Source of the DNA: Dehalobacterium formicoaceticum
GTDB taxonomy: Bacteria > Bacillota > Dehalobacteriia > Dehalobacteriales > Dehalobacteriaceae
DNA: 64,000 nt
Assembly: GCF_002224645.1 (NCBI RefSeq)
Contig: NZ_CP022121.1
Span: 372,001 to 436,000 of the forward strand
Direction of reading: 5' to 3'
Part shown: piece by piece, positions 1 through 64,000 of the stretch
Layout: each line of letters starts with the position of its first letter
How positions within the stretch are numbered: position 1 is the stretch's first letter
The notes under the pieces: model-generated
Seen by the model: the letters and a program-made list of their open reading frames with translations, nothing else
Told to the model about the DNA's origin: nothing
Database searches by the model: none
Position numbers and translations under genes: made by a program

Positions 1-218
1 ATCTCTGTCTGGATACCAAATCGTTCCTTGGTCAGCTTAAATATTTTGCGAGCCACCGCCGCATTTTCTGTAATAACCGCTAAGGAAATCTTTTGATAAG
101 CACTGATTTGAATGGTACCGTCCATGCGAAACAAAGCAGCCAGTTCTGCCAGTTGACAACATTTTTTATGGGAAATAATTTGGGCCAGTTCATTTTTTGT
201 TTTTACAGAGAAAGACAA
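1..218 (-). CDS. whiA: Sporulation/cell-division regulator WhiA, N-terminal part
   Basis: Only the first 72 codons lie in the window; the gene runs off the left edge. The translation opens with SFSVKTKNELAQ, followed by KKCCQLAELAAL and an R-x-D-G-x-I segment, as in the LAGLIDADG-like N-terminal domain of WhiA. WhiA is a DNA-binding protein acting in cell division, chromosome segregation and, in some lineages, sporulation. The start chosen is TTG at 218, because it gives the usual SFS opening and has AGGATG just upstream; a GTG three codons earlier is too close to that site. It lies 24 bp downstream of yvcK, in the conserved rapZ-yvcK-whiA order. Confidence 0.9.
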   Translation of the reverse strand, partial: MSFSVKTKNELAQIISHKKCCQLAELAALFRMDGTIQISAYQKISLAVITENAAVARKIFKLTKERFGIQTE

Positions 219-242
219 TGCGATCACATCCTAGCGAAATGC

Positions 243-1295
243 TCATTTCCGAGGATTCTTACCGGTGTTGGCAAATAGACATGTCCGATGCTGTCTAAGC
301 TCCATCGTCATCGCCCACAGAATTTTTTGAGGATCATGTCTGGCCAGATTGTCCTCTGCGCAAAGAGGATAACTACTTACTTCTATATCTAATTTTCCCA
401 AATTTTTTTCGTCCGTTAACACCGGCTTTGCTCCCTGGGCTTGATACTTCAGCTTAAGTTTCTCAGAAATGATTTCATTATTGACGATAATTTTATCAAT
501 CAAGCCTTGGTCGGTATGATCAAGAATGGCTTTTAGATGGTGGGAAGCCTGGTAGCCGTCTGTTTCTCCCGGTTGAGTCATAATATTACAAATATAATAT
601 GTTTTGGCCTGAGTTTTCTGAATCGCTTCACGAATGCCGGGGACCAGCAGGTTGGGTATCACACTGGTATAAAGACTGCCCGGTCCGACAATGATGGCAT
701 CGGCAGATAAAATGGCATCAATGGCTTCCTGAAGAGGGGAACATGCGTCAGGTTCTAAAAAGACTCTTTTAATTCGGCCGGGGTCATGGACCATCTCGGT
801 CTGCCCTTTAATAATCCGCCCGTCTTGCATCTCGCCCACCAAGACCACATTCTCTAAGGTTACCGGCAATACCCTGCCTCGGACTGCCAGGATCCGACTC
901 ATCTCCTGGACGGCAATGGCGAAACTGCCCGACATCTCCGTGAGACCGGCTAAAAGCAAATTGCCCAGGCAGTGTCCGGACATCTCTTTGCCATGAGAAA
1001 ACCGATAATTAAATAAATTCACGCAGATGTTTTCCTGCTCTGCCAAAGCTACTAAACAATTACGAATATCTCCCGGGGGAGACATGCCTAAATCTTCCCT
1101 TAATCTACCGGAACTTCCACCGTCATCCGTGACCGTGACGATGGCAGTTATATTGGAAGTGAGTTCTTTTAATCCGCGCAGTAAAGTGGATAAACCTGTA
1201 CCACCGCCAATAGCGACAATTCGTGGGCCCCTTTTTAAATAATGGTGCCGGAGTTTAAGCTTCAGGCCGGGATAAAACCTGTTGAATAACTTCAT
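243..1295 (-). CDS. yvcK: YvcK/CofD-like UDP-sugar-binding protein
   Basis: This 350-residue protein has the CofD-like Rossmann fold. IVAIGGGTGLSTLLRGLK stands near residues 27-44 and TVTDDGGSSGRLRE near 55-68, followed by PGDIRNCLVALA; further on is the IIVGPGSLYTSVIPNLLVPG segment. YvcK proteins bind UDP-N-acetylglucosamine and are needed for growth on gluconeogenic carbon sources and for envelope control. A basic tail of about 25 residues precedes the first beta strand. Its ATG overlaps the rapZ stop (ATGA), so the two are probably translationally coupled. Size and motifs are normal for the family. Confidence 0.95.
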   Translation of the reverse strand: MKLFNRFYPGLKLKLRHHYLKRGPRIVAIGGGTGLSTLLRGLKELTSNITAIVTVTDDGGSSGRLREDLGMSPPGDIRNCLVALAEQENICVNLFNYRFSHGKEMSGHCLGNLLLAGLTEMSGSFAIAVQEMSRILAVRGRVLPVTLENVVLVGEMQDGRIIKGQTEMVHDPGRIKRVFLEPDACSPLQEAIDAILSADAIIVGPGSLYTSVIPNLLVPGIREAIQKTQAKTYYICNIMTQPGETDGYQASHHLKAILDHTDQGLIDKIIVNNEIISEKLKLKYQAQGAKPVLTDEKNLGKLDIEVSSYPLCAEDNLARHDPQKILWAMTMELRQHRTCLFANTGKNPRK

Positions 1296-2194
1296 GTATG
1301 CTTCACACCCGATTTCAGAATATCCCGATGATTAACGACGACTTGATACCCACACCCTCTCAAAGATTTTGCAATCCAATTGGACAAGGCTACGGATCGA
1401 TGTTGCCCACCAGTACAACCAATAGCAATCATCAGATGCATCTTACCTTCTTCACAATAATGGGGTATTAAAAAATCTAATAAATCCAGATATTTCTTTA
1501 AAAATGTTTGCGCCAGGGGATTTGACAGTACATACTCCATAACCTCTTTATTCTCCCCGGTATGAGGACGTAAAGCTTCGATATAAAAGGGATTGGGCAA
1601 AAAGCGTACATCAATGGCTAAATCTGCGTCTAAGGGTAACCCATATTTATAACCAAATGACATGATGGTAATAGAAAGCTGTCCCTGTTTATTATCAGCA
1701 AAATGATTCCAGATCTGATCCTTCAGCTGTTGGTTCGAGAGATCAGAGGTATCAATCACTTTATCCGCCATACCCCGCAATTCCTGCAGGCGCAGCCTCT
1801 CCTCGATGATACCGTCCAGTACTCTGCCCATAGGTGCCAGGGGATGACGCCTTCTCGTTTCCTTAAAACGACGCACCAATGTCTCATTGGAGGCCTCCAG
1901 AAATAGAATCTCATAGGGAATTTTCTGAGATTTCAACTTGGATAAGGCTTCAAACAGGTCAGGGAAAAACTCTCCCCCCCGAATGTCAATCACTAAAGCT
2001 ACTTTTTCCATTTTGCTGGGTGATTGGGTAATCAGATCAGTAAATTTGGGGATTAAGGCGGGTGGTAAATTATCCACACAATAGAACCCCATATCCTCCA
2101 AGGAATGGATGACCTGAGTTTTCCCCGCCCCGGACATTCCCGTAATAATTTCCAGCTGTAACCCTGGCCTTTTCTGTTCCTGCACGATTTGCAC
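1292..2194 (-). CDS. rapZ: RNase adapter / nucleotide-binding protein RapZ (YvcJ)
   Basis: The 300-residue protein has a P-loop GMSGAGKTQ near residue 19 and a CVDNLPP motif just after it. The C-terminal half carries IGCTGGQHRSVALSNWI, the signature of the RapZ C-terminal domain. Enterobacterial RapZ senses glucosamine-6-phosphate and guides RNase E; the Gram-positive YvcJ hydrolyses GTP and ATP, and its exact role is less clear. It sits between the PHP gene and yvcK in a minus-strand operon. The start is GTG at 2194; a second in-frame GTG at 2185 has better spacing from AAAAGGA, so the true N-terminus may be three residues shorter. Confidence 0.95.
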   Translation of the reverse strand: MQIVQEQKRPGLQLEIITGMSGAGKTQVIHSLEDMGFYCVDNLPPALIPKFTDLITQSPSKMEKVALVIDIRGGEFFPDLFEALSKLKSQKIPYEILFLEASNETLVRRFKETRRRHPLAPMGRVLDGIIEERLRLQELRGMADKVIDTSDLSNQQLKDQIWNHFADNKQGQLSITIMSFGYKYGLPLDADLAIDVRFLPNPFYIEALRPHTGENKEVMEYVLSNPLAQTFLKKYLDLLDFLIPHYCEEGKMHLMIAIGCTGGQHRSVALSNWIAKSLRGCGYQVVVNHRDILKSGVKHT

Positions 2195-2280
2195 ATCCTT
2201 TTAGGAGTATTCTTGCTGCTCACCTTATTTATCCCAGTTGATCAGAGAGATCATAACTCCAACAATATTATCTATATACA

Positions 2281-3045
2281 TTATATCATATCTTTGATTT
2301 CCAAGTTAATAATCTGCTGAAATGAAATGTTCCCTTGCTGTAAAAGTGACCATCCAAAATCCAGATCGCCTACACTTTGAGTAAAATGAGCATCTGAGTT
2401 GACGATAAATTGAACACCGGTTTTCCCCGCTATTTTAATTTCATCTTTTTTTTGGTACCTATGGCCGGTATTAATTTCATAGGCAGTATTTGTTGCGGCA
2501 CAAGCCTGGGCTACCTCCTCCACGTCGATGGGCATACCTAATCCGGGATGGGTAACGGCTGTCACCGGGAATTTATGCATCGCTTCCACCAAAGCTTTGG
2601 TATTGATATTTTGTATGCGCGGGCGTAAACTTGGGATCACTCGGGAAATTTGATTACCAAGGACAAAACGAAGCCCATCACGAAAGCTTTTCGGCATCAC
2701 ATAAGGATGAAGACCCACTAAAAGGAGATCCAGCTGGGGAATTACTTTTTTTGAGATATCAATATACCCTTGGCAACTGACGATATCTGCTTCTGCCCCG
2801 GTGAGAATCCTGATTTCGGGATGATTCTTTTGAATACCCTTAATTTCTTCTTTAATGGCTAAAAAGGTTTCCGATGCGGAGACACCCGTTCCGATATTGG
2901 AAGGACCATGATCTGTGATGGCCAGATTTTTTAAACCTTTCTCACATGCGGCCTCCACCATCTCAGAAATAGTATTTCTGCCGTCACTATATCTGGAATG
3001 GGTATGAAAATCTCCCGTCCAGAAAAAATTACTTTTTCGGGGCAC
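2281..3045 (-). CDS. PHP-domain phosphoesterase
   Basis: The protein begins with a PHP metal site: GDFHTHSRYSDG near the N-terminus, AITDHG about 35 residues later and a late NSDAHF motif. These histidines and aspartates form the two- or three-metal centre of PHP phosphoesterases (YcdX and histidinol-phosphatase-like). The substrate cannot be read from sequence. The start was set at GTG 3045, because GAGGTGA lies five bases upstream; an in-frame GTG at 3054 lies inside that site. The same PHP-rapZ-yvcK-whiA order is common in Clostridia. The product is about 254 residues. Confidence 0.85.
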   Translation of the reverse strand: MPRKSNFFWTGDFHTHSRYSDGRNTISEMVEAACEKGLKNLAITDHGPSNIGTGVSASETFLAIKEEIKGIQKNHPEIRILTGAEADIVSCQGYIDISKKVIPQLDLLLVGLHPYVMPKSFRDGLRFVLGNQISRVIPSLRPRIQNINTKALVEAMHKFPVTAVTHPGLGMPIDVEEVAQACAATNTAYEINTGHRYQKKDEIKIAGKTGVQFIVNSDAHFTQSVGDLDFGWSLLQQGNISFQQIINLEIKDMI

Positions 3046-3165
3046 ATCTTTCACCTCAAAATCATAGAATTTTTTTGGATCTTTAAGAATCTGGGGAAAT
3101 TTGCTTATTTGATGGGAAAATCATATCATCTTGATGTTCTCTTGTCAAAGAACGTCCCCTGTCAC

Positions 3166-3205
3166 ATAAAAAGCCCTCAAACTTCTTTACTGAGAAGTTG
3201 AGGGC
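3166..3205 (-). terminator. Intrinsic terminator of the rubredoxin-like gene
   Basis: On the minus strand a stem of GCCCTCAA plus ACTTCT pairs with its complement around a short loop, and CTTTTT follows. It lies just after the stop of the 3218-3553 gene. Confidence 0.8.
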
Positions 3206-3217
3206 CAGAATTCTATT

Positions 3218-3553
3218 TTACCATTTGCCTCTGCTTACATGGCCGGCGATTTCAGCCTTGCTCCGTTGTTTAATAATCCAAGCCTCATCTTTAGCCTGTT
3301 TAAAAAGAGCTACACAGGGAGGGTCAAGATCAATTTTGATTCCTTCCTTGGCCAGTTCTACGATTTCCATAGCTAATTTAGTAATTGCCATATGGATATC
3401 ATTTGTTCGATCTGAGGCAATCACCTTTTGGGCATCTTCATCCGACATAAAATCGATTTTCTCCTTAGGAGCGCCGCACTTAGGGCAGAAATCGGGAATC
3501 TCATCCCCCTTATTGATCATACCGCATACAGAGCATTTCCATAGTTTAATCAT
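3218..3553 (-). CDS. Rubredoxin-like zinc/iron ribbon protein
   Basis: The 111-residue protein begins with IKLWKCSVCGMI and, after about 12 residues, FCPKCGAPKE. This is the two-CxxC rubredoxin-like ribbon found at one end of rubrerythrins. The rest is a helical segment rich in Lys and Glu that matches no domain I can name. The start ATG at 3553 has GGAGGAG at good spacing; an upstream in-frame start lies in poor context. It may bind Fe or Zn and act in electron transfer or oxidative stress, but the partner is unknown. It appears to be a single-gene unit with its own terminator. Confidence 0.7.
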   Translation of the reverse strand: MIKLWKCSVCGMINKGDEIPDFCPKCGAPKEKIDFMSDEDAQKVIASDRTNDIHMAITKLAMEIVELAKEGIKIDLDPPCVALFKQAKDEAWIIKQRSKAEIAGHVSRGKW

Positions 3554-3705
3554 TTGGTCTCTCCTCCTCATAGATTTTATTTTAGGAACCTGCCTCTGTA
3601 TAAACTATATAATTATTACAATCCTTAGTCAACTGATATATTTTCCTTTGTTCGCACTTTTTTATAAAAAACGGCTGTCTATTGGAGCTGTGAAAAACGG
3701 ATGTC

Positions 3706-4467
3706 TTAGAGGCGGTTAGCGGGTGCTAACTTTTTCCTGTGATTGTAAAGAATAAAAGCTATTCCTGCTATGATCCCCAAAATACTTGCCAACTGAGCCA
3801 CCCGGAAAGGACCAAACATTAAACTGTCTGTCCTGAAAGATTCAATTATGACCCTTCCCAATGAATAAAGGATAACATAGCCGGCAAATAAATCTCCCTT
3901 TCTGAGAAAACTTTTCCGCCTGATAAAAATTAAAATGAAGAATACCATCAGATTCCAAATTGATTCATAGAGAAAGGTGGGATGGCGAAATGCCCCGTCA
4001 ATATACATCGCCCAAGGCAGATCTGTTTCAAAACCGTAAGCTTCCTGGTTAAAAAAATTACCCCAGCGTCCGATGGCTTGTCCCAGAATAATACTGGGCG
4101 CTACGATATCCGCCATCTGCCAAAAATTAAGTTTGTAATGGCGCACTACCAGGTAACCGCCAAGAATACCGCCGATGAGGCCGCCGTGAATTGCCAAACC
4201 ACCATGCCAGACAGCAAGAACTTCCCCTGGATTGGCTAAATAATACTCCAGATTATAGAAAATCACATAATACAAGCGTGCCCCCAGCAATGCTAAAGGG
4301 ATTGCCACTACCACCAGATTTATCACATGTTCCGGATCCAGCTTCTGTTTTTCTGCCTCCCGATAGGCCAAATACGTACCAAGTGCCATGCCAATACTGA
4401 TCAGGATCCCATACCAACGAATCACAAAGGGACCAATTTGAAATGCAATGGGATCAGGTGTCCACAT
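3706..4467 (-). CDS. lgt: Prolipoprotein diacylglyceryl transferase
   Basis: This 253-residue protein has about seven membrane segments. It carries the family motifs HGGLAIHGGLIGG (near 88-100) and GRWGNFFNQEAYG (near 133-145), the latter with the arginine that contacts phosphatidylglycerol. Lgt moves a diacylglyceryl group to the lipobox cysteine of prelipoproteins at the membrane. One certain client in this window is the ModA lipoprotein at 43.7 kb. AAAGGAGGGG stands at correct spacing before the ATG. Length is slightly below the E. coli enzyme, as is usual in Firmicutes. Confidence 0.97.
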   Translation of the reverse strand: MWTPDPIAFQIGPFVIRWYGILISIGMALGTYLAYREAEKQKLDPEHVINLVVVAIPLALLGARLYYVIFYNLEYYLANPGEVLAVWHGGLAIHGGLIGGILGGYLVVRHYKLNFWQMADIVAPSIILGQAIGRWGNFFNQEAYGFETDLPWAMYIDGAFRHPTFLYESIWNLMVFFILIFIRRKSFLRKGDLFAGYVILYSLGRVIIESFRTDSLMFGPFRVAQLASILGIIAGIAFILYNHRKKLAPANRL

Positions 4468-4585
4468 AGCTTTCCCCTCCTTTACAAATTTTTAGCGCGC
4501 AACTCCTTCCCTTTTTTTTAAAAAGAGAAGATAAATCCCCCGACTTTCATATCCTATAGGAAAGAATCATTCAAGGGAGGTAAAT

Positions 4586-4891
4586 ATGACCAACCAACGT
4601 TTCCTGCATATCAAAATTCACACGGATTCCGAAATTAAAGCCGATATCAATATTCCCCTGGGGATCCTAAAGGCAACCGCAAAATTTCCCCTTTTAGCAC
4701 TGAACGTAATCCCCCAAGAAACGGTCAAGGAATTGAGGAAAAGCGGAATTCACTTGCAGGACATCAATATGGGGGAACTGACCCGCTTGGTGGAACAAGG
4801 GAAAATCAAAGATACTCTGATCCGTATGGAGGTCTTAGACCCCATTGAGGGAAGGATTAAGGTCAGGATCTATATTGACGGCAGCCTCTAA
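4586..4891 (+). CDS. Small protein resembling the C-terminal domain of YvlB/LiaX-type proteins
   Basis: This 101-residue protein has no membrane segment. Its pattern is a basic beta strand (LHIKIHTDSE), a VNIPLG-like turn, a helix, a G-I-x-L-x-x-I-x-M-x-E-L segment, then GKIKDTLIRMEVLD and a final I-x-V-R-I-Y-I-D strand. That layout matches the C-terminal domain of YvlB/LiaX-like envelope-stress proteins and SHOCT-associated proteins, here without the repeat region. AGGGAGG precedes the ATG. The gene ends one base before the convergent DUF1648 gene. Function unknown; the family resemblance is by eye. Confidence 0.6.
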   Translation: MTNQRFLHIKIHTDSEIKADINIPLGILKATAKFPLLALNVIPQETVKELRKSGIHLQDINMGELTRLVEQGKIKDTLIRMEVLDPIEGRIKVRIYIDGSL

Positions 4892-4892
4892 A

Positions 4893-5429
4893 TTATTGGG
4901 CTCGAGCGGATAGGAGGAAATAAATACCTACCGTTCCAAAAATCACACCCAGGAAGATAAAGATAGAGGCCGGACCCAAGCTGTCCTTCTGACCCAGAGC
5001 AATTAAAATCGTGATCCAGGTTAAATATAAAAATAACCAAATAATTTCCGCCTTCATCCACCCCAGCAGTGACCGGGCCAAAAGATATTGAGCCCGGGCA
5101 TTTTTTTCTGTAATGGCCCAGGGATAGTTGTAGGTATGGGGGAAATAACTTACCGCGGATAAAAGAATATAAAGCAAGACAGCAGTAACCGGTAAAATAA
5201 TCACGGTTGATTTGCCGCCCCAATCATCCGGTTGGCCGGAGAAACCAAAATGGGTCGGTATTGTATTGGGCAAAAGCGGCCAATAATAGATCAGGCAACT
5301 GACCAGTAAAATCAGGCCAATTAATGATGCCGCATCTAAAAACCAATCTTCATAGGTGCGGGAAATCTCCAGCACCGGTCGGGAGTCTTTTTTTCGATTA
5401 ACTTTCCTCATTATGTTTGTCCCCCACAT
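4893..5429 (-). CDS. DUF1648-containing membrane protein
   Basis: The 178-residue protein has four likely membrane segments. Between the first two is WPLLPNTIPTHFGFSGQPDDWG, the pattern of DUF1648, a domain of uncharacterised membrane proteins including some near SdpI-type immunity proteins. A basic N-terminal stretch of about 25 residues is cytoplasmic by the positive-inside rule. The ATG at 5429 is preceded by GGAGGA at ideal distance; a second ATG follows six codons later. There is no clear operon partner, and function is unknown. Confidence 0.75.
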   Translation of the reverse strand: MWGTNIMRKVNRKKDSRPVLEISRTYEDWFLDAASLIGLILLVSCLIYYWPLLPNTIPTHFGFSGQPDDWGGKSTVIILPVTAVLLYILLSAVSYFPHTYNYPWAITEKNARAQYLLARSLLGWMKAEIIWLFLYLTWITILIALGQKDSLGPASIFIFLGVIFGTVGIYFLLSARAQ

Positions 5430-5506
5430 GTTTGTCCTCCGCGAAAAGAGAATATCTTAAATTTTATCCTTCTTTCATCATGAATGCAAGACCCGGGTGC
5501 TGCGCC

Positions 5507-5535
5507 TTTCATGATAGTTCCTGTTATGTTATAAT
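5507..5535 (+). promoter_or_regulatory. Candidate sigma-A promoter of the DUF1538/PII operon
   Basis: A perfect TATAAT at 5530-5535 stands 17 bases after a weak -35 (TTTCAT), about 50 bp before the first gene of the operon. Confidence 0.45.
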
Positions 5536-5586
5536 TAAGCATTGCCGACATCCTATTGAAAATTAGGTATCCAAAGGAGGCTGCCC

Positions 5587-7224
5587 ATGTGGGAAAACTT
5601 ACTGGATAAATTTAAGGAACCGGCCCAATCGATTCTGCCTATTGCCATTCTGGTTTTTTTACTCCATTTTACCATCACCCCGATGCCGTTAAGTACCTTG
5701 GCTTTGTTCATCACCGGCACTTTTTTGCTGATCATCGGCATGGTTCTTTTTACGATGGGAGCGGATATGGCTATTATGCCTATGGGGGAAATCATTGGCG
5801 CCAAATTAGTACGCTCCCGGAAACTATGGCTTTTAATTATTACCAGCTTCATCCTGGGGACACTGGTGACGCTGGCAGAACCTGATCTCCAGGTATTGGC
5901 CAAGCAAGTACCTGCAGTTCCGGATCAGGTTTTAGTCTCATCGGTAGCCCTTGGAGTAGGCTTCTTTCTCTCCTTGGCTTTGCTGCGTATTCTCTATCAG
6001 ATCCCGATGAATTATTTTTTGATTGTCGCCTATACTCTCGTATTTATCCTGGGATCCTTTACCGCACCGGACTACCTGGCTGTGGCCTTTGATGCCGGAG
6101 GAGTCACCACCGGGCCAATCACAGTACCCTTTATCCTAGCTTTGGGCATGGGGGTATCTTCCGTACGCAGCGGCAAAAGTGCCGAAGAAGACAGCTTTGG
6201 CTTAAGCGGCATCTGTTCCATCGGTCCTATCTTTACTGTGCTCATTATGGGCATGTTCTATGATGCTTCCAATGTAAATTTCGCCTTTGAAACCGTATTT
6301 TCCGTGCACAGTGTCCAGGCCTTTTTCACCTTATACGGTCAAGGTTTGATTTTGTTTTTCAAGGAAATTACCCTTGCTTTGCTGCCCATCATGATTTTCT
6401 TTGGTTTTTTCCAGCTGATACAATTAAAATTACCCAAGGATCAGGTGATCAAAATCGCCGTTGGCATTATCTTTACTTTAGTAGGGCTGACCATCTTCCT
6501 TACCGGGGTAAACATCGGTTTTATGCCTGTAGGAAGATATCTGGGTGAGGCGGTAGCCTCTTTAACCAATTATTGGATCCTGATCCCCTTGAGCTTTGTT
6601 ATCGGTTTTTTCGTGGTGGCGGCTGAACCTGCGGTTCATGTACTTAACAAGCAGGTAGAGGAAATCACGGTAGGGGCGATTTCCAAAAGAATGATGATGG
6701 CCGGATTATCCGTCGGGGTGGGTATTGCCTTAACCCTGGCCATGATACGTATTCTGGCCGGGATCAGCATCTGGTATTTTCTCTTACCTGCCTATATCCT
6801 GGCTTTGGCCTTAACCTTTTTTGTGCCCCGTATCTTTACCTCCATCGCTTTCGACTCAGGGGGTGTGGCTGCGGGGACCATGGCGGCTGCCTTTTTAACC
6901 CCTTTTGCTCTGGGCGTCTCTGCTGCCATCGGAGGGAATGCCATGACTGATGCCTTTGGTCTTGTGGCTATGGTAGCCTCTACCCCTTTGATTTCCATCC
7001 AAATCCTCGGTTTCTTTTATCAGAAGAAAATGCGCCGCGCCCAGGATATCCTTCTTCCTATGGCGGACAATAATTTGGACCAGGAATTTCTTCCTATAGC
7101 AGCAATGGAACGTCCATCCGACCGGGATTTGGCAATTATCGAATACATGGACGAAAGTTCAGCCTATGAATCGCCTTTTGAAATCAATGAGGAGGAATCC
7201 CGGAAAGGAGGAGAAGGTTCTTGA
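5587..7224 (+). CDS. DUF1538 family membrane transporter-like protein, copy 1
   Basis: This 545-residue protein contains two homologous halves of about six membrane helices each. Each half has the same landmarks: a GADMAIMPMG or GVNIGFMPVG turn, an AEP motif (TLAEPDLQVLAKQV and AAEPAVHVLNKQVEE), and a glycine-rich AFDAGGVTTGP or AFDSGGVAAGT motif. This matches DUF1538 proteins, predicted transporters of unknown substrate. The last 60 residues are a hydrophilic acidic tail. The stop overlaps the start of the next gene, a PII-like protein, which suggests a transporter with its own PII-type sensor. The AGGAGG site is well placed. Confidence 0.85.
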   Translation: MWENLLDKFKEPAQSILPIAILVFLLHFTITPMPLSTLALFITGTFLLIIGMVLFTMGADMAIMPMGEIIGAKLVRSRKLWLLIITSFILGTLVTLAEPDLQVLAKQVPAVPDQVLVSSVALGVGFFLSLALLRILYQIPMNYFLIVAYTLVFILGSFTAPDYLAVAFDAGGVTTGPITVPFILALGMGVSSVRSGKSAEEDSFGLSGICSIGPIFTVLIMGMFYDASNVNFAFETVFSVHSVQAFFTLYGQGLILFFKEITLALLPIMIFFGFFQLIQLKLPKDQVIKIAVGIIFTLVGLTIFLTGVNIGFMPVGRYLGEAVASLTNYWILIPLSFVIGFFVVAAEPAVHVLNKQVEEITVGAISKRMMMAGLSVGVGIALTLAMIRILAGISIWYFLLPAYILALALTFFVPRIFTSIAFDSGGVAAGTMAAAFLTPFALGVSAAIGGNAMTDAFGLVAMVASTPLISIQILGFFYQKKMRRAQDILLPMADNNLDQEFLPIAAMERPSDRDLAIIEYMDESSAYESPFEINEEESRKGGEGS

Positions 7225-7916
7225 GCAAAGTATGCAATTATGCCCCTTTGGCATTTATGGTTACCATCATAGATCGGGGGGAGGGTGAAAAAATCTCTCA
7301 ATATCTGGCAGGTGAAGGTGTGACCTTCATCCTGTTAACCCATGGTTTAGGTACGGCAGATTCAAAAATATTAAATTACCTAGGCTTAGGTGAAACGGAA
7401 AAGGACATCTTGTTTAGTACCATGACATTGAATCAATCCCAACACCTGCTAAAGGAATTAAACCGGAAACTTTCCCTGGACATCCCCGGACGGGGCATCG
7501 CTTTTTCTATCCCCATGGACAGTGTATGCGGTTTTCGAGCGGAAAAACATTTAAGAGGCACTGCACAAAGAAATGGAGGGAGTTCTGTGGCACCAACCTA
7601 TCCCCATGATTTAATTATTGCTATCGCCAACCGAGGATTTTCCGAAGAGGTCATGGAAGCTGCCAAATCGGCCCAGGCAACTGGAGGAACGATTATTCAT
7701 GCCCGGGGCAGCGGCATCAAAGAAGCGGAAAAGTTTTTTGGCGTCACCATTCAGCCGGAAAAAGACATCATCTTAATTCTCACTTCGAGAGAATTGCGGC
7801 CGCAAATTATGGAAGCCATTGCGGTAGAGACGGGCCCAAAAAGTGATGCCAATACCATCGTCTTCTCTTTGCCTGTGAATGATGTCGTCGGTATCGAAAA
7901 CATGTTCAAGAAATAA
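7221..7916 (+). CDS. Tandem PII-like signalling protein, copy 1
   Basis: The 231-residue protein has two ferredoxin-like PII (GlnB-type) units. The first spans about 1-105 (VTIIDRGEGEKISQYLA then a glycine-rich turn). The second spans about 125-231 (LIIAIANRGFSEEVMEAAKS then GGTIIHARGSGIKE and QPEKDIILILT). The GGTI-x-x-A-R-G-S-G turn resembles that of other DUF1538-linked PII proteins. No GlnK T-loop tyrosine can be recognised. Its TTG start at 7221 overlaps the upstream stop by four bases. Regulation of the neighbouring transporter by a nucleotide or small ligand is an inference from the fusion-like layout. Confidence 0.8.
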   Translation: MSKVCNYAPLAFMVTIIDRGEGEKISQYLAGEGVTFILLTHGLGTADSKILNYLGLGETEKDILFSTMTLNQSQHLLKELNRKLSLDIPGRGIAFSIPMDSVCGFRAEKHLRGTAQRNGGSSVAPTYPHDLIIAIANRGFSEEVMEAAKSAQATGGTIIHARGSGIKEAEKFFGVTIQPEKDIILILTSRELRPQIMEAIAVETGPKSDANTIVFSLPVNDVVGIENMFKK

Positions 7917-7956
7917 AGAAAACCTACAAAAACTCATAGGCAGGAAGTGGTTTTAT

Positions 7957-9462
7957 TTGAATATATTGATCGAAAAAATTAAGGAAGTGCTTTTTTCCGT
8001 GCTTCCCATCACCATCATCGTTCTCATCTTGCATTTTACTCTTACCCCTCTGGCGATGCCCCAACTTATGAGATTTATCCTGGGGGCGGTGCTGATCGTT
8101 ATTGGATTATCCATCTTTTTAGTAGGTGTTGATATTGGAATTAGCCCTATTGGCCACTTAATGGGATCAACCATCATGAAAACCAACAAACTCCTGGTCG
8201 TCGGTGTAGCCGGTATCCTGCTGGGTTTTTTTATCTCCATTGCCGAGCCGGATTTGCATATTCTGGCTGGCCAAGTGGATTTTGTGACCGCAGGTGTCAT
8301 TTCCAAACTGAGCATCATTGTCGTTGTGTCCATAGGCATTGCCCTGATGCTGTCCTTAGGTTTAATCAGAATTGCCTATAATATTCCTTTATACAAAGTA
8401 TTAACAGTGCTTTATTTCATCATTTTTATTTTATCCCTTTTTACCTCCCCGGAGTTTTTAGCCATCTCCTTTGACGCTTCCGGAGCCACCACCGGCGCTT
8501 TAACCGTGCCCTTTATCTTAGCCCTGGCTTTTGGTGTTTCCGCCTTAAAAAAGGATAGTAAGGCCTCAGAAAAAGACAGCTTCGGTTTGGTAGCCGTAAC
8601 TTCTACCGGTGCGATCATCACAGTGATGATCATGAATATCTTTTTTAAGACAAATGAGCTCTCCGGCAGCCTTAAATACAATGTGTCCGAATCCGTTTCT
8701 ATCCTGAATCCCTTTATCCAAAAGATCCCTGTGATCGCAGGAGAAATTGCTCTTGCTTTGCTGCCCATTTTAATCCTGCTCCTTCTTTTTCAAAAAGGTT
8801 CCTTTCATCTGACCTCAAAAAGCCTCAGAAAAATCCTGAAAGGCATCTTCTATACCTTTCTGGGACTGGTCTTGTTTTTAGTCGGTGTAAATGCCGGCTT
8901 TATGGACGTAGGCAGTGTGGTCGGATACAGTTTGGCTTCCTTGGATAATAATTTTTATGTGATTCTGGTAGGATTTATTTTAGGTTTAGTCACTATCTTG
9001 GCAGAACCCGCTGTCCATGTCTTAACCCATCAAATTGAAGATGTTACCAGCGGTTATGTGAAAACCAAGGTAGTATTATTGGCCTTGTCCATTGGAGTTG
9101 GTTTTGCCGTAGCCTTGTCCATGATCAGAATCATCGTACCCAATGTGCAATTATGGCATTACCTCTTGCCCGGATACCTAATTGCAATTATCATGAGCTA
9201 TTTAACGCCCAAATTATTTGTTGGAATTGCCTTTGATTCCGGCGGAGTAGCCTCCGGTCCCATGACAGCAACGTTTATTCTGGCTTTTGCTCAAGGTGTG
9301 GCAGAAGCGGTTGAAGGGGCAGATGTTTTAAGAGAGGGATTTGGCGTGATTTCCATGGTTGCCTTAACACCCCTGATCACTTTGCAGATCTTAGGTCTGA
9401 TTTTTAAATTGAAGTCCGGTAAAGGAGGTCTGAAAAATGATGATCAACAGCTGGGATCATAA
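7957..9462 (+). CDS. DUF1538 family membrane transporter-like protein, copy 2
   Basis: This is a paralogue of the 5587-7224 protein, with the same two-half layout and the same landmarks: GVDIGISPIG, IAEPDLHILAGQV, SFDASGATTGA, then GVNAGFMDVG, LAEPAVHVLTHQIED, AFDSGGVASGP. The start was placed at TTG 7957, preceded by AGGAAGTGG, because it aligns the N-terminus with copy 1; a longer frame back to 7879 would overlap the PII gene. It lacks most of the acidic tail of copy 1. It presumably forms a second transporter-PII pair, or a heteromer with copy 1. Confidence 0.85.
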   Translation: MNILIEKIKEVLFSVLPITIIVLILHFTLTPLAMPQLMRFILGAVLIVIGLSIFLVGVDIGISPIGHLMGSTIMKTNKLLVVGVAGILLGFFISIAEPDLHILAGQVDFVTAGVISKLSIIVVVSIGIALMLSLGLIRIAYNIPLYKVLTVLYFIIFILSLFTSPEFLAISFDASGATTGALTVPFILALAFGVSALKKDSKASEKDSFGLVAVTSTGAIITVMIMNIFFKTNELSGSLKYNVSESVSILNPFIQKIPVIAGEIALALLPILILLLLFQKGSFHLTSKSLRKILKGIFYTFLGLVLFLVGVNAGFMDVGSVVGYSLASLDNNFYVILVGFILGLVTILAEPAVHVLTHQIEDVTSGYVKTKVVLLALSIGVGFAVALSMIRIIVPNVQLWHYLLPGYLIAIIMSYLTPKLFVGIAFDSGGVASGPMTATFILAFAQGVAEAVEGADVLREGFGVISMVALTPLITLQILGLIFKLKSGKGGLKNDDQQLGS

Positions 9463-10108
9463 AGAAATTGAATTAATCTATGTGATTGTAAACTTTGGTA
9501 TTGGAAGCAAGGTTGTTAAAATTGCTAAGAAAAACGGCATCACAGGAGGGACCATTCTTTTAGGCAAAGGCACAATAAAAAACCGCCTCTTAGAATTTTT
9601 GGATCTAAACGATACTCGTAAAGAAATCGTGATGATGATTGCCGAAAAATCAGTGAGTGCCCAAGCCTTGGAAAAGTTAAATCAAGAGTTCCATTTCAAC
9701 AAACCCAACCACGGCATCGCTTTTACTTTGACTGTGGATGCAATACTGGGAAGTAAAAAATGCAATATTTCTGATAACATGAATGAAAATAAAGGTGGTG
9801 CAGATACCATGTATAAGGCAATTTTTGTAGTTGTCGATAAAGGCAATGCAGAAGACGTCATTGAAGCGGCACAGAAAGCAGGCTCCCGGGGTGGGACCAT
9901 CATGAACGCCCGCGGTTCCGGAATTCATGAAACCCATACCTTATTCGCCATGCCTATCGAGCCGGAAAAAGAAATTGTCCTGATCCTGGCGGAAAACAAA
10001 CTGACCGAGGAGATCGTTACCTCTATTAAGGAGATCATCCATATTGATGAACCGGGTAAAGGGATCATTTTTATCCTGGATGTAAATAAAACCTACGGTT
10101 TGTATTAA
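9437..10108 (+). CDS. Tandem PII-like signalling protein, copy 2
   Basis: The 223-residue protein again has two PII-like units: LIYVIVNFGIGSKVVKIAKK at the start, and KAIFVVVDKGNAEDVIEAAQ then GGTIMNARGSGIHE in the second half. It overlaps the end of the second DUF1538 gene by 26 bases, and AAAGGAGG lies inside that gene before ATGATG. Domain 2 is more conserved with copy 1 than domain 1. This ends the four-gene operon. Just downstream lie a short AT-rich hairpin and the ABC-F remnant. Confidence 0.8.
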   Translation: MMINSWDHKEIELIYVIVNFGIGSKVVKIAKKNGITGGTILLGKGTIKNRLLEFLDLNDTRKEIVMMIAEKSVSAQALEKLNQEFHFNKPNHGIAFTLTVDAILGSKKCNISDNMNENKGGADTMYKAIFVVVDKGNAEDVIEAAQKAGSRGGTIMNARGSGIHETHTLFAMPIEPEKEIVLILAENKLTEEIVTSIKEIIHIDEPGKGIIFILDVNKTYGLY

Positions 10109-10130
10109 CTTTTTTATCGAAAAAAGCTAT

Positions 10131-10500
10131 TCGGGAGACAGGATGCAAAATACCCTTCTCTCGGATGGCTCCGGACAACTTGCCAATGGGTTTCCACTGC
10201 ACCTGAGGGGCAAAGAGAAAGCGTTCCAGCATTTGAGAGGCACTGATGGTGCCGCCACCCTCTATGGGAATCACTTCCGCCCCCTCTTTAATATAATCAA
10301 TTACTCTTTGATCAGGGTCCATCTCCTGATTTTCCTGGGGGAAAACCCCAGTCTTACCGTGGTGCCTGTTTCCACCCGGCCTTGATCAGGAGGAATCTTC
10401 CCGGCAATAATGTTCAATAAGGTAGATTTCCCAATGCCATTAGGTCCGATAATTCCAATGCGGTCCCGGCGGGTAAAGATATAGTTAAAATCATGAATCA
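10131..10500 (-). pseudogene. Truncated, internally deleted copy of the ABC-F gene at 16.4-18.3 kb
   Basis: The segment 10170-10500 matches 17000-17331 inside the intact ABC-F gene, with about 18 differences over 330 bases by my count. It encodes the second Walker A region (GPNGIGKST) down to KLSG. The outer end, 10131-10169, matches the ABC-F terminator region at 16364-16402. So about 600 bases, including the second signature and Walker B, are missing, with a CTC microhomology at the join. A one-base loss in a G/A run near 10340 breaks the frame. Similarity stops sharply at 10500. It is not functional. Confidence 0.9.
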
Positions 10501-10528
10501 TAAAACCCTACAGTTCCTCAATTGAATT

Positions 10529-11221
10529 CTATAAATCATGGGCCGATTCATTTTCTGGTTCTGCTGCCAAGACTTTTTTTGACCATATAATTGCATTCTC
10601 CTTATCTCTTTTTTCATAATAACAGTCAGCAATTTTCATCATAACTTCAGTATCCGTTGGAGTCAATTGGTTTAATAATATGTACTTCTTAATTGCCTCA
10701 TCATATTTTTCTAAGTAAAACAGTGCTAATCCTTTATTATAAATAGCATCCAGACATTCTTGATCAAACAGATCTGGAGCGTCAAAATCAATCAAAGCCC
10801 CTTCATGCAGTTCTTGGTCAATTTTACAAACAAGGTCAAATTCTATCAGGGCTTTTTCATACAATTTCAGTTGACTATAACATGTTCCTAAGTTAAGATG
10901 GGTTTCAGGTTGGTTCGGATTCAGAGTTAATGATTTTTCATAACATTTCCTTGCTTCCTCGTAATCCTTATTATTGTAATGGTAAATACCTAAGTAATAA
11001 TAAGCATCTTCATCTTCAGGACTTAGTAAAATAGCCTCCTCAAACAATTTTAAAGCCTGGTCCATCACACCCATCTCTAAATATACTCTGCCCAAGTTAA
11101 AGTACGGTCTTTCCCAATCCGGGTAGTCACTGATTAAATCTTTAAATATTTTAATCGCAGAGTCAAATTCTTTAAGCTGCAAATAGCACCGCATCCTTAA
11201 ATTCAGAATGGTAGGCCTCAT
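10529..11221 (-). CDS. Tetratricopeptide repeat protein
   Basis: The 230-residue protein consists of about six TPR units, with repeated motifs such as YFNLGRVYLEMG, YYYLGIYHYNNKDYEEA, HLNLGTCYSQL and KGLALFYLEKYDEA. The frame opens part-way into a repeat, and an in-frame TAA lies two codons upstream, so an N-terminal repeat or signal may have been lost. The nearest AAGGA is about 12 bases from the ATG, a poor distance. It is a scaffold-type protein of unknown partner. Its place next to the Rhs remnant fits a TPR accessory or immunity role, but that is only positional. Confidence 0.65.
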   Translation of the reverse strand: MRPTILNLRMRCYLQLKEFDSAIKIFKDLISDYPDWERPYFNLGRVYLEMGVMDQALKLFEEAILLSPEDEDAYYYLGIYHYNNKDYEEARKCYEKSLTLNPNQPETHLNLGTCYSQLKLYEKALIEFDLVCKIDQELHEGALIDFDAPDLFDQECLDAIYNKGLALFYLEKYDEAIKKYILLNQLTPTDTEVMMKIADCYYEKRDKENAIIWSKKVLAAEPENESAHDL

Positions 11222-11255
11222 AGGTAGTTATTTCCTTCTCTCCGCTTAAACTACA

Positions 11256-11283
11256 AAACCAGGAGGGACCGTCCCCCTGGTTT
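11256..11283. repeat. 28-bp inverted repeat
   Basis: AAACCAGG-A-GGGAC is followed almost directly by its complement GTCCC-CC-TGGTTT, with one mismatch. No clear T-run follows on either strand, so it is not a convincing terminator. It may be a dispersed palindromic element. Confidence 0.55.
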
Positions 11284-11367
11284 ATGAGAAACATTGTATT
11301 AGTAGGCTACAGAATACAACTTGTATTACTGGTCTTTTGTGATCAACCGACTCACGCATTAAATGAA

Positions 11368-11895
11368 TTATTGAAATAACTCTTTAAGAATGGTACTCGC
11401 TTTATAAGCTCCATATCTAAAAGAACCTGTAGTCATAACGTATCCCGAAGCCATGATCATGAGGAACATCAAGTAAGCAAGTACATTTCTTTCTTCTATT
11501 AACACACTGAGACCCGTTACACCGACAAAAATTATTCCAAAACTCATAAACACAGTCATACTTATTCTAAGTCGCATTTTTATAATTATCGCGTTTTGTT
11601 TTATTTCTCCTTTAATTACCGGTGAAAATGCACCTCCTTCAATTTTCCCTCCTTCATTTATACGCGTTATCTTAAAATGTTTTTCCCCAATTTTCCCTTG
11701 AAAAGGTTTTGTAGTGAGATAAACCAGATTCCATAACAATGACGGCGGGGCAACAATGCTTTGCAATTTTTCCCTTATTTCATCTGATTCAAGGTTGGTA
11801 TTAATTTGCAGTGTATAATATGGAATAAAAATGATTACACACCTCCATTTCCAGAATGCCCAAGGTTCATACTTATTAAAAAACTGGCGTTCCAA
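11368..11895 (-). CDS. Small membrane protein, candidate immunity protein to the Rhs tail
   Basis: The coding frame starts inside the last codons of the Rhs gene and gives up to 175 residues. After IPYYTLQINTNLESDEIREK there is a soluble stretch, then two membrane segments (MTVFMSFGIIFVGVTGLSVL and LAYLMFLMIMASGYVMTTGS). The first in-frame start, TTG at 11895, has no ribosome binding site. A strong GGAGGTG occurs near 11836, just before ATC and ATT codons, so a non-standard start near 11825-11830 is possible. Small proteins placed directly behind an Rhs tail are usually cognate immunity proteins; no specific family was recognised. Confidence 0.55.
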   Translation of the reverse strand: MERQFFNKYEPWAFWKWRCVIIFIPYYTLQINTNLESDEIREKLQSIVAPPSLLWNLVYLTTKPFQGKIGEKHFKITRINEGGKIEGGAFSPVIKGEIKQNAIIIKMRLRISMTVFMSFGIIFVGVTGLSVLIEERNVLAYLMFLMIMASGYVMTTGSFRYGAYKASTILKELFQ

Positions 11896-14800
11896 TGTAT
11901 TTATTTAGCTGCTCCTTGATATCATCAGGTAAATTATCGTTCAACCAATTCATTCTCTGTTTGATTTCTTTTTCAATTTGAGCAGCCTTTTGTGGCGAAG
12001 GCTTCATATTCCAAGTATAGGTAACATATCCATGCCCTTCGACCGGATAAAGTGGTGGTTTTGGTGCACCGGTAAAACTAACACCCCGATACTTCCCTGC
12101 TTGAACGTATTCAATGGTTACATATCCGATTGAACCACCTGTTTCACCACCCCATTTGGTCAAATCGTATACTGTCGGAGCATTAGTAATAGTGAGTGTC
12201 CATCCATATCCAACATTTGGTGTAGTTCCTCCTCCTCCAATCGTTATCAGCGCCGTTTTATTTCCCTGATTATCCATTGCATAAGTAAGAGAACCCATTA
12301 CCCCTGGCCCGCCGCCAATTGAACCTGTAGGGCCTGTCGAAATTGTAAAGTTTTGACTATTGGCAATTGATGAATCATCCACCCATAACCGGTTATTCTT
12401 ATCAATGTTTCCTTTATATGCTGTTGTAACACCATTTACTGTAGCATAAGCGGTTTTAGATATATTATCCCAAGAAATTATTGCACCTTTGGGCAGCGCA
12501 TCTCTAAGGACGACTGGGACAAATCCGCTAGGGTCAACAAACTTTATCGGATTATTACTGCAATAAGTATAAAGATTCAAACTAAGTGGATTGTCAATAC
12601 TACCTTCATAAGGATCCTCCGAAATAAACCTGCCAGTGCTTGGATCATAATACCTAGCCCTTAGATAATAAAAGCCGCTTTCTTCATCAAAGTATTCCCC
12701 CGCATAGCGGATGGGGTTCGCGATACTTTCCGTTTTACTGAGAATATTTCCCCATTCGTCATAGGAATAATTGTTAACAATGTTGCCGTTCACATCAACC
12801 ATTTGCACTACATCCACATGTCCGTTGGTGATGTAGTAATAGAAGTTACTCCCTATCTTCCGGGCCAATGGCTGCTTTCCCCAAATTATTTGGGCGATGG
12901 CATTTCCTGCGCCATCAGCTTCTCCGATTACTCTGCCTAGATCATCACAGTAATAATTGATCGTTCCGGCAGGTGTCGTTTTCTTCTTCCTGATTCCTTC
13001 CGAATCATATTGATATTCGTAGGTTTGATTACCGGTTTTAAAATCCGCCAGCTCATCCCAGGCGTTATAGGTAAGTACCCCGGAGATATAGCTGCTTTCT
13101 CCTGTGATGCTTCCATTGGTTTGGGTCCGGTTGCCCCTGGTATCATATTGATACTCAATTTGGTTGCCATTGGGTCTTGTTATCTTCTTCAGGCGGTTTA
13201 AGGCATCGTATTGATAGGTTGTTGTATCCCCATTCTGGTTGATAGATGTGATATTGCCGTTACAATCATACCCATAACTGTACTGGGAAATAATCTGGGT
13301 GCCAATTTGATTTTGTTAAGGTTTTCAGACGGTTCATGTTATCGTAGGTCTTGAGCGTTTTTAGGGTTTGACCATTGTCCAGTGTGGGATAAATTCCGGC
13401 TTTTACCATCCCATCCGGGTAATATTCATAGGTGAATACCTTGGCCCCGGCAGTAATAGTCGTGTTCCTGTTTAAAGTATCATACTGATAGTCCACTGCC
13501 AGGGGTGTGCTGAAAGGATCCGTCACCTTCGTCTGATTTCCCACATCATCGTATTGAAAGGAGATGGCTTTACTCCCCAAGATTTTATTTTTTATTAAAC
13601 CGGTGGAATAATAGGTAAAACTCAGATTTTCCCCGTTTCCTGTATCATCGTTCCAGACCTCATATTTTTCTATTCCCCCATAAGGGCTGATATATTGTCT
13701 GATCCGATCCCGATTAGCCCGCATCTCAAAAAGCTTTCCATCCGGAGCATAGCTCATCGTGGTGATCTTACCCGAAGGATCTTTCATCTCCACCGGCTGT
13801 CCTGCCCTGTTGTACTTAATATTTGTGGTCTCCCCTCCGGGCTGTCTGCTGGATATCAGCAGACCTCTTTCATCATATGCCTTAATTGATGCAAAGGATG
13901 TTGCACCTTCATACTGCTTCATTTCACTGATATTTCCCATTTGATCATACTGGTAATCCACCGTTTGCCTAAAGCATCGGTGACCTTTTCCAGGTTATTC
14001 AGGGCATCATATTGAAAGGCGGTTACATGATCCTCCGGATCTGTTGATGTGATCAAATTCCCCACCAGATCATACTGATATGATTCTTCCACCAAGGCGG
14101 GCGCACCCAGGCCATCCGGATAACCTTTACGATTGATTAGATTTCCCCATTGGTCATACCCCTCGCTGTAATGGTTTTCAGCCACTCCGGTAGACGCAGG
14201 GACAAAATGCGTTGATTCTGTCCGGTTGAAAATGTCATAGTTATAGAGCTGACGATTTCCCTGACTGTCGGTGATCTCTTTGATCCTCTCCCATTCGTCA
14301 AAAGCATAGTTGGTCTGATTGGATTTGGCATCCTTGATCCAGGATAAATTACCGGTAGAGTCATAACTGTAGATTTCTGTGATATATTTGCCCTGATCAT
14401 AATCGTAGTCTTTGGTTAAAAGAAGATTGCCCCGGTCATCATAATAGTCATAGCTGAAGGCATAAGTTGTTTCTGTTGACTGTCCCACAAGGGTTTTCGT
14501 CTTCCTATGGTACACACGATAGGTATGCTGTCCGCCAAGCTCCCCTGGGGCTATGCTCTTGTAATAGCTATATTTTTCTTTGATCAAATAATCCCCGCTT
14601 TGACCTTTGGTGACCGGATAGGTAATCTGATTGACTCGTCCCTGTCCGTCATAACTAAAGTTGGTCACATTACCCAGGGGGTCAGTGCTATTGGTTACAT
14701 TGCCCCAAATAAATTCATAGTTATTATGGGTGACGGAAGTTTTGGCCGTCCCTTCTTCCGTGTAGTGTTCGGTGACCGTAGTGGGAAAGGCATTATAAGC

Positions 14801-14962
14801 TCCGGTGTAGTCATAGGTAATTGTCCTGGTTTTCCCACCCCCCAGTTCTTTCGTCATCTTGGTGAGATTGCCGGGATAAGTCGTATTCTCATAATAATAC
14901 CCAGTGATTTCCCCTTTTTCATTGGTGGATGAAATCAGCCTGCCCTGTAGGTCAAAATCGTT
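11876..14962 (-). pseudogene. Rhs/YD-repeat protein, 5'-truncated and frameshifted
   Basis: Read on the minus strand, the segment encodes a long series of YD repeats (such as YQYDQMGNISEM and YEYQYDSEG), then the Rhs core YYLRARYYDPSTGRFISEDP and a DPSGF boundary, then a 210-residue variable tail. The frame is broken twice: one extra base in the T4 run at 13311-13314, and a loss near 13961-13968 that a 4-base deletion (AAAC) would explain. At the 5' end, coding similarity stops at an in-frame TGA (14963-14965) next to a palindrome; the N-terminal region is absent. The tail begins with a copper-amine-oxidase-like stalk and is then glycine-rich (GHGYVTYTW). The toxin type is unknown. Confidence 0.88.
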
Positions 14963-14972
14963 TCATTCAAGA

Positions 14973-15024
14973 GCACAGTCGGGTAAGCGAGGTGCGTCAC
15001 CGCGCCTCGCTTACCCGACTGTGC
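14973..15024. repeat. 52-bp near-perfect palindrome at the Rhs 5' break
   Basis: Two 24-base arms, the left beginning GCACAGTCGGGTAAGCGAGG, pair at 23 of 24 positions around a TCAC loop. The element is GC-rich in an AT-rich stretch and begins eight bases beyond the last Rhs codon. It lacks a T-run and lies between two minus-strand genes. It could be a REP/MITE-like element or a mark of an insertion event. Confidence 0.85.
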
Positions 15025-15049
15025 ACCCGGATGCATTATAGTTTGTCTC

Positions 15050-15490
15050 TTAAAGAGGTTTGTCCCAATATCTGCGTATTTCATCTATTGCCTTTTGCCT
15101 GTATTGCATTATAATAAAATCTCTACCTACCATCTTAGGATATATTAGATTGCCCAACAATTCATCATGCTTAGAAAAGTATATGTAGTCAGAACCTCTG
15201 GAACCCCTAGGGTAAAAATGTCCTATCCCAATTTCTTTAATTTCATTCCAGTTTAGCTCATTCTTTTTAAATAGCGTTATAAACCTAACTCCAATTTCAT
15301 CAATAACAATTTTTTCCCAAAATAAGTACCATATCATGTAGATTTCTACTAAACACCAAAGTAAAAATATTATCTTTCCTATTTCTTGTTTGCTTAAAAG
15401 CATGATAGAGAAAAAGATGAGAAAAGTTACAACTAAAAATATAGACACAACCAAAATGGCTTTATATTCAAGATATAGAAACCTTTTCAT
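15050..15490 (-). CDS. Membrane protein with bacterial PH-like domain, orphan immunity candidate
   Basis: The protein has 146 residues from the ATG at 15490, which has AGGAGGG at good spacing. Two membrane helices (ILVVSIFLVVTFLIFFSIML and IIFLLWCLVEIYMIWYLFW) are followed by a beta-rich domain: EKIVIDEIGVRFITLFKKN, then LNWNEIKEIGIGHF. That layout is common in small membrane proteins with a PH-like fold found in toxin immunity loci. It lies upstream of the Rhs remnant, on the far side of the palindrome. It may be a retained immunity gene for a lost toxin. Confidence 0.6.
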   Translation of the reverse strand: MKRFLYLEYKAILVVSIFLVVTFLIFFSIMLLSKQEIGKIIFLLWCLVEIYMIWYLFWEKIVIDEIGVRFITLFKKNELNWNEIKEIGIGHFYPRGSRGSDYIYFSKHDELLGNLIYPKMVGRDFIIMQYRQKAIDEIRRYWDKPL

Positions 15491-15551
15491 TGAATCCCTC
15501 CTACTCTTTTCCTTATAAAACAAAACAATATTCTAAGTATTTAATCAGGTA

Positions 15552-16073
15552 CTATAAATAACAACTTATAATATAGCCATTCATACTAAAGTAAAATCTG
15601 ATATTCTGTTTATTAATACTTACCGTATGAATAGGTAGTAGTAAAATAACTGTTACTGTAATTGGTAAGAAGCGTGTCATACCAATCAGTAAAATTCCAT
15701 TATTGTGCATGATTGAATTTCCATACCCTGTTATATGCGGCTTAAATATTGGATCAAAATACGTCGAGCCCATATTATAAATGGTGGTGAGGGTAGCCTC
15801 CGCTGTTACCCAATTATTTCTGGTAGCCTATGCTGAATTAAAAATTCCTTACATTGAGCTATTAAAGGCCAAGCCATCATCAAAACTTAAAGCTGTTGTA
15901 GCGGCACGCTTTAATAAATTTTGAGTTTGGATATTATACATGCCCAAAATATTACCTGTGACTCCAGAAATAGCTCCAAAAGCAAGCCCTGTAACTCCAG
16001 ATGCCACTCCACTCCCAAGATTAACATTATTAAAAGCATTGTGTAGAGATTTCCTTACTTCCAAATCCTTCAT
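15552..16073 (-). pseudogene. Decayed ORF with two in-frame stops
   Basis: A single reading frame runs from ATG 16073 to 15552, interrupted by TAA at 15849-15851 and TAG about seven codons later. The N-terminal part has GSGVASGVTGLAFGAISGVT, a glycine/alanine-rich hydrophobic stretch. After the stops the frame continues NNWVTAEATLTTIYNMGSTY and a PHITGYGNSIMHNNG segment, then a hydrophobic helix. Continuity of frame and composition across the stops suggests one former gene. I recognise no family. The remnant lies between the ABC-F gene and the orphan immunity candidate. Confidence 0.4.
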
Positions 16074-16279
16074 CCCCTCTTCACAATCATATATCCTCTG
16101 AACTTAATTTTAGTTTAAGTGATTTACCTTGATTTTTATTTATCCCCCTGTTCTATATTTTGCTATACTTAATATATTTTATCATAATATGTTGTTTATT
16201 TGTTTTATTCGACATAATATGTCATGTTGTGACAATAATACCCAGTGTTATGTGGCATAATCAAAGAATAACAAAAATA

Positions 16280-16328
16280 GGGCCTTGCTAAATGTACAGA
16301 ATTGTTCATCTTGCAACGGCCTTTTTTA
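16280..16328 (+). terminator. Terminator-like hairpin in a geneless stretch
   Basis: GGCCTTGC pairs with GCAACGGCC, with one bulge, across a 30-base loop and is followed by TTTTTT on the plus strand. No plus-strand gene is seen upstream, so it may be a relic. The rest of 16074-16356 is AT-rich with no recognisable gene. Confidence 0.4.
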
Positions 16329-16356
16329 GATAACACGAAGGGAGCTTAACATATAA

Positions 16357-16401
16357 AGCCATCCGGGAGACTGTTACAAAATATCCTTCTCTCGGATGGC
16401 T
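16357..16401 (-). terminator. Terminator of the intact ABC-F gene
   Basis: AGCCATCCG-GGAGA pairs with TCTCTCGGATGGCT around about 17 bases, directly downstream of the ABC-F stop. A degraded version of the same hairpin survives next to the remnant at 10.13 kb. Confidence 0.7.
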
Positions 16402-16417
16402 CTTATTATCAAATAAA

Positions 16418-18325
16418 CTAACTTCTGGACCGTTGGATTTCTTCAGCCAATTCATTTAAATAGGTCCATCTTCCCATCTTATCATCCAGCTGCTCTTTTA
16501 GTGTTTCTTTTTTATTCAGCAGATCCTGCAACAAGAGATAATCTCCTCCTGCCTCGTTGATTTCATCATCCAATTGCGCCAGTTCCGTTTCAATCACTTC
16601 GATCTCAGCATCAATGGTTTCAAATTCTTTTTGTTCCTTAAAGGTAAACTTTAATACCTGCTTTCTCTTGCGGTCGTCCCTTCCCTTTTGTTCTTTTGAC
16701 TCCTTTTTCTCCTTTAAATCCTGCTCAGCGACATGCATGAGATAATTATAATATTCCGAGTAATTGCCCACATAGGGAAGGATCTCCCCGTTTTCTTGAA
16801 AGGCAAAGATTTTTTCTACCACCCGATCCAGAAAATAACGATCATGGGAGACAGTGATGACGACGCCAGGGAAATGATCCAGATAATCTTCCAGAACAGT
16901 CAGGGTGGCAATATCCAAATCATTGGTAGGCTCATCTAAAAGAAGTACATTCGGTGCCTCCATGAGGATGCGCAATAAATAAAGTCTCCTTTTTTCACCT
17001 CCGGATAGCTTGGCAATGGGTTTCCACTGCACCTGAGGGGCAAAGAGAAAGCGTTCCAGCATTTGAGAAGCACTGATGGTGCCGCCGCCTTCTATGGGAA
17101 TCACTTCCGCTCCCTCTCTAATATAATCAATGACCCTTTGATCAAGGTCCATCTCCTGATTTTCCTGGGAAAAAAACCCCAGTCTTACCGTGGTGCCTGT
17201 TTCCACCCGGCCCTGATCAGGAAGAATCTTCCCGGCAATAATGTTCAATAAGGTAGATTTCCCAATGCCATTAGATCCGATAATTCCAATGCGATCCCGG
17301 CGGGTAAAGATATAGTTAAAATCATGAATCAGTGTTTTTTCTCCAAAGCTCTTTCCCAAATTTTCAATTTCGAAAACCTTTTTGCCTAAACGAGTTGCCC
17401 CCGTCTGTATTTCAAATTTTTCATTTTTTGTCTCACCCATCTCACCGGCCAGTTTTTCAAAGCGTTCAATCCGCGCCTTTTGTTTAGTGGTTCTGGCTTT
17501 TGCGCCCTTTCGCATCCAGGCCAGTTCCTGACGATAAAGGTTTTTTCTGGACTTTTGGGTAGCAATCTCCGATTCTTCCCGTTCTGACTTTTTTTCGAGA
17601 AAATAGCTGTAGTTTCCCATATAACTGTATAAGTGACCCTGATCCAGTTCAATGATGCGATTGGCCACTCGATCCAGAAAATAACGGTCATGGGTTACCA
17701 TTAAAAGGGCACCCTTTCTCTGATTCAGATACTCCTCCAGCCAGTCCACTCCTTGGCTGTCAAGATGATTCGTCGGCTCATCCAAAATCAATAAATCCGC
17801 CGGTTGGATTAAAGCAGCAGCCAAAGCAATTCTTTTTCTTTGTCCCCCGGAAAGGGTTTTCACCTGAGCTGAAAAATCCTCAACACCCAGCTTATGCAGG
17901 ATGTTTTTCGCTTCGCTTTCCATACCCCAGGCATTCATCTGATCCATTTGCTGACTTAGGGCAACCAATTCCTTTTCAGCATCTTCTTCTCTGCCTTGAT
18001 TCACCTTGTCCAGAATGCCTTCATAGTCCCGAATCAATTTCATCACCGGCGCATCCCCCTGAAAAACCTGTTGGAGCACAGTGGCTTCCTCCAGGAATAA
18101 GGGGTTTTGGGGTAAAAATTCAATAACCATATGATGACTTATGATTCGTTTTCCTTGATCCGGCGTCTCCTTTCCCGCAATAATCTTTAAAAAAGTGGAC
18201 TTGCCAGTACCGTTCACCCCGATTAATCCAATCTTTTCTTGCTCCCCAATAACAAAAGCAGGGATATTAAACAAAATTCGTTCTCCATAACTTTTTGTGA
18301 TATTCTCCACGGTTAATAAATTCAT
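16418..18325 (-). CDS. ABC-F family ATPase, Uup-like
   Basis: The 635-residue protein has two ABC ATPase domains and no membrane segments. Domain 1 shows GVNGTGKST, LSGGQRKRIALA and LLILDEPTNHLD; domain 2 shows GSNGIGKST, LSGGEKRRLYLL and VLLLDEPTNDLD. A charged linker separates them, and a C-terminal coiled coil of about 90 residues ends the protein, as in Uup. ABC-F proteins act on the ribosome, clearing stalls or protecting against antibiotics. The start at 18325 has GGAG upstream; a longer in-frame start at 18346 has none. A broken duplicate lies at 10.1 kb. Confidence 0.92.
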   Translation of the reverse strand: MNLLTVENITKSYGERILFNIPAFVIGEQEKIGLIGVNGTGKSTFLKIIAGKETPDQGKRIISHHMVIEFLPQNPLFLEEATVLQQVFQGDAPVMKLIRDYEGILDKVNQGREEDAEKELVALSQQMDQMNAWGMESEAKNILHKLGVEDFSAQVKTLSGGQRKRIALAAALIQPADLLILDEPTNHLDSQGVDWLEEYLNQRKGALLMVTHDRYFLDRVANRIIELDQGHLYSYMGNYSYFLEKKSEREESEIATQKSRKNLYRQELAWMRKGAKARTTKQKARIERFEKLAGEMGETKNEKFEIQTGATRLGKKVFEIENLGKSFGEKTLIHDFNYIFTRRDRIGIIGSNGIGKSTLLNIIAGKILPDQGRVETGTTVRLGFFSQENQEMDLDQRVIDYIREGAEVIPIEGGGTISASQMLERFLFAPQVQWKPIAKLSGGEKRRLYLLRILMEAPNVLLLDEPTNDLDIATLTVLEDYLDHFPGVVITVSHDRYFLDRVVEKIFAFQENGEILPYVGNYSEYYNYLMHVAEQDLKEKKESKEQKGRDDRKRKQVLKFTFKEQKEFETIDAEIEVIETELAQLDDEINEAGGDYLLLQDLLNKKETLKEQLDDKMGRWTYLNELAEEIQRSRS

Positions 18326-18499
18326 ATATTTTCTCCAGCCGTTCATTATCTATCATATTATCCATTGTTCCACAAATAGACAAATTTTTTATTGGTCTAT
18401 TGATTAATTATATTACATCATTTATTATAAAAATGAAAGCAAGATCATCAAAGTGTATGATATATCGAGAAAATATGATGAAGAAAGGAGGCGTGTTTC

Positions 18500-18934
18500 A
18501 TGTGGAAGGAATTTAAAGAGTTTGCGATGAAAGGGAACGTCATGGATTTAGCCATCGGTGTCATCATTGGAGGAGCCTTTGGTAAAATTGTCTCCTCCAT
18601 GGTCGAAGACATTATTATGCCCCTGGTGGGCATGCTCTTAGGTAATGTCGACTTCTCCAATTTATTTATCATTCTGGGCGATGGGGAATTTTCTACCATT
18701 CAGGCAGCAAAAGAAGCCGGTGTGGCAACCTTAAACTATGGACTTTTTATTAATAATATTATCGACTTTCTGATCATTGCTTTCTCCATCTTCATTGTGA
18801 TTAGGCAAATCAACCGAATCACCAAAAAGGAAGAAGCTCCGGCAGAGATCACCACAAAACAATGTCCCTTCTGCTTTAGTGAAATTCCTTTAAAAGCAAC
18901 CAGATGTCCTCATTGTACATCCGTGGTGGAATGA
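18500..18934 (+). CDS. mscL: Large-conductance mechanosensitive channel with C-terminal zinc ribbon
   Basis: The protein has 144 residues. The N-terminus [20 protein letters not shown] and the TM1 run [20 protein letters not shown] are the MscL signature; the second helix is [17 protein letters not shown]. MscL opens on membrane tension to release solutes during osmotic downshock. After a short charged linker the C-terminus carries CPFC and CPHC, a zinc-ribbon motif not present in E. coli MscL. AAAGGAGG precedes the ATG. A hairpin terminator follows. Confidence 0.96.
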
Positions 18935-18971
18935 TTTCGTTTAACTAAGGATTAAGTGAAACTTCTATGAT

Positions 18972-18996
18972 AAAAGCCCCATCATCCGGGGCTTTT
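18972..18996. terminator. Bidirectional terminator between mscL and the HEAT-like gene
   Basis: AAAAGCCCC, loop ATCATCC, GGGGCTTTT. It has an A/T tract on both sides and sits between convergent genes. Confidence 0.85.
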
Positions 18997-19104
18997 ATTT
19001 ATATCTCTTATTCTTATCTTGATTTTTCAACTAATCAAATCATTTTCCTCTTGCGTGGGTATTTTTTAGTTCAAATGAGTTTACCCATTATCCAAGCGGG
19101 CTCA

Positions 19105-19575
19105 TTAATGCCACCGTTGCTTCAGTTCTTTCAGCCGTGGCAGATGATATTCAATCAGCCTCTCATCTTTGGCTGCCATTCTCTCCACAGCTTTCAGCAT
19201 TCCCTGATGAAAAACAGGTTCACAAAGAGCGGCTTCGATCATAATAGGCGCAAATTCCTTAAACAGGTCTGGCTGAGCAGCAACGATGGCCCCAATAATT
19301 TCCGGAGCGGACCAGTCAATATTGCCGCTTTCCTCATTCATGCCCCATAGATGCCGCCGCATAATTTCCCGGAAATATTCCGGCTGGGCAACTGCTCTTT
19401 TCTCTGACAGGTAGCCAAAAAAATCAATCGACTTCTTGCGAAATCCTTCATCCAGATGATAAGCTGCCATCGTGGCATATTTCCGTATCATATTAGGTTT
19501 TTGATCAAACAACACCAATAATTGATCAAAAGCTTCCTTTGCCAATAATTGATAGATCCTTTCCTTCTGAGTCAT
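19105..19575 (-). CDS. HEAT-repeat-like protein (DVU0298-like)
   Basis: The 156-residue all-helical protein starts at ATG 19575 behind GGGGG and has several HEAT-like helical pairs. The segment REIMRRHLWGMNEESGNIDW followed by SAPEIIGAIVAAQP is typical of a small family sometimes labelled DVU0298 in anaerobes. Function is unknown; HEAT folds usually bind other proteins. It converges on mscL with a shared terminator. Confidence 0.6.
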   Translation of the reverse strand: MTQKERIYQLLAKEAFDQLLVLFDQKPNMIRKYATMAAYHLDEGFRKKSIDFFGYLSEKRAVAQPEYFREIMRRHLWGMNEESGNIDWSAPEIIGAIVAAQPDLFKEFAPIMIEAALCEPVFHQGMLKAVERMAAKDERLIEYHLPRLKELKQRWH

Positions 19576-19806
19576 CTCGTCCCCCTTAGAACATTTTTCC
19601 ACAGCCCATACCTTATCCGCAAGCAACTTTTAGCTTTCATTTTTGATCCTTAATGTCATTTTAACAGATATTATAGCATCAAAAATGAAAAAAATTTGTA
19701 GTTTTTATTACAGTTGCTTAAAATATGAGTATAATAGATTAAAGTTTAATAAAAAGCTCGCAGCAATAAAAAATCACGAATATGAACCAGAAGGAAGGAG
19801 TATATT

Positions 19807-21045
19807 ATGTCAACTTTTATGGTTGCTTCTCATGCTGAAAACAAGGGGGCTAGTCCTGACCCTATTTTTGCCGTTGCCATGGCTGCACGTAAGGCGGCGC
19901 TGCAAGTAGGAAGGGAGAAGGTTGTTAATGCTTCCATTGGCGCATTATATGATGATCAGGAACAATTCGCTACCTTTAAAACCGTAGTAGATCATTTGAA
20001 GCAAATGGCACCGGAAGAATTAATGAATTATGCACCGATTGCCGGAATCCCCGAATTTTTACAAGCATCCATTGATGTAACTTTTCAAGGGAACATGCCG
20101 GAAGGTACTTTTGCCCGGGCGGTAGCCACTCCCGGAGGAACGGGTGGCTTGCGTCACGTATTTAAAAATTATCTGGAGGCTGGTCAAAAAGTACTGATTC
20201 CTGACTGGCATTGGGGAAATTATAGAAACATCGCCTCAGAGCAGGATCGAAGCTACGATACTTATTCATTATTTGATGAAAATAACCAATTGAATGTTCC
20301 CAACATCCGGGACAAGGTCAAAGCAACGCTGAAAGAACAAAATCATTTAGTTCTGCTTTTTAACACCCCCGGCCATAATCCCACCGGATACAGTTTAACG
20401 GAATCAGACTGGACTCAAGTGCTTGATTTATTAAAAGAATGTGCCGAGGACAAAAGCAAAAAGATCACCTTGCTGTTAGATATCGCCTATATTGATTACG
20501 CCGGTAAAGCTGATGAAACAAGGAGATTTTTCCGCCTGTTCCACCACCTGCCCCAAAATCTCTTGGTGACTATTGCTTACAGCATGTCCAAATCTTTTTT
20601 AGTCTATGGTTTGCGTTCCGGGGCATTGATCGGCCTAAGTTCTTCGGAAGAAGTGGTGAATGAATTTGCCCAGGTCAATACCGGTTCCAACCGGGGCGTC
20701 TGGTCTAACGGTACCCGGTGTGCCCAGAGATTGCTGGCAGACGTGATGCAGAATCCTGACCTTAGGGCCGCAATCGACGCAGAAAGAGATGCTTCCCAGG
20801 AATTGTTGGCTAACAGAGCGGCCATCTTTATAAATGAAGCCCAAGAAATAGGGTTAAAAACCTTTCCCTACCACAGTGGTTTCTTTATTACCCTTCCGGC
20901 AGCCGCTCCCGCAGCAAGTTTGAAAAAATTAACCGAGGATTATATTTTCGCTACCGGCACCGGCCAGGGAATTCGCATTGCCATTTGCGCAACTCCAACA
21001 CACAAAATTCCCGGTATTGCAAAAAAATTCAAGGAAGCCCTTTAA
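19807..21045 (+). CDS. Class I PLP aminotransferase (aspartate/aromatic type)
   Basis: The 412-residue enzyme is a fold-type I PLP protein. It has NTPGHNPTGY (substrate and PLP contacts), LLLDIAYIDY (the aspartate that pairs with the pyridine nitrogen), and SMSKSF with the Schiff-base lysine; YGLRSGALIG follows. The overall pattern is that of aspartate/tyrosine aminotransferases moving an amino group between an amino acid and a 2-oxo acid; the exact substrate is not determined. AAGGAAGGAG precedes the ATG. It stands 46 bp ahead of serC in the same direction, so both may serve amino acid synthesis. Confidence 0.85.
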   Translation: MSTFMVASHAENKGASPDPIFAVAMAARKAALQVGREKVVNASIGALYDDQEQFATFKTVVDHLKQMAPEELMNYAPIAGIPEFLQASIDVTFQGNMPEGTFARAVATPGGTGGLRHVFKNYLEAGQKVLIPDWHWGNYRNIASEQDRSYDTYSLFDENNQLNVPNIRDKVKATLKEQNHLVLLFNTPGHNPTGYSLTESDWTQVLDLLKECAEDKSKKITLLLDIAYIDYAGKADETRRFFRLFHHLPQNLLVTIAYSMSKSFLVYGLRSGALIGLSSSEEVVNEFAQVNTGSNRGVWSNGTRCAQRLLADVMQNPDLRAAIDAERDASQELLANRAAIFINEAQEIGLKTFPYHSGFFITLPAAAPAASLKKLTEDYIFATGTGQGIRIAICATPTHKIPGIAKKFKEAL

Positions 21046-21091
21046 AATTCTACATTGACCGTAATTAGTTCACAAAAGGAGAATGGATGAA

Positions 21092-22177
21092 ATGACCTGG
21101 AACAGAGTATATAATTTTTCCGCGGGACCTTCAATGCTCCCGGAATCAGTTTTAGAAAAAGCTGCAGCTGAAATGATGAATTATCAAGGAAGCGGCATGT
21201 CTGTTATGGAGATGAGCCACCGCTCCAAAACTTATCTCTCCATTATTGAAAATGCAGAAGAAAGACTGCGTAATCTAATGCATATTCCCGATACATTTAC
21301 CGTCCTCTTTCTGCAAGGAGGGGCCTCCCAGCAATTTGCCATGATTCCCATGAATATCATGACCAAAAGTAAGAAAGCGGATTATATCCATACCGGCACC
21401 TGGTCAAAAAAAGCCATGGCGGAAGCAAAGTTGTTTGGGGAAGTGCATGTGGCTGCCTCTTCAGAGGATCAGAATTTTACTTATATTCCCGAACAGTTTG
21501 AATTTTCCCCCGATGCGGATTTTGTTCATATCACCACCAACAATACCATTGAAGGTACTGTTTTTAACCAATTGCCTGATACCGGAAAGATCCCCTTGAT
21601 CGCCGATATGTCCAGCAATATCCTTTCCGAGGAAATTGACGTGACTAAATTTGGCCTGATCTATGCGGGCGCTCAAAAGAATATCGGTCCTGCCGGGGTC
21701 ACCGTGGTAATTATGCGCAATGATCTTATTGGATATCATCGAGAAGACACACCTATCATCCTGCGCTATGAAACCCATGCCGAAAATCAGTCCATGTATA
21801 ATACCCCGCCCTGCTATAGCATTTATATGGCGGGACTGGTATTTGAATGGCTGGAGCAATTGGGAGGGATAAAAGCGATGGAAGCCCTTAACCGGGATAA
21901 GGCGAAGATTGTTTACGATTTTCTGGATCAATCAAATCTTTTTACCTCACCCGTGATGGCTAAATACCGTTCTTTAATGAATATCCCCTTTGCCACCTCC
22001 AGCGACGCTCTTGATGAAAAGTTCATCAGCGAAGCCGGAAAACAGGGTCTGAGTACCCTGAAAGGGCACCGTTCTGTAGGAGGCATGAGAGCCAGTATTT
22101 ATAATGCCATGCCCATAGAAGGGGTACGTAAGTTAGTCGATTTTATGAAAGATTTTGAAATGAAGAATAGATCATAA
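21092..22177 (+). CDS. serC: Phosphoserine aminotransferase
   Basis: The 361-residue protein shows RVYNFSAGPSMLPESVL at the N-terminus, LQGGASQQFAMIPMN, the TTNNTIEGT loop, GAQKNIGPAG with the PLP lysine, and GHRSVGGMRASIYNAMP near the C-terminus. It converts 3-phosphohydroxypyruvate and glutamate to phosphoserine. AAAGGAG lies only one base from the ATG at 21083, so I prefer ATG 21092. No serA or serB is adjacent. A strong terminator follows. Confidence 0.95.
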   Translation: MTWNRVYNFSAGPSMLPESVLEKAAAEMMNYQGSGMSVMEMSHRSKTYLSIIENAEERLRNLMHIPDTFTVLFLQGGASQQFAMIPMNIMTKSKKADYIHTGTWSKKAMAEAKLFGEVHVAASSEDQNFTYIPEQFEFSPDADFVHITTNNTIEGTVFNQLPDTGKIPLIADMSSNILSEEIDVTKFGLIYAGAQKNIGPAGVTVVIMRNDLIGYHREDTPIILRYETHAENQSMYNTPPCYSIYMAGLVFEWLEQLGGIKAMEALNRDKAKIVYDFLDQSNLFTSPVMAKYRSLMNIPFATSSDALDEKFISEAGKQGLSTLKGHRSVGGMRASIYNAMPIEGVRKLVDFMKDFEMKNRS

Positions 22178-22197
22178 GGATCATGATTCAAAAATAC

Positions 22198-22238
22198 AAA
22201 AGGCAGCAGGGCAAGATGTTAAACCCTGCTGCCTTTTT
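22198..22238 (+). terminator. Terminator of serC
   Basis: AAAGGCAGCAGGG pairs with CCCTGCTGCC around a 12-base loop, followed by TTTTT. The 22240-22436 stretch after it shows no gene. Confidence 0.9.
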
Positions 22239-22436
22239 GTCACTAGAATCTCTCTTTACGAATATGCACCATATATAAAACACAACAAGGCACCAAGAGC
22301 ATGATTTTCCGAACTAACTGATCTCAAACCCAGATTTACTGACGCCTGTAAAGCGGATCATGTCTGTGTCCCTCCTTGATGAGAACCGATAAAACGGATC
22401 AAGAGCTTCTCCAGAATGATGCTTAATTGTAGTAAT

Positions 22437-22856
22437 CTATACTTCACATTGACTGATTTCGATATCGTAAGCACTGCAATGAGGACAGACGGTAATCATT
22501 ACGATAAAGCTGTTATCAACGATGCCGGTATTCAGGAGTTGATTTAAAGAGCTGTTTTCATATTCTTTAGAAAGACTGCTGATCACATATTGGTCATTCT
22601 TGGTATAAAGGAAAAAATGATACTCTAAAAATGGAAAAGCAGTGGTTTTTTCCTTTTTTCCAGTCCCACAATGGACACAAGGCTGATCATAATATTCCAT
22701 ATCGAATTGAACCCCTTGATGATCTTGGAGCAATTGCAGCAGTTCCCTAACGGAGATTCCCTGTACCGGTTTTTCTTCGTTATTGAGTAAGGAAGTGCAT
22801 AGCCCTTCCGTAAGTTGATAATTTTTTCCCTGAAAATCGAATTGATAATTTGCCAT
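22437..22856 (-). CDS. Uncharacterised cysteine-motif protein (DUF3785-like)
   Basis: The 139-residue protein starts at ATG 22856 behind GGAGGG. It opens with a small beta domain (NYQFDFQGKNYQLTEG). It has CVHCGTGKKEKTTAFPFLEY in the middle and CPHCSAYDIEI at the end. The two CxxC pairs probably form one zinc site. Clostridial proteins of this layout are grouped as DUF3785, an assignment I make from memory with moderate confidence. Function unknown; monocistronic. Confidence 0.6.
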   Translation of the reverse strand: MANYQFDFQGKNYQLTEGLCTSLLNNEEKPVQGISVRELLQLLQDHQGVQFDMEYYDQPCVHCGTGKKEKTTAFPFLEYHFFLYTKNDQYVISSLSKEYENSSLNQLLNTGIVDNSFIVMITVCPHCSAYDIEISQCEV

Positions 22857-23035
22857 ATTTCCCTCCAGAAATAATAAAAATTCCATCAATAGTATAGCGT
22901 CTTCTTATTAACCACTATATGCTAATTTTTTAAGATTTCAAGTCAGCGCGCCAGATCATCTGCTATAATATTATGAAAGGGATTTTTAGATAATGAAAAG
23001 ACCCTTATGAGATTCCATAGAAAGGACAATGACCG

Positions 23036-24265
23036 GTGCAACCTGTTATTTTTCTTGTCGATATGAATGCTTTTTTTATCAGCTGTGAAATGACCAGAAA
23101 TCCTGAGCTGAAAGGTAAACCGGCCGCTGTAGCCGGAAATCCCAAAAAACGCACAGGTATTATTCTGGCAGCAAATTATGAGGCTCGTGCTCAGGGCGTA
23201 AAAACCGCCATGGTGCTCCATGAGGCATTGAGACTTTGCCCCGGTATGCTCTTGGTACCTCCGGATCATCATTTCTATGAGGAAAAGTCTCATCAAGTGA
23301 TGGATCTTCTTGCTCACTACTCACCCCTGATAGAACAAAACAGCATTGATGAAGCCTGGCTTGATATGACTGGTACAGAAGGTCTGTTTGGCAAACCGGA
23401 GGATGCTGCCGAAAAAATTTTATCAGAGATCAAAGAACAACTGGGCTTATGGTGCTCCGTAGGTATTGCCACAAACAAATTCCTGGCCAAAATGGCCTCA
23501 GAAATAAAAAAGCCTCTTGGTATCACTACCTTGTGGCCAAATGAAATTGAAAGTAAGCTTTGGCCCCTGCCGGTGCGATCCATGTACGGAGTGGGTAAAA
23601 AAACTGCTGAAAAATTAAATAATATGGGGATTCATACCATTGATGATCTGGCTAAATTGGATCCGGATCGATTGGTTAAAAATTTGGGCAAGGCGGGACG
23701 GGAGCACCACCAACATGCCAACGGTTTGGATTTTTCCCCTTTAACACCCCGTTCTTCGGGAGACATGAAATCCATCGGCCGCTCCAAAACCCTGCCCCAG
23801 GATCTTGCCGACCTCAACCAGGCCAAAATCATCCTTCTGGAACTTACCGAGAGGGTAGGTATTACCGCGCGAAAATATGAAAAAAAGGGCAATACGGTTC
23901 AAATCACCCTAAAATATAGTGACTTTAAAATCATCACCAGACAAATGACTATCCCCCGCACCAATGCTACTTTAGAAATCTACCATGCCGGCTGTACCCT
24001 TTTGGAGGAAAACTGGCAGGCAAAAAAACCTATTCGTCTCCTGGGTATCAGCATCGGCGGGTTTAATCCTGAAGAAAATCCGGAACAGATGTCTCTTTTT
24101 GATTTTGCCCCCAAACCCGTCACAGGTGAGCATAATGTGCACAATGAGCGCATTGATCAGGTTATGGATAAAATTCGCGCGAAACACGGTATGGAAAAAA
24201 TCCACCGTGGCACCATACAAATCTTACATGCTAAGACTGGGCAGGACAAGAATCCTGACCGATAA
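23036..24265 (+). CDS. dinB: DNA polymerase IV (Y-family)
   Basis: The 409-residue enzyme has VDMNAFFISCE with the first catalytic aspartate, AANYEARAQGVKTAM, and NSIDEAWLDMT with the catalytic D-E pair. A helix-hairpin-helix (VGKKTAEKLNNMGIHTIDDL) and a little-finger domain follow. The C-terminal region has QMSLF, a beta-clamp binding motif. DinB performs translesion synthesis at stalled forks. The start is GTG at 23036 with AAGGA upstream. Its 3' end overlaps the convergent activator gene by 35 bases. Confidence 0.95.
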   Translation: MQPVIFLVDMNAFFISCEMTRNPELKGKPAAVAGNPKKRTGIILAANYEARAQGVKTAMVLHEALRLCPGMLLVPPDHHFYEEKSHQVMDLLAHYSPLIEQNSIDEAWLDMTGTEGLFGKPEDAAEKILSEIKEQLGLWCSVGIATNKFLAKMASEIKKPLGITTLWPNEIESKLWPLPVRSMYGVGKKTAEKLNNMGIHTIDDLAKLDPDRLVKNLGKAGREHHQHANGLDFSPLTPRSSGDMKSIGRSKTLPQDLADLNQAKIILLELTERVGITARKYEKKGNTVQITLKYSDFKIITRQMTIPRTNATLEIYHAGCTLLEENWQAKKPIRLLGISIGGFNPEENPEQMSLFDFAPKPVTGEHNVHNERIDQVMDKIRAKHGMEKIHRGTIQILHAKTGQDKNPDR

Positions 24266-25007
24266 GTGCGGCTCCAATAGCTCCTGCGATTTGACAATAC
24301 TCAGGCACCAGAATCTTGGTGCCTAGTTCTTTTTCCAGGCTGCGGCACACCCCTTGATTTAAAGCTACTCCACCCGTAAAAACTACCTTTTCATAGGATC
24401 CCCTTTTTTTGACCATAGCTGCCACCCGTCGGGCAATGGCCTGGTGCAGTCCGGAAATGATGGCATCTTTTGGTGTTCCCTGAGCTAAAAGCCCAATGAC
24501 CTCCGACTCGGCAAAAACCGTACACATATTGGTAATGGAGGCAGGTTTCACATCCTGGAATTTCCCCAGGTCATCCACATCCAAGCCGAGAGCGACAGCC
24601 ATCACTCCCAGAAAACGTCCTGTTCCGGCGGCACATTTGTCATTCATCATAAAATCCATTACCTTCCCCTGGGGGGTAATTTTAATCACTTTGCTGTCTT
24701 GTCCGCCAATGTCAATAATCGTATCAGTTTCAGGTACCAAAAAAGCTGCTCCTCTGCCATGACAGGTAATTTCCGTGACCGCCTTATGGGCATAGGTAAT
24801 GGCAACTCTCCCATAGCCGGTAGCAACAATAAAATCAATCTCTTCCCTGCTTAAGGCTTGTTCCTGCAAAAGCTCCTCCAAAATCTGATGGGCTGCATCT
24901 CGGGGACTCCATCCCGTGGGACGAATCTTGTAATGTATCTCTCCTTGTTTAAGCAGGACAATTTTTGTGGAAGTAGAACCTACATCCACGCCGATAGTAT
25001 TTGGCAT
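24231..25007 (-). CDS. 2-hydroxyacyl-CoA dehydratase activator (BadF/HgdC-type ATPase)
   Basis: The protein has 258 residues from ATG 25007. It is an ASKHA-fold ATPase with GVDVGSTSTKIVLL, GYGR, DIGGQDSK and FTGGVALNQGV. The cysteines in NDKCAAGTGRF and NMCTVFAESEVI are those that hold the dimer-interface 4Fe-4S cluster in HgdC. Such activators pass one high-energy electron to a 2-hydroxyacyl-CoA dehydratase or benzoyl-CoA reductase. No dehydratase subunit genes are adjacent, so its target is elsewhere or unknown. A GGAG lies ten bases before the ATG. Confidence 0.88.
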   Translation of the reverse strand: MPNTIGVDVGSTSTKIVLLKQGEIHYKIRPTGWSPRDAAHQILEELLQEQALSREEIDFIVATGYGRVAITYAHKAVTEITCHGRGAAFLVPETDTIIDIGGQDSKVIKITPQGKVMDFMMNDKCAAGTGRFLGVMAVALGLDVDDLGKFQDVKPASITNMCTVFAESEVIGLLAQGTPKDAIISGLHQAIARRVAAMVKKRGSYEKVVFTGGVALNQGVCRSLEKELGTKILVPEYCQIAGAIGAALIGQDSCPAQS

Positions 25008-25025
25008 TTCATTGTATCTCCTCAA

Positions 25026-25376
25026 AGTTTATTGTGAATATGGTGTCATCTGCTTAATCACCATAATTATTCTATCACGAATCTGACCACAGGGCACGGG
25101 TATAGATCGCAAGAAAAGATAGATTAATTTTATTCTCTTCACTTTGTAATAGATATAATTTATTGGCCATGGGGAAAACTCACTTGTATAATTAAATTAT
25201 CTTCCATTAAAATTCATGGAAAAACACATCTGGAAACGGATAACAGTAAACAGGTTATAGAACAAATCCCCACTGGAGTTCAAGCTTTCCTTGAAATTTT
25301 AAAGAAATAGGATTAAACTGTGATGAAAGAAATTTTTAATTAGATTCAGGTCTGGGATTAAGAGCAGGAGGGCAAA
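25026..25376. other. Intergenic stretch with a possible coding remnant
   Basis: No full gene was found. On the plus strand a frame open from about 25130 to a TAG at 25310 ends with TDNSKQVIEQIPTGVQAFLE and then ILKK. It looks protein-like, but I find no ATG, GTG or TTG start in frame. It may be the 3' remnant of a lost gene. The last bases hold the AGGAGGG site of the next gene. Confidence 0.25.
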
Positions 25377-26528
25377 ATGAAACCAAGCATCTATCTGGAT
25401 AATGCAGCCACATCATGGCCTAAACCAGAAATAGTTTATCAAACCATGGACAACTACCATCGAAATATTGGCGCCAACCCCGGCCGGGGGAGCAGCAGTA
25501 AAACCTTCGCCGCCGGAGGTGTTCTTTTAGATACCCGGGAGGCACTGGCCCGGCTCTTTCATCTTTCTGATATCTCCCGCATCGTCTTCACCAAAAATAT
25601 CACTGAGGCCATTAACACCGTGCTGAAAGGGTATCTCGATCCCGGTGATCATATTATTATCAGTTCTATGGAGCACAACGCCGTGACCCGTCCTTTAAGT
25701 GTGCTAAAAAGAAGCGGAGTGGAGGTCACTGTCGTTGAATGTGCTCCGGATGGCAGTCTGTATCCCCCGGATATCGAAAAAGCCTGGCAAAAAAACACCA
25801 GGATGGTTGCTCTCACTTCTGCTTCCAATGTCACCGGTACCATAATGCCCATTAAAGAAGTAGGATCTATCTGCCGGGAGAGAAACGCCGTATTTTTGCT
25901 GGATTCTGCCCAAAGTGCCGGAATCCTTCCCATTGATGTGGAGGAAGAAAACATTGATATCTTAACCTTTACCGGACATAAAGGTTTATTTGGTCCTCAG
26001 GGCACGGGTGGATTCTACCTTCGGCCTGGTTTGGAAATCCGTTCCTTGATCGAAGGAGGGACCGGCTCTTTATCCGAGACTATTATCCAACCGGAGTTTC
26101 TCCCGGATAAATTTGAAAGCGGCACCCTCAATACCCCTGGGATTGCCGGTTTAGGGGCAGGTGTTGGTTTTATTCTGGAGACAGGCTTATCCACTATCCG
26201 CCAACATGAATTGCCGCTTATGAATTTGCTCATGGACGGATTAAGTGAGATTTCCGGTCTTACCCTCTATGGGCCTAAAGACAGCCATAAAAAAACCTCC
26301 GTCTTATCCCTCAATCTGGCCGGGATGGAGTGCGGCGAACTCAGCTTCGCTTTGGACGAGAGATTTGGCATCATCACCCGTTCCGGACTTCATTGTGCCC
26401 CTCTGGCCCATAAAACCATCGGCACCCTGCAGCAGGGAACCTGCCGGGTAAGTCTAGGTTATTTTACCACTCAGGAAGAGATCACTTTTTTCCTGGATGC
26501 CATGAGGAAACTGAGTACTGAAATATAG
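25377..26528 (+). CDS. Cysteine desulfurase-family PLP enzyme
   Basis: The 383-residue class V aminotransferase has IYLDNAATSWPKPE at the N-terminus, GANPGRGSSSKTF, SSMEHNAVTRPL, LLDSAQSAG, the TGHKGLFGPQGTGG lysine motif and SGLHCAP with the catalytic cysteine loop. The pattern fits the EF2568-type branch (TIGR01977), often found near selenium or molybdenum-hydroxylase genes, rather than the main IscS or SufS. It would release sulfur or selenium from cysteine or selenocysteine. AGGAGGG precedes the ATG. It stands alone, with a strong terminator. Confidence 0.88.
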   Translation: MKPSIYLDNAATSWPKPEIVYQTMDNYHRNIGANPGRGSSSKTFAAGGVLLDTREALARLFHLSDISRIVFTKNITEAINTVLKGYLDPGDHIIISSMEHNAVTRPLSVLKRSGVEVTVVECAPDGSLYPPDIEKAWQKNTRMVALTSASNVTGTIMPIKEVGSICRERNAVFLLDSAQSAGILPIDVEEENIDILTFTGHKGLFGPQGTGGFYLRPGLEIRSLIEGGTGSLSETIIQPEFLPDKFESGTLNTPGIAGLGAGVGFILETGLSTIRQHELPLMNLLMDGLSEISGLTLYGPKDSHKKTSVLSLNLAGMECGELSFALDERFGIITRSGLHCAPLAHKTIGTLQQGTCRVSLGYFTTQEEITFFLDAMRKLSTEI

Positions 26529-26534
26529 AGATAC

Positions 26535-26560
26535 AAAAAAGCGGCTCACGCCGCTTTTTT
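26535..26560. terminator. Bidirectional terminator between the desulfurase and nrfA
   Basis: AAAAAAGCGGC, loop TCAC, GCCGCTTTTTT. It serves two convergent genes. Confidence 0.9.
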
Positions 26561-26585
26561 GTCCTTTTAGAAAGATGAAGCTATA

Positions 26586-27839
26586 CTATCTTGCGTCCTT
26601 GGCAAATTGAATGGCTTGATGCGCATAATCAATGGCCTTGCCTAAGTTATTCATGGTATCCGTGGGATTATGAAAACCGTAACCATTGGTTACCATCACG
26701 TAATCCAAATACCAGAATCCTTTACGCAATGTCTCATCTGCTTGCTGCAGAAGTTCGGCATTGACGCCGGGGGTTGCCCGGGCAATTTTAATTTCATCAA
26801 TGGCCTTCACTACTGTATTTCCAGCTCGATCTTGAGTTTCCTTCGTCTTTTGTTGGGTATCTTCTACCCGTGACTTCAGCCAGTCGCTGCCTTCCCGATG
26901 ACAGACCATGCAACTTTCCTCAATATTATTGAGGGGGCTGGTCCAATTATGGGAAGTGACCTTGGTATTACCCATTTTTTGATAAGGCATATGACAGTCG
27001 GCACAGGCAAGCCCTGCGGTCTGATGGGTGCTGCCCATAAAGGTTTCATATTCAGCATGGCGCGCCTTGATCAAGGGCGTACCGGAATCAGGATGAGTCC
27101 ATTCGACAAACCCATCCTCATCATAATAGGCGAGAATCTCATCCGCCTTTACCCCTTTATCCCAAGGGAAGGTAACCTTCTTGGTATCCTTTTCAAAATA
27201 ATAAGTCACATGACATTGGGCACATACCAAACTGCGCATCTCTTGTTGACTTGCTTCTGTAATATCTTTCCCCTGTCGGGCATAAGCTTCGATCAAAGCC
27301 GGCCGGGTAATGGTTAATTCCATAGTTTTCGGATCGTGACAATCCAAACAAGCAATGGGATGCTCCAGCTGATCATTGATTTCTTTAAAATCCATCAAAT
27401 AATACTGATCCCCGTATTTATCTATGATTTCCGGAATCTGAGAAGACTTGCAGGTATTGCAGGCCGCCCCTGTTTTATAGCGCTGGGGTGCAATAGCGCG
27501 AATATCCTCCAGGGTATAAACATGCCCCCGGGGTTCATTGAACTCCACGGCAAAACCCAACCCGGCATAGATTTTTTGCATATAAGGTTTGGTTTCAAAA
27601 TGAGAAGGTTTTTCCGTGTTTTCAAAATTCTCTAAATAGGTCTGGTATGTGAGGGGGTAATACTGACCCCATACCGCCGGGTCTGCTTCCCTGGCCCCAA
27701 TTTCCCCCACGGTTTCCCTTTGCAGTTCCTTATTATTAAAGAAAAAGGAAGATATGCCAAAGGTGATCAGTATTAATAAAATTGCTCCTGCAAAGATCAC
27801 AAGTCCCAAATATTTTCCTGATAAATATTTATTAGCCAA
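26586..27839 (-). CDS. nrfA: Ammonia-forming cytochrome c nitrite reductase
   Basis: The 417-residue protein has an N-terminal membrane anchor or uncleaved signal (LGLVIFAGAILLILITFGIS). It has five heme motifs: CNTCK, the lysine-ligated active-site heme, then CLDCH, CAQCH, CADCH and CMVCH. NrfA reduces nitrite to ammonium with six electrons on the outer face of the membrane. It can also reduce NO and hydroxylamine. The start is TTG behind AAAGGAGG. It lies 19 bp downstream of nrfH. Confidence 0.97.
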   Translation of the reverse strand: MANKYLSGKYLGLVIFAGAILLILITFGISSFFFNNKELQRETVGEIGAREADPAVWGQYYPLTYQTYLENFENTEKPSHFETKPYMQKIYAGLGFAVEFNEPRGHVYTLEDIRAIAPQRYKTGAACNTCKSSQIPEIIDKYGDQYYLMDFKEINDQLEHPIACLDCHDPKTMELTITRPALIEAYARQGKDITEASQQEMRSLVCAQCHVTYYFEKDTKKVTFPWDKGVKADEILAYYDEDGFVEWTHPDSGTPLIKARHAEYETFMGSTHQTAGLACADCHMPYQKMGNTKVTSHNWTSPLNNIEESCMVCHREGSDWLKSRVEDTQQKTKETQDRAGNTVVKAIDEIKIARATPGVNAELLQQADETLRKGFWYLDYVMVTNGYGFHNPTDTMNNLGKAIDYAHQAIQFAKDAR

Positions 27840-27858
27840 AAGTATTTGCCCTCCTTTG

Positions 27859-28287
27859 TCATTTCATGTGAGGAGTACTGCGGTGACAATCAAAACAGTA
27901 CTTGCCTCCGTCTTCGCTGGTATCCCCAATATCTCCAAGAAAATCCTCGTGGCAACGCAGACAATTTTCCTGAATAATATCCTTGGCCATGGGCGATGCC
28001 TGGATATGATATGGATCTTTGTCAAAGACAACACCGATCAAATCTTTCGTTCCCGTATAAGCCTTATAAGTCGCCCCGGGAACCAGGCTATGGGGAATAT
28101 GGCAATTCCCGCAATTAGTCACATCACGGTGGGCAGAATGCATATAGGTTTCCAACTGCCCATCCATGACATGGCATCCGCCGCAAAACTCCGGTTCATC
28201 AAGTCCCAGAATCGGCAGTTTTGTGAGCAAAATCAACCCAAAACCTACAACCAGAATTCCTAAAACCATCCCTATTTTTTTCTTCAT
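27859..28287 (-). CDS. nrfH: Membrane-anchored tetraheme quinol dehydrogenase NrfH
   Basis: The 142-residue protein has one N-terminal membrane helix (IGMVLGILVVGFGLILLT) and four heme motifs: CGGCH, CGNCH, CLRCH and CFDCH. NrfH takes electrons from menaquinol and hands them to NrfA. The nrfH-nrfA order with no maturation genes is the simple Gram-positive and deltaproteobacterial form. Cytochrome c maturation genes must lie outside this window. Confidence 0.96.
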   Translation of the reverse strand: MKKKIGMVLGILVVGFGLILLTKLPILGLDEPEFCGGCHVMDGQLETYMHSAHRDVTNCGNCHIPHSLVPGATYKAYTGTKDLIGVVFDKDPYHIQASPMAKDIIQENCLRCHEDFLGDIGDTSEDGGKYCFDCHRSTPHMK

Positions 28288-28473
28288 TATCCCCTAAACC
28301 CTCCCCCCTTCTGATAAGCAAAGTTCTATGTATGTCATAACCTCATATTTCGACATTCCTTCTTTTTTCCCTTCTACAAAAATCCAGATATTTTCCCTCA
28401 TCCCCCAAAAGTTCTGCTATAATAATGATAGCCTTAAGGAAACAATAGCCTGGGGTTTCAGGGAGGGATAATA

Positions 28474-30606
28474 ATGATACTGTGTATTGCAGAAAAACCA
28501 AGTGTTGCGCGGGAATTGGCCAAAGTGATTGCCCCTGCCGCCCGAAAAAACAGCGCGGGCTTTTTGGAAGGAAACGGTGTTGTTTTCGCCCATGCCCGGG
28601 GGCATTTATGTGCCTTGAAAACCCCTGCCCAAATAGATGTAAAATATAAGCGCTGGTCTTATGACCATCTCCCGCTCCTGCCTGCCACCATTCCCCTGAC
28701 CATTCGGGAAGGCTGCAGCAAGGAATTCAATTTTCTGAAAAAAATGCTGAAAGACACCAACCTTTTCGACTCCGTCGTCTGTGCCACTGATGCGGGACGG
28801 GAAGGTCAATATATCTTCGATCTGATTTATCAGCATGCCGGGAGCAAGCTCCCGGTGAAACGCCTCTGGCTATCTGCTTTTACCGAAGACAGCATTAAAA
28901 AAGCCTGGTCTAATATGAAGGACGGAAGCAATTATCAGGGGTTAAGCCGCGCCGCAAAACTGAGAAGTTATGCTGACTGGTATGTAGGAATGAATGCCTC
29001 ACCAGCTGTGAGCCTGGCAGCAGGACCTACCATTAACGTGGGACGGGTAATGACACCCACCTTAAAACTAATTGTCGATCGCACCTTGGAAAATGAAAAT
29101 TTTGTCCCCGAAACCTACTATCAAATTATGGCAGAATTCGGCCATCTTTATCAAGGAACTCTTTTGATTGAGAAGGGTGATGTTTTTTATACAACCAAAA
29201 ACATCCAAGAAGCCCGTGAAATCATTGATAAAGTTAAAACCGGTCAAGGCAAAATTATTAAAATAAAAAAGGAACGACAAAAAGAAACCCCGCCCCGGCT
29301 CTTTAACCTGGGTGATTTACAGGTTGCCGCGGCCAAGGCTCTGGGTTTTACTGCTCAAAAAACCCTGGATTTGGCTCAAAAACTCTACGAAACTCATAAA
29401 TGTCTATCTTACCCCCGGACCAATTCCCGGCATATTGATGAAGCCATGGTGGGAGAACTGCCCCTCATGATCCGTGCCGTTAGCCATCTGGAGAAAGTAG
29501 GCCTGATCGCCCAGGAAATTTTGGCCAACCCCCTGCCCAAACTTAATAAAAATTATGTGGACAGTACCAAGGTCACGGACCACCATTGTCTTCTGCCCAC
29601 AGCAACACCGGCCAAATGGGGCAAGTTATCCGGTGATGAAAAGGCCCTCTTTTTATTAGTAGTAAAACGTTTCCTGGCTGTTTTCTTTCCGGCAGCGGAA
29701 TATGATAAAACTACCGTCTTGACTCAGATTATAGAAGCCCCAGAACACATCTTTCGTACCACCGGACGGCAAGTGGTGAAAATAGGTTGGAAAGTGGTTT
29801 ACGGGGTAGATCAATCCGGTGAAGAACATGAAGAAAAACAAGGCGTGCTGCCTCCTTTGACAGAAGGTGAAACCCGCCCTGTGACCAAAGCTGAAGCGGA
29901 AGAAAAACAAACGAAGCCCCGACCTCTTTATGATGATGGCACAATGATTAAAGCCATGCAAAATGTCTCCAAAGAATTGGAAGATGACCTCAAAAAACAG
30001 TTAAAAACCTTGGAACTTGGTACAGAAGCCACCCGGGCGGCCATTATTGAAAAATTGATTAAAATCAAAATGGTGGAACGAAGAGGAAAAGGGAAAATTA
30101 AGACTCTGGTGGCTACCCCTTTTGGTATTGATGCCATCGATGCCATTTGTGATGAAAGATTAAAAAGCCCCATGCTCACAGCAGAATGGGAAATGAAATT
30201 AGCTGAAATTGAGTCGGGCAATCTGACTGATGAAGCTTTTATGGCTGAACTCAGCCAATATATTCATGAAATGATCGAAACGCTCAAAGCCACCCCGGTG
30301 CGACTGATAAAAAATTCAGGAAAAACAGTGGCCAGCAAAGCAGAAAAAACCATAGGTACCTGCCCTTTTTGCGGCCATCCTGTTATTGAATCCCCCAAAG
30401 CCTTTGGTTGTGCTAATTGGAGAAACGGCTGCAAATTTACCGTTTGGAAAACAATTGCCGGTAAACCAATTCCGGAAGAAGCCGTAGAAAAACTAATTGT
30501 CCAGGGAAGAACAGAAAAAATGACCGGTTTTAAATCAAAGGCAGGAAAACCATTTTCCGCAGCACTTGTCGTCAAAAAGGATCATACCATCGGCTTTGAA
30601 TTTTAA
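28474..30606 (+). CDS. topB: DNA topoisomerase III
   Basis: The 710-residue type IA topoisomerase opens with the Toprim strand MILCIAEKPSVARELAKVI. ATDAGREGQYIFDLI carries the metal-binding acidic residues, and CLSYPRTNSRHI holds the catalytic tyrosine. A C-terminal zinc ribbon (CPFCGHP, then FGCANWRNGCKF) and a short basic tail follow. It decatenates or relaxes single-stranded DNA segments, usually with a RecQ-type helicase. A TATAAT near 28417 and GGGAGGG before the ATG fit a single-gene unit divergent from nrfH. Confidence 0.95.
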   Translation: MILCIAEKPSVARELAKVIAPAARKNSAGFLEGNGVVFAHARGHLCALKTPAQIDVKYKRWSYDHLPLLPATIPLTIREGCSKEFNFLKKMLKDTNLFDSVVCATDAGREGQYIFDLIYQHAGSKLPVKRLWLSAFTEDSIKKAWSNMKDGSNYQGLSRAAKLRSYADWYVGMNASPAVSLAAGPTINVGRVMTPTLKLIVDRTLENENFVPETYYQIMAEFGHLYQGTLLIEKGDVFYTTKNIQEAREIIDKVKTGQGKIIKIKKERQKETPPRLFNLGDLQVAAAKALGFTAQKTLDLAQKLYETHKCLSYPRTNSRHIDEAMVGELPLMIRAVSHLEKVGLIAQEILANPLPKLNKNYVDSTKVTDHHCLLPTATPAKWGKLSGDEKALFLLVVKRFLAVFFPAAEYDKTTVLTQIIEAPEHIFRTTGRQVVKIGWKVVYGVDQSGEEHEEKQGVLPPLTEGETRPVTKAEAEEKQTKPRPLYDDGTMIKAMQNVSKELEDDLKKQLKTLELGTEATRAAIIEKLIKIKMVERRGKGKIKTLVATPFGIDAIDAICDERLKSPMLTAEWEMKLAEIESGNLTDEAFMAELSQYIHEMIETLKATPVRLIKNSGKTVASKAEKTIGTCPFCGHPVIESPKAFGCANWRNGCKFTVWKTIAGKPIPEEAVEKLIVQGRTEKMTGFKSKAGKPFSAALVVKKDHTIGFEF

Positions 30607-30614
30607 AGAAAACT

Positions 30615-30717
30615 CGGCTTACGCCAAGCCGAAGGCTTAGGGGAAACCTAGCTGACTTATACTTTCTGAAAGTATAAAAAAGGGTGCATTTGTCCCAAAG
30701 GACAATGCACCTTTTTT
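30615..30717. terminator. Cluster of three small hairpins plus a bidirectional terminator
   Basis: Between convergent topB and the YcdB gene there are hairpins at 30615-30631 (CGGCTT/AAGCCG), 30635-30652 (GCTTAGG/CCTAGC with a GGAAA loop) and 30658-30676 (TATACTTTC/GAAAGTATA). A strong terminator stem at 30677-30717 with A6 and T6 flanks follows. The last is a clear terminator; the role of the first three is unknown. Confidence 0.75.
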
Positions 30718-30751
30718 CCTATATCCGATAGCTATCTTACATCCCTGTCTC

Positions 30752-32869
30752 TTATTTTTCTAATCTCAAATATCGTATCAAAGCAACGCATACTTCCCCT
30801 TTTTTCATCTCTCTTTGGGGTAGAAATGATGTACCTTCTCCCTTCATAATACCCAATCCATCCATAATGGCCACGTAACCCTGATATCCTTGGGAAATAC
30901 TTGCCTTATCCTGAAAAGGAATTTGATAAATACTTAACCGGGCAATTTTATCGCCTACAATCGTACGGGTGATAAATTTAGCCACTTCTTCCCGGGTCAG
31001 GGAGGCCTGGGGTTTGATCTCAGCTTCTGTAATTAATCCCGATTGTTTGGCTTGCTGATAATAATTATCATACCAATTGCCGGATGTGGCATCAGAGAGA
31101 TAACTGTTAGCGGATTTTACCAAGACCTTGATCAATTCTGCCTGAGTCATCGAAGCATTAGGTTGGAAAAGACCGTTTTCGTAATGCAATAAACTCATTT
31201 GATTCAGGGTATTGATCTCATTTTCTGCCCAATGCCCTTTGATGTCCGTAATCTCTCCGGCCTTTTTGTCTTGCAGAGGTTCTCCGTTGTAATCCAGCAT
31301 TTGTCCGGTGACGGCGTCATAGCGATAGCTTTCCAAAACTGCCAACTTATAAACTAAACGTAATTTTTGATCCTGGTCCTTGGAATAAACCAGGGTCATG
31401 GGGTTTTCCGTCAAATTTTTAGCGGTAAAGGCACCTTTCTCGATGACATTATCTACAGATGGGAAATTTAGATCTAAAAAGCGGATCCGGAAACTGGTAA
31501 TTTCCCCGGTATAACTATTCACTGATGCATAAACAAGATTTTGCGTAAAAGGAATCTCATTTACCAGCCGTTCATATTGGAAGAAATAACTTGGTTGGTT
31601 ATTCTCATCGCTCATCCCCATAGGGCGCACAAAATATTCCGGTTGAGGGCGCAGATTGCCAACTGTCTCAGGATAGTTAGCCTTTAAAAACTCCTGGACG
31701 ATTTTTTCGGCATCAGCTTTGGTCTTGATTTTTAAATCTTTCTGCGTCCCTTGATTGCTGTAAGGATATTGATCTTCGTTCTTATCAAAGGCCAATACCT
31801 TCCCTGTCTTGGCGTCGATTTCAACGCTGGCCCAGCCATAGCGATCCTTTGCTTCCAGACTCCATTGGAAGGACCAGATGCGCAGTTCAGGGAATTCCCA
31901 GTCCTTATTTAAATTGGAGGAATTTAATTTATAATTCTCAGGAACCGTAATCGCTTTGGTGGCAATTTCAAAAGCACGTTCCCGGGAGATCAAGCCTTTC
32001 AATTGATCCGCTTCCTGTTGCTCATACGGCTCGAGAGGAGATGAAGGGCTATTTTCCATCCCTCCCATGCCCCCCATGCCTTTATCGTCAGCGTACGGGC
32101 CATAATAGGAATCGGTAATTATTTCTCCTGTCATGGCATCAACGGCTATTTGATAAGGGTTATTAATTTCATAGATGGTCTTTATGGGCTTGGATCTGGG
32201 TTTAAAGTATTTTAATTCAAAACCAAGCTTTTCGGTAAAGATTTTTTCTGCATCTGCAAGACTTAACTTTGCCGTTTGCCCAGGAACATCAATCTTTTCC
32301 CAATTCACATAAAAGCTGCGTACTTCCCCCGTCTGCCCGTTTACCTCCACATTGATGTTATTCATGGGATATTCAATCCCCTTGATGGTACGCACGAATT
32401 GATAGTAATGAAAAACAGGACCCCCATAATAAGAACCATTATTGGGTTTTAAAACAATCTCATTAGCTTTAGAGGGTGCAACCTTTTTGATGAAATTACG
32501 GGCTATTTTTTCCCCTTCCTGGCGGGAAACTTTGGGAATGCTGCTGAATTTGCCGGAATAATCATTGGGATTATAATAAGTAAAGCCTGCTATTTCACCG
32601 GAAACAGCATTAACCCGCACATTCAGCTCCCCTCCTCCTCCCTGCTCCGTATACCAACGCAATGACCAGATATTGTCATTTTCATTTTGCTCATAGGTGG
32701 AATCAAACTGATCCAGATCTTTGGTTAATGGGAATAAATCCTTGGCAATTTTGATCGCCTGTTCAACGGTCATCAATTGTCCATCGGTTCCCGAGGCAGC
32801 AAAAACAGTTGCGGGAAAGATACCAAAAAGCAGTAATAGGGTAATTAATATTGATGAAATTCTTTTCAT
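30752..32869 (-). CDS. Exported YcdB/YcdC-repeat protein with SLH domains
   Basis: This 705-residue protein has a classic signal peptide, cleaved near ATVFA-ASG. Residues from about 30 to 520 hold four PepSY/YcdB-like repeats, marked by phrases such as VNAVSGEIAGFTYYNP, VNGQTGEVRSFYVNW, VDAMTGEIITDSY and IDAKTGKVLAFDKNE. The C-terminus has S-layer homology units (ITDIKGHWAENEINTL and a final one ending in VALIRYL) that would hold it to cell-wall polymer. Such proteins are surface-bound and may restrain proteases, but this one is uncharacterised. GGAGGGG precedes the ATG. Confidence 0.85.
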   Translation of the reverse strand: MKRISSILITLLLLFGIFPATVFAASGTDGQLMTVEQAIKIAKDLFPLTKDLDQFDSTYEQNENDNIWSLRWYTEQGGGGELNVRVNAVSGEIAGFTYYNPNDYSGKFSSIPKVSRQEGEKIARNFIKKVAPSKANEIVLKPNNGSYYGGPVFHYYQFVRTIKGIEYPMNNINVEVNGQTGEVRSFYVNWEKIDVPGQTAKLSLADAEKIFTEKLGFELKYFKPRSKPIKTIYEINNPYQIAVDAMTGEIITDSYYGPYADDKGMGGMGGMENSPSSPLEPYEQQEADQLKGLISRERAFEIATKAITVPENYKLNSSNLNKDWEFPELRIWSFQWSLEAKDRYGWASVEIDAKTGKVLAFDKNEDQYPYSNQGTQKDLKIKTKADAEKIVQEFLKANYPETVGNLRPQPEYFVRPMGMSDENNQPSYFFQYERLVNEIPFTQNLVYASVNSYTGEITSFRIRFLDLNFPSVDNVIEKGAFTAKNLTENPMTLVYSKDQDQKLRLVYKLAVLESYRYDAVTGQMLDYNGEPLQDKKAGEITDIKGHWAENEINTLNQMSLLHYENGLFQPNASMTQAELIKVLVKSANSYLSDATSGNWYDNYYQQAKQSGLITEAEIKPQASLTREEVAKFITRTIVGDKIARLSIYQIPFQDKASISQGYQGYVAIMDGLGIMKGEGTSFLPQREMKKGEVCVALIRYLRLEK

Positions 32870-33021
32870 GGTGGTTCCCCTCCTTTATTTATTTAGTATT
32901 ATATAGACGGAAAAACTCTGTTGAAAGTTTCCGAGCTATATCTATTTATATGTTTTTTTATTTATGTCATGACTTCCTGGATTATCCTTATCTAATCCAT
33001 GCCAAAATAAATATTGAATTT

Positions 33022-33070
33022 AAAAGCTGATCCATTTAAAATGCAGCCTTTAATGGATGGATCAGCTTTT
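33022..33070. terminator. Terminator downstream of the rubredoxin gene
   Basis: AAAAGCTGATCCAT pairs with ATGGATCAGCTTTT, a 14-bp stem with A/T tracts on both sides. Confidence 0.85.
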
Positions 33071-33078
33071 ATTAATCT

Positions 33079-33267
33079 TTAGTCCCAATTACATGCTTTA
33101 AATTGTTTCTTACCGGCACCGCATAAAGGACATTTGTAATTCTCCGGCAAATCTTCAAAGGAACATCCTTTTTCCACTTTATTCTTTTTACAGCCTCTTT
33201 CCGGGTCGTAAATATACCCGCAATTGGGCATTTGACATTGCCATTGTTTTTGTTTCTGTTCACTCAT
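33079..33267 (-). CDS. Rubredoxin with CX4C first motif
   Basis: The 62-residue protein starts at ATG 33267 behind GGGAGGG. The core is WQCQMPNCGYIYDPERG, then CSFEDLPENYKCPLCGAGKK. This is a rubredoxin fold in which the first iron-binding pair is spaced CX4C instead of CX2C, while the second is normal CxxC. CX4C rubredoxins are known, for example Rd-2 of Desulfovibrio desulfuricans. Two extra cysteines are present, one before FEDLP and one in KACNWD. It is probably a one-electron carrier in oxygen or NO defence; the partner is not adjacent. Confidence 0.88.
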   Translation of the reverse strand: MSEQKQKQWQCQMPNCGYIYDPERGCKKNKVEKGCSFEDLPENYKCPLCGAGKKQFKACNWD

Positions 33268-33464
33268 TTTTATCCCTCCCATGATTCTATGATCACAACT
33301 TTTCTTTATCTCATTTTTGCATAACCTAAGGGTATTTACAACTATACAATTGCCTCAATCCCAATTTATTTAAGTAAAACAATTGCAATTCGGCAGGATA
33401 TTTCTTGCAAAGACAGAAATGATAAATAATATTTAATATTTCTTTTTAGAAGAGAGGGAACAAG

Positions 33465-34643
33465 ATGCTGGGTTTGGCCTTAGAAGGAGGCGGGGCTAAA
33501 GGCGCCTTCCATTTTGGTGTGGTCAAAGCGTTTCTTGAGGAAGGGTATCAATTTGACGGCATTACCGGAACATCTATTGGGGCATTGAATGGAGCAATTA
33601 TCGCCCAGGGAGATTTTGAAACGGGGTATCAAATATGGGAGAATATCGATAATTCCCTTTTATTTGACCTGGAAAAAACCTGGTTGGATAAAATCGCCCA
33701 GCGCCAAATTGATAAAGAGACTATTTTTCACCTGACCGCCAAAATAAAAGAATTAATCACCAATAAAGGAATCGATACCGGCAAAATGAAAGAATTGATG
33801 GAAAGCATTCTTGACGAAGACAAATTAAGGAATTCCCCCATTGATTTTGGGCTGGTGACAGTATCCCTCTCTGATATGAAGCCTTTGGAGCTTTATAAGG
33901 AAGACATCCCCCAGGGGCAGATGATGGAGTATCTTATGGCTAGCGCCGGTTTTCCCGGTTTCAAATTGGAGCGCATCGAAGGCAAGTATTTTCTGGACGG
34001 CGGCTTCTATGACAACTGTCCGATCAATCTCCTGGCCAGGAAAGGGTATCAAGAGATTGTTGCCGTCAGAACCTTAAGTATCGGAATCGTCCAGGATATT
34101 AAATTTCCCAATGTAAAATTAATTACAGTTAAGCCTTCCGAAGACCTAGGCAGTATTCTAAATTTTGATAACAATATGATTCAGCGAAATTTAACGATGG
34201 GCTATTTTGATGCCCTGCGTGTTATCAAAGGTTTAAAAGGTAAGAAGTATTACATCCAGCCTATTGAAGAGGATTTCTTTATTCATGCTCTATATCTGAT
34301 CCCGGATGCAGATATTAAAGACTTAGGTGCATCTTTAGGCCTGAAAGAAATGACTCCTAAGCGCATGCTGTTTGAAAAAATGATACCTCTTTTGGCCAGG
34401 AATTTAGGGCTTACATCCTTAGCATCTTATCAGGATATTATTATCGGTGTCTTTGAGGATTTAGCCGCAAACGGGGAGGTAGAAAGGTTTAAAATTTATT
34501 CCTTTGATCAATTCCTTACCGAGATAAGGAAAATCTTAACGAATTCCAGGAATCAAAAATCCGCCAGGGTGCCATCCCAAAAACAGGCAAACCTTCTGGC
34601 CGGCCAAGTAATTTTTAATAGTATTAATCAACTGCGCCCTTGA
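33465..34643 (+). CDS. Patatin-like phospholipase family protein
   Basis: The 392-residue protein has LALEGGGAKGAFHFGVV (oxyanion loop), GTSIGALNGA with the nucleophile serine in GxSxG, and FLDGGFYDN with the catalytic aspartate. These form the Ser-Asp dyad of patatins. The C-terminal 150 residues are a helical extension without known motifs. There is no signal peptide, so it should act in the cytoplasm on lipids or lysolipids. GAGAGGGAA precedes the ATG. No operon partner is evident. Confidence 0.88.
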   Translation: MLGLALEGGGAKGAFHFGVVKAFLEEGYQFDGITGTSIGALNGAIIAQGDFETGYQIWENIDNSLLFDLEKTWLDKIAQRQIDKETIFHLTAKIKELITNKGIDTGKMKELMESILDEDKLRNSPIDFGLVTVSLSDMKPLELYKEDIPQGQMMEYLMASAGFPGFKLERIEGKYFLDGGFYDNCPINLLARKGYQEIVAVRTLSIGIVQDIKFPNVKLITVKPSEDLGSILNFDNNMIQRNLTMGYFDALRVIKGLKGKKYYIQPIEEDFFIHALYLIPDADIKDLGASLGLKEMTPKRMLFEKMIPLLARNLGLTSLASYQDIIIGVFEDLAANGEVERFKIYSFDQFLTEIRKILTNSRNQKSARVPSQKQANLLAGQVIFNSINQLRP

Positions 34644-34805
34644 CACTCCTATGGCTAAAGCCGATGGAATTCTTGGGTGATAAAACACCAATTCATTTCT
34701 GATAGGCGAGTATGACCCCAAGCTGAGGTTATGCCATTAATTTGATGAGAAATAATAAATACACTAATTGAAAAAATATGAAAAACAAGTGGAGGATCAA
34801 CTATC

Positions 34806-35825
34806 ATGATGAAATTTAAGCATTATATCCATTGCATCGATGCCCATACCGCCGGTGAGCCTTTGAGGATTATTACTACCGGTCTGCCTCCCATCCAGGG
34901 CAAGACAATCTTGGAAAAAAGGCAATTTATGCTGGAGAACTATGATCATTTGCGCAAGCTGATGATGTTTGAGCCCCGCGGACATAGCGGTATGTATGGT
35001 TGTATTCTGGTGGACCCCGTTACAGAAGACGGTGATTTAGGCGTTTTATTTACCCATAATGAGGGGTTAAGTTCCATGTGCGGCCACGGGATTATTGGTG
35101 TTACCAAAGTCGCCCTGGAAACAGGGATGTTGCCTATGAAGGAAGGGGAGAATATTGTCAAAATCGATACCCCGGCCGGAAGAGTAACAGCTTTTGCCGA
35201 TGTGAAAGATGAAGAAGTAGAAAGAGTTCGTTTTCAAAATGTACCTTGCTTTGTCTACAAAGAAAATATCACCGTACCGGTGGATGGGATCGGGGGTGTT
35301 TTGGCCGATGTAGCTTATTGCGGTGCCTTTTATGTTTATCTGGATGTCAAAAAAGTAGGATTGACAGTCAGTCCGGAACATACGGAGAAATTGGTTCAGG
35401 TAGGCATGGAAATTAAGTATAAGGTAATGGAGCTCATGGAATTTAACCATCCTACCTCCGACGTGAACTGGCTTTATGGTACAATCTTTTTTGAAACTCC
35501 TGTGCGGGAAGGAAATCGTGTAATCACAAAAAATGTCTGCATCTTTGCTGAAGGACAGGTGGATCGATCCCCGACAGGGACAGGTACCGGCGGAAGAGTT
35601 GCCTTGCATTATCATAAGGGTGAATTAAAACAAGGAGATATTCTGGTTAATTACAGCATCATTGATACCCCTTTTGAGGGTAAAGTGATAGAGGAAACTA
35701 AAGTGGGAGATTATGATGGGGTGGTCACAGAGGTATCCGGCACTGCCCAAATCACAGGCTTTAATCAACTGGTCCTGGATCCCAGGGATCCGCTGCCGGA
35801 AGGATTCAGAATTATTGGCAGCTAA
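34806..35825 (+). CDS. Proline racemase-family protein, probable trans-3-hydroxy-L-proline dehydratase
   Basis: The 339-residue protein has the proline racemase fold with DAHTAGEP at the start and SSMCGHGIIG holding one catalytic cysteine. The second active-site motif reads DRSPTGTGTGGR, with Thr where racemases have Cys. A Cys/Thr pair is the mark of trans-3-hydroxy-L-proline dehydratases, which make pyrroline-2-carboxylate, and such enzymes cannot racemise proline. GGAGG stands before two consecutive ATG codons. No ketimine reductase is adjacent. Confidence 0.85.
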   Translation: MMKFKHYIHCIDAHTAGEPLRIITTGLPPIQGKTILEKRQFMLENYDHLRKLMMFEPRGHSGMYGCILVDPVTEDGDLGVLFTHNEGLSSMCGHGIIGVTKVALETGMLPMKEGENIVKIDTPAGRVTAFADVKDEEVERVRFQNVPCFVYKENITVPVDGIGGVLADVAYCGAFYVYLDVKKVGLTVSPEHTEKLVQVGMEIKYKVMELMEFNHPTSDVNWLYGTIFFETPVREGNRVITKNVCIFAEGQVDRSPTGTGTGGRVALHYHKGELKQGDILVNYSIIDTPFEGKVIEETKVGDYDGVVTEVSGTAQITGFNQLVLDPRDPLPEGFRIIGS

Positions 35826-35861
35826 TAGTAATAGATGGGTTGACACAATAATGCAGAAAAA

Positions 35862-35886
35862 GAGGAGGGTGGTCATCCCCCTCCTC
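35862..35886 (-). terminator. Terminator of the plsY-like/GNAT-aminotransferase/thpR operon
   Basis: GAGGAGGG pairs with CCCTCCTC around a 9-base loop. On the minus strand TTTTT follows, 40 bp past the thpR stop. Confidence 0.75.
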
Positions 35887-35925
35887 GTTCTTGCAGCAAC
35901 CTTATAACACTTGCTTTAAATGGTT

Positions 35926-36474
35926 TTATTCCTTATGCGAAGCATCCCACAGCTCTTTTCGGTAAATCTCCGTATAAGTGAGCTGATTATTGATGCGCTC
36001 AGAATTCATCAAGCTAATGGCATCCACCTTCATGCTCATCGGGGGTATATTTTGACTAAAGTCCTGGCAGTCAAAATTGTCTGCCGCCACGACAAGCCGC
36101 CCCAGGGTAAGATGGGGCCGGTAAGGCCTGTTTTCCAGTTTAAAACCTTGGGACCTTAGCCTCTCATACAGTTCCCGGTAAAGATCCGTCAGCACTGGAT
36201 TGGCATCAACCCCAACCCAATAGATATCGCCTCCTCGGCGTTGGAATCGCCCAAAGCCGCCCATGGTGAGCTGAAATGGAGCACTTTGTACCTGTTCCAT
36301 GATCTTCTCAATCCTTGCCTCTTGATCTGTTTCGCCGATAAATACTACCGTCAGATGCAAATTATCCTTTCTGGTGAAATTACCCTTTAGGGCAAATTTC
36401 TTAAATTCTGTCATGCTCTCGTTCAAAATATTTTTAATCTCTTCAGGAAAACGAATGGCAATAAACAACCTCAT
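35926..36474 (-). CDS. thpR: RNA 2',3'-cyclic phosphodiesterase
   Basis: The 182-residue protein is a 2H-phosphoesterase with MRLFIAIRFPEEIK at the N-terminus and two H-x-T motifs: HLTVVFIG near residue 40 and HLTLGRL near residue 125. These histidines open 2',3'-cyclic phosphates to 2'-phosphates. It is the last gene of a minus-strand group, 55 bp after the GNAT/aminotransferase fusion. Its link to that gene's chemistry is unclear. Confidence 0.92.
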   Translation of the reverse strand: MRLFIAIRFPEEIKNILNESMTEFKKFALKGNFTRKDNLHLTVVFIGETDQEARIEKIMEQVQSAPFQLTMGGFGRFQRRGGDIYWVGVDANPVLTDLYRELYERLRSQGFKLENRPYRPHLTLGRLVVAADNFDCQDFSQNIPPMSMKVDAISLMNSERINNQLTYTEIYRKELWDASHKE

Positions 36475-36529
36475 CAGACACCCTCTTTTCCGGGAAAATA
36501 GCTGCCCCGGCCGGCGAAGCCTTCCTCCC

Positions 36530-38149
36530 TTAATTTCCCCTCATTTCTTTTAGAGAAGCCTTTACATCTGTACAAAATAATTTCATCTCATCAAGTAACA
36601 CTTCACCCATCAGACATATCTGAATCCAGTTTTTCTCTATTAAATAGGAACTGCGGAAACTTAAGTGATAGCCCTTTTGCTCCATAATATCTCCAAAGCA
36701 CTGGGAGCTTACTCCCTGGGGAAGGGCACAGGTAATAATTGCCGGAGACGACCAGGATTCCGGCACGATGGCTTCCAATCCGCAGGTTTTCAATTCTTTC
36801 CTGATGAGCAAAGAAATCTTCTTTCTTTTCTCAAATTTATGGTCATCTAATAGCAATTGAACAGCTTTTTTTAAAGCATAAACCAAATTAGAAGAAATGG
36901 TAAAAGGAACCCCAAATTTTTCATGATAGTAGCCTAAATCCAAATAGATGGGAATTTTATGGGAAGGCTTAATTTCATGGTTATAAAAGACCATTGCAAT
37001 TCCAGCTAAAGAGCCGATAGCCTTCCCGCTGGCCCCCGATGCCAGATAGACCCGGGAAAGATCTACAGGTACGGCGGCGATGGAGCTGACAGCATCCAGG
37101 CAAAGTTTCATCCCTCTGTTTTGGCAGAGAGATGATAGTCCGTGCAGGTCAAGCAATACCCCTGTGGAAGATTCACAATGAACTGTCCACAGCCAATCCC
37201 AGGCTTCGCCCTTTTGATCCATAAATTCTATGATTTCCTCAGGGATAAAGGTTTCTCCCCAAGTTTTCTGAAAGGCCTGAAAATCCAGGCCCCATCTTTC
37301 AGCAATCTGAATCAATCTTTCCCCAAATTCTCCTGCGGCCAGAATTAATCCTTTTTTGCCGATTAAAGACAGCTGGGCGGCGACGACCTCATTGGCCAGA
37401 GTACCGGAACCGGTAAACAGCTCCACCTTCCGGGCATTGACCAAGGTGCACAGCATATTTTGGGCATCATGAAAATCTTTTAAAAAGACTTCGCCCCGGT
37501 GAGAGACCGATTCACTAACATAGGCCGCTTTAACCGCCGGATGAATTTCCACCGGGCCGGGCAAAAGATTGACCCGCTTTGCGAGATCCTGCCGTGCTTG
37601 CTTCTTGTGAAACAAGCGACCGATGCCTTGAGCAAAATTCTCCACTGTGATATACATAGGCTGAAAATAAGCACCTTCCTTGCCTATTAAATGATGAAAG
37701 GGTACAAAACCGATATGTTGATATAATTTCAACTGTCTGGTCGTCCCGGACATCAGTGCGCAATCATATTTCTTCTCCAAACAATACCTTGCCAAGGCGT
37801 CAGCCAGATAATAAAAAACATAGCCTCTTCGGTATTTCCTATCCATCATTAAAAGTCTGATTTCACAAAGGTTTTCATAATCGCCAAAATATGAATCCAG
37901 ATGATCAATTTTTTCATCCAGAGAAAAAGGTCTGTTTCCTCTTACCGCAATTGATCCCACCAGTTTTTCCCCATCCAGACAAATAATATAAGTGTTTTCA
38001 TTATGGAACTTATCCACCAGACGCCTATCTTCATTTGGGAGATGCTGAGGAATCTCTTCAACAAAGGTCTGGTAATTCAAGCGATGAATCAGCTCAAACT
38101 CGGTCTTTTGATCTGCTATTTTGATGATAAAACGATTCTGCTCAGTCAA
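36530..38149 (-). CDS. Fusion of GNAT acyltransferase and class V aminotransferase
   Basis: Residues 1-190 form a GNAT-like domain. NYQTFVEEIPQH, IICLDGEKLVGSIAVRGNRP and EIRLLMMDRKYRRGYVFYYL resemble FeeM/autoinducer-synthase-type N-acyltransferases more than plain acetyltransferases. Residues 195-539 are a fold-type I PLP enzyme: VNLLPGPVEIHP, FTGSGTLANEVVAAQL, HCESSTGVLLD, LDAVSSIAAVPVD and the lysine in GASGKAIGSLAG, as in AGXT/PhnW-type aminotransferases. The start is TTG at 38149, with GAGGTGA five bases upstream; GTG 38158 is the alternative. It directly follows the plsY-like gene. Product unknown. Confidence 0.82.
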   Translation of the reverse strand: MTEQNRFIIKIADQKTEFELIHRLNYQTFVEEIPQHLPNEDRRLVDKFHNENTYIICLDGEKLVGSIAVRGNRPFSLDEKIDHLDSYFGDYENLCEIRLLMMDRKYRRGYVFYYLADALARYCLEKKYDCALMSGTTRQLKLYQHIGFVPFHHLIGKEGAYFQPMYITVENFAQGIGRLFHKKQARQDLAKRVNLLPGPVEIHPAVKAAYVSESVSHRGEVFLKDFHDAQNMLCTLVNARKVELFTGSGTLANEVVAAQLSLIGKKGLILAAGEFGERLIQIAERWGLDFQAFQKTWGETFIPEEIIEFMDQKGEAWDWLWTVHCESSTGVLLDLHGLSSLCQNRGMKLCLDAVSSIAAVPVDLSRVYLASGASGKAIGSLAGIAMVFYNHEIKPSHKIPIYLDLGYYHEKFGVPFTISSNLVYALKKAVQLLLDDHKFEKRKKISLLIRKELKTCGLEAIVPESWSSPAIITCALPQGVSSQCFGDIMEQKGYHLSFRSSYLIEKNWIQICLMGEVLLDEMKLFCTDVKASLKEMRGN

Positions 38150-38159
38150 GTTGTTCACC

Positions 38160-38747
38160 TCAATGATTTCTCTTTTTGCGAAAGTTTTGGTAATCCAGGA
38201 TGTTTTTACGATGCTTCGTTATTATTATAATCGCAAAAAGCAGGATCACCAATACTTTTTCACCCGAATAGTCCAGAAAGAACAGCACCAGAGGAAGGAG
38301 CCCGATACTGATGAGGCCGGAGATGGTGAATTGCCGAAGGATAACAAACACCGGCAGGTAAATGAGGAGGAGTATCAGCACCACGGTAATATCAAAAACG
38401 GTGATCACCCCTAAAAATGTTGCAATCCCCTTTCCTCCCTGAAAGTGCAGCTGTAAGGGTAAAATATGACCCAATACTACAGAAATCATTGCCATCATCT
38501 GAATACTATCTCGTAAATTCAATTGCTGCGCAATAAATACCACCATAGCCCCCTTAAGAAAATCAATCAAGAATACCACTAGAAAGTCTTTCTGCCCTAA
38601 AACTCGGCCGGCATTCAATGCCCCCAGATTTCCGCTGCCCAGCTTTCTAAGATCCACTTTCTTAAAAATGATCCCATAATAATAAGCACCGGAAAAACAG
38701 CCGATGAGATAAGAAAAAATAATAAAAAATATTTCTTTCAAATCCAT
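38160..38747 (-). CDS. PlsY-like acyl-phosphate glycerol-3-phosphate acyltransferase
   Basis: The 195-residue protein has five or six membrane helices and the PlsY landmarks GSGNLGALNAGRVLG, a D-F-L-K-G segment, and GHILPLQLHFQGGKGIAT. In standard PlsY the first motif reads GSGNxGATN; here the T is L. PlsY moves an acyl group from acyl-phosphate to glycerol-3-phosphate at the membrane. A second, canonical plsY may exist outside the window, so this could be a specialised paralogue. The next gene begins at its stop codon, so translation is probably coupled. Confidence 0.8.
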   Translation of the reverse strand: MDLKEIFFIIFSYLIGCFSGAYYYGIIFKKVDLRKLGSGNLGALNAGRVLGQKDFLVVFLIDFLKGAMVVFIAQQLNLRDSIQMMAMISVVLGHILPLQLHFQGGKGIATFLGVITVFDITVVLILLLIYLPVFVILRQFTISGLISIGLLPLVLFFLDYSGEKVLVILLFAIIIITKHRKNILDYQNFRKKRNH

Positions 38748-38827
38748 TGTTATACAGCCACCTTAACGATTCATAAAACCTTATCCTACCTATATTACGA
38801 TCTTTTCACCTCTTCCTCAAGTTAAAA

Positions 38828-38857
38828 AAACCTCACAATCGGCTGATTGTGAGGTTT
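38828..38857 (-). terminator. Terminator of hppA
   Basis: AAACCTCACAATC, loop GGCT, GATTGTGAGGTTT. On the minus strand a T-run follows directly. Confidence 0.88.
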
Positions 38858-38873
38858 CAGTTTAAATAATTTA

Positions 38874-41309
38874 TTACTCTGTCTTTTTAATTCTCATGCC
38901 ATAGAAGGAACGCCGGGCAAAGAATAAGGCAATGATCAGGAAGATAACTCCTATCGTGGGAGCAATATCTCTGAAGGACTCCGTAATGGCGATTTCCATG
39001 GCCAGCATACCAAACAAAGTAGTAAATTTAATAATTGGATTCAAGGCCACGGAAGAAGTATCTTTGAAGGGGTCCCCCACGGTATCACCAACCACAGAGG
39101 CGTCATGTAAAGGAGTACCTCCGGCCTTCAAATCTACCTCCACAACTTTCTTCGCATTATCCCAGCATCCGCCGGCATTAGCCATGAACACGGCCTGGTA
39201 CAAACCGAATACGGCGATAGAAATCAAATAAGCGATAAAAAAGGAAACCGGTGCATTGCCATTCTTAGGCGCGGAAAGACAAGCAAAAGCCATGGCAAAA
39301 GAGAAAATTCCGATAAAAATGTTAACCATCCCTTTTTGGGCATATTGGGTACAAATCTTAACTACTTCTTTAGATTTCTCTGTAGAGGCCGCCTGGCTGG
39401 CATTCTCATCCAACTGAATATTTTTCTTAATATATTCAACGGCGGAATGAGCTCCGGTAGTAACCGCCTGGATGGAAGCTCCGGTAAACCAGTAAATGAC
39501 CGCGCCGCCACATATAAAGCCTAAAATCGTGTAAGGATTGAGCAAATTAAGAATCGTTTCCGGTTCTACACCCAAAACATTCTTAATTACTAAGATTATA
39601 GAAAAAATCATGGTGGTGGCCCCTACAACAGCTGTTCCGATCAGAACCGGTTTAGCTGTAGCTTTAAAGGTATTGCCCGCTCCATCATTTGCTTCCAAAT
39701 AATATTTAGCCTTTTCAAAATCCGGCTTAAATCCAAATTTTTTCTGAATTTCTTTTTCGCCGCCAGGCAGCTCTTCAATCAGGGATAATTCGTAAATAGA
39801 CTGGGCATTATCCGTAACCGGTCCATAACTGTCCACGGCAATGGTCACCGGACCCATCCCCATTAAGCCAAAAGCTACCAGACCAAAACCAAAGACCGAG
39901 GGGTAAATCATGATGGTATCCAAGCCAAATCCACTGACAAAATAGGCTCCGAACATCAGGACAACGAAAACCAAACCGATCCAGAGGGCACTAAAGTTAC
40001 CTGCCACAAGTCCTGATAAGATGTTCAGGGAGGCTCCTCCTTCCCGGGAGGCCTTCACTACCTCTTGCACATGAGTAGATTTGGGACTGGTAAAGATTTT
40101 GGTGACTTCCGGAATTAAGGCGGCGCCTAAAGTACCAAAACTGATAATCGTTGCCAGGAGGAACCAAATATCCTGATTTTCTAATGCGAGTCCAGACGTC
40201 GGTCCCAACATCCAATAGCTGACTGCATAGGTACCAATAATAGAAAGAATCGAAGTAATCCATACCAGGCTAGTCAAAGGCTGTTCAAAATCCAGATCAT
40301 CTTTATCACTATACCTGGCCCGGCTGATAGCTTTATTAATATAGAAAGCCGCTACGGATGTAAGCACCATGAGAACACGCATTACAAAAACCCAGGTAAG
40401 AAGGTGTGCCTGTAGAGATACGTCTACAGCCAATACAATAAATGTAATTAATGCTACTCCCGTTACCCCATATGTTTCAAAACCATCAGCGGTAGGTCCT
40501 ACGCTGTCTCCGGCGTTATCTCCTGTACAATCGGCAATAACCCCAGGGTTGCGGGGATCATCTTCCTTAATTTTGAAAACAATTTTCATTAGGTCGGAAC
40601 CAATGTCGGCAATTTTGGTAAAAATCCCGCCGGCGATACGCAAAGCACTGGCGCCTAAGGATTCCCCAATAGCAAAACCCATAAAACTAGCTCCGGCTAA
40701 TTCTCGGGGAACGAAAAGCAGAATCAAAAGCATCATGATCAGCTCAACACAGACCAGAACCACACCGATGCTCATACCGGCATCAAGAGGAATATTGAGC
40801 AGCTTCAATGGCTTCCTTTCCAATGAAGCAAAGGCCATACGGCTGTTGGCCAGTGTATTCATGCGAATTCCATACCAAGCAACACTATAGGATCCCAGAA
40901 TACCTATAACCGTCCAAGCCAGAATTAACAATACACCGCCTAATCCTGCATCTCCGAGAAAACCAAAATAGAATGCGATACAAAGACCTATACACAAAAA
41001 TAAGACCACTAAGAATTTTCCTTGCTGCACCAGATAGGTTTTACAGGTTTCATAAATAATTTGAGCCACATCCAGCATAGATTGATGGGCCCTGAGCTTT
41101 TTAACTTTTTGGAACTGATAAAAACCAAAAAATAAACCTAAAACCGCGATCCCGATTCCTCCGATCAATAAAGCACTCTGTTCCGGATTTAAGGTAGGAA
41201 TCTTCAGGTCTGCTTCACTGGCAAATGCCATCACCGGTGAAAGCAGTAAAACAAGCCCGATAAAAAAACTGCGCAATATCCTTTTTCCCATTTTCGAAAG
41301 TACTTCCAC
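38874..41309 (-). CDS. hppA: Membrane-bound pyrophosphatase, ion-pumping
   Basis: The product is 811 residues, with about 16 membrane helices. DDPRNPGVIADCTGDN and VGPTADGFETYG form the pyrophosphate site, and a late VGDTVGDPFKDT motif matches the family. The first motif differs from the usual ADNVGDNVGD pattern. The GNTFKAT sequence has Lys where K+-dependent enzymes have Ala, so it is probably K+-independent. The enzyme couples pyrophosphate hydrolysis to H+ or Na+ export. The N-terminus resembles a signal peptide ending MAFASE. Start GTG 41309 or ATG 41291. Confidence 0.9.
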   Translation of the reverse strand: MEVLSKMGKRILRSFFIGLVLLLSPVMAFASEADLKIPTLNPEQSALLIGGIGIAVLGLFFGFYQFQKVKKLRAHQSMLDVAQIIYETCKTYLVQQGKFLVVLFLCIGLCIAFYFGFLGDAGLGGVLLILAWTVIGILGSYSVAWYGIRMNTLANSRMAFASLERKPLKLLNIPLDAGMSIGVVLVCVELIMMLLILLFVPRELAGASFMGFAIGESLGASALRIAGGIFTKIADIGSDLMKIVFKIKEDDPRNPGVIADCTGDNAGDSVGPTADGFETYGVTGVALITFIVLAVDVSLQAHLLTWVFVMRVLMVLTSVAAFYINKAISRARYSDKDDLDFEQPLTSLVWITSILSIIGTYAVSYWMLGPTSGLALENQDIWFLLATIISFGTLGAALIPEVTKIFTSPKSTHVQEVVKASREGGASLNILSGLVAGNFSALWIGLVFVVLMFGAYFVSGFGLDTIMIYPSVFGFGLVAFGLMGMGPVTIAVDSYGPVTDNAQSIYELSLIEELPGGEKEIQKKFGFKPDFEKAKYYLEANDGAGNTFKATAKPVLIGTAVVGATTMIFSIILVIKNVLGVEPETILNLLNPYTILGFICGGAVIYWFTGASIQAVTTGAHSAVEYIKKNIQLDENASQAASTEKSKEVVKICTQYAQKGMVNIFIGIFSFAMAFACLSAPKNGNAPVSFFIAYLISIAVFGLYQAVFMANAGGCWDNAKKVVEVDLKAGGTPLHDASVVGDTVGDPFKDTSSVALNPIIKFTTLFGMLAMEIAITESFRDIAPTIGVIFLIIALFFARRSFYGMRIKKTE

Positions 41310-41466
41310 TGCTACTGATCACTCTCCTCTTTTAAATTTTATGATGCAAGGTGACGCTCCAGGCAATGAGCGGTAACTGGACACCCCCTTTCATTTATAA
41401 TATTAGTATTCAAATTACACAAAAGTATTATAATCCCGTTGGCAAAAATATGCAATATATTCATTG

Positions 41467-41556
41467 TCACACAAGACTGTCTTTTAAAGATGTTTCGAAT
41501 ATTTTGCGGACAATCTCCTTGGTGGGAACGCCTTCATGCACTTTGACGCCATCCAC
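41467..41556 (-). other. Possible small ORF or gene remnant after the DUF169 gene
   Basis: The frame reads VDGVKVHEGVPTKEIVRKIF and continues for nine codons to TGA. It stays open back into the DUF169 gene but offers only a GTG start with a poor site. It looks like the C-terminus of a small thioredoxin-like or regulatory protein. It could be a remnant or a mini-protein. The rest of 41310-41466 shows nothing. Confidence 0.25.
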
Positions 41557-41566
41557 AAAATAAGTC

Positions 41567-42289
41567 TTAGATCCTTTCCGCGATATGCAGCCACGTTTCC
41601 TTGGTCAAAAAACTTTCTTCTGCCTGTTCCTCAAGTTCCAGGAAGCGTTTATATGGCATGGTAAAGGAAAGAATGTCTTTGTCGATAAATTTACGGGCTG
41701 AGGGATCCGTTAACCCTATGAAGCACTTAGGATTCTCCTTATCCACTTGATCAAGCCCATAAAGGATTGATTGATGACAGCCCGCACCAAAGTCTATTTT
41801 TACATTGTCCTGGGTGGGCTGATCATAATTGGCCAGCCACATCAGTGCCGACAATTGATCTGCATTAGTCAGAAAAATGATCGTCTCCGGTATTTCCCCT
41901 TCTGCCAATTCATCTAAAGGTCTAAATACCAGATATGTTTTGGAGATAGGAACAACAGGCAAGCCGGTGGCAAATTTCGCCGCCAGGTCCGGATTTTTCT
42001 TGTAAAATTCCCCCTCCATGCCGCCAACCCCACCCGTAGATAGGAAATACTCGATAAAACCTAATTCAAACTGTTTAAAACCCAGACCAACTGCCCCACC
42101 GTTACAACCGGTGGTTTGTTCATCGAATACGGCACTTTTCCCTCTTGTGGCAACGGCGTTCAACATTGAAATGACGCAGCCCCACTTTCCTTCCTTGAAT
42201 TCCAAAGCACCTGCTGGTTTTTGATCTGCACGCAATACGGCCACCGGATGGTTTTTAAGCTTTACTAATTTGGCAATTTTACTGTTCAT
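41567..42289 (-). CDS. DUF169 family protein
   Basis: The 240-residue protein has the layout of DUF169: [20 protein letters not shown] near the start, [31 protein letters not shown] with a conserved cysteine, and [11 protein letters not shown] with another. These cysteines may bind a metal or cluster. DUF169 proteins are common in anaerobes and often lie near redox or heavy-metal genes; function is unknown. It appears to be monocistronic. Confidence 0.85.
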
Positions 42290-42527
42290 TTCAACACTCC
42301 CTTTTCATTATCTTCACAATTATTATCATACACAATAACCTCAATATCCCTTATTATAAGCAAAATTAAGGCTAAAAGGCAATAACATCATCCCCTGATT
42401 GAAACCCCAGGCTTTCGGCTATGCTCCTGCAACGTTAATGTCAAAAGGTATTTTACTTTTCATCGCAAGGGAAACACCTAATTTTATATTTGCAGGGAAT
42501 ACTGCTATAATAAGCGGGGTGATAAAA

Positions 42528-42836
42528 TTGTCTTTAGAAACAACAAAAATAGAGCGGGAGAAAAAAGTGATTGAGGTGATGATCCGGTTGTATTGCACGA
42601 AAAACCACCAAACTAAAATCGATTTATGTGATGATTGTCAAAAGCTTCTGGAATATGCTGGTAAACGCTTGGATCAATGTCCCTTTGGCAATCAGAAATC
42701 CACATGTGCCCAATGCACTGTGCACTGCTACCAAAAAGAAATGCGGGAGAGAATCAGATCTGTGATGCGCTTTTCCGGTCCCAGAATGGTACTAAGTCAT
42801 CCTCTGATGGCACTACGCCACTCATTAAATAGATAA
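42528..42836 (+). CDS. YgbA-type (nitrous oxide-stimulated promoter family) protein
   Basis: The 102-residue protein has LYCTKNHQTKIDLCDDCQKL, then LDQCPFGNQKSTCAQCTVHCY and MRERIRSVMRFSGPRMVLSH. This cysteine series followed by a GPRM motif matches the family of E. coli YgbA, which is induced by nitrogen oxides through NsrR. Six or more cysteines suggest a zinc or Fe-S site. The start is TTG 42528 behind GGGGTGA; an in-frame GTG lies three codons earlier, inside that site. A role in NO stress fits with nrfHA in the same region. Confidence 0.8.
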   Translation: MSLETTKIEREKKVIEVMIRLYCTKNHQTKIDLCDDCQKLLEYAGKRLDQCPFGNQKSTCAQCTVHCYQKEMRERIRSVMRFSGPRMVLSHPLMALRHSLNR

Positions 42837-42864
42837 AAATCTCTCTCGTCTCCAGTACACAAAA

Positions 42865-42913
42865 GAAAAGAGGATGCGCGGAAAACAATGAAGTTTCTGT
42901 GCATCCTCTTTTC
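42865..42913. terminator. Bidirectional terminator between the ygbA-like gene and the mod regulator
   Basis: GAAAAGAGGATGC pairs with GCATCCTCTTTTC around a 23-base loop, between convergent genes. Confidence 0.8.
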
Positions 42914-42943
42914 GTCTGATGTCATGGTGATAATTGAACAATT

Positions 42944-43470
42944 CTACGGCTTAATCACCTTGACTGCCATCGTCTTAAAAACAGCATAGAGTTCATTACC
43001 CTTCTGAATATTCATATCCTGCAAGGATTGTCTGGTAATTAAAACTACCAAGGGAATGCCGATATCCAATAGCACTTGGACACTTCTATCGCCGATCTTC
43101 AGATCGGTTACCACTCCTTTCAGCATATTTCGGGCACTGCTAATAAAAAAGTTCCGCCGCTTAAAATAATATCCTCAGGAGCAATCGACACCTTGACACG
43201 GCCTTCCAGTTCGGTAGAAACAGAAATTTTTACCCCGTTGGCCAAAGCAAATTTTGCATCCCCTTCAGATATAATTTCAGCATCAAAGACATTTTCAGCC
43301 TTTCCCGTTCCCATGAGATATAGCTCAAGTTGGTATTGGGAAACCCGGATGCTTCTTCCGATATGGTGCGCCTTCAAGTCACCGCGTTTAATCATTTCAT
43401 AGATTGTATATTTGGAAAGCTTCAGCTTCTTGGCCACTTCCTCTGGGGTGTACAAAATTTCTTCACTCAT
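42944..43470 (-). CDS. HTH/molybdate-binding regulator, split by a -1 frameshift
   Basis: From ATG 43470 the product begins EEILYTPEEVAKKLKLSKYT, an excisionase-type helix-turn-helix. A beta-rich region follows that ends SGGTFLLAVPEIC at a TGA. In the -1 frame the protein continues as FISSARNMLKGVVTDLKIGD and RSVQVLLDIGIPLVVLITRQ to KVIKP, a complete Mop/TOBE molybdate-binding domain. The junction at 43144-43150 reads T TTT TTA, a classic slippery heptamer. It lies divergently from modABC, so it is probably a ModE-like regulator. It may be frameshifted, slip-translated or a sequence error. Confidence 0.8.
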
Positions 43471-43558
43471 CAGTAGTGCCCTCCCATCAAATCCAAAATT
43501 AATTCTTCCTACTCTCAAATAGATAAATTCATTATACTACAAATAAAGGCAAAATCAA

Positions 43559-43587
43559 TTGACAAGCATATTTAAGCTCATTATAAT
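43559..43587 (+). promoter_or_regulatory. Consensus sigma-A promoter of modABC
   Basis: TTGACA at 43559-43564 and TATAAT at 43582-43587 with a 17-base spacer match the consensus exactly. The leader after it has two TATTTGTT repeats (43601 and 43620), a possible operator for the divergent regulator. Confidence 0.85.
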
Positions 43588-43657
43588 TAGTTTTGGTTAG
43601 TATTTGTTGGTTTTCGTTTTATTTGTTAAAACATTTTAAAAGGGAGGAAAAAAAGAA

Positions 43658-44455
43658 ATGAAAAAAATGAGTTTACTATTAGTTTTCTTGATGATGTTTG
43701 CTTTAGTCCTTACAGGCTGTGGCAACGAAAATGGAACATCTGATGCGGAAGGACCTACAGATGAGGCAGTAGAAATCAACATATCAGCTGCCGCCAGCTT
43801 AACAGATGCCCTGACAGAGATTCAAGCCGAATACGCTAAAAAAAGCAATGCCATTTTACAATTCAATTTCGCCGCTTCGGGAACCCTGCAGAAACAAATT
43901 CAGGAAGGAGCTCCCTGTGATCTCTTTATTTCAGCCTCTAAGGGGCATATGGATACTTTAGAAGGAGACGGGCTGGTGGTCACAGACTCCCGCAAAGACT
44001 TATTGGGTAATACCTTGACCCTGATAGCCACGGCAGAAAAAGCGGATTTGATTACCGGACCAGAATCCTTTACCAATGATGATGTGGCCAGCATTGCCAT
44101 CGGAGAACCAGAATCGGTGCCGGCAGGAAATTACTCCAAACAAACTTTCGAAAGCTTGGGAATTTGGGATCAAATTCAAGAAAAACTTGTCTTCGCCAAA
44201 GATGTGCGTCAGGTGTTACAATATGTTGATTCCGGCAATGCTGACTGTGGTCTTGTTTACAGATCCGATGCCATGTTGCTGGAAACAGGAAAAATCATTG
44301 TAGATATGCCTGCGGATTCTCATGACCCCATTGTATATCCGGCCGCTATCATGAAAAATGCTGCGCAACCGGAAGCAGCAAATGCATTCTATGAATTCCT
44401 GCAGACAGATTACGCCAAAAAAACCTTCGAAAAATATGGTTTTCAAGTTCTCTAA
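43658..44455 (+). CDS. modA: Molybdate ABC transporter substrate-binding lipoprotein
   Basis: The 265-residue protein has a lipoprotein signal with lipobox VLTGC near residue 21, so it should be anchored on the outer face by Lgt. The mature part shows ISAAASLTDALTEIQAEYAK, FAASGTLQKQIQEG and AGNYSKQTFESLG, typical of molybdate/tungstate-binding ModA. The serines in AAASL and ASGT contact the oxyanion. AGGGAGG precedes the ATG. It is the first gene of modABC, 70 bp after a consensus promoter. Confidence 0.95.
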   Translation: MKKMSLLLVFLMMFALVLTGCGNENGTSDAEGPTDEAVEINISAAASLTDALTEIQAEYAKKSNAILQFNFAASGTLQKQIQEGAPCDLFISASKGHMDTLEGDGLVVTDSRKDLLGNTLTLIATAEKADLITGPESFTNDDVASIAIGEPESVPAGNYSKQTFESLGIWDQIQEKLVFAKDVRQVLQYVDSGNADCGLVYRSDAMLLETGKIIVDMPADSHDPIVYPAAIMKNAAQPEAANAFYEFLQTDYAKKTFEKYGFQVL

Positions 44456-44486
44456 AGAAAACCACTCATAAAAGGAGTTTAACTAA

Positions 44487-45164
44487 ATGCTAGCCCCGAT
44501 CATTCTCTCGCTAAAAATTGCCTCTATAGCAACTGTCTTTTCCTTGATTTTAGGCGTTTTTTTCGCCTATTTAATCAACAAAAAGAATGTCCCCGGGAAA
44601 AATATTTGGGAGACGATTCTGATCTTACCGATGATATTGCCTCCTTCAGTGACAGGTTATCTGCTTTTAATCGCACTTGGCAAAAGAGGATGGATCGGGC
44701 GTTTTTTATTAGAAAATTTTGAACTGCAAATTGTCTTTACCTTGGTCGGCGCGGTTATTGCCGCATGTATAGTCTCACTGCCCCTTATGTATCAGAACGT
44801 CAAGGCAGCTTTTCTCACCATCGACCCCATTTATGAACAGGCGGCACAAACCTTGGGCAGCAGTGAAGGGAAAATATTCAGAACCGTGATCATTCCTTTA
44901 GCATGGCCGGGAATTATCAGCGGGATTGCCCTTTCCTTTGCCAGGGCTATCGGTGAATTTGGCGCCACTTTAATGATTGCAGGCAATATTCCCGGGAAAA
45001 CCCAAACTATCCCCACCGCAATTTATTTTGCCGTGGAATCAGGTAATACGGAATTAGCCAATACATTAGTTCTAATTATGACCATCTTTAGCTTTGTCCT
45101 AATATTTGGATTAAATACATGGTTAAAGAACAAAAATTATTTAGACCACAAGGGTAGGGCGTAG
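44487..45164 (+). CDS. modB: Molybdate ABC transporter permease
   Basis: The 225-residue permease has five membrane helices. It has LPPSVTGYLLLIALG and the EAA loop EQAAQTLGSSEGKIFRTVII, with the family's ARAIGEFGATLMIAGN motif at the exit helix. It forms the channel for molybdate import with ModA and ModC. It begins 31 bp after modA and has AAAGGAG upstream. Confidence 0.95.
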   Translation: MLAPIILSLKIASIATVFSLILGVFFAYLINKKNVPGKNIWETILILPMILPPSVTGYLLLIALGKRGWIGRFLLENFELQIVFTLVGAVIAACIVSLPLMYQNVKAAFLTIDPIYEQAAQTLGSSEGKIFRTVIIPLAWPGIISGIALSFARAIGEFGATLMIAGNIPGKTQTIPTAIYFAVESGNTELANTLVLIMTIFSFVLIFGLNTWLKNKNYLDHKGRA

Positions 45165-45166
45165 AC

Positions 45167-45844
45167 GTGAAGATCTATTTTAGGATTAAAAAGAAGCTGG
45201 ACCATTTTACCATTGACCTGGAATATTCATTTGAAAAGGGAGTTCTTGTAGTTCAAGGGGAATCGGGATCAGGCAAAACCACCCTGCTCAATTGTATCTC
45301 CGATCTGAAGAATCCGGATCAAGGCAGGATTAGCTTGGGAGATCTGGTGGTCTTTGACGACACACTTGAAATCAACATCCCCACCCGCTTAAGAAATCTG
45401 GGCTATCTATTCCAAAATTTTGCCCTGTTTCCTCATATGAGCGTACATCAGAATATTATTTATGGCATTAAAAACAGTCCCGAATACAAAAACAAAAAAA
45501 GCAGGGCGGAGCTTCTTTCTTATTCTGAGCACATTATGAAAACCTTGGGCATCCACCACTTGAAAAAGAAACTGCCTAACAACATCTCCGGTGGAGAGAA
45601 GCAACGGGTTGCCTTGACTAGGGCGATTGTCACCAAGCCTAAACTGCTGCTTTTGGATGAGCCTTTTTCCGCCTTGGATCGGGAAACAAAAAAGATTGTC
45701 TATCAGGAATTCGCCTCTTTTAAGGAGCTTTTTAAAATCCCGACAATATTAATCACTCATGATAAAAAGGAGAACGAAATGTTTGGGGATGAGTGTATTT
45801 ATATCAAGGATGGGGTTATTATTGGTTGCCCAACAGAGATTTAA
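45167..45844 (+). CDS. modC: Molybdate ABC transporter ATPase, short form
   Basis: The 225-residue ATPase has Walker A GESGSGKTT, a Q-loop at LFQNFALFPHM, signature ISGGEKQRVALTRA, Walker B LLLLDEPFSALD and the ITHD switch. It lacks the C-terminal molybdate-binding TOBE domain of the 350-residue E. coli ModC. That sensing task may rest with the divergent regulator. The start is GTG two bases after the modB stop. A terminator follows at once. Confidence 0.93.
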   Translation: MKIYFRIKKKLDHFTIDLEYSFEKGVLVVQGESGSGKTTLLNCISDLKNPDQGRISLGDLVVFDDTLEINIPTRLRNLGYLFQNFALFPHMSVHQNIIYGIKNSPEYKNKKSRAELLSYSEHIMKTLGIHHLKKKLPNNISGGEKQRVALTRAIVTKPKLLLLDEPFSALDRETKKIVYQEFASFKELFKIPTILITHDKKENEMFGDECIYIKDGVIIGCPTEI

Positions 45845-45849
45845 ACGCA

Positions 45850-45894
45850 AAAAATGAGTCAGAGTGAAACAAAAGTTTCCTTCGGCTCATTTTA
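45850..45894 (+). terminator. Terminator of modABC
   Basis: AAAATGAG and GAAAC on the left pair with GTTTC and CTCATTTT on the right, with internal mismatches. A T-rich tract follows. Confidence 0.75.
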
Positions 45895-45918
45895 TTTTCT
45901 GGCAGGGCATTAAGTCAC

Positions 45919-46362
45919 CTACTGAAGTTCTTTGACCTTATTGCTAAACCAGGCTGTATGCAGATCCTCATCAATTAAGTTGCCCCATAATAAATCAAAT
46001 AAGGTCTGATGCCCCCCTGCCTTAAGAATAAAATCCTTGTAATCCGCCATAGCTTTTTGCTCCAGCAGAATATTCGCTTTTAATAAATTAGTGACGCCTG
46101 AGATACCGGAAAGGTTTCCTGCCAGCTTTCCCGTCAGGGGAGCAACGAATTCCCCCAGCACGGTGGGCTGACCCCCATATTGTTTAATCATCTCCGAAAT
46201 ATTTTTAACATGCTGCTCTTCGATGACCGCTACTCTTTCCAAGGTTCTTTTAAGATAAATATCCTCAACCTTTTTGCTTTGTGCGGCATAGAGATCCACC
46301 TGATTCAGTTCTAAGCTGTAAAACCAATTCAGCTTTTGAATGATATCTTTTTCATTTAACAC
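45919..46362 (-). CDS. Ferritin-like four-helix protein
   Basis: The 147-residue all-helical protein has ELNQVDLYAAQ in the first helix, EEQHVKNISEMI in the second, LLEQKAMADYKDFI in the third and a final helix with DEDLHTAWF. The E and E-x-x-H pairs can form a di-iron site, as in rubrerythrin and the COQ7-like group. There is no rubredoxin domain. The start is GTG behind GGGGTGA. It could protect against oxidants or store iron; the rubredoxin genes in the window are not adjacent. Confidence 0.7.
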   Translation of the reverse strand: MLNEKDIIQKLNWFYSLELNQVDLYAAQSKKVEDIYLKRTLERVAVIEEQHVKNISEMIKQYGGQPTVLGEFVAPLTGKLAGNLSGISGVTNLLKANILLEQKAMADYKDFILKAGGHQTLFDLLWGNLIDEDLHTAWFSNKVKELQ

Positions 46363-46438
46363 GGCATCACCCCATAAATTAAAATCATCCTTTTCAGTCT
46401 TTCCCTAAAAGATAATTTTTATTGATGTAAAATGAGAA

Positions 46439-46475
46439 AACGCCGACCAAGATCGGAATCCCCTTGGTCGGCGTT
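46439..46475 (-). terminator. Terminator of the P5C dehydrogenase gene
   Basis: AACGCCGACCAAG pairs with CTTGGTCGGCGTT over 13 bp. On the minus strand TTTTCTCATTTT follows. Confidence 0.9.
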
Positions 46476-46491
46476 AAACCTTGCTGTAGTG

Positions 46492-48084
46492 CTAATTGAG
46501 TTTTTCTTTTATTGCTCTAATGCTCATCCAGCGCATCAGATTTATTTTGGATCCTGCTTTGTCGTTGGTACCAGATAATCTAGCGCCGCCGAAGGGCTGT
46601 TGTCCCACTACTGCCCCCGTTGGTCTGTCGTTGATATAAAAATTACCGGCAGCATTGACCAGTTCATTTTCAGCTTGGGCTATTGCATATCTATCCACAG
46701 CAAATATTGAACCTGTCAATCCATATTTTGAGGTAGAGTCACAAAGCCTAAGTGTGTCTGCGAAATCTTCATCCTTATATACATAGATCGTTAAAACCGG
46801 CCCGAATATTTCCTCTTCCATAGTTCTGAGATGAGGGTTATTAGTAACAACTATGGTAGGTTCAATAAAATAACCGATACTGTCATCATATTTCCCGCCA
46901 ATTATTATTTCAGCCTCATCTGAATTCTTAACAAATTCAATATATGATGTAATTGACTCAAAAGCTTTTTTATCGATTACAGCCCCCATAAAATTGTTGA
47001 AATCTTCAACATCACCAATTTTAACATTTCTTACTTTTTCCAACAGGTTTTCTTTAACTTCAGTCCAGATGCTGCTCGCTATATATGCGCGAGAAGCTGC
47101 GGAGCACTTTTGCCCTTGATATTCAAATGCCCCCTCAAGAAGGCCTCGTGATAATGCTTCTATATTGGCAGAAGCATGGCCGATGACGAAATTTTTACCT
47201 CCGGTTTCACCGACAAGTCTTGGAAAGGTTTTATATTTGTCAATATTGGTTCCTACAGACCTCCACATATCTTGGAATACCTTTGTTGAACCGGTAAAGT
47301 GAATCCCGGAAAGATTTTCATTTGTTAAAATAAGATCTCCAATATCTTGTGAATTTCCGGGGATAAAGTTAATAACGCCGTCTGGAATCCCTGCTTCCTG
47401 AAACAATTTAAACACCAGGTAGGCAGAATAAACCGCAACAGCTGCCGGCTTCCATAGTGCAGTATTGCCTGCGATAACCGGTGCTCCTACAAGATTGCTG
47501 CCGATGGCAGTGAAGTTAAAAGGAGAGACCGCAAAAATAAATCCTTCAAGAGGCCGATACTCGGTTCTATTCCATATTCCGTCTGAAGATATTGGCTGTT
47601 CACTGTAAATTTGATGCAGGCAGCTTGCATTATATCTCATAAAATCTATTAATTCACAAGCTGAATCAATTTCCGCCTGTTTATATGTTTTGCCCTGGCA
47701 GAGCATGGTAGCAGCATTGAGTTTAGCCCGCCATTTTCCCGAGGCCAATTCAGCAGCTTTCATAAAAATTGCTACCCTGGATTCCCAATGTAAACTTTCC
47801 CAGTTTGCTTTTGCTTTTAATGCTGCCTCAATAGCCATTTCAACTTCTTTTTTCCCTGCTTTATGATATTCCCCGATAACTTTATTTTTATTATGAGGAA
47901 GAATGCATTGCCCTTTATTGCCAGTCCTAATCTCCTTGCCATTTATGATGACAGGTATATCAACCAATGAATTTTTCAAATTAATCAATTCAGCTTCAAG
48001 CTCTTTTCTTTCAGGGCTTTCCGGCAAATACTTCAATACTTTTTCATTTTTAAATTTTAACTCTTTCGATATACTGTTTCTCAT
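46492..48084 (-). CDS. 1-pyrroline-5-carboxylate dehydrogenase
   Basis: The 530-residue NAD-dependent aldehyde dehydrogenase carries FAVSPFNFTAIGSNL, the Rossmann turn FTGSTKVF, VGETGGKNFVIGHA with the catalytic Glu and FEYQGQKCSAASRAYI with the catalytic Cys. The long N-terminus and motif wording fit the eukaryote/Bacteroidetes-type P5C dehydrogenase branch (TIGR01236-like). It turns glutamate semialdehyde from proline or arginine into glutamate. No proline dehydrogenase is adjacent. Codons are richer in A and T than the neighbours, which may mean acquisition. The start is ATG 48084 with GGAG upstream. Confidence 0.9.
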   Translation of the reverse strand: MRNSISKELKFKNEKVLKYLPESPERKELEAELINLKNSLVDIPVIINGKEIRTGNKGQCILPHNKNKVIGEYHKAGKKEVEMAIEAALKAKANWESLHWESRVAIFMKAAELASGKWRAKLNAATMLCQGKTYKQAEIDSACELIDFMRYNASCLHQIYSEQPISSDGIWNRTEYRPLEGFIFAVSPFNFTAIGSNLVGAPVIAGNTALWKPAAVAVYSAYLVFKLFQEAGIPDGVINFIPGNSQDIGDLILTNENLSGIHFTGSTKVFQDMWRSVGTNIDKYKTFPRLVGETGGKNFVIGHASANIEALSRGLLEGAFEYQGQKCSAASRAYIASSIWTEVKENLLEKVRNVKIGDVEDFNNFMGAVIDKKAFESITSYIEFVKNSDEAEIIIGGKYDDSIGYFIEPTIVVTNNPHLRTMEEEIFGPVLTIYVYKDEDFADTLRLCDSTSKYGLTGSIFAVDRYAIAQAENELVNAAGNFYINDRPTGAVVGQQPFGGARLSGTNDKAGSKINLMRWMSIRAIKEKLN

Positions 48085-48135
48085 ACAATATCTACTCCTC
48101 ATAATAATTATTATTTACTTCAGATAATTTAAGCA

Positions 48136-48378
48136 TCATAACCGTAGCATGCATTCCATCGTTTTCAGCAACTCATCATGAAGCATAATAATTTGTTCTG
48201 TTAAGCGGGCCCTAATCTGCAGCATTAACTTATATTCATTTAGTCCATAGAACTCCTCGCATTTATTACTATAATACATAAATAACTCATATATTACAAC
48301 CAAAGGTTTATAAAATAAAAAAATATTTACTAAAGGTAATTTTGCTAGAAATCTTATTTTTAATGGTACTTCGTCCAC
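48136..48378 (-). CDS. Small hypothetical ORF
   Basis: A frame of up to 80 codons just upstream of the P5C dehydrogenase overlaps the 3' end of the MBL gene. Its second half (LQIRARLTEQIIMLHDELLK) is helical and looks coding; the first half does not. No ribosome binding site suits the upstream start. A shorter peptide from an internal start is possible. I recognise no family. Confidence 0.25.
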   Translation of the reverse strand: MDEVPLKIRFLAKLPLVNIFLFYKPLVVIYELFMYYSNKCEEFYGLNEYKLMLQIRARLTEQIIMLHDELLKTMECMLRL

Positions 48379-49277
48379 CAGTCCACCAAACCTTTGGCAC
48401 TGACCTCAATGGTGGAAGGGTACATCGAGGGCAGGGGTTTGTCCTTTGGCCAGCCCAGTTCCTCCAAAACATCTTTGATTTTTACTTCCATGAGATCATA
48501 GATTTCCTGCCAAGTGGTGGCTCCTTTAGCAAAAGCTTCTTCTGTCAGCGCGCAAAAAAGATCCAGGTTTCTTAGGGTTGTGTCCAGGTATTCGTTGGTG
48601 AGATTTTTCTTGACGCCAAAATGGGAAAAATATAATTGTTCCGGCCGAAGGCGCCTGATTTTTTCCAAGGATTGCCGGTAGGCTTGAGGATCAAATTGAT
48701 TGGGCGCCGAGGGTAACAGACTGTATTCAATCCCGTAGAGAGCCAACTCGGTGTTGTAGACGCCCAACTGATCTCCGCAAAACAAACCATTAGTAAGGCT
48801 GTCCATAATGGTTAAATGATGATTGGCATGTCCCTTGCCATGATAAAAGGTAAGCGTGCGTTCCCCCAAATCCAGACTGCTTTCATCCTCCAGAGCCCAA
48901 ATACGTTCCGGAGCAATGGGCAGCACCGGTTCATAAAATTCATAAGCATCCCCATAAGCGATTTTAGCTCCGGCAATCAGACGACTGGGGTCTGCCATGT
49001 GACGGGCTCCGGCAGGGTGTACCAATAGACGAGCATTAGGACATTGATTTAATAGCCATCCTGCCGATCCGGCGTGATCTAAATGAATATGGGTCACAAT
49101 CACATATTTAAGGTCGGAGGGGGTATACCCTTTGCTTTTTAAAGTATTGAGGATTATCTCACCGGCGGGGCCGGGGCCGGTTTCCACCAAGGTTAAATGA
49201 TCTCCTTCTATTAGATAACCACAGGTTTTACCAGCCTGACCGCAATCAAAATAATCCATCATCGTAATATTTATCAC
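48360..49277 (-). CDS. MBL-fold metallo-hydrolase
   Basis: The 305-residue protein has the metallo-beta-lactamase motif THIHLDHAGSAGWL, a later GHANHH, GLFCGDQLGVY and a final SHFGVKK histidine, giving a complete dinuclear zinc or iron site. The C-terminal 90 residues are helical, as in glyoxalase II-like and RNase-like relatives. The start GTG 49277 is set by GGAGG eight bases upstream. It lies 16 bp after the ArsC-like selenoprotein gene, so the two are probably co-transcribed. The substrate is unknown. Confidence 0.85.
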   Translation of the reverse strand: MINITMMDYFDCGQAGKTCGYLIEGDHLTLVETGPGPAGEIILNTLKSKGYTPSDLKYVIVTHIHLDHAGSAGWLLNQCPNARLLVHPAGARHMADPSRLIAGAKIAYGDAYEFYEPVLPIAPERIWALEDESSLDLGERTLTFYHGKGHANHHLTIMDSLTNGLFCGDQLGVYNTELALYGIEYSLLPSAPNQFDPQAYRQSLEKIRRLRPEQLYFSHFGVKKNLTNEYLDTTLRNLDLFCALTEEAFAKGATTWQEIYDLMEVKIKDVLEELGWPKDKPLPSMYPSTIEVSAKGLVDWWTKYH

Positions 49278-49293
49278 CTGGAGATCCTCCTGC

Positions 49294-49668
49294 TTATTTG
49301 TTTTCGGGGATGAGCTTGTTGAACTCCTCTTCCTTAAAGCCCAGCAGTACTTGCTCCCCCGTAAGGACAATGGGGCGAAACATGATCTTGGGATTCTTAG
49401 TGAGCAGTGTCAGTGCTGTTTCTTCAGTTAAATTTTCTAAATCAGCGGGTTTGATGCCCAGATCTTTGAGATTTCTGCTTTTGGGATTAATCAACCCGGC
49501 AATGGGAATCTTTTTCCTTTGAGCGATCATTTTTAATTCATCCGGCAACAATTGATCCTTTTCCAGATGGCGGTAAACAAAATCCAGCCCATGATCAGAA
49601 AGCCACGCTTTCCCTTTGCGGCAAGTGACTCAGCTGGGTAAGCAAATATAAGTAATCGAATCCAACAA
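49294..49668 (-). CDS. ArsC/Spx-family selenoprotein (TGA read as selenocysteine)
   Basis: From TTG 49668 (AGGAGGAG six bases upstream) the frame reads SITYICLPS, then TGA at 49630-49632, then VTCRKGKAWLSDHGLDF and on to IMFRPIVLTGEQVLLGF. ArsC/Spx proteins have P-x-C-x-T-C-R-K here, so TGA stands exactly at the first catalytic cysteine, giving Sec13-x-x-Cys16. Similarity continues on both sides without frame change, and the length of 124 residues suits the family. A SECIS-like hairpin follows at the right distance. Expected role: thiol redox chemistry, arsenate reductase or Spx-like. Conventional calling starts only after the TGA. Confidence 0.82.
49597..49613 (-). promoter_or_regulatory. 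Bacterial SECIS-like hairpin
   Basis: On the minus strand GGAAAGC, loop GTG, GCTTTCT forms a stem of six Watson-Crick pairs plus one G-U. The apical loop begins with GU and lies 23 bases after the TGA, within the usual bSECIS window of about 16-37 bases. Confidence 0.65.
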
Positions 49669-49773
49669 TAATCTCCTCCTTTGATCAAGGATTCACTATC
49701 CATTATCAAAAACTTAAGTTTATTCCAGGGGAAAAACAATCTAACTTGTTACAAATATTGTACATTTATGAGG

Positions 49774-49799
49774 AATTTCCTGCCGGAGCGCAGGAAATT
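49774..49799 (+). terminator. Hairpin upstream of the ABC-F promoter
   Basis: AATTTCCTGC, loop CGGAGC, GCAGGAAATT. A T-run follows some bases later. It may insulate the divergent genes. Confidence 0.5.
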
Positions 49800-49811
49800 T
49801 TGCCGATTTTT

Positions 49812-49841
49812 TTGACAGCCCTAAATTATATAGGGTAAAAT
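49812..49841 (+). promoter_or_regulatory. Sigma-A promoter of the ABC-F/tex operon
   Basis: TTGACA at 49812-49817, an 18-base spacer, TAAAAT at 49836-49841, about 48 bp before the start codon. Confidence 0.7.
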
Positions 49842-49888
49842 AACAAAGGAAAAAACCAGCACAAAGTATGAGGAAGAGGAGTAACAAT

Positions 49889-51445
49889 ATGAGCATCTTA
49901 ACCGTTGAAAATGTCAGCCAGGGATTTGGTGCCCGTAAGATTTTGGAGGATGTTTCCTTTCGCCTGTTAAAAGGTGAGCATGTCGGCTTGATCGGTGCCA
50001 ATGGGGAAGGAAAGTCCACCTTTTTAGATATCATTACCGGACAACTGATGCCTGATGCAGGAAAAATAGAATGGGCGAAACGTGTAACTGTAGGATATTT
50101 GGAGCAGCATTCCACATTAGCCAAGGGGAAGTCTATCAGGGAGGTGCTAAGAGAAGCCTTTCAAAAGATGTATGATCTGGAAGCTGATATGCTTGCCCTT
50201 TATGATCGTATGGGGGAGACCCAGCCTGAAGAATTAGATGGGATAATGGAAGATGTGGGGGAGATTCAAGAACTATTGGAAAACAGCGGTTTTTATATGA
50301 TCGAGGCCAAAATAGAAGAGATCGCCCATGGTTTGGGCCTGACTGATATCGGTTTGGACCGTGATGTAGCGGACTTAAGCGGGGGTCAGCGCACGAAGGT
50401 GCTCTTAACAAAGCTATTGCTGCAGAATCCTGCTATTCTCATTTTAGATGAGCCTACTAACTATCTGGATTTTGAACATATTGAATGGCTGAAAAGGTTT
50501 TTACAGTCTTACGAGAATAGTTTTATTCTCGTATCCCATGATATGGCTTTTCTTAATGCTGTGATTAATGTCATTTACTATATGGAGAGTGCCGGCCTTA
50601 CCCGCTATACCGGCAATTATGAGCAGTTCCAACAGATGTACGCCACAAAAAAGAACCAGGAGTTAAAGGCCTACGAAAAACAGCAACAGGAAATAGAACG
50701 CATGGAGGATTTTATTGCCCGTAACAAAGCTCGGGTAGCGACGCGGGGTATGGCCAACAGCCGCCAAAAAAAACTGGATAAAATGGAAATCATGGAACGT
50801 CCCCGGGAAAAACCGAAGCCCGTTTTTCAGTTTCGGGAGGCTCGTGCCGGAAGTAAAATCGTGGTGGAGGCCAGGGATCTGGTTTTAGGCTATGATGAAG
50901 CCTTGACCAGGCCGGTCAATCTTTCCCTGGAACGAGGTGAGAAGATTGCCCTGCGCGGTGTAAATGGCTTAGGTAAATCTACTTTGCTGAAAACCCTTTT
51001 AGGGGAGATTCTGCCCTTTTCCGGTCAGGTATTTCTGGGGGAAAATATTTTTCCCGGATATTTTACCCAGGAATCCCAGCGCAACAATTATCATACGGCC
51101 TTGGAAGAGGTCTGGAATGAATATCCGGGTATGGGCAATTTTGAGGTGCGCGGCGCTTTAGCCCGCTGTGGATTAACAAATGAACATATCACCAGTAAAA
51201 TGCTGGTGCTCAGCGGTGGGGAAAATGCCAAGGTACGTTTATGTAAACTGATGTTAAAGGATGTCAATTGGCTGGTCCTGGACGAACCCACGAATCACTT
51301 GGACACGGACGCCCAGGCGGAGTTAAAGAAAGCCCTGCAAGAATTTAAAGGAACTATTCTATTGGTGTCCCACGATCCGGATTTCTATCAGGATTGGGTA
51401 ACGGGCATTTGGGAGGTAGAGGATTGGACGACAAAAATTGTCTAA
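49889..51445 (+). CDS. ABC-F family ATPase (YbiT/YkpA-like)
   Basis: The 518-residue protein has two ABC domains: GANGEGKST, LSGGQRTKVLL, LILDEPTNYLD, then GVNGLGKST, LSGGENAKVRLC, LVLDEPTNHLD. The inter-domain linker is long, helical and basic (FIARNKARVATRGMANSRQK), as in ribosome-acting ABC-F proteins. There is no C-terminal coiled coil, unlike the Uup-like protein at 16.4 kb. The start ATG 49889 has AGGAG upstream. It lies 26 bp before tex and shares its promoter. Confidence 0.92.
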   Translation: MSILTVENVSQGFGARKILEDVSFRLLKGEHVGLIGANGEGKSTFLDIITGQLMPDAGKIEWAKRVTVGYLEQHSTLAKGKSIREVLREAFQKMYDLEADMLALYDRMGETQPEELDGIMEDVGEIQELLENSGFYMIEAKIEEIAHGLGLTDIGLDRDVADLSGGQRTKVLLTKLLLQNPAILILDEPTNYLDFEHIEWLKRFLQSYENSFILVSHDMAFLNAVINVIYYMESAGLTRYTGNYEQFQQMYATKKNQELKAYEKQQQEIERMEDFIARNKARVATRGMANSRQKKLDKMEIMERPREKPKPVFQFREARAGSKIVVEARDLVLGYDEALTRPVNLSLERGEKIALRGVNGLGKSTLLKTLLGEILPFSGQVFLGENIFPGYFTQESQRNNYHTALEEVWNEYPGMGNFEVRGALARCGLTNEHITSKMLVLSGGENAKVRLCKLMLKDVNWLVLDEPTNHLDTDAQAELKKALQEFKGTILLVSHDPDFYQDWVTGIWEVEDWTTKIV

Positions 51446-51471
51446 GAGATGAAGGAAAAGGAGATTGTTAG

Positions 51472-53637
51472 ATGACTGTGGATATTCCATCTGTAATTGC
51501 TGCCGAGACCCATATTCCCCTGAAGAAAGTATTAAATACCACGGGGCTTCTGGATCAAGGAAATACGGTGCCTTTCATTGCCCGTTACCGGAAAGAAATG
51601 ACAGGAGAATTAGATGAAAATCAGATCAGGGAGATTGAAGAAAAGCTTAAATTCCATCGCCAACTGGAACAACGCAAGGAAGAAATTATACGCCTGATTG
51701 ATGAACAGGGGAAATTAACCGCAGAGCTTCGGGAAAAAATTCTTAAAACCATGAAGCCGACGGAACTAGAAGATCTCTATCTTCCATATCGTCAAAAGAA
51801 AAGAACCCGCGCCAGTATGGCAAAGGAAAAAGGGCTGGAGCCTTTAGCCTTATATCTCCTGACTTTTCCTCAAACAGGATCTCCGGAGGAAGAAGGAGAA
51901 AAGTATCTATCCGAGGAGGTAACGGACGGGGAGGCTGCTCTTCAAGGTGCCATGGATATTGTAGCGGAAATGGTCAGTGAGGATGCCCAAATCAGAAAAT
52001 GGGTGCGTGGGTTTTGGCTGGATCATGGAATGCTCTTAGTCCAGGCCAAGGACCCGGACAAGGATTCTGTTTATCGCATGTATTATGAAAACTATCAGGA
52101 GGCCGTGGCCAAGATCGTGCCCCACCGGGTACTGGCGATCAATCGAGGTGAACGGGAGGAATTCCTGCATGTGACACTGGACGTTAATCAGGACTTTATT
52201 CTGGAATACCTTTACCGTCGCTTTGTCAAAACGGGTATAACAGCAGATCTGGTTAGGAAGGCGGCGGCTGATGGGTACAAAAGGCTGATCGCACCTTCCA
52301 TTGAGCGGGAGGTGCGGAACCATTTGACGGAAGCGGCGGAAACTCATGCTTTAAACGTTTTTGCCCAGAATCTGCGCAGCTTGCTCCTCCAGGCCCCGGT
52401 CAAAGGGAAGATTGTCTTAGGGTTAGATCCGGCCTACCGTACCGGCTGCAAATGGGCGGTGATGGATGCCACCGGGAAGGTCCTGGAAGTGGGAGTCATT
52501 TATCCCACGCCACCCCATAACAAAATTCGGGAAGGTGAAGAAGAATTAACCAGGCTGGTACAAAAGTACCGGATCCAGGCGATTGTCATTGGAAATGGCA
52601 CTGCTTCCCGGGAAACAGAGCATTTTGTGGCGGAGTTTATCAAAAAATCCGCTGATCCCGGCCTTTCTTATACCATCGTCAGTGAAGCTGGGGCCAGCGT
52701 CTATTCTGCCTCCAAATTGGCAGCAAAAGAATTTCCCCAATTAGACGTAGCGGAAAGAAGTGCCATCTCCATTGGCCGCAGAATTCAAGATCCCTTGGCA
52801 GAGCTGGTGAAGATTCCTCCTCAAGCGGCAGGAGTAGGTCAGTATCAGCATGATCTGCCGGAAAAGCGGTTGTCAGAGAATTTGTCCAAGGTAGTGGAAT
52901 CGGTGGTAAATTATGTGGGTGTGGATTTAAATACGGCTTCGGCCCCTCTCCTTGCTTATGTAGCCGGCATTAATGGCACAGTAGCCACCAATATTGTCAG
53001 CCACCGGGATGAACTGGGAGGTTTTAAAAACCGCAAGGAATTAAAAAAAGTAGCCAAATTAGGGCCAAAAACCTTTGAGCAATGTGCCGGATTTTTGCGC
53101 ATTGCCGACGGGGATAGTCAGCTTGACAATACTGCCATCCATCCGGAGTCCTATGGGGTGGCGAAGCAGCTGCTCCAAGAGTTGGGTCTGGCTTTATCTG
53201 ATGTGGGTTCTCCTGAGTTTATCCAGCCTTTGACTGATATAAGTAAAGCACCTAAAAGAATCATCTCTCTTGCTGAAAAAATCGGGACCGGTGTTCCTAC
53301 CCTGACCGATATCATAGATAGCCTGCTCAAGCCCGGACGGGATCCCCGGGAGGATTTGACGCCTCCTATTTTTCGCACGGATGTTTTGAAGATCGAAGAC
53401 TTACAGCCGGGCATGGTCTTAAAGGGCACGGTTCATAATTTGACTGATTTCGGCGCCTTTATTGATATTGGGGTGAAGCAGGATGGTTTGGTTCATGTCT
53501 CGGAAATTGCGGATCGTTTCATAAAGCACCCTCTAGAGGTGCTCTCTATTGGTGATGTGGTTACGGTGAGCGTGCTCGCGGTTGATGTGGCGCGTAATCG
53601 TATTTCTTTGACCATGAAGGGCCGGTCTTACTCCTAA
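51472..53637 (+). CDS. tex: RNA-binding transcription accessory protein Tex
   Basis: The 721-residue protein has the Tex layout: an N-terminal helical domain, a YqgF-like fold beginning VLGLDPAYRTGCKWAVMD, a helix-hairpin-helix region (NRKELKKVAKLGPKTFEQCA) and a C-terminal S1 domain (VLKGTVHNLTDFGAFIDIG to NRISLTMKG). Tex binds nucleic acids and influences transcription and stress survival. It follows the ABC-F gene directly, with AAAGGAG before the ATG. Confidence 0.96.
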   Translation: MTVDIPSVIAAETHIPLKKVLNTTGLLDQGNTVPFIARYRKEMTGELDENQIREIEEKLKFHRQLEQRKEEIIRLIDEQGKLTAELREKILKTMKPTELEDLYLPYRQKKRTRASMAKEKGLEPLALYLLTFPQTGSPEEEGEKYLSEEVTDGEAALQGAMDIVAEMVSEDAQIRKWVRGFWLDHGMLLVQAKDPDKDSVYRMYYENYQEAVAKIVPHRVLAINRGEREEFLHVTLDVNQDFILEYLYRRFVKTGITADLVRKAAADGYKRLIAPSIEREVRNHLTEAAETHALNVFAQNLRSLLLQAPVKGKIVLGLDPAYRTGCKWAVMDATGKVLEVGVIYPTPPHNKIREGEEELTRLVQKYRIQAIVIGNGTASRETEHFVAEFIKKSADPGLSYTIVSEAGASVYSASKLAAKEFPQLDVAERSAISIGRRIQDPLAELVKIPPQAAGVGQYQHDLPEKRLSENLSKVVESVVNYVGVDLNTASAPLLAYVAGINGTVATNIVSHRDELGGFKNRKELKKVAKLGPKTFEQCAGFLRIADGDSQLDNTAIHPESYGVAKQLLQELGLALSDVGSPEFIQPLTDISKAPKRIISLAEKIGTGVPTLTDIIDSLLKPGRDPREDLTPPIFRTDVLKIEDLQPGMVLKGTVHNLTDFGAFIDIGVKQDGLVHVSEIADRFIKHPLEVLSIGDVVTVSVLAVDVARNRISLTMKGRSYS

Positions 53638-53844
53638 ATTTGATAAACTTCATCTTTAATTTGAAACATGCACATCGCTTCCATCCAAATTATTCTTTTG
53701 AAGTTTGTCCCCGTTATTTTTGCTGGATATTCATTCCGCCCTATAATATAATACTGTATAACAATACTGCCATCGCTCAATAAATTGTGCTTTTTTAACC
53801 CTTATGCAATGAAAGAAGTTTGTACATGAAAGGAGAGCCCCTTC

Positions 53845-54207
53845 ATGGAATATCAAGCTTATCCGGTGACCGGTGAACAAAAATTATTGGCCATCGCAGC
53901 CCATCTCCTGTATTTACTGGGGGGTGTTGGCTTTGTAATCGCTCCCTTAATCATCTTAATCCTGAAACAAGACGATCCTTTTGTTTATGAACATGCCAAG
54001 CAAGCTTTGGTGGCACAAATAATGCTTCTGATTGCAGGAGCGGTGGTTTCTGTTTTGTGCATCGTGCTCATTGGTTTTTTACTCATTCCTGTACTGCTGG
54101 TTCTAGGCATTATTTTCGTGATAACATCCCTGATTGCCGCCTCCCGAGTTTTAAACGGCAGGCTTTATGCTTATCCTCTGATTCAGGGAATCATTCGGCG
54201 CATTTAA
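53845..54207 (+). CDS. DUF4870 membrane protein
   Basis: The 120-residue protein has three hydrophobic segments with the DUF4870 phrases HLLYLLGGVGFVIAPLIILI and FVYEHAKQAL, a Tic20-like fold. Function unknown. AAAGGAGAG precedes the ATG and a TATAAT-containing AT-rich stretch lies about 95 bp upstream. Monocistronic. Confidence 0.85.
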   Translation: MEYQAYPVTGEQKLLAIAAHLLYLLGGVGFVIAPLIILILKQDDPFVYEHAKQALVAQIMLLIAGAVVSVLCIVLIGFLLIPVLLVLGIIFVITSLIAASRVLNGRLYAYPLIQGIIRRI

Positions 54208-54301
54208 TAAAAGCTTATTTCCCGGCAAATTTCCCCCAGGAAACCATATTTAAGAGCTATCATGTTATTTATCCTGATGTCAAAGTTATGTAAAATACAA
54301 A

Positions 54302-54330
54302 GAGGAGGGGCACGATAAGCACCCCTCCTC
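54302..54330 (-). terminator. Terminator of the dnaK-clpB operon
   Basis: GAGGAGGGG pairs with CCCCTCCTC around an 11-base loop, seven bases past the clpB stop; the minus strand then runs TTTGTATTTT. Confidence 0.85.
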
Positions 54331-54337
54331 TATTTAA

Positions 54338-56962
54338 TTATCCCTGATGCTCAGGATTTTGCCAATTTAATTTCAATGTCTCTCCATCACTATCCACCGT
54401 TACCTGAGCACCATCCATAATTTGACCACTGATTAAAGCCCGCGCAATCAGCGTTTCTACATGGTGCTGCAGGAATCGTCGCAGGGGCCGTGCCCCAAAA
54501 ACGGGATCAAACCCACCCTGAACAATGAAATCAACCGCTTGATCGGTCAGATTAAGAGAAATATGACGATCTTCCAGACGTTTTTGCAGCTCTTCCACCA
54601 AGAGATGGACAATGCTGCCAATCTCTCCGACGGTGAGAGGTTTGAAAAAGATCGTATCGTCTACCCGATTTAAAAATTCCGGGCGGAAATGGCGTCTTAA
54701 TTCTCCCATAACCAGATCCTTGGCAGATTCGGAAATCTTGCCTTCCTCATCTATTCCGTCCAGGAGATAGGCCGATCCAATATTGGAGGTCATAATGATA
54801 ATGGTATTTTTAAAGTCCACGGTTCGGCCTTGAGAATCAGTGATACGTCCATCGTCCAATACCTGCAGCAGAACATTAAAAACATCCTGATGGGCCTTTT
54901 CGATTTCGTCAAACAAAATCACCGAATAAGGTTTTCTTCGTACTGCTTCTGTTAATTGCCCTCCTTCTTCATAGCCTACATAACCGGGAGGAGCCCCAAT
55001 CATACGGGATACAGCATGTTTTTCCATATATTCGCTCATATCAATGCGAATGATATTTTCTTCCGTATCAAAAAGAGTTTGAGCAATGGTTTTGGCCAGC
55101 TCCGTCTTGCCCACACCGGTAGGACCGAGGAAAATAAAGGAACCGATGGGCCTTTTAGGATCCTTAATGCCGGCACGAGCCCTGAGAATAGCATCCGTCA
55201 CTCTTTCCACAGCTTCATCCTGGCCGATGACCCGTTGATGCAAGATCTCTTCCAGGCGCAAAAGCTTTTCTCTTTCTCCTTCAACCAATTTGGCCAGGGG
55301 GATGCCCGTCCAACGGGAAATAATACGGGCAATTTCTTCTTCTCCCACCTCTTCTCTGAGCAAGGGGGAAGTTTCTTTACCGGAACCAAATTTATTTTCT
55401 TCTTCTTTTAAAGCTTTCTCTAGTTCCGGCAAGCGGCCATATTTTAATTCTGCCGCCCTATTCAAATCATATTCCCGTTCTGCTTTTTCAATTTCCTGAT
55501 GAATCTGTTCAATTTCTTCCCGCATTTTTCCCACATGCTGAATGGCTTTTTTCTCATTTTCCCATTGGGCTTTCATGGAGGTCATTTTTTCCTTCAAATC
55601 TGCTAATTCTTTTTGCAGATTTTCTAAACGTTCCTGGCTGGCCCGGTCCTTTTCCTTCCTGAGCGCCGCCTCTTCAATCTCCAGCTGCATTACACGTCGG
55701 GAAACCTCATCCAATTCTGCAGGAAGAGAATCAATTTCCGTGCGGATTAAAGCACAGGCTTCATCAACTAAATCGATGGCCTTATCCGGCAAAAACCGAT
55801 CAGAGATATAGCGATTGGACAAGACCGCCGCAGATACCAGAGCATTATCATGGATTCTCACCCCGTGGAAAACTTCAAAACGTTCCTTCAAACCCCTCAA
55901 TATGGAGATGGTATCTTCCACATTAGGTTCTTCCACCATTACCGGCTGAAATCTTCTTTCCAGGGCGGCATCCTTTTCAATATTCTTGCGATATTCATCC
56001 AGAGTGGTCGCCCCAATACAATGGAGTTCTCCTCGTGCCAACATCGGTTTCAGCATATTACCGGCATCCATGGAGCCTTCCGCCTTGCCGGCTCCCACAA
56101 TGGTGTGAATCTCATCAATAAAGAGAAGAATTTCTCCTTCACTTTTCTTAACCTCTTGTAAAACAGCTTTCAAGCGTTCTTCAAATTCTCCCCGATATTT
56201 TGCCCCGGCCACCAAAGAACCCATATCCAAAGAAAAAATCCTCTTGTTTTTCAATCCTTCGGGAACATCTCCCCGGACAATACGATGAGCCAACCCTTCC
56301 ACAATAGCGGTCTTACCCACCCCAGGTTCCCCGATGAGTACCGGATTATTTTTCGTTTTTCTGGACAAAATCCGGATCACATGGCGGATTTCCCCATCCC
56401 GTCCAATCACCGGGTCAAGTTTATTGTTCCGGGCTTCCTGCACTAATTCGGTTCCATATTTGGTCAAGGCTTCATAGGTGTCCTCTGGAGTGGCGCTGGT
56501 CACCCGTTGATTACCGCGGATCCCCGTCAAAGCCTGGAGAAATCTATTGCGGGTGATATGAAAGGTCTCAAAAACCTTACCTAAACGGCTGTTCGCCGCC
56601 TCATCAATCATTCCTAAAAAAATATGCTCGACAGAAACATATTCATCCTTCATTCGCTTGGCTTCTTCTTCCGCCTTCACCAATACCGCATTGACCGGAC
56701 GGCTGACATAAATCTTGCCCGGCTCTCGTCCCGGTCCTGAGACTCGGGGCTTGCTTTCTAAAACCTTCTCTACTTCCCGCTTAAAATTTTCCGGTACGAT
56801 GTCCATAGATGTCAGTATCCGAGGCACCAGGCCTTCATCCTGTTCCAGTAAGGCAACCAGTAAATGTTCAATATCTATTTCCGTATTGCCATATTTCAAA
56901 GCTTTCGTTTCCGCCTGCTGTAAGCTTTCCATGGATTTTTGCGTCAAACGGTTGAGATCCAT
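54338..56962 (-). CDS. clpB: ATP-dependent disaggregase ClpB
   Basis: The 874-residue protein has Clp N-repeats (1-145), AAA1 with GEPGVGKTA, a charged coiled-coil middle domain (about 405-530) and AAA2 with [10 protein letters not shown] and the [23 protein letters not shown]-type loop. ClpB pulls proteins out of aggregates together with DnaK and a J-protein, both encoded just upstream. It starts two bases after cbpM. The middle domain marks it as ClpB rather than ClpC. Confidence 0.97.
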
Positions 56963-56964
56963 AT

Positions 56965-57300
56965 TTATTCCCCCCCATACCAGGATTTTAATTTTTTAAT
57001 TTCTTTTTGTAAATCGTCCATTTCTTCCAGTAATTCCAGCACCAACCCGGCACCGGTCCAGTTCAGGGACAGATCCCGCTTCAATCTGCGCATTTTTTGA
57101 ATTTTAAGCACTTCCTGGCGGGAGATCCGGGGATCTTCCATGCGCCCTTGATAATAAATTAAACCTAAATCCAGCAGCTTTTGTATCAAAGAGGCCTCTA
57201 CTCCCGCCTCGAAAGCTGCCTCTTCAATGGTCAGAGCTCTTTCTTTCCAGATGCCAGGGCTTTGACAGCGCAGTACAATCTTATATCTGTTGGTCGACAT
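56965..57300 (-). CDS. cbpM: CbpM-like chaperone modulator
   Basis: The 111-residue protein has a MerR-like N-terminal region ([20 protein letters not shown]) with [20 protein letters not shown], and a helical C-terminus ([20 protein letters not shown]). This is the pattern of CbpM, which binds the J domain of CbpA and restrains it. It lies between cbpA and clpB with one- and two-base gaps. Confidence 0.85.
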
Positions 57301-57301
57301 C

Positions 57302-58285
57302 TCAGGATCCCCCCTGTTCTTTCCCGGTATCTTTACGGAATTGATCTAATTTTTTTACCAATTCTATTTCTTCCTGACTGAGATTGGTGGGAATCTTAAT
57401 CTGGGCTACCCCGTAGAGATCACCTTTTCCCGCTAAGCCTTTTCCTTTCAATCGGAAACGCTGGCCATTCTGGGTACCGACCGGAATGGTGATCTGGACA
57501 GATCCTTCCATCGTAGGAACACGTACCTTTCCGCCCAGGATCGCTTCCCATGGGGATAGAGAGATATTGGTTTTTAAATCTGTACCCTCCAGAGAATAGA
57601 CAGGATGAGGGGCAATATTGATTTTAAAATAAAGATCACCGGAGGGCCCGCCATTGAATCCCGGTCCTCCTTGTCCTTTTAGACGGATCTTGCTGCCATC
57701 CTTTACTCCTTTGGGGATTTTTACCTGGATTTCTTTCCGGGTATTTTTTAGCCGCCCATCAGGCTGTTCTTCCGACATCTGCAGGGCCACTGTTTTAGTG
57801 GTGCCAAAATAAGCATCCTCTAAGGTAATCTGTAATTCAGATTCCCGATCCTGGCCTTTTTGGGACCAGCTCTGACCCCGTGAACCCCTTTGTTGTCCGG
57901 AAAAATTAGAGAATCCCCTCCCCTGATTGCCGAAGAGTGTCTCAAAAAAATCGCTGAAATCTCCCTCCCCGCCAAAATGGAAGGATTGACCTCCGCCGCC
58001 GGTATCATAGTGCATATTAAAACCTTCCCAACCAGGCGGGGCAGTGAAATCCTGCCCCGATTTCCAATTGGCGCCCAGCTGGTCATATTTTTCTCTTTTC
58101 TCCGGATCCTTTAAAACCTCATAAGCTTCATTGATTTTTTTAAAATTCTGTTCTGCTTCCGGTTCTTTATTCACATCGGGATGGTACTTACGAGCCAGCT
58201 TACGAAAGGCTGCTTGAATCTCTTTGGCAGTTGCGTCCCGCTGAACTCCTAAAACCTGATAATAATCTTCAAATTTTACACTCAC
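57302..58285 (-). CDS. cbpA: J-domain co-chaperone CbpA
   Basis: The 327-residue protein has a J domain (DYYQVLGVQRDATAKEIQAA, then HPDVNKEP) with the HPD triad, a Gly/Phe-rich linker, and two C-terminal beta domains including VKIPKGVKDGSKIRLKGQG. The cysteine-rich zinc domain of DnaJ is absent, so it is CbpA-type. It stimulates the DnaK ATPase and delivers substrates. It lies 39 bp downstream of dnaK. Confidence 0.93.
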   Translation of the reverse strand: MSVKFEDYYQVLGVQRDATAKEIQAAFRKLARKYHPDVNKEPEAEQNFKKINEAYEVLKDPEKREKYDQLGANWKSGQDFTAPPGWEGFNMHYDTGGGGQSFHFGGEGDFSDFFETLFGNQGRGFSNFSGQQRGSRGQSWSQKGQDRESELQITLEDAYFGTTKTVALQMSEEQPDGRLKNTRKEIQVKIPKGVKDGSKIRLKGQGGPGFNGGPSGDLYFKINIAPHPVYSLEGTDLKTNISLSPWEAILGGKVRVPTMEGSVQITIPVGTQNGQRFRLKGKGLAGKGDLYGVAQIKIPTNLSQEEIELVKKLDQFRKDTGKEQGGS

Positions 58286-58324
58286 GCGTCCACCCCCTAA
58301 TTATTTGTGACCTGACCCGCTGAT

Positions 58325-60193
58325 TTATTCTGCCGTATAATCCACATCAATGACATCATCATCCTTTTTCTCTGTTCCTGTCGTATGCGTCTCGGGTTGG
58401 CTTGCTGTGCTTGCCAACTCTCCCGCCGCCTGACTCAGTTCATCCATCAGGGAGCGGATTTTTTCCGTCGCCCCTTGGTTTTTAAGCTCTTCCTGAAGCT
58501 TGCTGATTAAATCCTCAATGCGGCCTTTGACATGAACAGGCACTGAATCTCCTGCTTCCTTTAAACTTTTCTCCGACTGATAAATCAAGGAATCCGCCTG
58601 ATTTTTCAGCTCAATATAAGCTCTTTTTTGCTGATCTTCTGCTGCATTTTTTTCCGCTTCCTTAATCATACGGTCAATTTCATCCTGAGCCAAGCTGGTG
58701 GAACCGCTGATAGTGATTTTTTGTTCCTTGCCCGACTTTTGTTCTTTGGCCGAGACATTTAAGATCCCGTTGGCATCGATATCAAAGGTGACCTCAATTT
58801 GCGGAATGCCCCGGGGCGCCGGTTCAATCCCTTCCAATTTGAATTGGCCTAATTTCCGATTATCTCCTGCCATCTCCCTTTCTCCCTGTAGGACGACAAT
58901 CTCCACACCGGACTGATTATCCTCAGCGGTAGAAAAGACTTCGCTTTTTTGGACGGGAATGGTGGTGTTCTTTTCAATCAATTTGGTCATAACACCCCCC
59001 AGGGTTTCCAAACCTAAGGATAGAGGCGTTACGTCCAGAAGTACCACATCCTTCAGTTCTCCCATCAAAATGGCGGCCTGAATCGCGGCACCTACAGCTA
59101 CCACCTCATCAGGATTGACGGACATATTGGGTTCTTTACCCCCAGTTAAAGTTTTCACCAACTGCTGGACGGCAGGTACCCTAGTAGATCCGCCGACTAA
59201 TATCACCTGATCAATTTCTGAGGAACTGATTTTGGCATCCTGGATGGATTGATTGACAGGTCCCTTGGTTTTTGCCACCAAGTCTTCAATCAATTGTTCC
59301 AATTTTGCCCGGGTTAATTTCATATCCAGGTGTTTTGGCCCCGTATTATCTGCTGTGATAAAGGGTAAGCTGATTTGACTTTCCTGAGTGGAGGACAATT
59401 CCACCTTAGCCTTTTCCGCCGCCTCATAAAGCCGTTGCAGTGCTTGGGGATCGGTAGACAGATCAACGACTTGGTCTTTCTTAAATTCTTCCACTATCCA
59501 TTGAACAACCCTCTGGTCAAAATCGTCTCCCCCTAAATGGGTATCACCTGAGGTGGAGCGTACTTCAAAGATCCCGTCGCCCACATCCAATAAAGAGACG
59601 TCAAAAGTGCCGCCCCCTAGGTCATAAACTAAAATCGTTTCATTTTTATTTTTCTCCAGGCCGTAGGCCAAAGCTGCCGCCGTCGGCTCATTAATGATTC
59701 TCAGAACATTCAGTCCGGCAATTTTCCCCGCATCCTTGGTTGCTTGCCGCTGGGCGTCATTAAAATATGCCGGTACGGTAATGACTGCATCTGTCACCTT
59801 TTCTCCCAGATAAGTGGAGGCATCATCCGCTAATTTTCGGATCACCTGGGCGCTGATTTCTTCCGGGGAAAGAAGTTTTCCTTCTATTTCAAAACGCACC
59901 GAGTCACTGGGACCCTTTACTACCTTATAAGGTACCTGGCTGATTTCAGATGCTACCTCATCAAATTTTCTGCCCATGAATCGTTTCATGGAAAAGATGG
60001 TGCCGGTGGGATTCATGATCCGCTGCCGTCTGGCAACTTGCCCCGTCAACCGTTCTCCGTTTTTCGCTATGGCCACCACAGAAGGAGTGGTTCTCGCCCC
60101 TTCCGCATTGGGAATGACAACGGGCTTGCCGCCCTCGACTACTGCGACCACTGAGTTTGTTGTTCCTAAATCAATACCTATTGCTTTTGCCAT
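58325..60193 (-). CDS. dnaK: Molecular chaperone DnaK
   Basis: The 622-residue Hsp70 starts at ATG 60193 behind GAGGAGGG. It has [47 protein letters not shown] and [13 protein letters not shown] in the ATPase domain. [20 protein letters not shown] opens the substrate domain, and [12 protein letters not shown] forms the tail. It heads a dnaK-cbpA-cbpM-clpB operon rather than the common hrcA-grpE-dnaK-dnaJ one, so it is probably a second, disaggregation-focused DnaK; a paralogue outside the window is likely but not seen. Confidence 0.96.
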
Positions 60194-60262
60194 CAAAAAC
60201 CCTCCTCTAATAACTTTTATAATTAGTATTTTTGAAATTTATATTAATAAAACCATGTTTTA

Positions 60263-60292
60263 ATTATAGCCCAAAGGTCAGCTAAGGTCAAT
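60263..60292 (-). promoter_or_regulatory. Sigma-A promoter with CtsR-like operator upstream of dnaK
   Basis: On the minus strand TTGACC (60286-60291), a 17-base spacer and TATAAT (60263-60268) form the promoter. On the plus strand 60276-60292 reads GGTCAgctaaGGTCAAt, a direct repeat with the 10-base period of the CtsR box, covering the -35. No CIRCE element was found. The stretch 60293-60513 otherwise holds nothing recognised. Confidence 0.65.
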
Positions 60293-60513
60293 TTTTGTCA
60301 GATTGAGCAGTCCTTAGAAAAACAATGCTACCCCCAGATTTTAATAATTAATACCTATTTCTTCCGATTTTTTGAGAAATTATGACTATATTTCGCGAAA
60401 TGGCACTCAATAATTAATTTCTGATAATAATATTTAAATCTTTTATTAATTTGTCAGTTATTTTGGTATTAAAAGATTTGCCTTATCCAGGATTCCGAAA
60501 CTGGCGGAAGCAA

Positions 60514-60540
60514 AAAAGCATCCCCCATGGAGATGCTTTT
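60514..60540 (-). terminator. Terminator of the hydantoinase-like gene
   Basis: AAAAGCATC, loop CCCCATGGA, GATGCTTTT, with T6 following on the minus strand. It lies about 85 bp after the gene. Confidence 0.8.
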
Positions 60541-60625
60541 ATAAATAATTATTATTTCTTTCTTCCGGTCGGATGCATATTCCTTAAGTTTCGTTATCCC
60601 TTAAAACAAACCCGGCTCATTGGAA

Positions 60626-62584
60626 TTACCATTCCGGCCGACCGACCGCAGTAACCTCTATTCTGGATTCTATATAGATATCGTCTTCCACTATATTGGT
60701 GGGAGCGTATACGTCCTCATCATTTATCAATAATTCATAATCACCGGCGCCGGCCTGCTCCGCAGCAAGCTTGGCCCGTTTCTTAGCTTCATTTAAAGCA
60801 TAAATTTTGGCTCTCTTCAATGTTTTAAAAACTCTCCGTTCCCAGGGGGCATGGACAAAATAATTTCTGTTGTTTTCACCAGGTTTAATTAAAACTTTTA
60901 CAGTTTCCATAATTTTACCAGTAGCCGCTCCGATGGCATTTGCGACCTCAGCATGATCCGGAATAATCAATTCCGTATGCATTTTTTCTGCTACCCGAGG
61001 CAGCCATGCTTGCACCGGTGCCCCAATCCCCACAATAGGCATCTCCATCTGAAAAGAGAAACCCAGCAATTGATTCTTTTTGGGGGCTAAGGCCTTATCT
61101 GCAAAATACATAGCCGTTTCACTATCCTTAAACCATAAGGATTCATCCTCACTGGTGATTAAGCTCTGAACACAGGTGAGACACAACTCATTCACAATTC
61201 TTTCAGAGGCAATTTCCAGAAATTCCTCCCTGGATTTTCTCATCCGGTAGGCTAAGATATCCGCACCCTTCTCAGCTGCCTCTCGGCTCCACTGGGTATA
61301 AATTCCTTGGGCATGCAGAATATCCGTAGGGGTCATGGAGATTTTTGCCACGATTCCTAAATTAACCAGGTTATGCGTACTAAAGAGGTTGGGATCAATC
61401 CTCAAGGCATAGGCCAAATAGTATAGACTCCGCGGCCCTTTTTCTAAAATCTCAATGATCTTCCTTTCGGTTTCATCCAATACCTGTCCGGTTGGTTTTT
61501 TAAGCATCATAAAACAATCTGTCGCCTGGGCAAACATAAGACTATAATTGCGGTCAAAATAGGTGCTTAACTCGTGAAGCAAATTGGGATGCTGGCTAGC
61601 CACAACCGATAAGGGCCAGACCCTTTGCGGACCGACAAGAAGATTCCCGCCTTGGGTAAGCTGAAGATAGCTGTCTCCTCCTAAGCCATAGGTATAGATC
61701 TCTGCCGCTTGAACCCTGGTCAACCAACCGCCGACCATGGCTCCCTCCTGGTTGATGTGGGGCACCCCGTTTTTTAAGAGAGCGATATCTGTCGTAGTTC
61801 CGCCCATATCAAAGACCAGTCCATTCTGGGTATCCGATAAAAAAGTTCCCCCAATGATACTGGATGCCGGTCCGGAAAGAATCGTATCAATGGGCTTTTG
61901 CCGGGCCATTTTTTCGCCCATTAAGGAACCGTCTCCCTTGACGATCATTAAAGAAGCTTCAATGTTCTTCTCTTTGAGCACTATTTTAACGGATTCCATC
62001 AATTCTGCAATAATGGGAATCAAACGGGCATTCAAAGCCGCCGTGACGGTACGTTCATGAAAGCCCAAGGTTGTGGTCAGCTGGTGGGCACAAACCACAG
62101 GCAGATCCAAAAGCTCTTCCACGATTTCTTTAACCCTTAATTCGTGCTCAGGGTTGCGCACACTCAGATATCCGGAAATTGCCACAGCTTCCACCTTACC
62201 TTTGAAGCTTAAAACCTTTTGTCTGATTTCCCCTTCATCCAAATCATCCAAGGACAAACCGTGAATATTATGTCCGCCCTTCAAGACCTCATAACATTGC
62301 ACAGGCATCTTGTCAACGGGATCATGTCCAATTAATAATAAGCCCACAGGGCATCCCCTGCCTTCCACTGTCGCATTGGTAGCTAATGTGGTAGACAGGG
62401 AGACGACGCTGATTTTATCGAATTCTTCAAATTTCATATTATCGATGCAATTCCTGATTCCTATAGTTAGATCTTCCCTGGTCGTAAGGGCTTTGGCTTT
62501 ATTTAATACTTTTTTCTCATCCATCGCTACGATTACACCATCAGTGTAGGTTCCTCCCGTATCAATACCCAGAATAAATGACAT
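60626..62584 (-). CDS. Hydantoinase/oxoprolinase family protein (HyuA-like)
   Basis: The 652-residue ASKHA-type protein opens with ILGIDTGGTYTDGVIV, has STTLATNATVEGRGCPVGLL and later LVFDMGGTTTDIALLKNG. These are the ATP-binding motifs of HyuA and 5-oxoprolinase A. No HyuB partner is adjacent, unlike true hydantoinases, so the substrate is open. The C-terminal 60 residues are unusual for the family and rich in Lys and Glu. GGGAGGG precedes the ATG. Confidence 0.8.
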   Translation of the reverse strand: MSFILGIDTGGTYTDGVIVAMDEKKVLNKAKALTTREDLTIGIRNCIDNMKFEEFDKISVVSLSTTLATNATVEGRGCPVGLLLIGHDPVDKMPVQCYEVLKGGHNIHGLSLDDLDEGEIRQKVLSFKGKVEAVAISGYLSVRNPEHELRVKEIVEELLDLPVVCAHQLTTTLGFHERTVTAALNARLIPIIAELMESVKIVLKEKNIEASLMIVKGDGSLMGEKMARQKPIDTILSGPASSIIGGTFLSDTQNGLVFDMGGTTTDIALLKNGVPHINQEGAMVGGWLTRVQAAEIYTYGLGGDSYLQLTQGGNLLVGPQRVWPLSVVASQHPNLLHELSTYFDRNYSLMFAQATDCFMMLKKPTGQVLDETERKIIEILEKGPRSLYYLAYALRIDPNLFSTHNLVNLGIVAKISMTPTDILHAQGIYTQWSREAAEKGADILAYRMRKSREEFLEIASERIVNELCLTCVQSLITSEDESLWFKDSETAMYFADKALAPKKNQLLGFSFQMEMPIVGIGAPVQAWLPRVAEKMHTELIIPDHAEVANAIGAATGKIMETVKVLIKPGENNRNYFVHAPWERRVFKTLKRAKIYALNEAKKRAKLAAEQAGAGDYELLINDEDVYAPTNIVEDDIYIESRIEVTAVGRPEW

Positions 62585-62688
62585 ATGCTGTTCCCTCCCT
62601 CATACAATTTGCGGTTCAATTTAAATAAATGATTTTTTTATATTATATCATAATTTAACGATATTACTTGCATAGACAAGCATTTTTT

Positions 62689-63567
62689 TTAATATGGGGA
62701 TTTGGGATAACCTAAACGAAAACAACCACGGGTTTCAATCCCGCCCACCCCATCAATACCCGTAACCGTGTTTGCTAATACATCATTTAAAGTGAGGGTC
62801 TCTTTAATGGATGTATAGGCAATTTTCTCCACAATGAAAACCGGATCAAAGATATGTATGAAAACTCGTCGGGGAGAACTGGCAAAATTAGCACCGGCTT
62901 TTAAGATTTCTTCATAATAGGATTGGCAGGCACCGGCGAAGATTACTAAATCATCTCTGCCGGGAATGAAACGCCGTGCCGCTTTCACCGTTTCAATGAA
63001 ATGCCGGGAATTACGGTAGCTATCCATACTCCGAAAATCAAAAGCATCCTTGGTTAACCCGTCATGGCCGGTAATGACCAAAATATCCGGCTGATGTTTC
63101 TGAAGGTAATGCAGGATCAACTTGGGCTGTTCTTGCTCGGGAATGCTAAAACCATGACAGGGAATTTTTAATTTTTGGTAAGCATCCAAGCATTTTTTTA
63201 AATATTCTTCATCCCCGTCAATATGCAATACTTTTCCCGGCATATCAAAGTACTCTGCTCCGTCCATCAGGTTTAAAGCATTGGAACGCCATACCCCATG
63301 ATCCCGTGAAATCCTGCGATTGGTCAGGATATGATTCAATTTTTCATTGTTTTGTTCCGCACTGACATTACGGTAACGATTATATTCCAAATTAACAATG
63401 GGCACCAAATCCTCCAGAGGGGCATCGGCCACCAAGCGAATATCCACCCCTTTTAGGATCGCGATCAGTTTGCCCGCCTGATTTTCATAGATGGCCTTGA
63501 CACGAAAGATGATATCGAAACCATAGGATCTCCTTGCGACAATATCTCCTGCCTGGATCTTGTTCAT
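62689..63567 (-). CDS. yabG: Sporulation peptidase YabG
   Basis: The 292-residue protein has the YabG layout: an N-terminal beta domain (IQAGDIVARRSYGFDIIFRV), HIDGDEEYLKKCL, DILVITGHDGLTKDAF and LVIFAGACQSYYEEIL, the last holding the family cysteine. YabG is made in the mother cell and processes coat and, in clostridia, germination proteins. Its presence means the organism is a spore former. The start ATG 63567 is set by GGGAGGGG upstream. Confidence 0.93.
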   Translation of the reverse strand: MNKIQAGDIVARRSYGFDIIFRVKAIYENQAGKLIAILKGVDIRLVADAPLEDLVPIVNLEYNRYRNVSAEQNNEKLNHILTNRRISRDHGVWRSNALNLMDGAEYFDMPGKVLHIDGDEEYLKKCLDAYQKLKIPCHGFSIPEQEQPKLILHYLQKHQPDILVITGHDGLTKDAFDFRSMDSYRNSRHFIETVKAARRFIPGRDDLVIFAGACQSYYEEILKAGANFASSPRRVFIHIFDPVFIVEKIAYTSIKETLTLNDVLANTVTGIDGVGGIETRGCFRLGYPKSPY

Positions 63568-63694
63568 CTGTCTCCCCTCCCGAATCTGTTTCATAATATA
63601 GTATGACCGCCTTTGTTTATTGGTGTGAGCACCGGAAGAGGAAAGATTTCATACCATATATTATCGTGTAATATTTAAGCGGAGAGTGAAAACC

Positions 63695-64000
63695 ATGTTT
63701 GCTGCTGTGATACCTGCTCAAAATGAAGATCTCCATATCCGGGAGGTGATCAATAATCTGCTGCAATTGTCACTGGATCTGATCATTCCCGTGGTTAACG
63801 GCAGTCAGGATCAAACCCTGAATATTTGTTTATCCTTTTCCTCACCGAAGCTTCATATCCTGCATACCCCCCTCCCTTTAGGCATTGATATTCCCCGGGC
63901 GGCAGGAGCCCATTTTGCTTATCAAATGGGGGCCCAAGGAGTTCTGTTTATTGACGGTGATATGAACGGAGATCTGTGCTTACCCCTTCAACAATTAATC
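63695..64000 (+). CDS. Glycosyltransferase family 2-like protein, N-terminal part
   Basis: The first 102 codons are visible and the gene runs off the right edge. AAVIPAQNEDLHIREVINNL is the start of a GT-A fold, VVNGSQDQT the nucleotide loop and LFIDGDMNGDL a D-x-D-like metal motif. The substrate is not determined. GGAGAGTGA precedes the ATG. It is divergent from yabG. Confidence 0.75.
   Translation, partial: MFAAVIPAQNEDLHIREVINNLLQLSLDLIIPVVNGSQDQTLNICLSFSSPKLHILHTPLPLGIDIPRAAGAHFAYQMGAQGVLFIDGDMNGDLCLPLQQLI

Follow-up and report, generated by a model that had tools for sequence, protein, structure and literature searches.

A short reading frame on the minus strand of the DNA analysed here (a 64-kb window, positions 372001-436000 of a 3.77-Mb genome assembled as one contig) carries a TGA triplet where its relatives have an active-site codon. 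Is this triplet a stop that breaks the gene, or is it read as selenocysteine (Sec), and, if the latter, what might the product do? The segment 49668-49294 of the minus strand forms a single frame of 124 codons with one TGA and no other internal stop, and is closed by TAA at 49296-49294. A strong Shine-Dalgarno sequence, AGGAGG (49675-49680, minus strand), lies 6 nt ahead of a TTG start at 49668, with TTG 49665 as a possible alternative start. The translation reads LLDSITYICLPS-U-VTCRKGKAWLSDHGLDF... and ends in PENK. The TGA (49630-49632, minus strand) specifies residue 13 and takes the place of the first Cys of a CxxC motif (P-S-U-V-T-C-R-K), giving UxxC, while the second, resolving Cys is encoded by TGC (49621-49623, minus strand) and is invariant in the Sec clade described below. 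An original prediction, made from the letters of this DNA, held that ArsC/Spx homology flanks a single TGA at the first Cys, and the Pfam ArsC profile PF03960 bears out this frame: its match (54 bits against a cut-off of 24) runs from residue 11 to 118, on both sides of the TGA. The same prediction put the loss without Sec at 17 codons, which proved too low, as the next in-frame start is TTG 49551 and 39 residues, the active site among them, would be lost. Standard annotation would probably give an 85-residue fragment of this gene, or miss it altogether. On the sequence evidence set out below, 49294-49668 (minus strand) is almost certainly a selenoprotein gene, and we infer that its UGA is decoded as Sec in the cell.

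The genome has the means for such decoding. A tRNA-Sec gene, selC, was found at 75.7 bits and was also called by ARAGORN; selA (603 bits) and selB (390 bits) lie side by side 6.3 kb from it; and selD (376 bits) has an in-frame TGA of its own (TAAG-U-AAK). All four genes that the original prediction proposed to look for are therefore present. A peroxiredoxin gene at 1667595-1668176 likewise has TGA at the position of the peroxidatic residue (TFV-U-ATE). Counting selD, the genome thus has no fewer than two likely selenoprotein genes besides the present one. An EF2568-type cysteine desulfurase family protein is encoded in the window at 25377-26528 (plus strand; TIGR01977, 487 bits against a cut-off of 377) and is a possible selenium donor enzyme, as judged from its sequence. 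This is the desulfurase that the original prediction called consistent with selenium use, but it falls short of the selenocysteine lyase SclA model NF040779 (406 against 525). Near selC, a glycogen phosphorylase-like gene occupies two frames (L030:15590-17295), with a frameshift that possibly reflects a pseudogene or an assembly error.

A rival reading takes the TGA for a stop that arose by mutation of a Cys codon, or for a sequencing error. A homologue is present in 21 of 61 related genomes, and in six of these, the present one included, it has one TGA; in 398 genomes of the phylum, each of the best 17 matches has exactly one TGA. In an alignment of 127 distinct loci, drawn from the related genomes, the phylum genomes and 80 named genome contigs, the column of this codon holds TGA in 57 loci, TGC or TGT in 70, and nothing else. 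The comparison of TGA with TGC in homologues that had been proposed as a check thus finds both at the same column, and the random stops and frameshifts in relatives that had been named as grounds for abandoning the idea were not seen. Eighteen further TGA loci were found among weaker matches, and there too the TGA falls on this active-site residue. SelB scored above its cut-off in all 29 TGA genomes tested, versus 8 of the 20 classed as Cys-only; among the eight is G279, in which a second homologue, L194, does bear a TGA. A search of viral contigs for relatives of the gene found none. That TGA is one base away from TGC and TGT, and that frames are broken elsewhere in this genome (Rhs-like fragments in the window and the split glycogen phosphorylase-like frame near selC), might speak for decay or error. 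Against this stand an identical TGA shared by 57 loci from many families, a clean frame, and frozen synonymous sites and covariation downstream of the TGA. For this gene, decay or error is barely credible, and for the family as a whole the sequence comparisons refute it.

Those downstream constraints center on a hairpin. The bacterial Sec insertion element (bSECIS) proposed for this gene, GGAAAGC-GUG-GCUUUCU, has its stem at 49613-49597 and its loop, GUG, at 49606-49604 (minus strand), 23 nt past the TGA, just where a hairpin with a GU-starting loop had been predicted. Published constraints on bSECIS elements, as given in PMC13188914, are a loop of 3-9 nt with a G in its first two positions, a stem of 4-16 bp, a distance of 16-37 nt from the UGA and a minimum free energy of -7.5 or lower; the present hairpin fits all four (3-nt loop GUG, 6-7 bp, 23 nt, -11 kcal/mol). 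Its folding energy is no better than that of shuffled sequence (z = -0.12), and support for it therefore rests on conservation. The codons downstream of the TGA are nearly fixed in TGA loci as GCG AAA GCG TGG CTT TCN, which gives GAAAGC-GUG-GCUUUC. Leu is encoded by CTT in 48 of 57 TGA loci, versus 14% elsewhere in these genes and 15 of 69 Cys homologues, and the second Ala by GCG in 47 of 54 TGA loci, versus 18% in the rest of the genes and 11 of 45 Cys homologues. Since these hairpin counts are of sequences and not of independent events, the associated p-values (binomial, 8e-32 for CTT and 9e-28 for GCG) serve as guides only. The synonymous freeze of GCG-AAA-GCG-TGG-CTT is limited to TGA loci, and a complete hairpin with a G in the loop occurs in 51 of 57 Sec loci versus 1 of 70 Cys loci. 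Moreover, the stem covaries: five loci have A21-U35 in place of G21-C35 (none of 5000 shuffles did as well), and three Gly-containing rows, ours among them, have G20-C36 or G20-U36 in place of C20-G36 (100 of 5000 shuffles). Other Sec loci have an alternative design, GCCAA-G(G/U)C-UUGGC. The bSECIS check that had been proposed thus supports the element, which is unusually conserved and easily recognized.

Most of these genes also group together. In a tree of the family, 52 of the 57 Sec rows fall into one group (support 87/89), in which the present gene joins those of two other genomes (99/96). With the active-site and SECIS columns removed, the Sec clade still clusters (2 changes, versus 40 in shuffles), but it is not recovered as exactly one clade. 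By these sequence comparisons our protein belongs to a separate clade of the Spx/ArsC fold, with a predicted Sec in every sampled member. C-x-x-x-U-x-T-C and N58 are invariant in it, and R92 and P93 (Spx numbering) almost so. Because the family is large and widespread in anaerobes, Sec occurs in all sampled members of the clade and the SECIS is recognizable, the family can be modeled and annotated at once. Four Sec rows (L015, L023, L027 and L110) lie among Cys proteins and show either the alternative design or a hairpin that is incomplete, which suggests convergent gains of Sec. In these four loci and in L185-L202, the TGA occupies the corresponding position in different ArsC/Spx subfamilies (e.g., YPSUTSARKAK and PGUSTVKKAK), some with a hairpin of different build; by sequence, Sec has probably been taken up repeatedly and independently across the ArsC/Spx superfamily.

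To which known proteins does the product come closest? It is a divergent member, with a mean identity to its clade of 37%. For its AlphaFold model (pLDDT 93), the nearest folds are Spx (3gfk, Z 18.1) and, in a tie with it, the ArsC-like 3gkx (Z 18.0), which together with the PF03960 score places it in that superfamily. It might accordingly be a selenium version of Spx, a regulator acting on RNA polymerase with the Sec-Cys pair as a very sensitive redox switch; Spx is among its NCBIfam and structure matches, and true Spx is nearest to the Sec clade in the tree, split from the MgsR/ArsC-like rows with support 100/99. Yet Spx Gly52, described in PMC2801614 as absolutely required for activation through the alpha-CTD of RNA polymerase, is G in all eight Spx rows but T, E, S or K in the Sec clade and Pro in our protein, the position of Spx Arg60 is mostly Lys in the Sec clade, and all NCBIfam Spx models score below cut-off (72 against 123, 58 against 159 and 57 against 152 bits). 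A regulatory role of this kind is quite improbable, and we rejected the protein as a Spx for lack of Gly52 and of a score above those cut-offs. The predicted membership in the Spx/ArsC fold thus stands as to fold but not as to being a Spx. With Cys in place of Sec, the protein scores 71.8 bits in the Spx/MgsR arsC_related model TIGR01617 (cut-off 75.05), in which other clade members score 86 and 108. Membership in NF041106 (ArsC_rel_Se_1) was likewise rejected, at 17.0 bits against a cut-off of 85; two other clade members score 40 and 43.

A selenoprotein reductase of arsenate, or of selenate or another oxyanion, is a further reading. The fold is that of the ArsC family (E. coli ArsC matches at a Z of about 14), and the Arg-Pro pair of that family is kept (R98-P99). 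On the other hand, the arsC model TIGR00014 gives 31.5 bits against a cut-off of 106, classical ArsC has a single catalytic Cys versus UxxC here, and inspection of the recurrent neighbors, as opposed to a profile search, brought no ars operon genes to notice. Such an activity is unlikely, if somewhat less so than regulation of RNA polymerase. As the Spx, arsC and NF041106 cut-offs are not reached and Gly52 is absent, the protein is treated here, on its sequence, as a Spx/ArsC-fold redox protein that is neither Spx nor arsenate reductase. Most likely, the Sec-Cys pair would act as a glutaredoxin- or thioredoxin-like selenol/thiol reductase.

The genes that surround the Sec clade point to a candidate substrate for such a reductase. 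The commonest identifiable neighbor is a peroxiredoxin with TGA as peroxidatic residue (TFV-U-PTE), which adjoins the Sec gene in 14 loci (L040, L041, L045, L050, L052, L061, L063, L065, L067, L068, L071, L073, L074 and L077), immediately upstream and in the same orientation in 13 of them and divergent in L068. Such a Sec-peroxiredoxin occurs within 2.5 kb in 13 of the 46 Sec-clade loci for which 700 or more bases of upstream sequence exist (plus L067), versus none of 70 Cys loci (p = 1.8e-6). The pairs were seen in diverse Clostridia-type MAGs, and the divergent one in an Atribacteria MAG. This adjacency hints at a shared selenium-based oxidant defence and provides a direct, testable hypothesis for the role of Sec-ArsC/Spx-like proteins. 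Somewhere in the genome, a Sec-peroxiredoxin is found in 11 of the 18 genomes with a Sec-clade gene, the present genome included. In the remaining seven, about a third, no TGA-carrying match was found; Sec-peroxiredoxin therefore cannot be the sole substrate, and others must exist.

The present gene itself adjoins not a peroxiredoxin, which lies elsewhere in the genome, but a gene for an MBL-fold hydrolase of 305 residues (48360-49277, minus strand, GTG start; Lactamase_B PF00753, 99 bits). Only 16 nt separate the two genes, and they are probably cotranscribed. The link to an MBL-fold hydrolase that the original prediction drew is weak: an MBL-fold gene directly follows the Sec gene in five Sec loci, this one and four others, and as the MBL proteins of those four share no more than 25-33% identity with ours and belong to distant families, we rejected the linkage as a family trait. 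In eight loci (L047, L048, L072, L086, L154, L158, L163 and L164), from Syntrophomonas-type genomes, a three-gene run resembling AmmeMemoRadiSam (AMMECR1/MEMO/radical SAM-like, named by sequence resemblance) lies directly upstream of the Sec gene. Within the window, an ABC transporter operon that resembles molybdate uptake (modABC-like by sequence) lies at 43658-45844, about 4 kb from the Sec gene, and adjoining minus-strand ORFs with Rhs/YD-repeat-like sequence at 11368-14857 are probably a decayed Rhs-type gene.

Taken as a selenol/thiol reductase, the gene product might work as follows. SelB and Sec-tRNA(Sec) would decode the UGA, aided by the hairpin whose loop lies 23 nt beyond, to yield a 124-residue thioredoxin-fold protein with the active site C-x-x-x-U-x-T-C. 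Its Sec would attack an oxidized substrate, and the second Cys would resolve the intermediate by selenol/disulfide exchange at U13-C16. With a Sec-peroxiredoxin as partner, the two would form a two-selenoprotein pathway of peroxide reduction in anaerobes. Sec-peroxiredoxin is the best-supported candidate partner, from gene adjacency and by analogy with a Sec-glutaredoxin/Sec-MsrA pair, and the chance that it is in fact a substrate appears a little below even. The broader proposal is a little more tentative: that the Sec clade represents a selenium-only reductase dedicated to Sec-peroxiredoxins, often encoded with them in one operon, and that in Bacillota that are syntrophic or otherwise strictly anaerobic this two-selenoprotein system replaces a thioredoxin or AhpF-type reductant based on Cys.

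Proteins of the ArsC/Spx type in which Sec replaces the first Cys have been described before, also under the domain entry cd03032 (ArsC_Spx). As the original prediction noted, metagenome surveys list such proteins: the relevant entries are 'Arsenate reductase 2' (cd03032, UxxC) of the GOS marine metagenomes (PMC2398784) and the Sec-containing ArsC-like selenoproteins listed by Zhang in 2006 (PMC1794560), which have the same Sec in UxxC. Those proteins came from marine metagenomes and Deltaproteobacteria, and the passages that list them describe no clade, SECIS conservation or Sec-peroxiredoxin operon. The NCBIfam family NF041106, 'ArsC family (seleno)protein', shares the ArsC family, UxxC and Sec with our protein but is, by its score, a different family. 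Spx of B. subtilis (3gfk, 1z3e) has the same fold, CxxC position and Arg92-Pro93 and a similar length, but it has Cys instead of Sec, possesses the Gly52 absent here, and lacks the extra Cys, invariant in the Sec clade, four residues ahead of Sec. Our literature search found no link between Spx and selenocysteine in bacteria. Where they list Sec-ArsC/Spx-like proteins, recent reviews do so without a tested function, and the section on selenoprotein operons of a 2026 review pairs peroxiredoxin with a SelW-like protein and a peroxiredoxin-like with an AhpD-like protein, and does not name peroxiredoxin with ArsC. We found no earlier description of a Sec-peroxiredoxin/ArsC operon, though the specialist selenoprotein literature may hold one. 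The closest parallel is the Sec-glutaredoxin and Sec-MsrA of Clostridium oremlandii, a 'tandem use of selenocysteine' as cited in PMC13188914, in which a Sec reductase likewise serves a Sec enzyme; that pair belongs to other protein families and was shown biochemically, whereas the pairing proposed here comes from gene adjacency. Sec-containing ArsC-like proteins are already known, and the gene studied here is a confidently identified further example; of greater interest are the Sec-only clade and the operon that it forms with Sec-peroxiredoxin.
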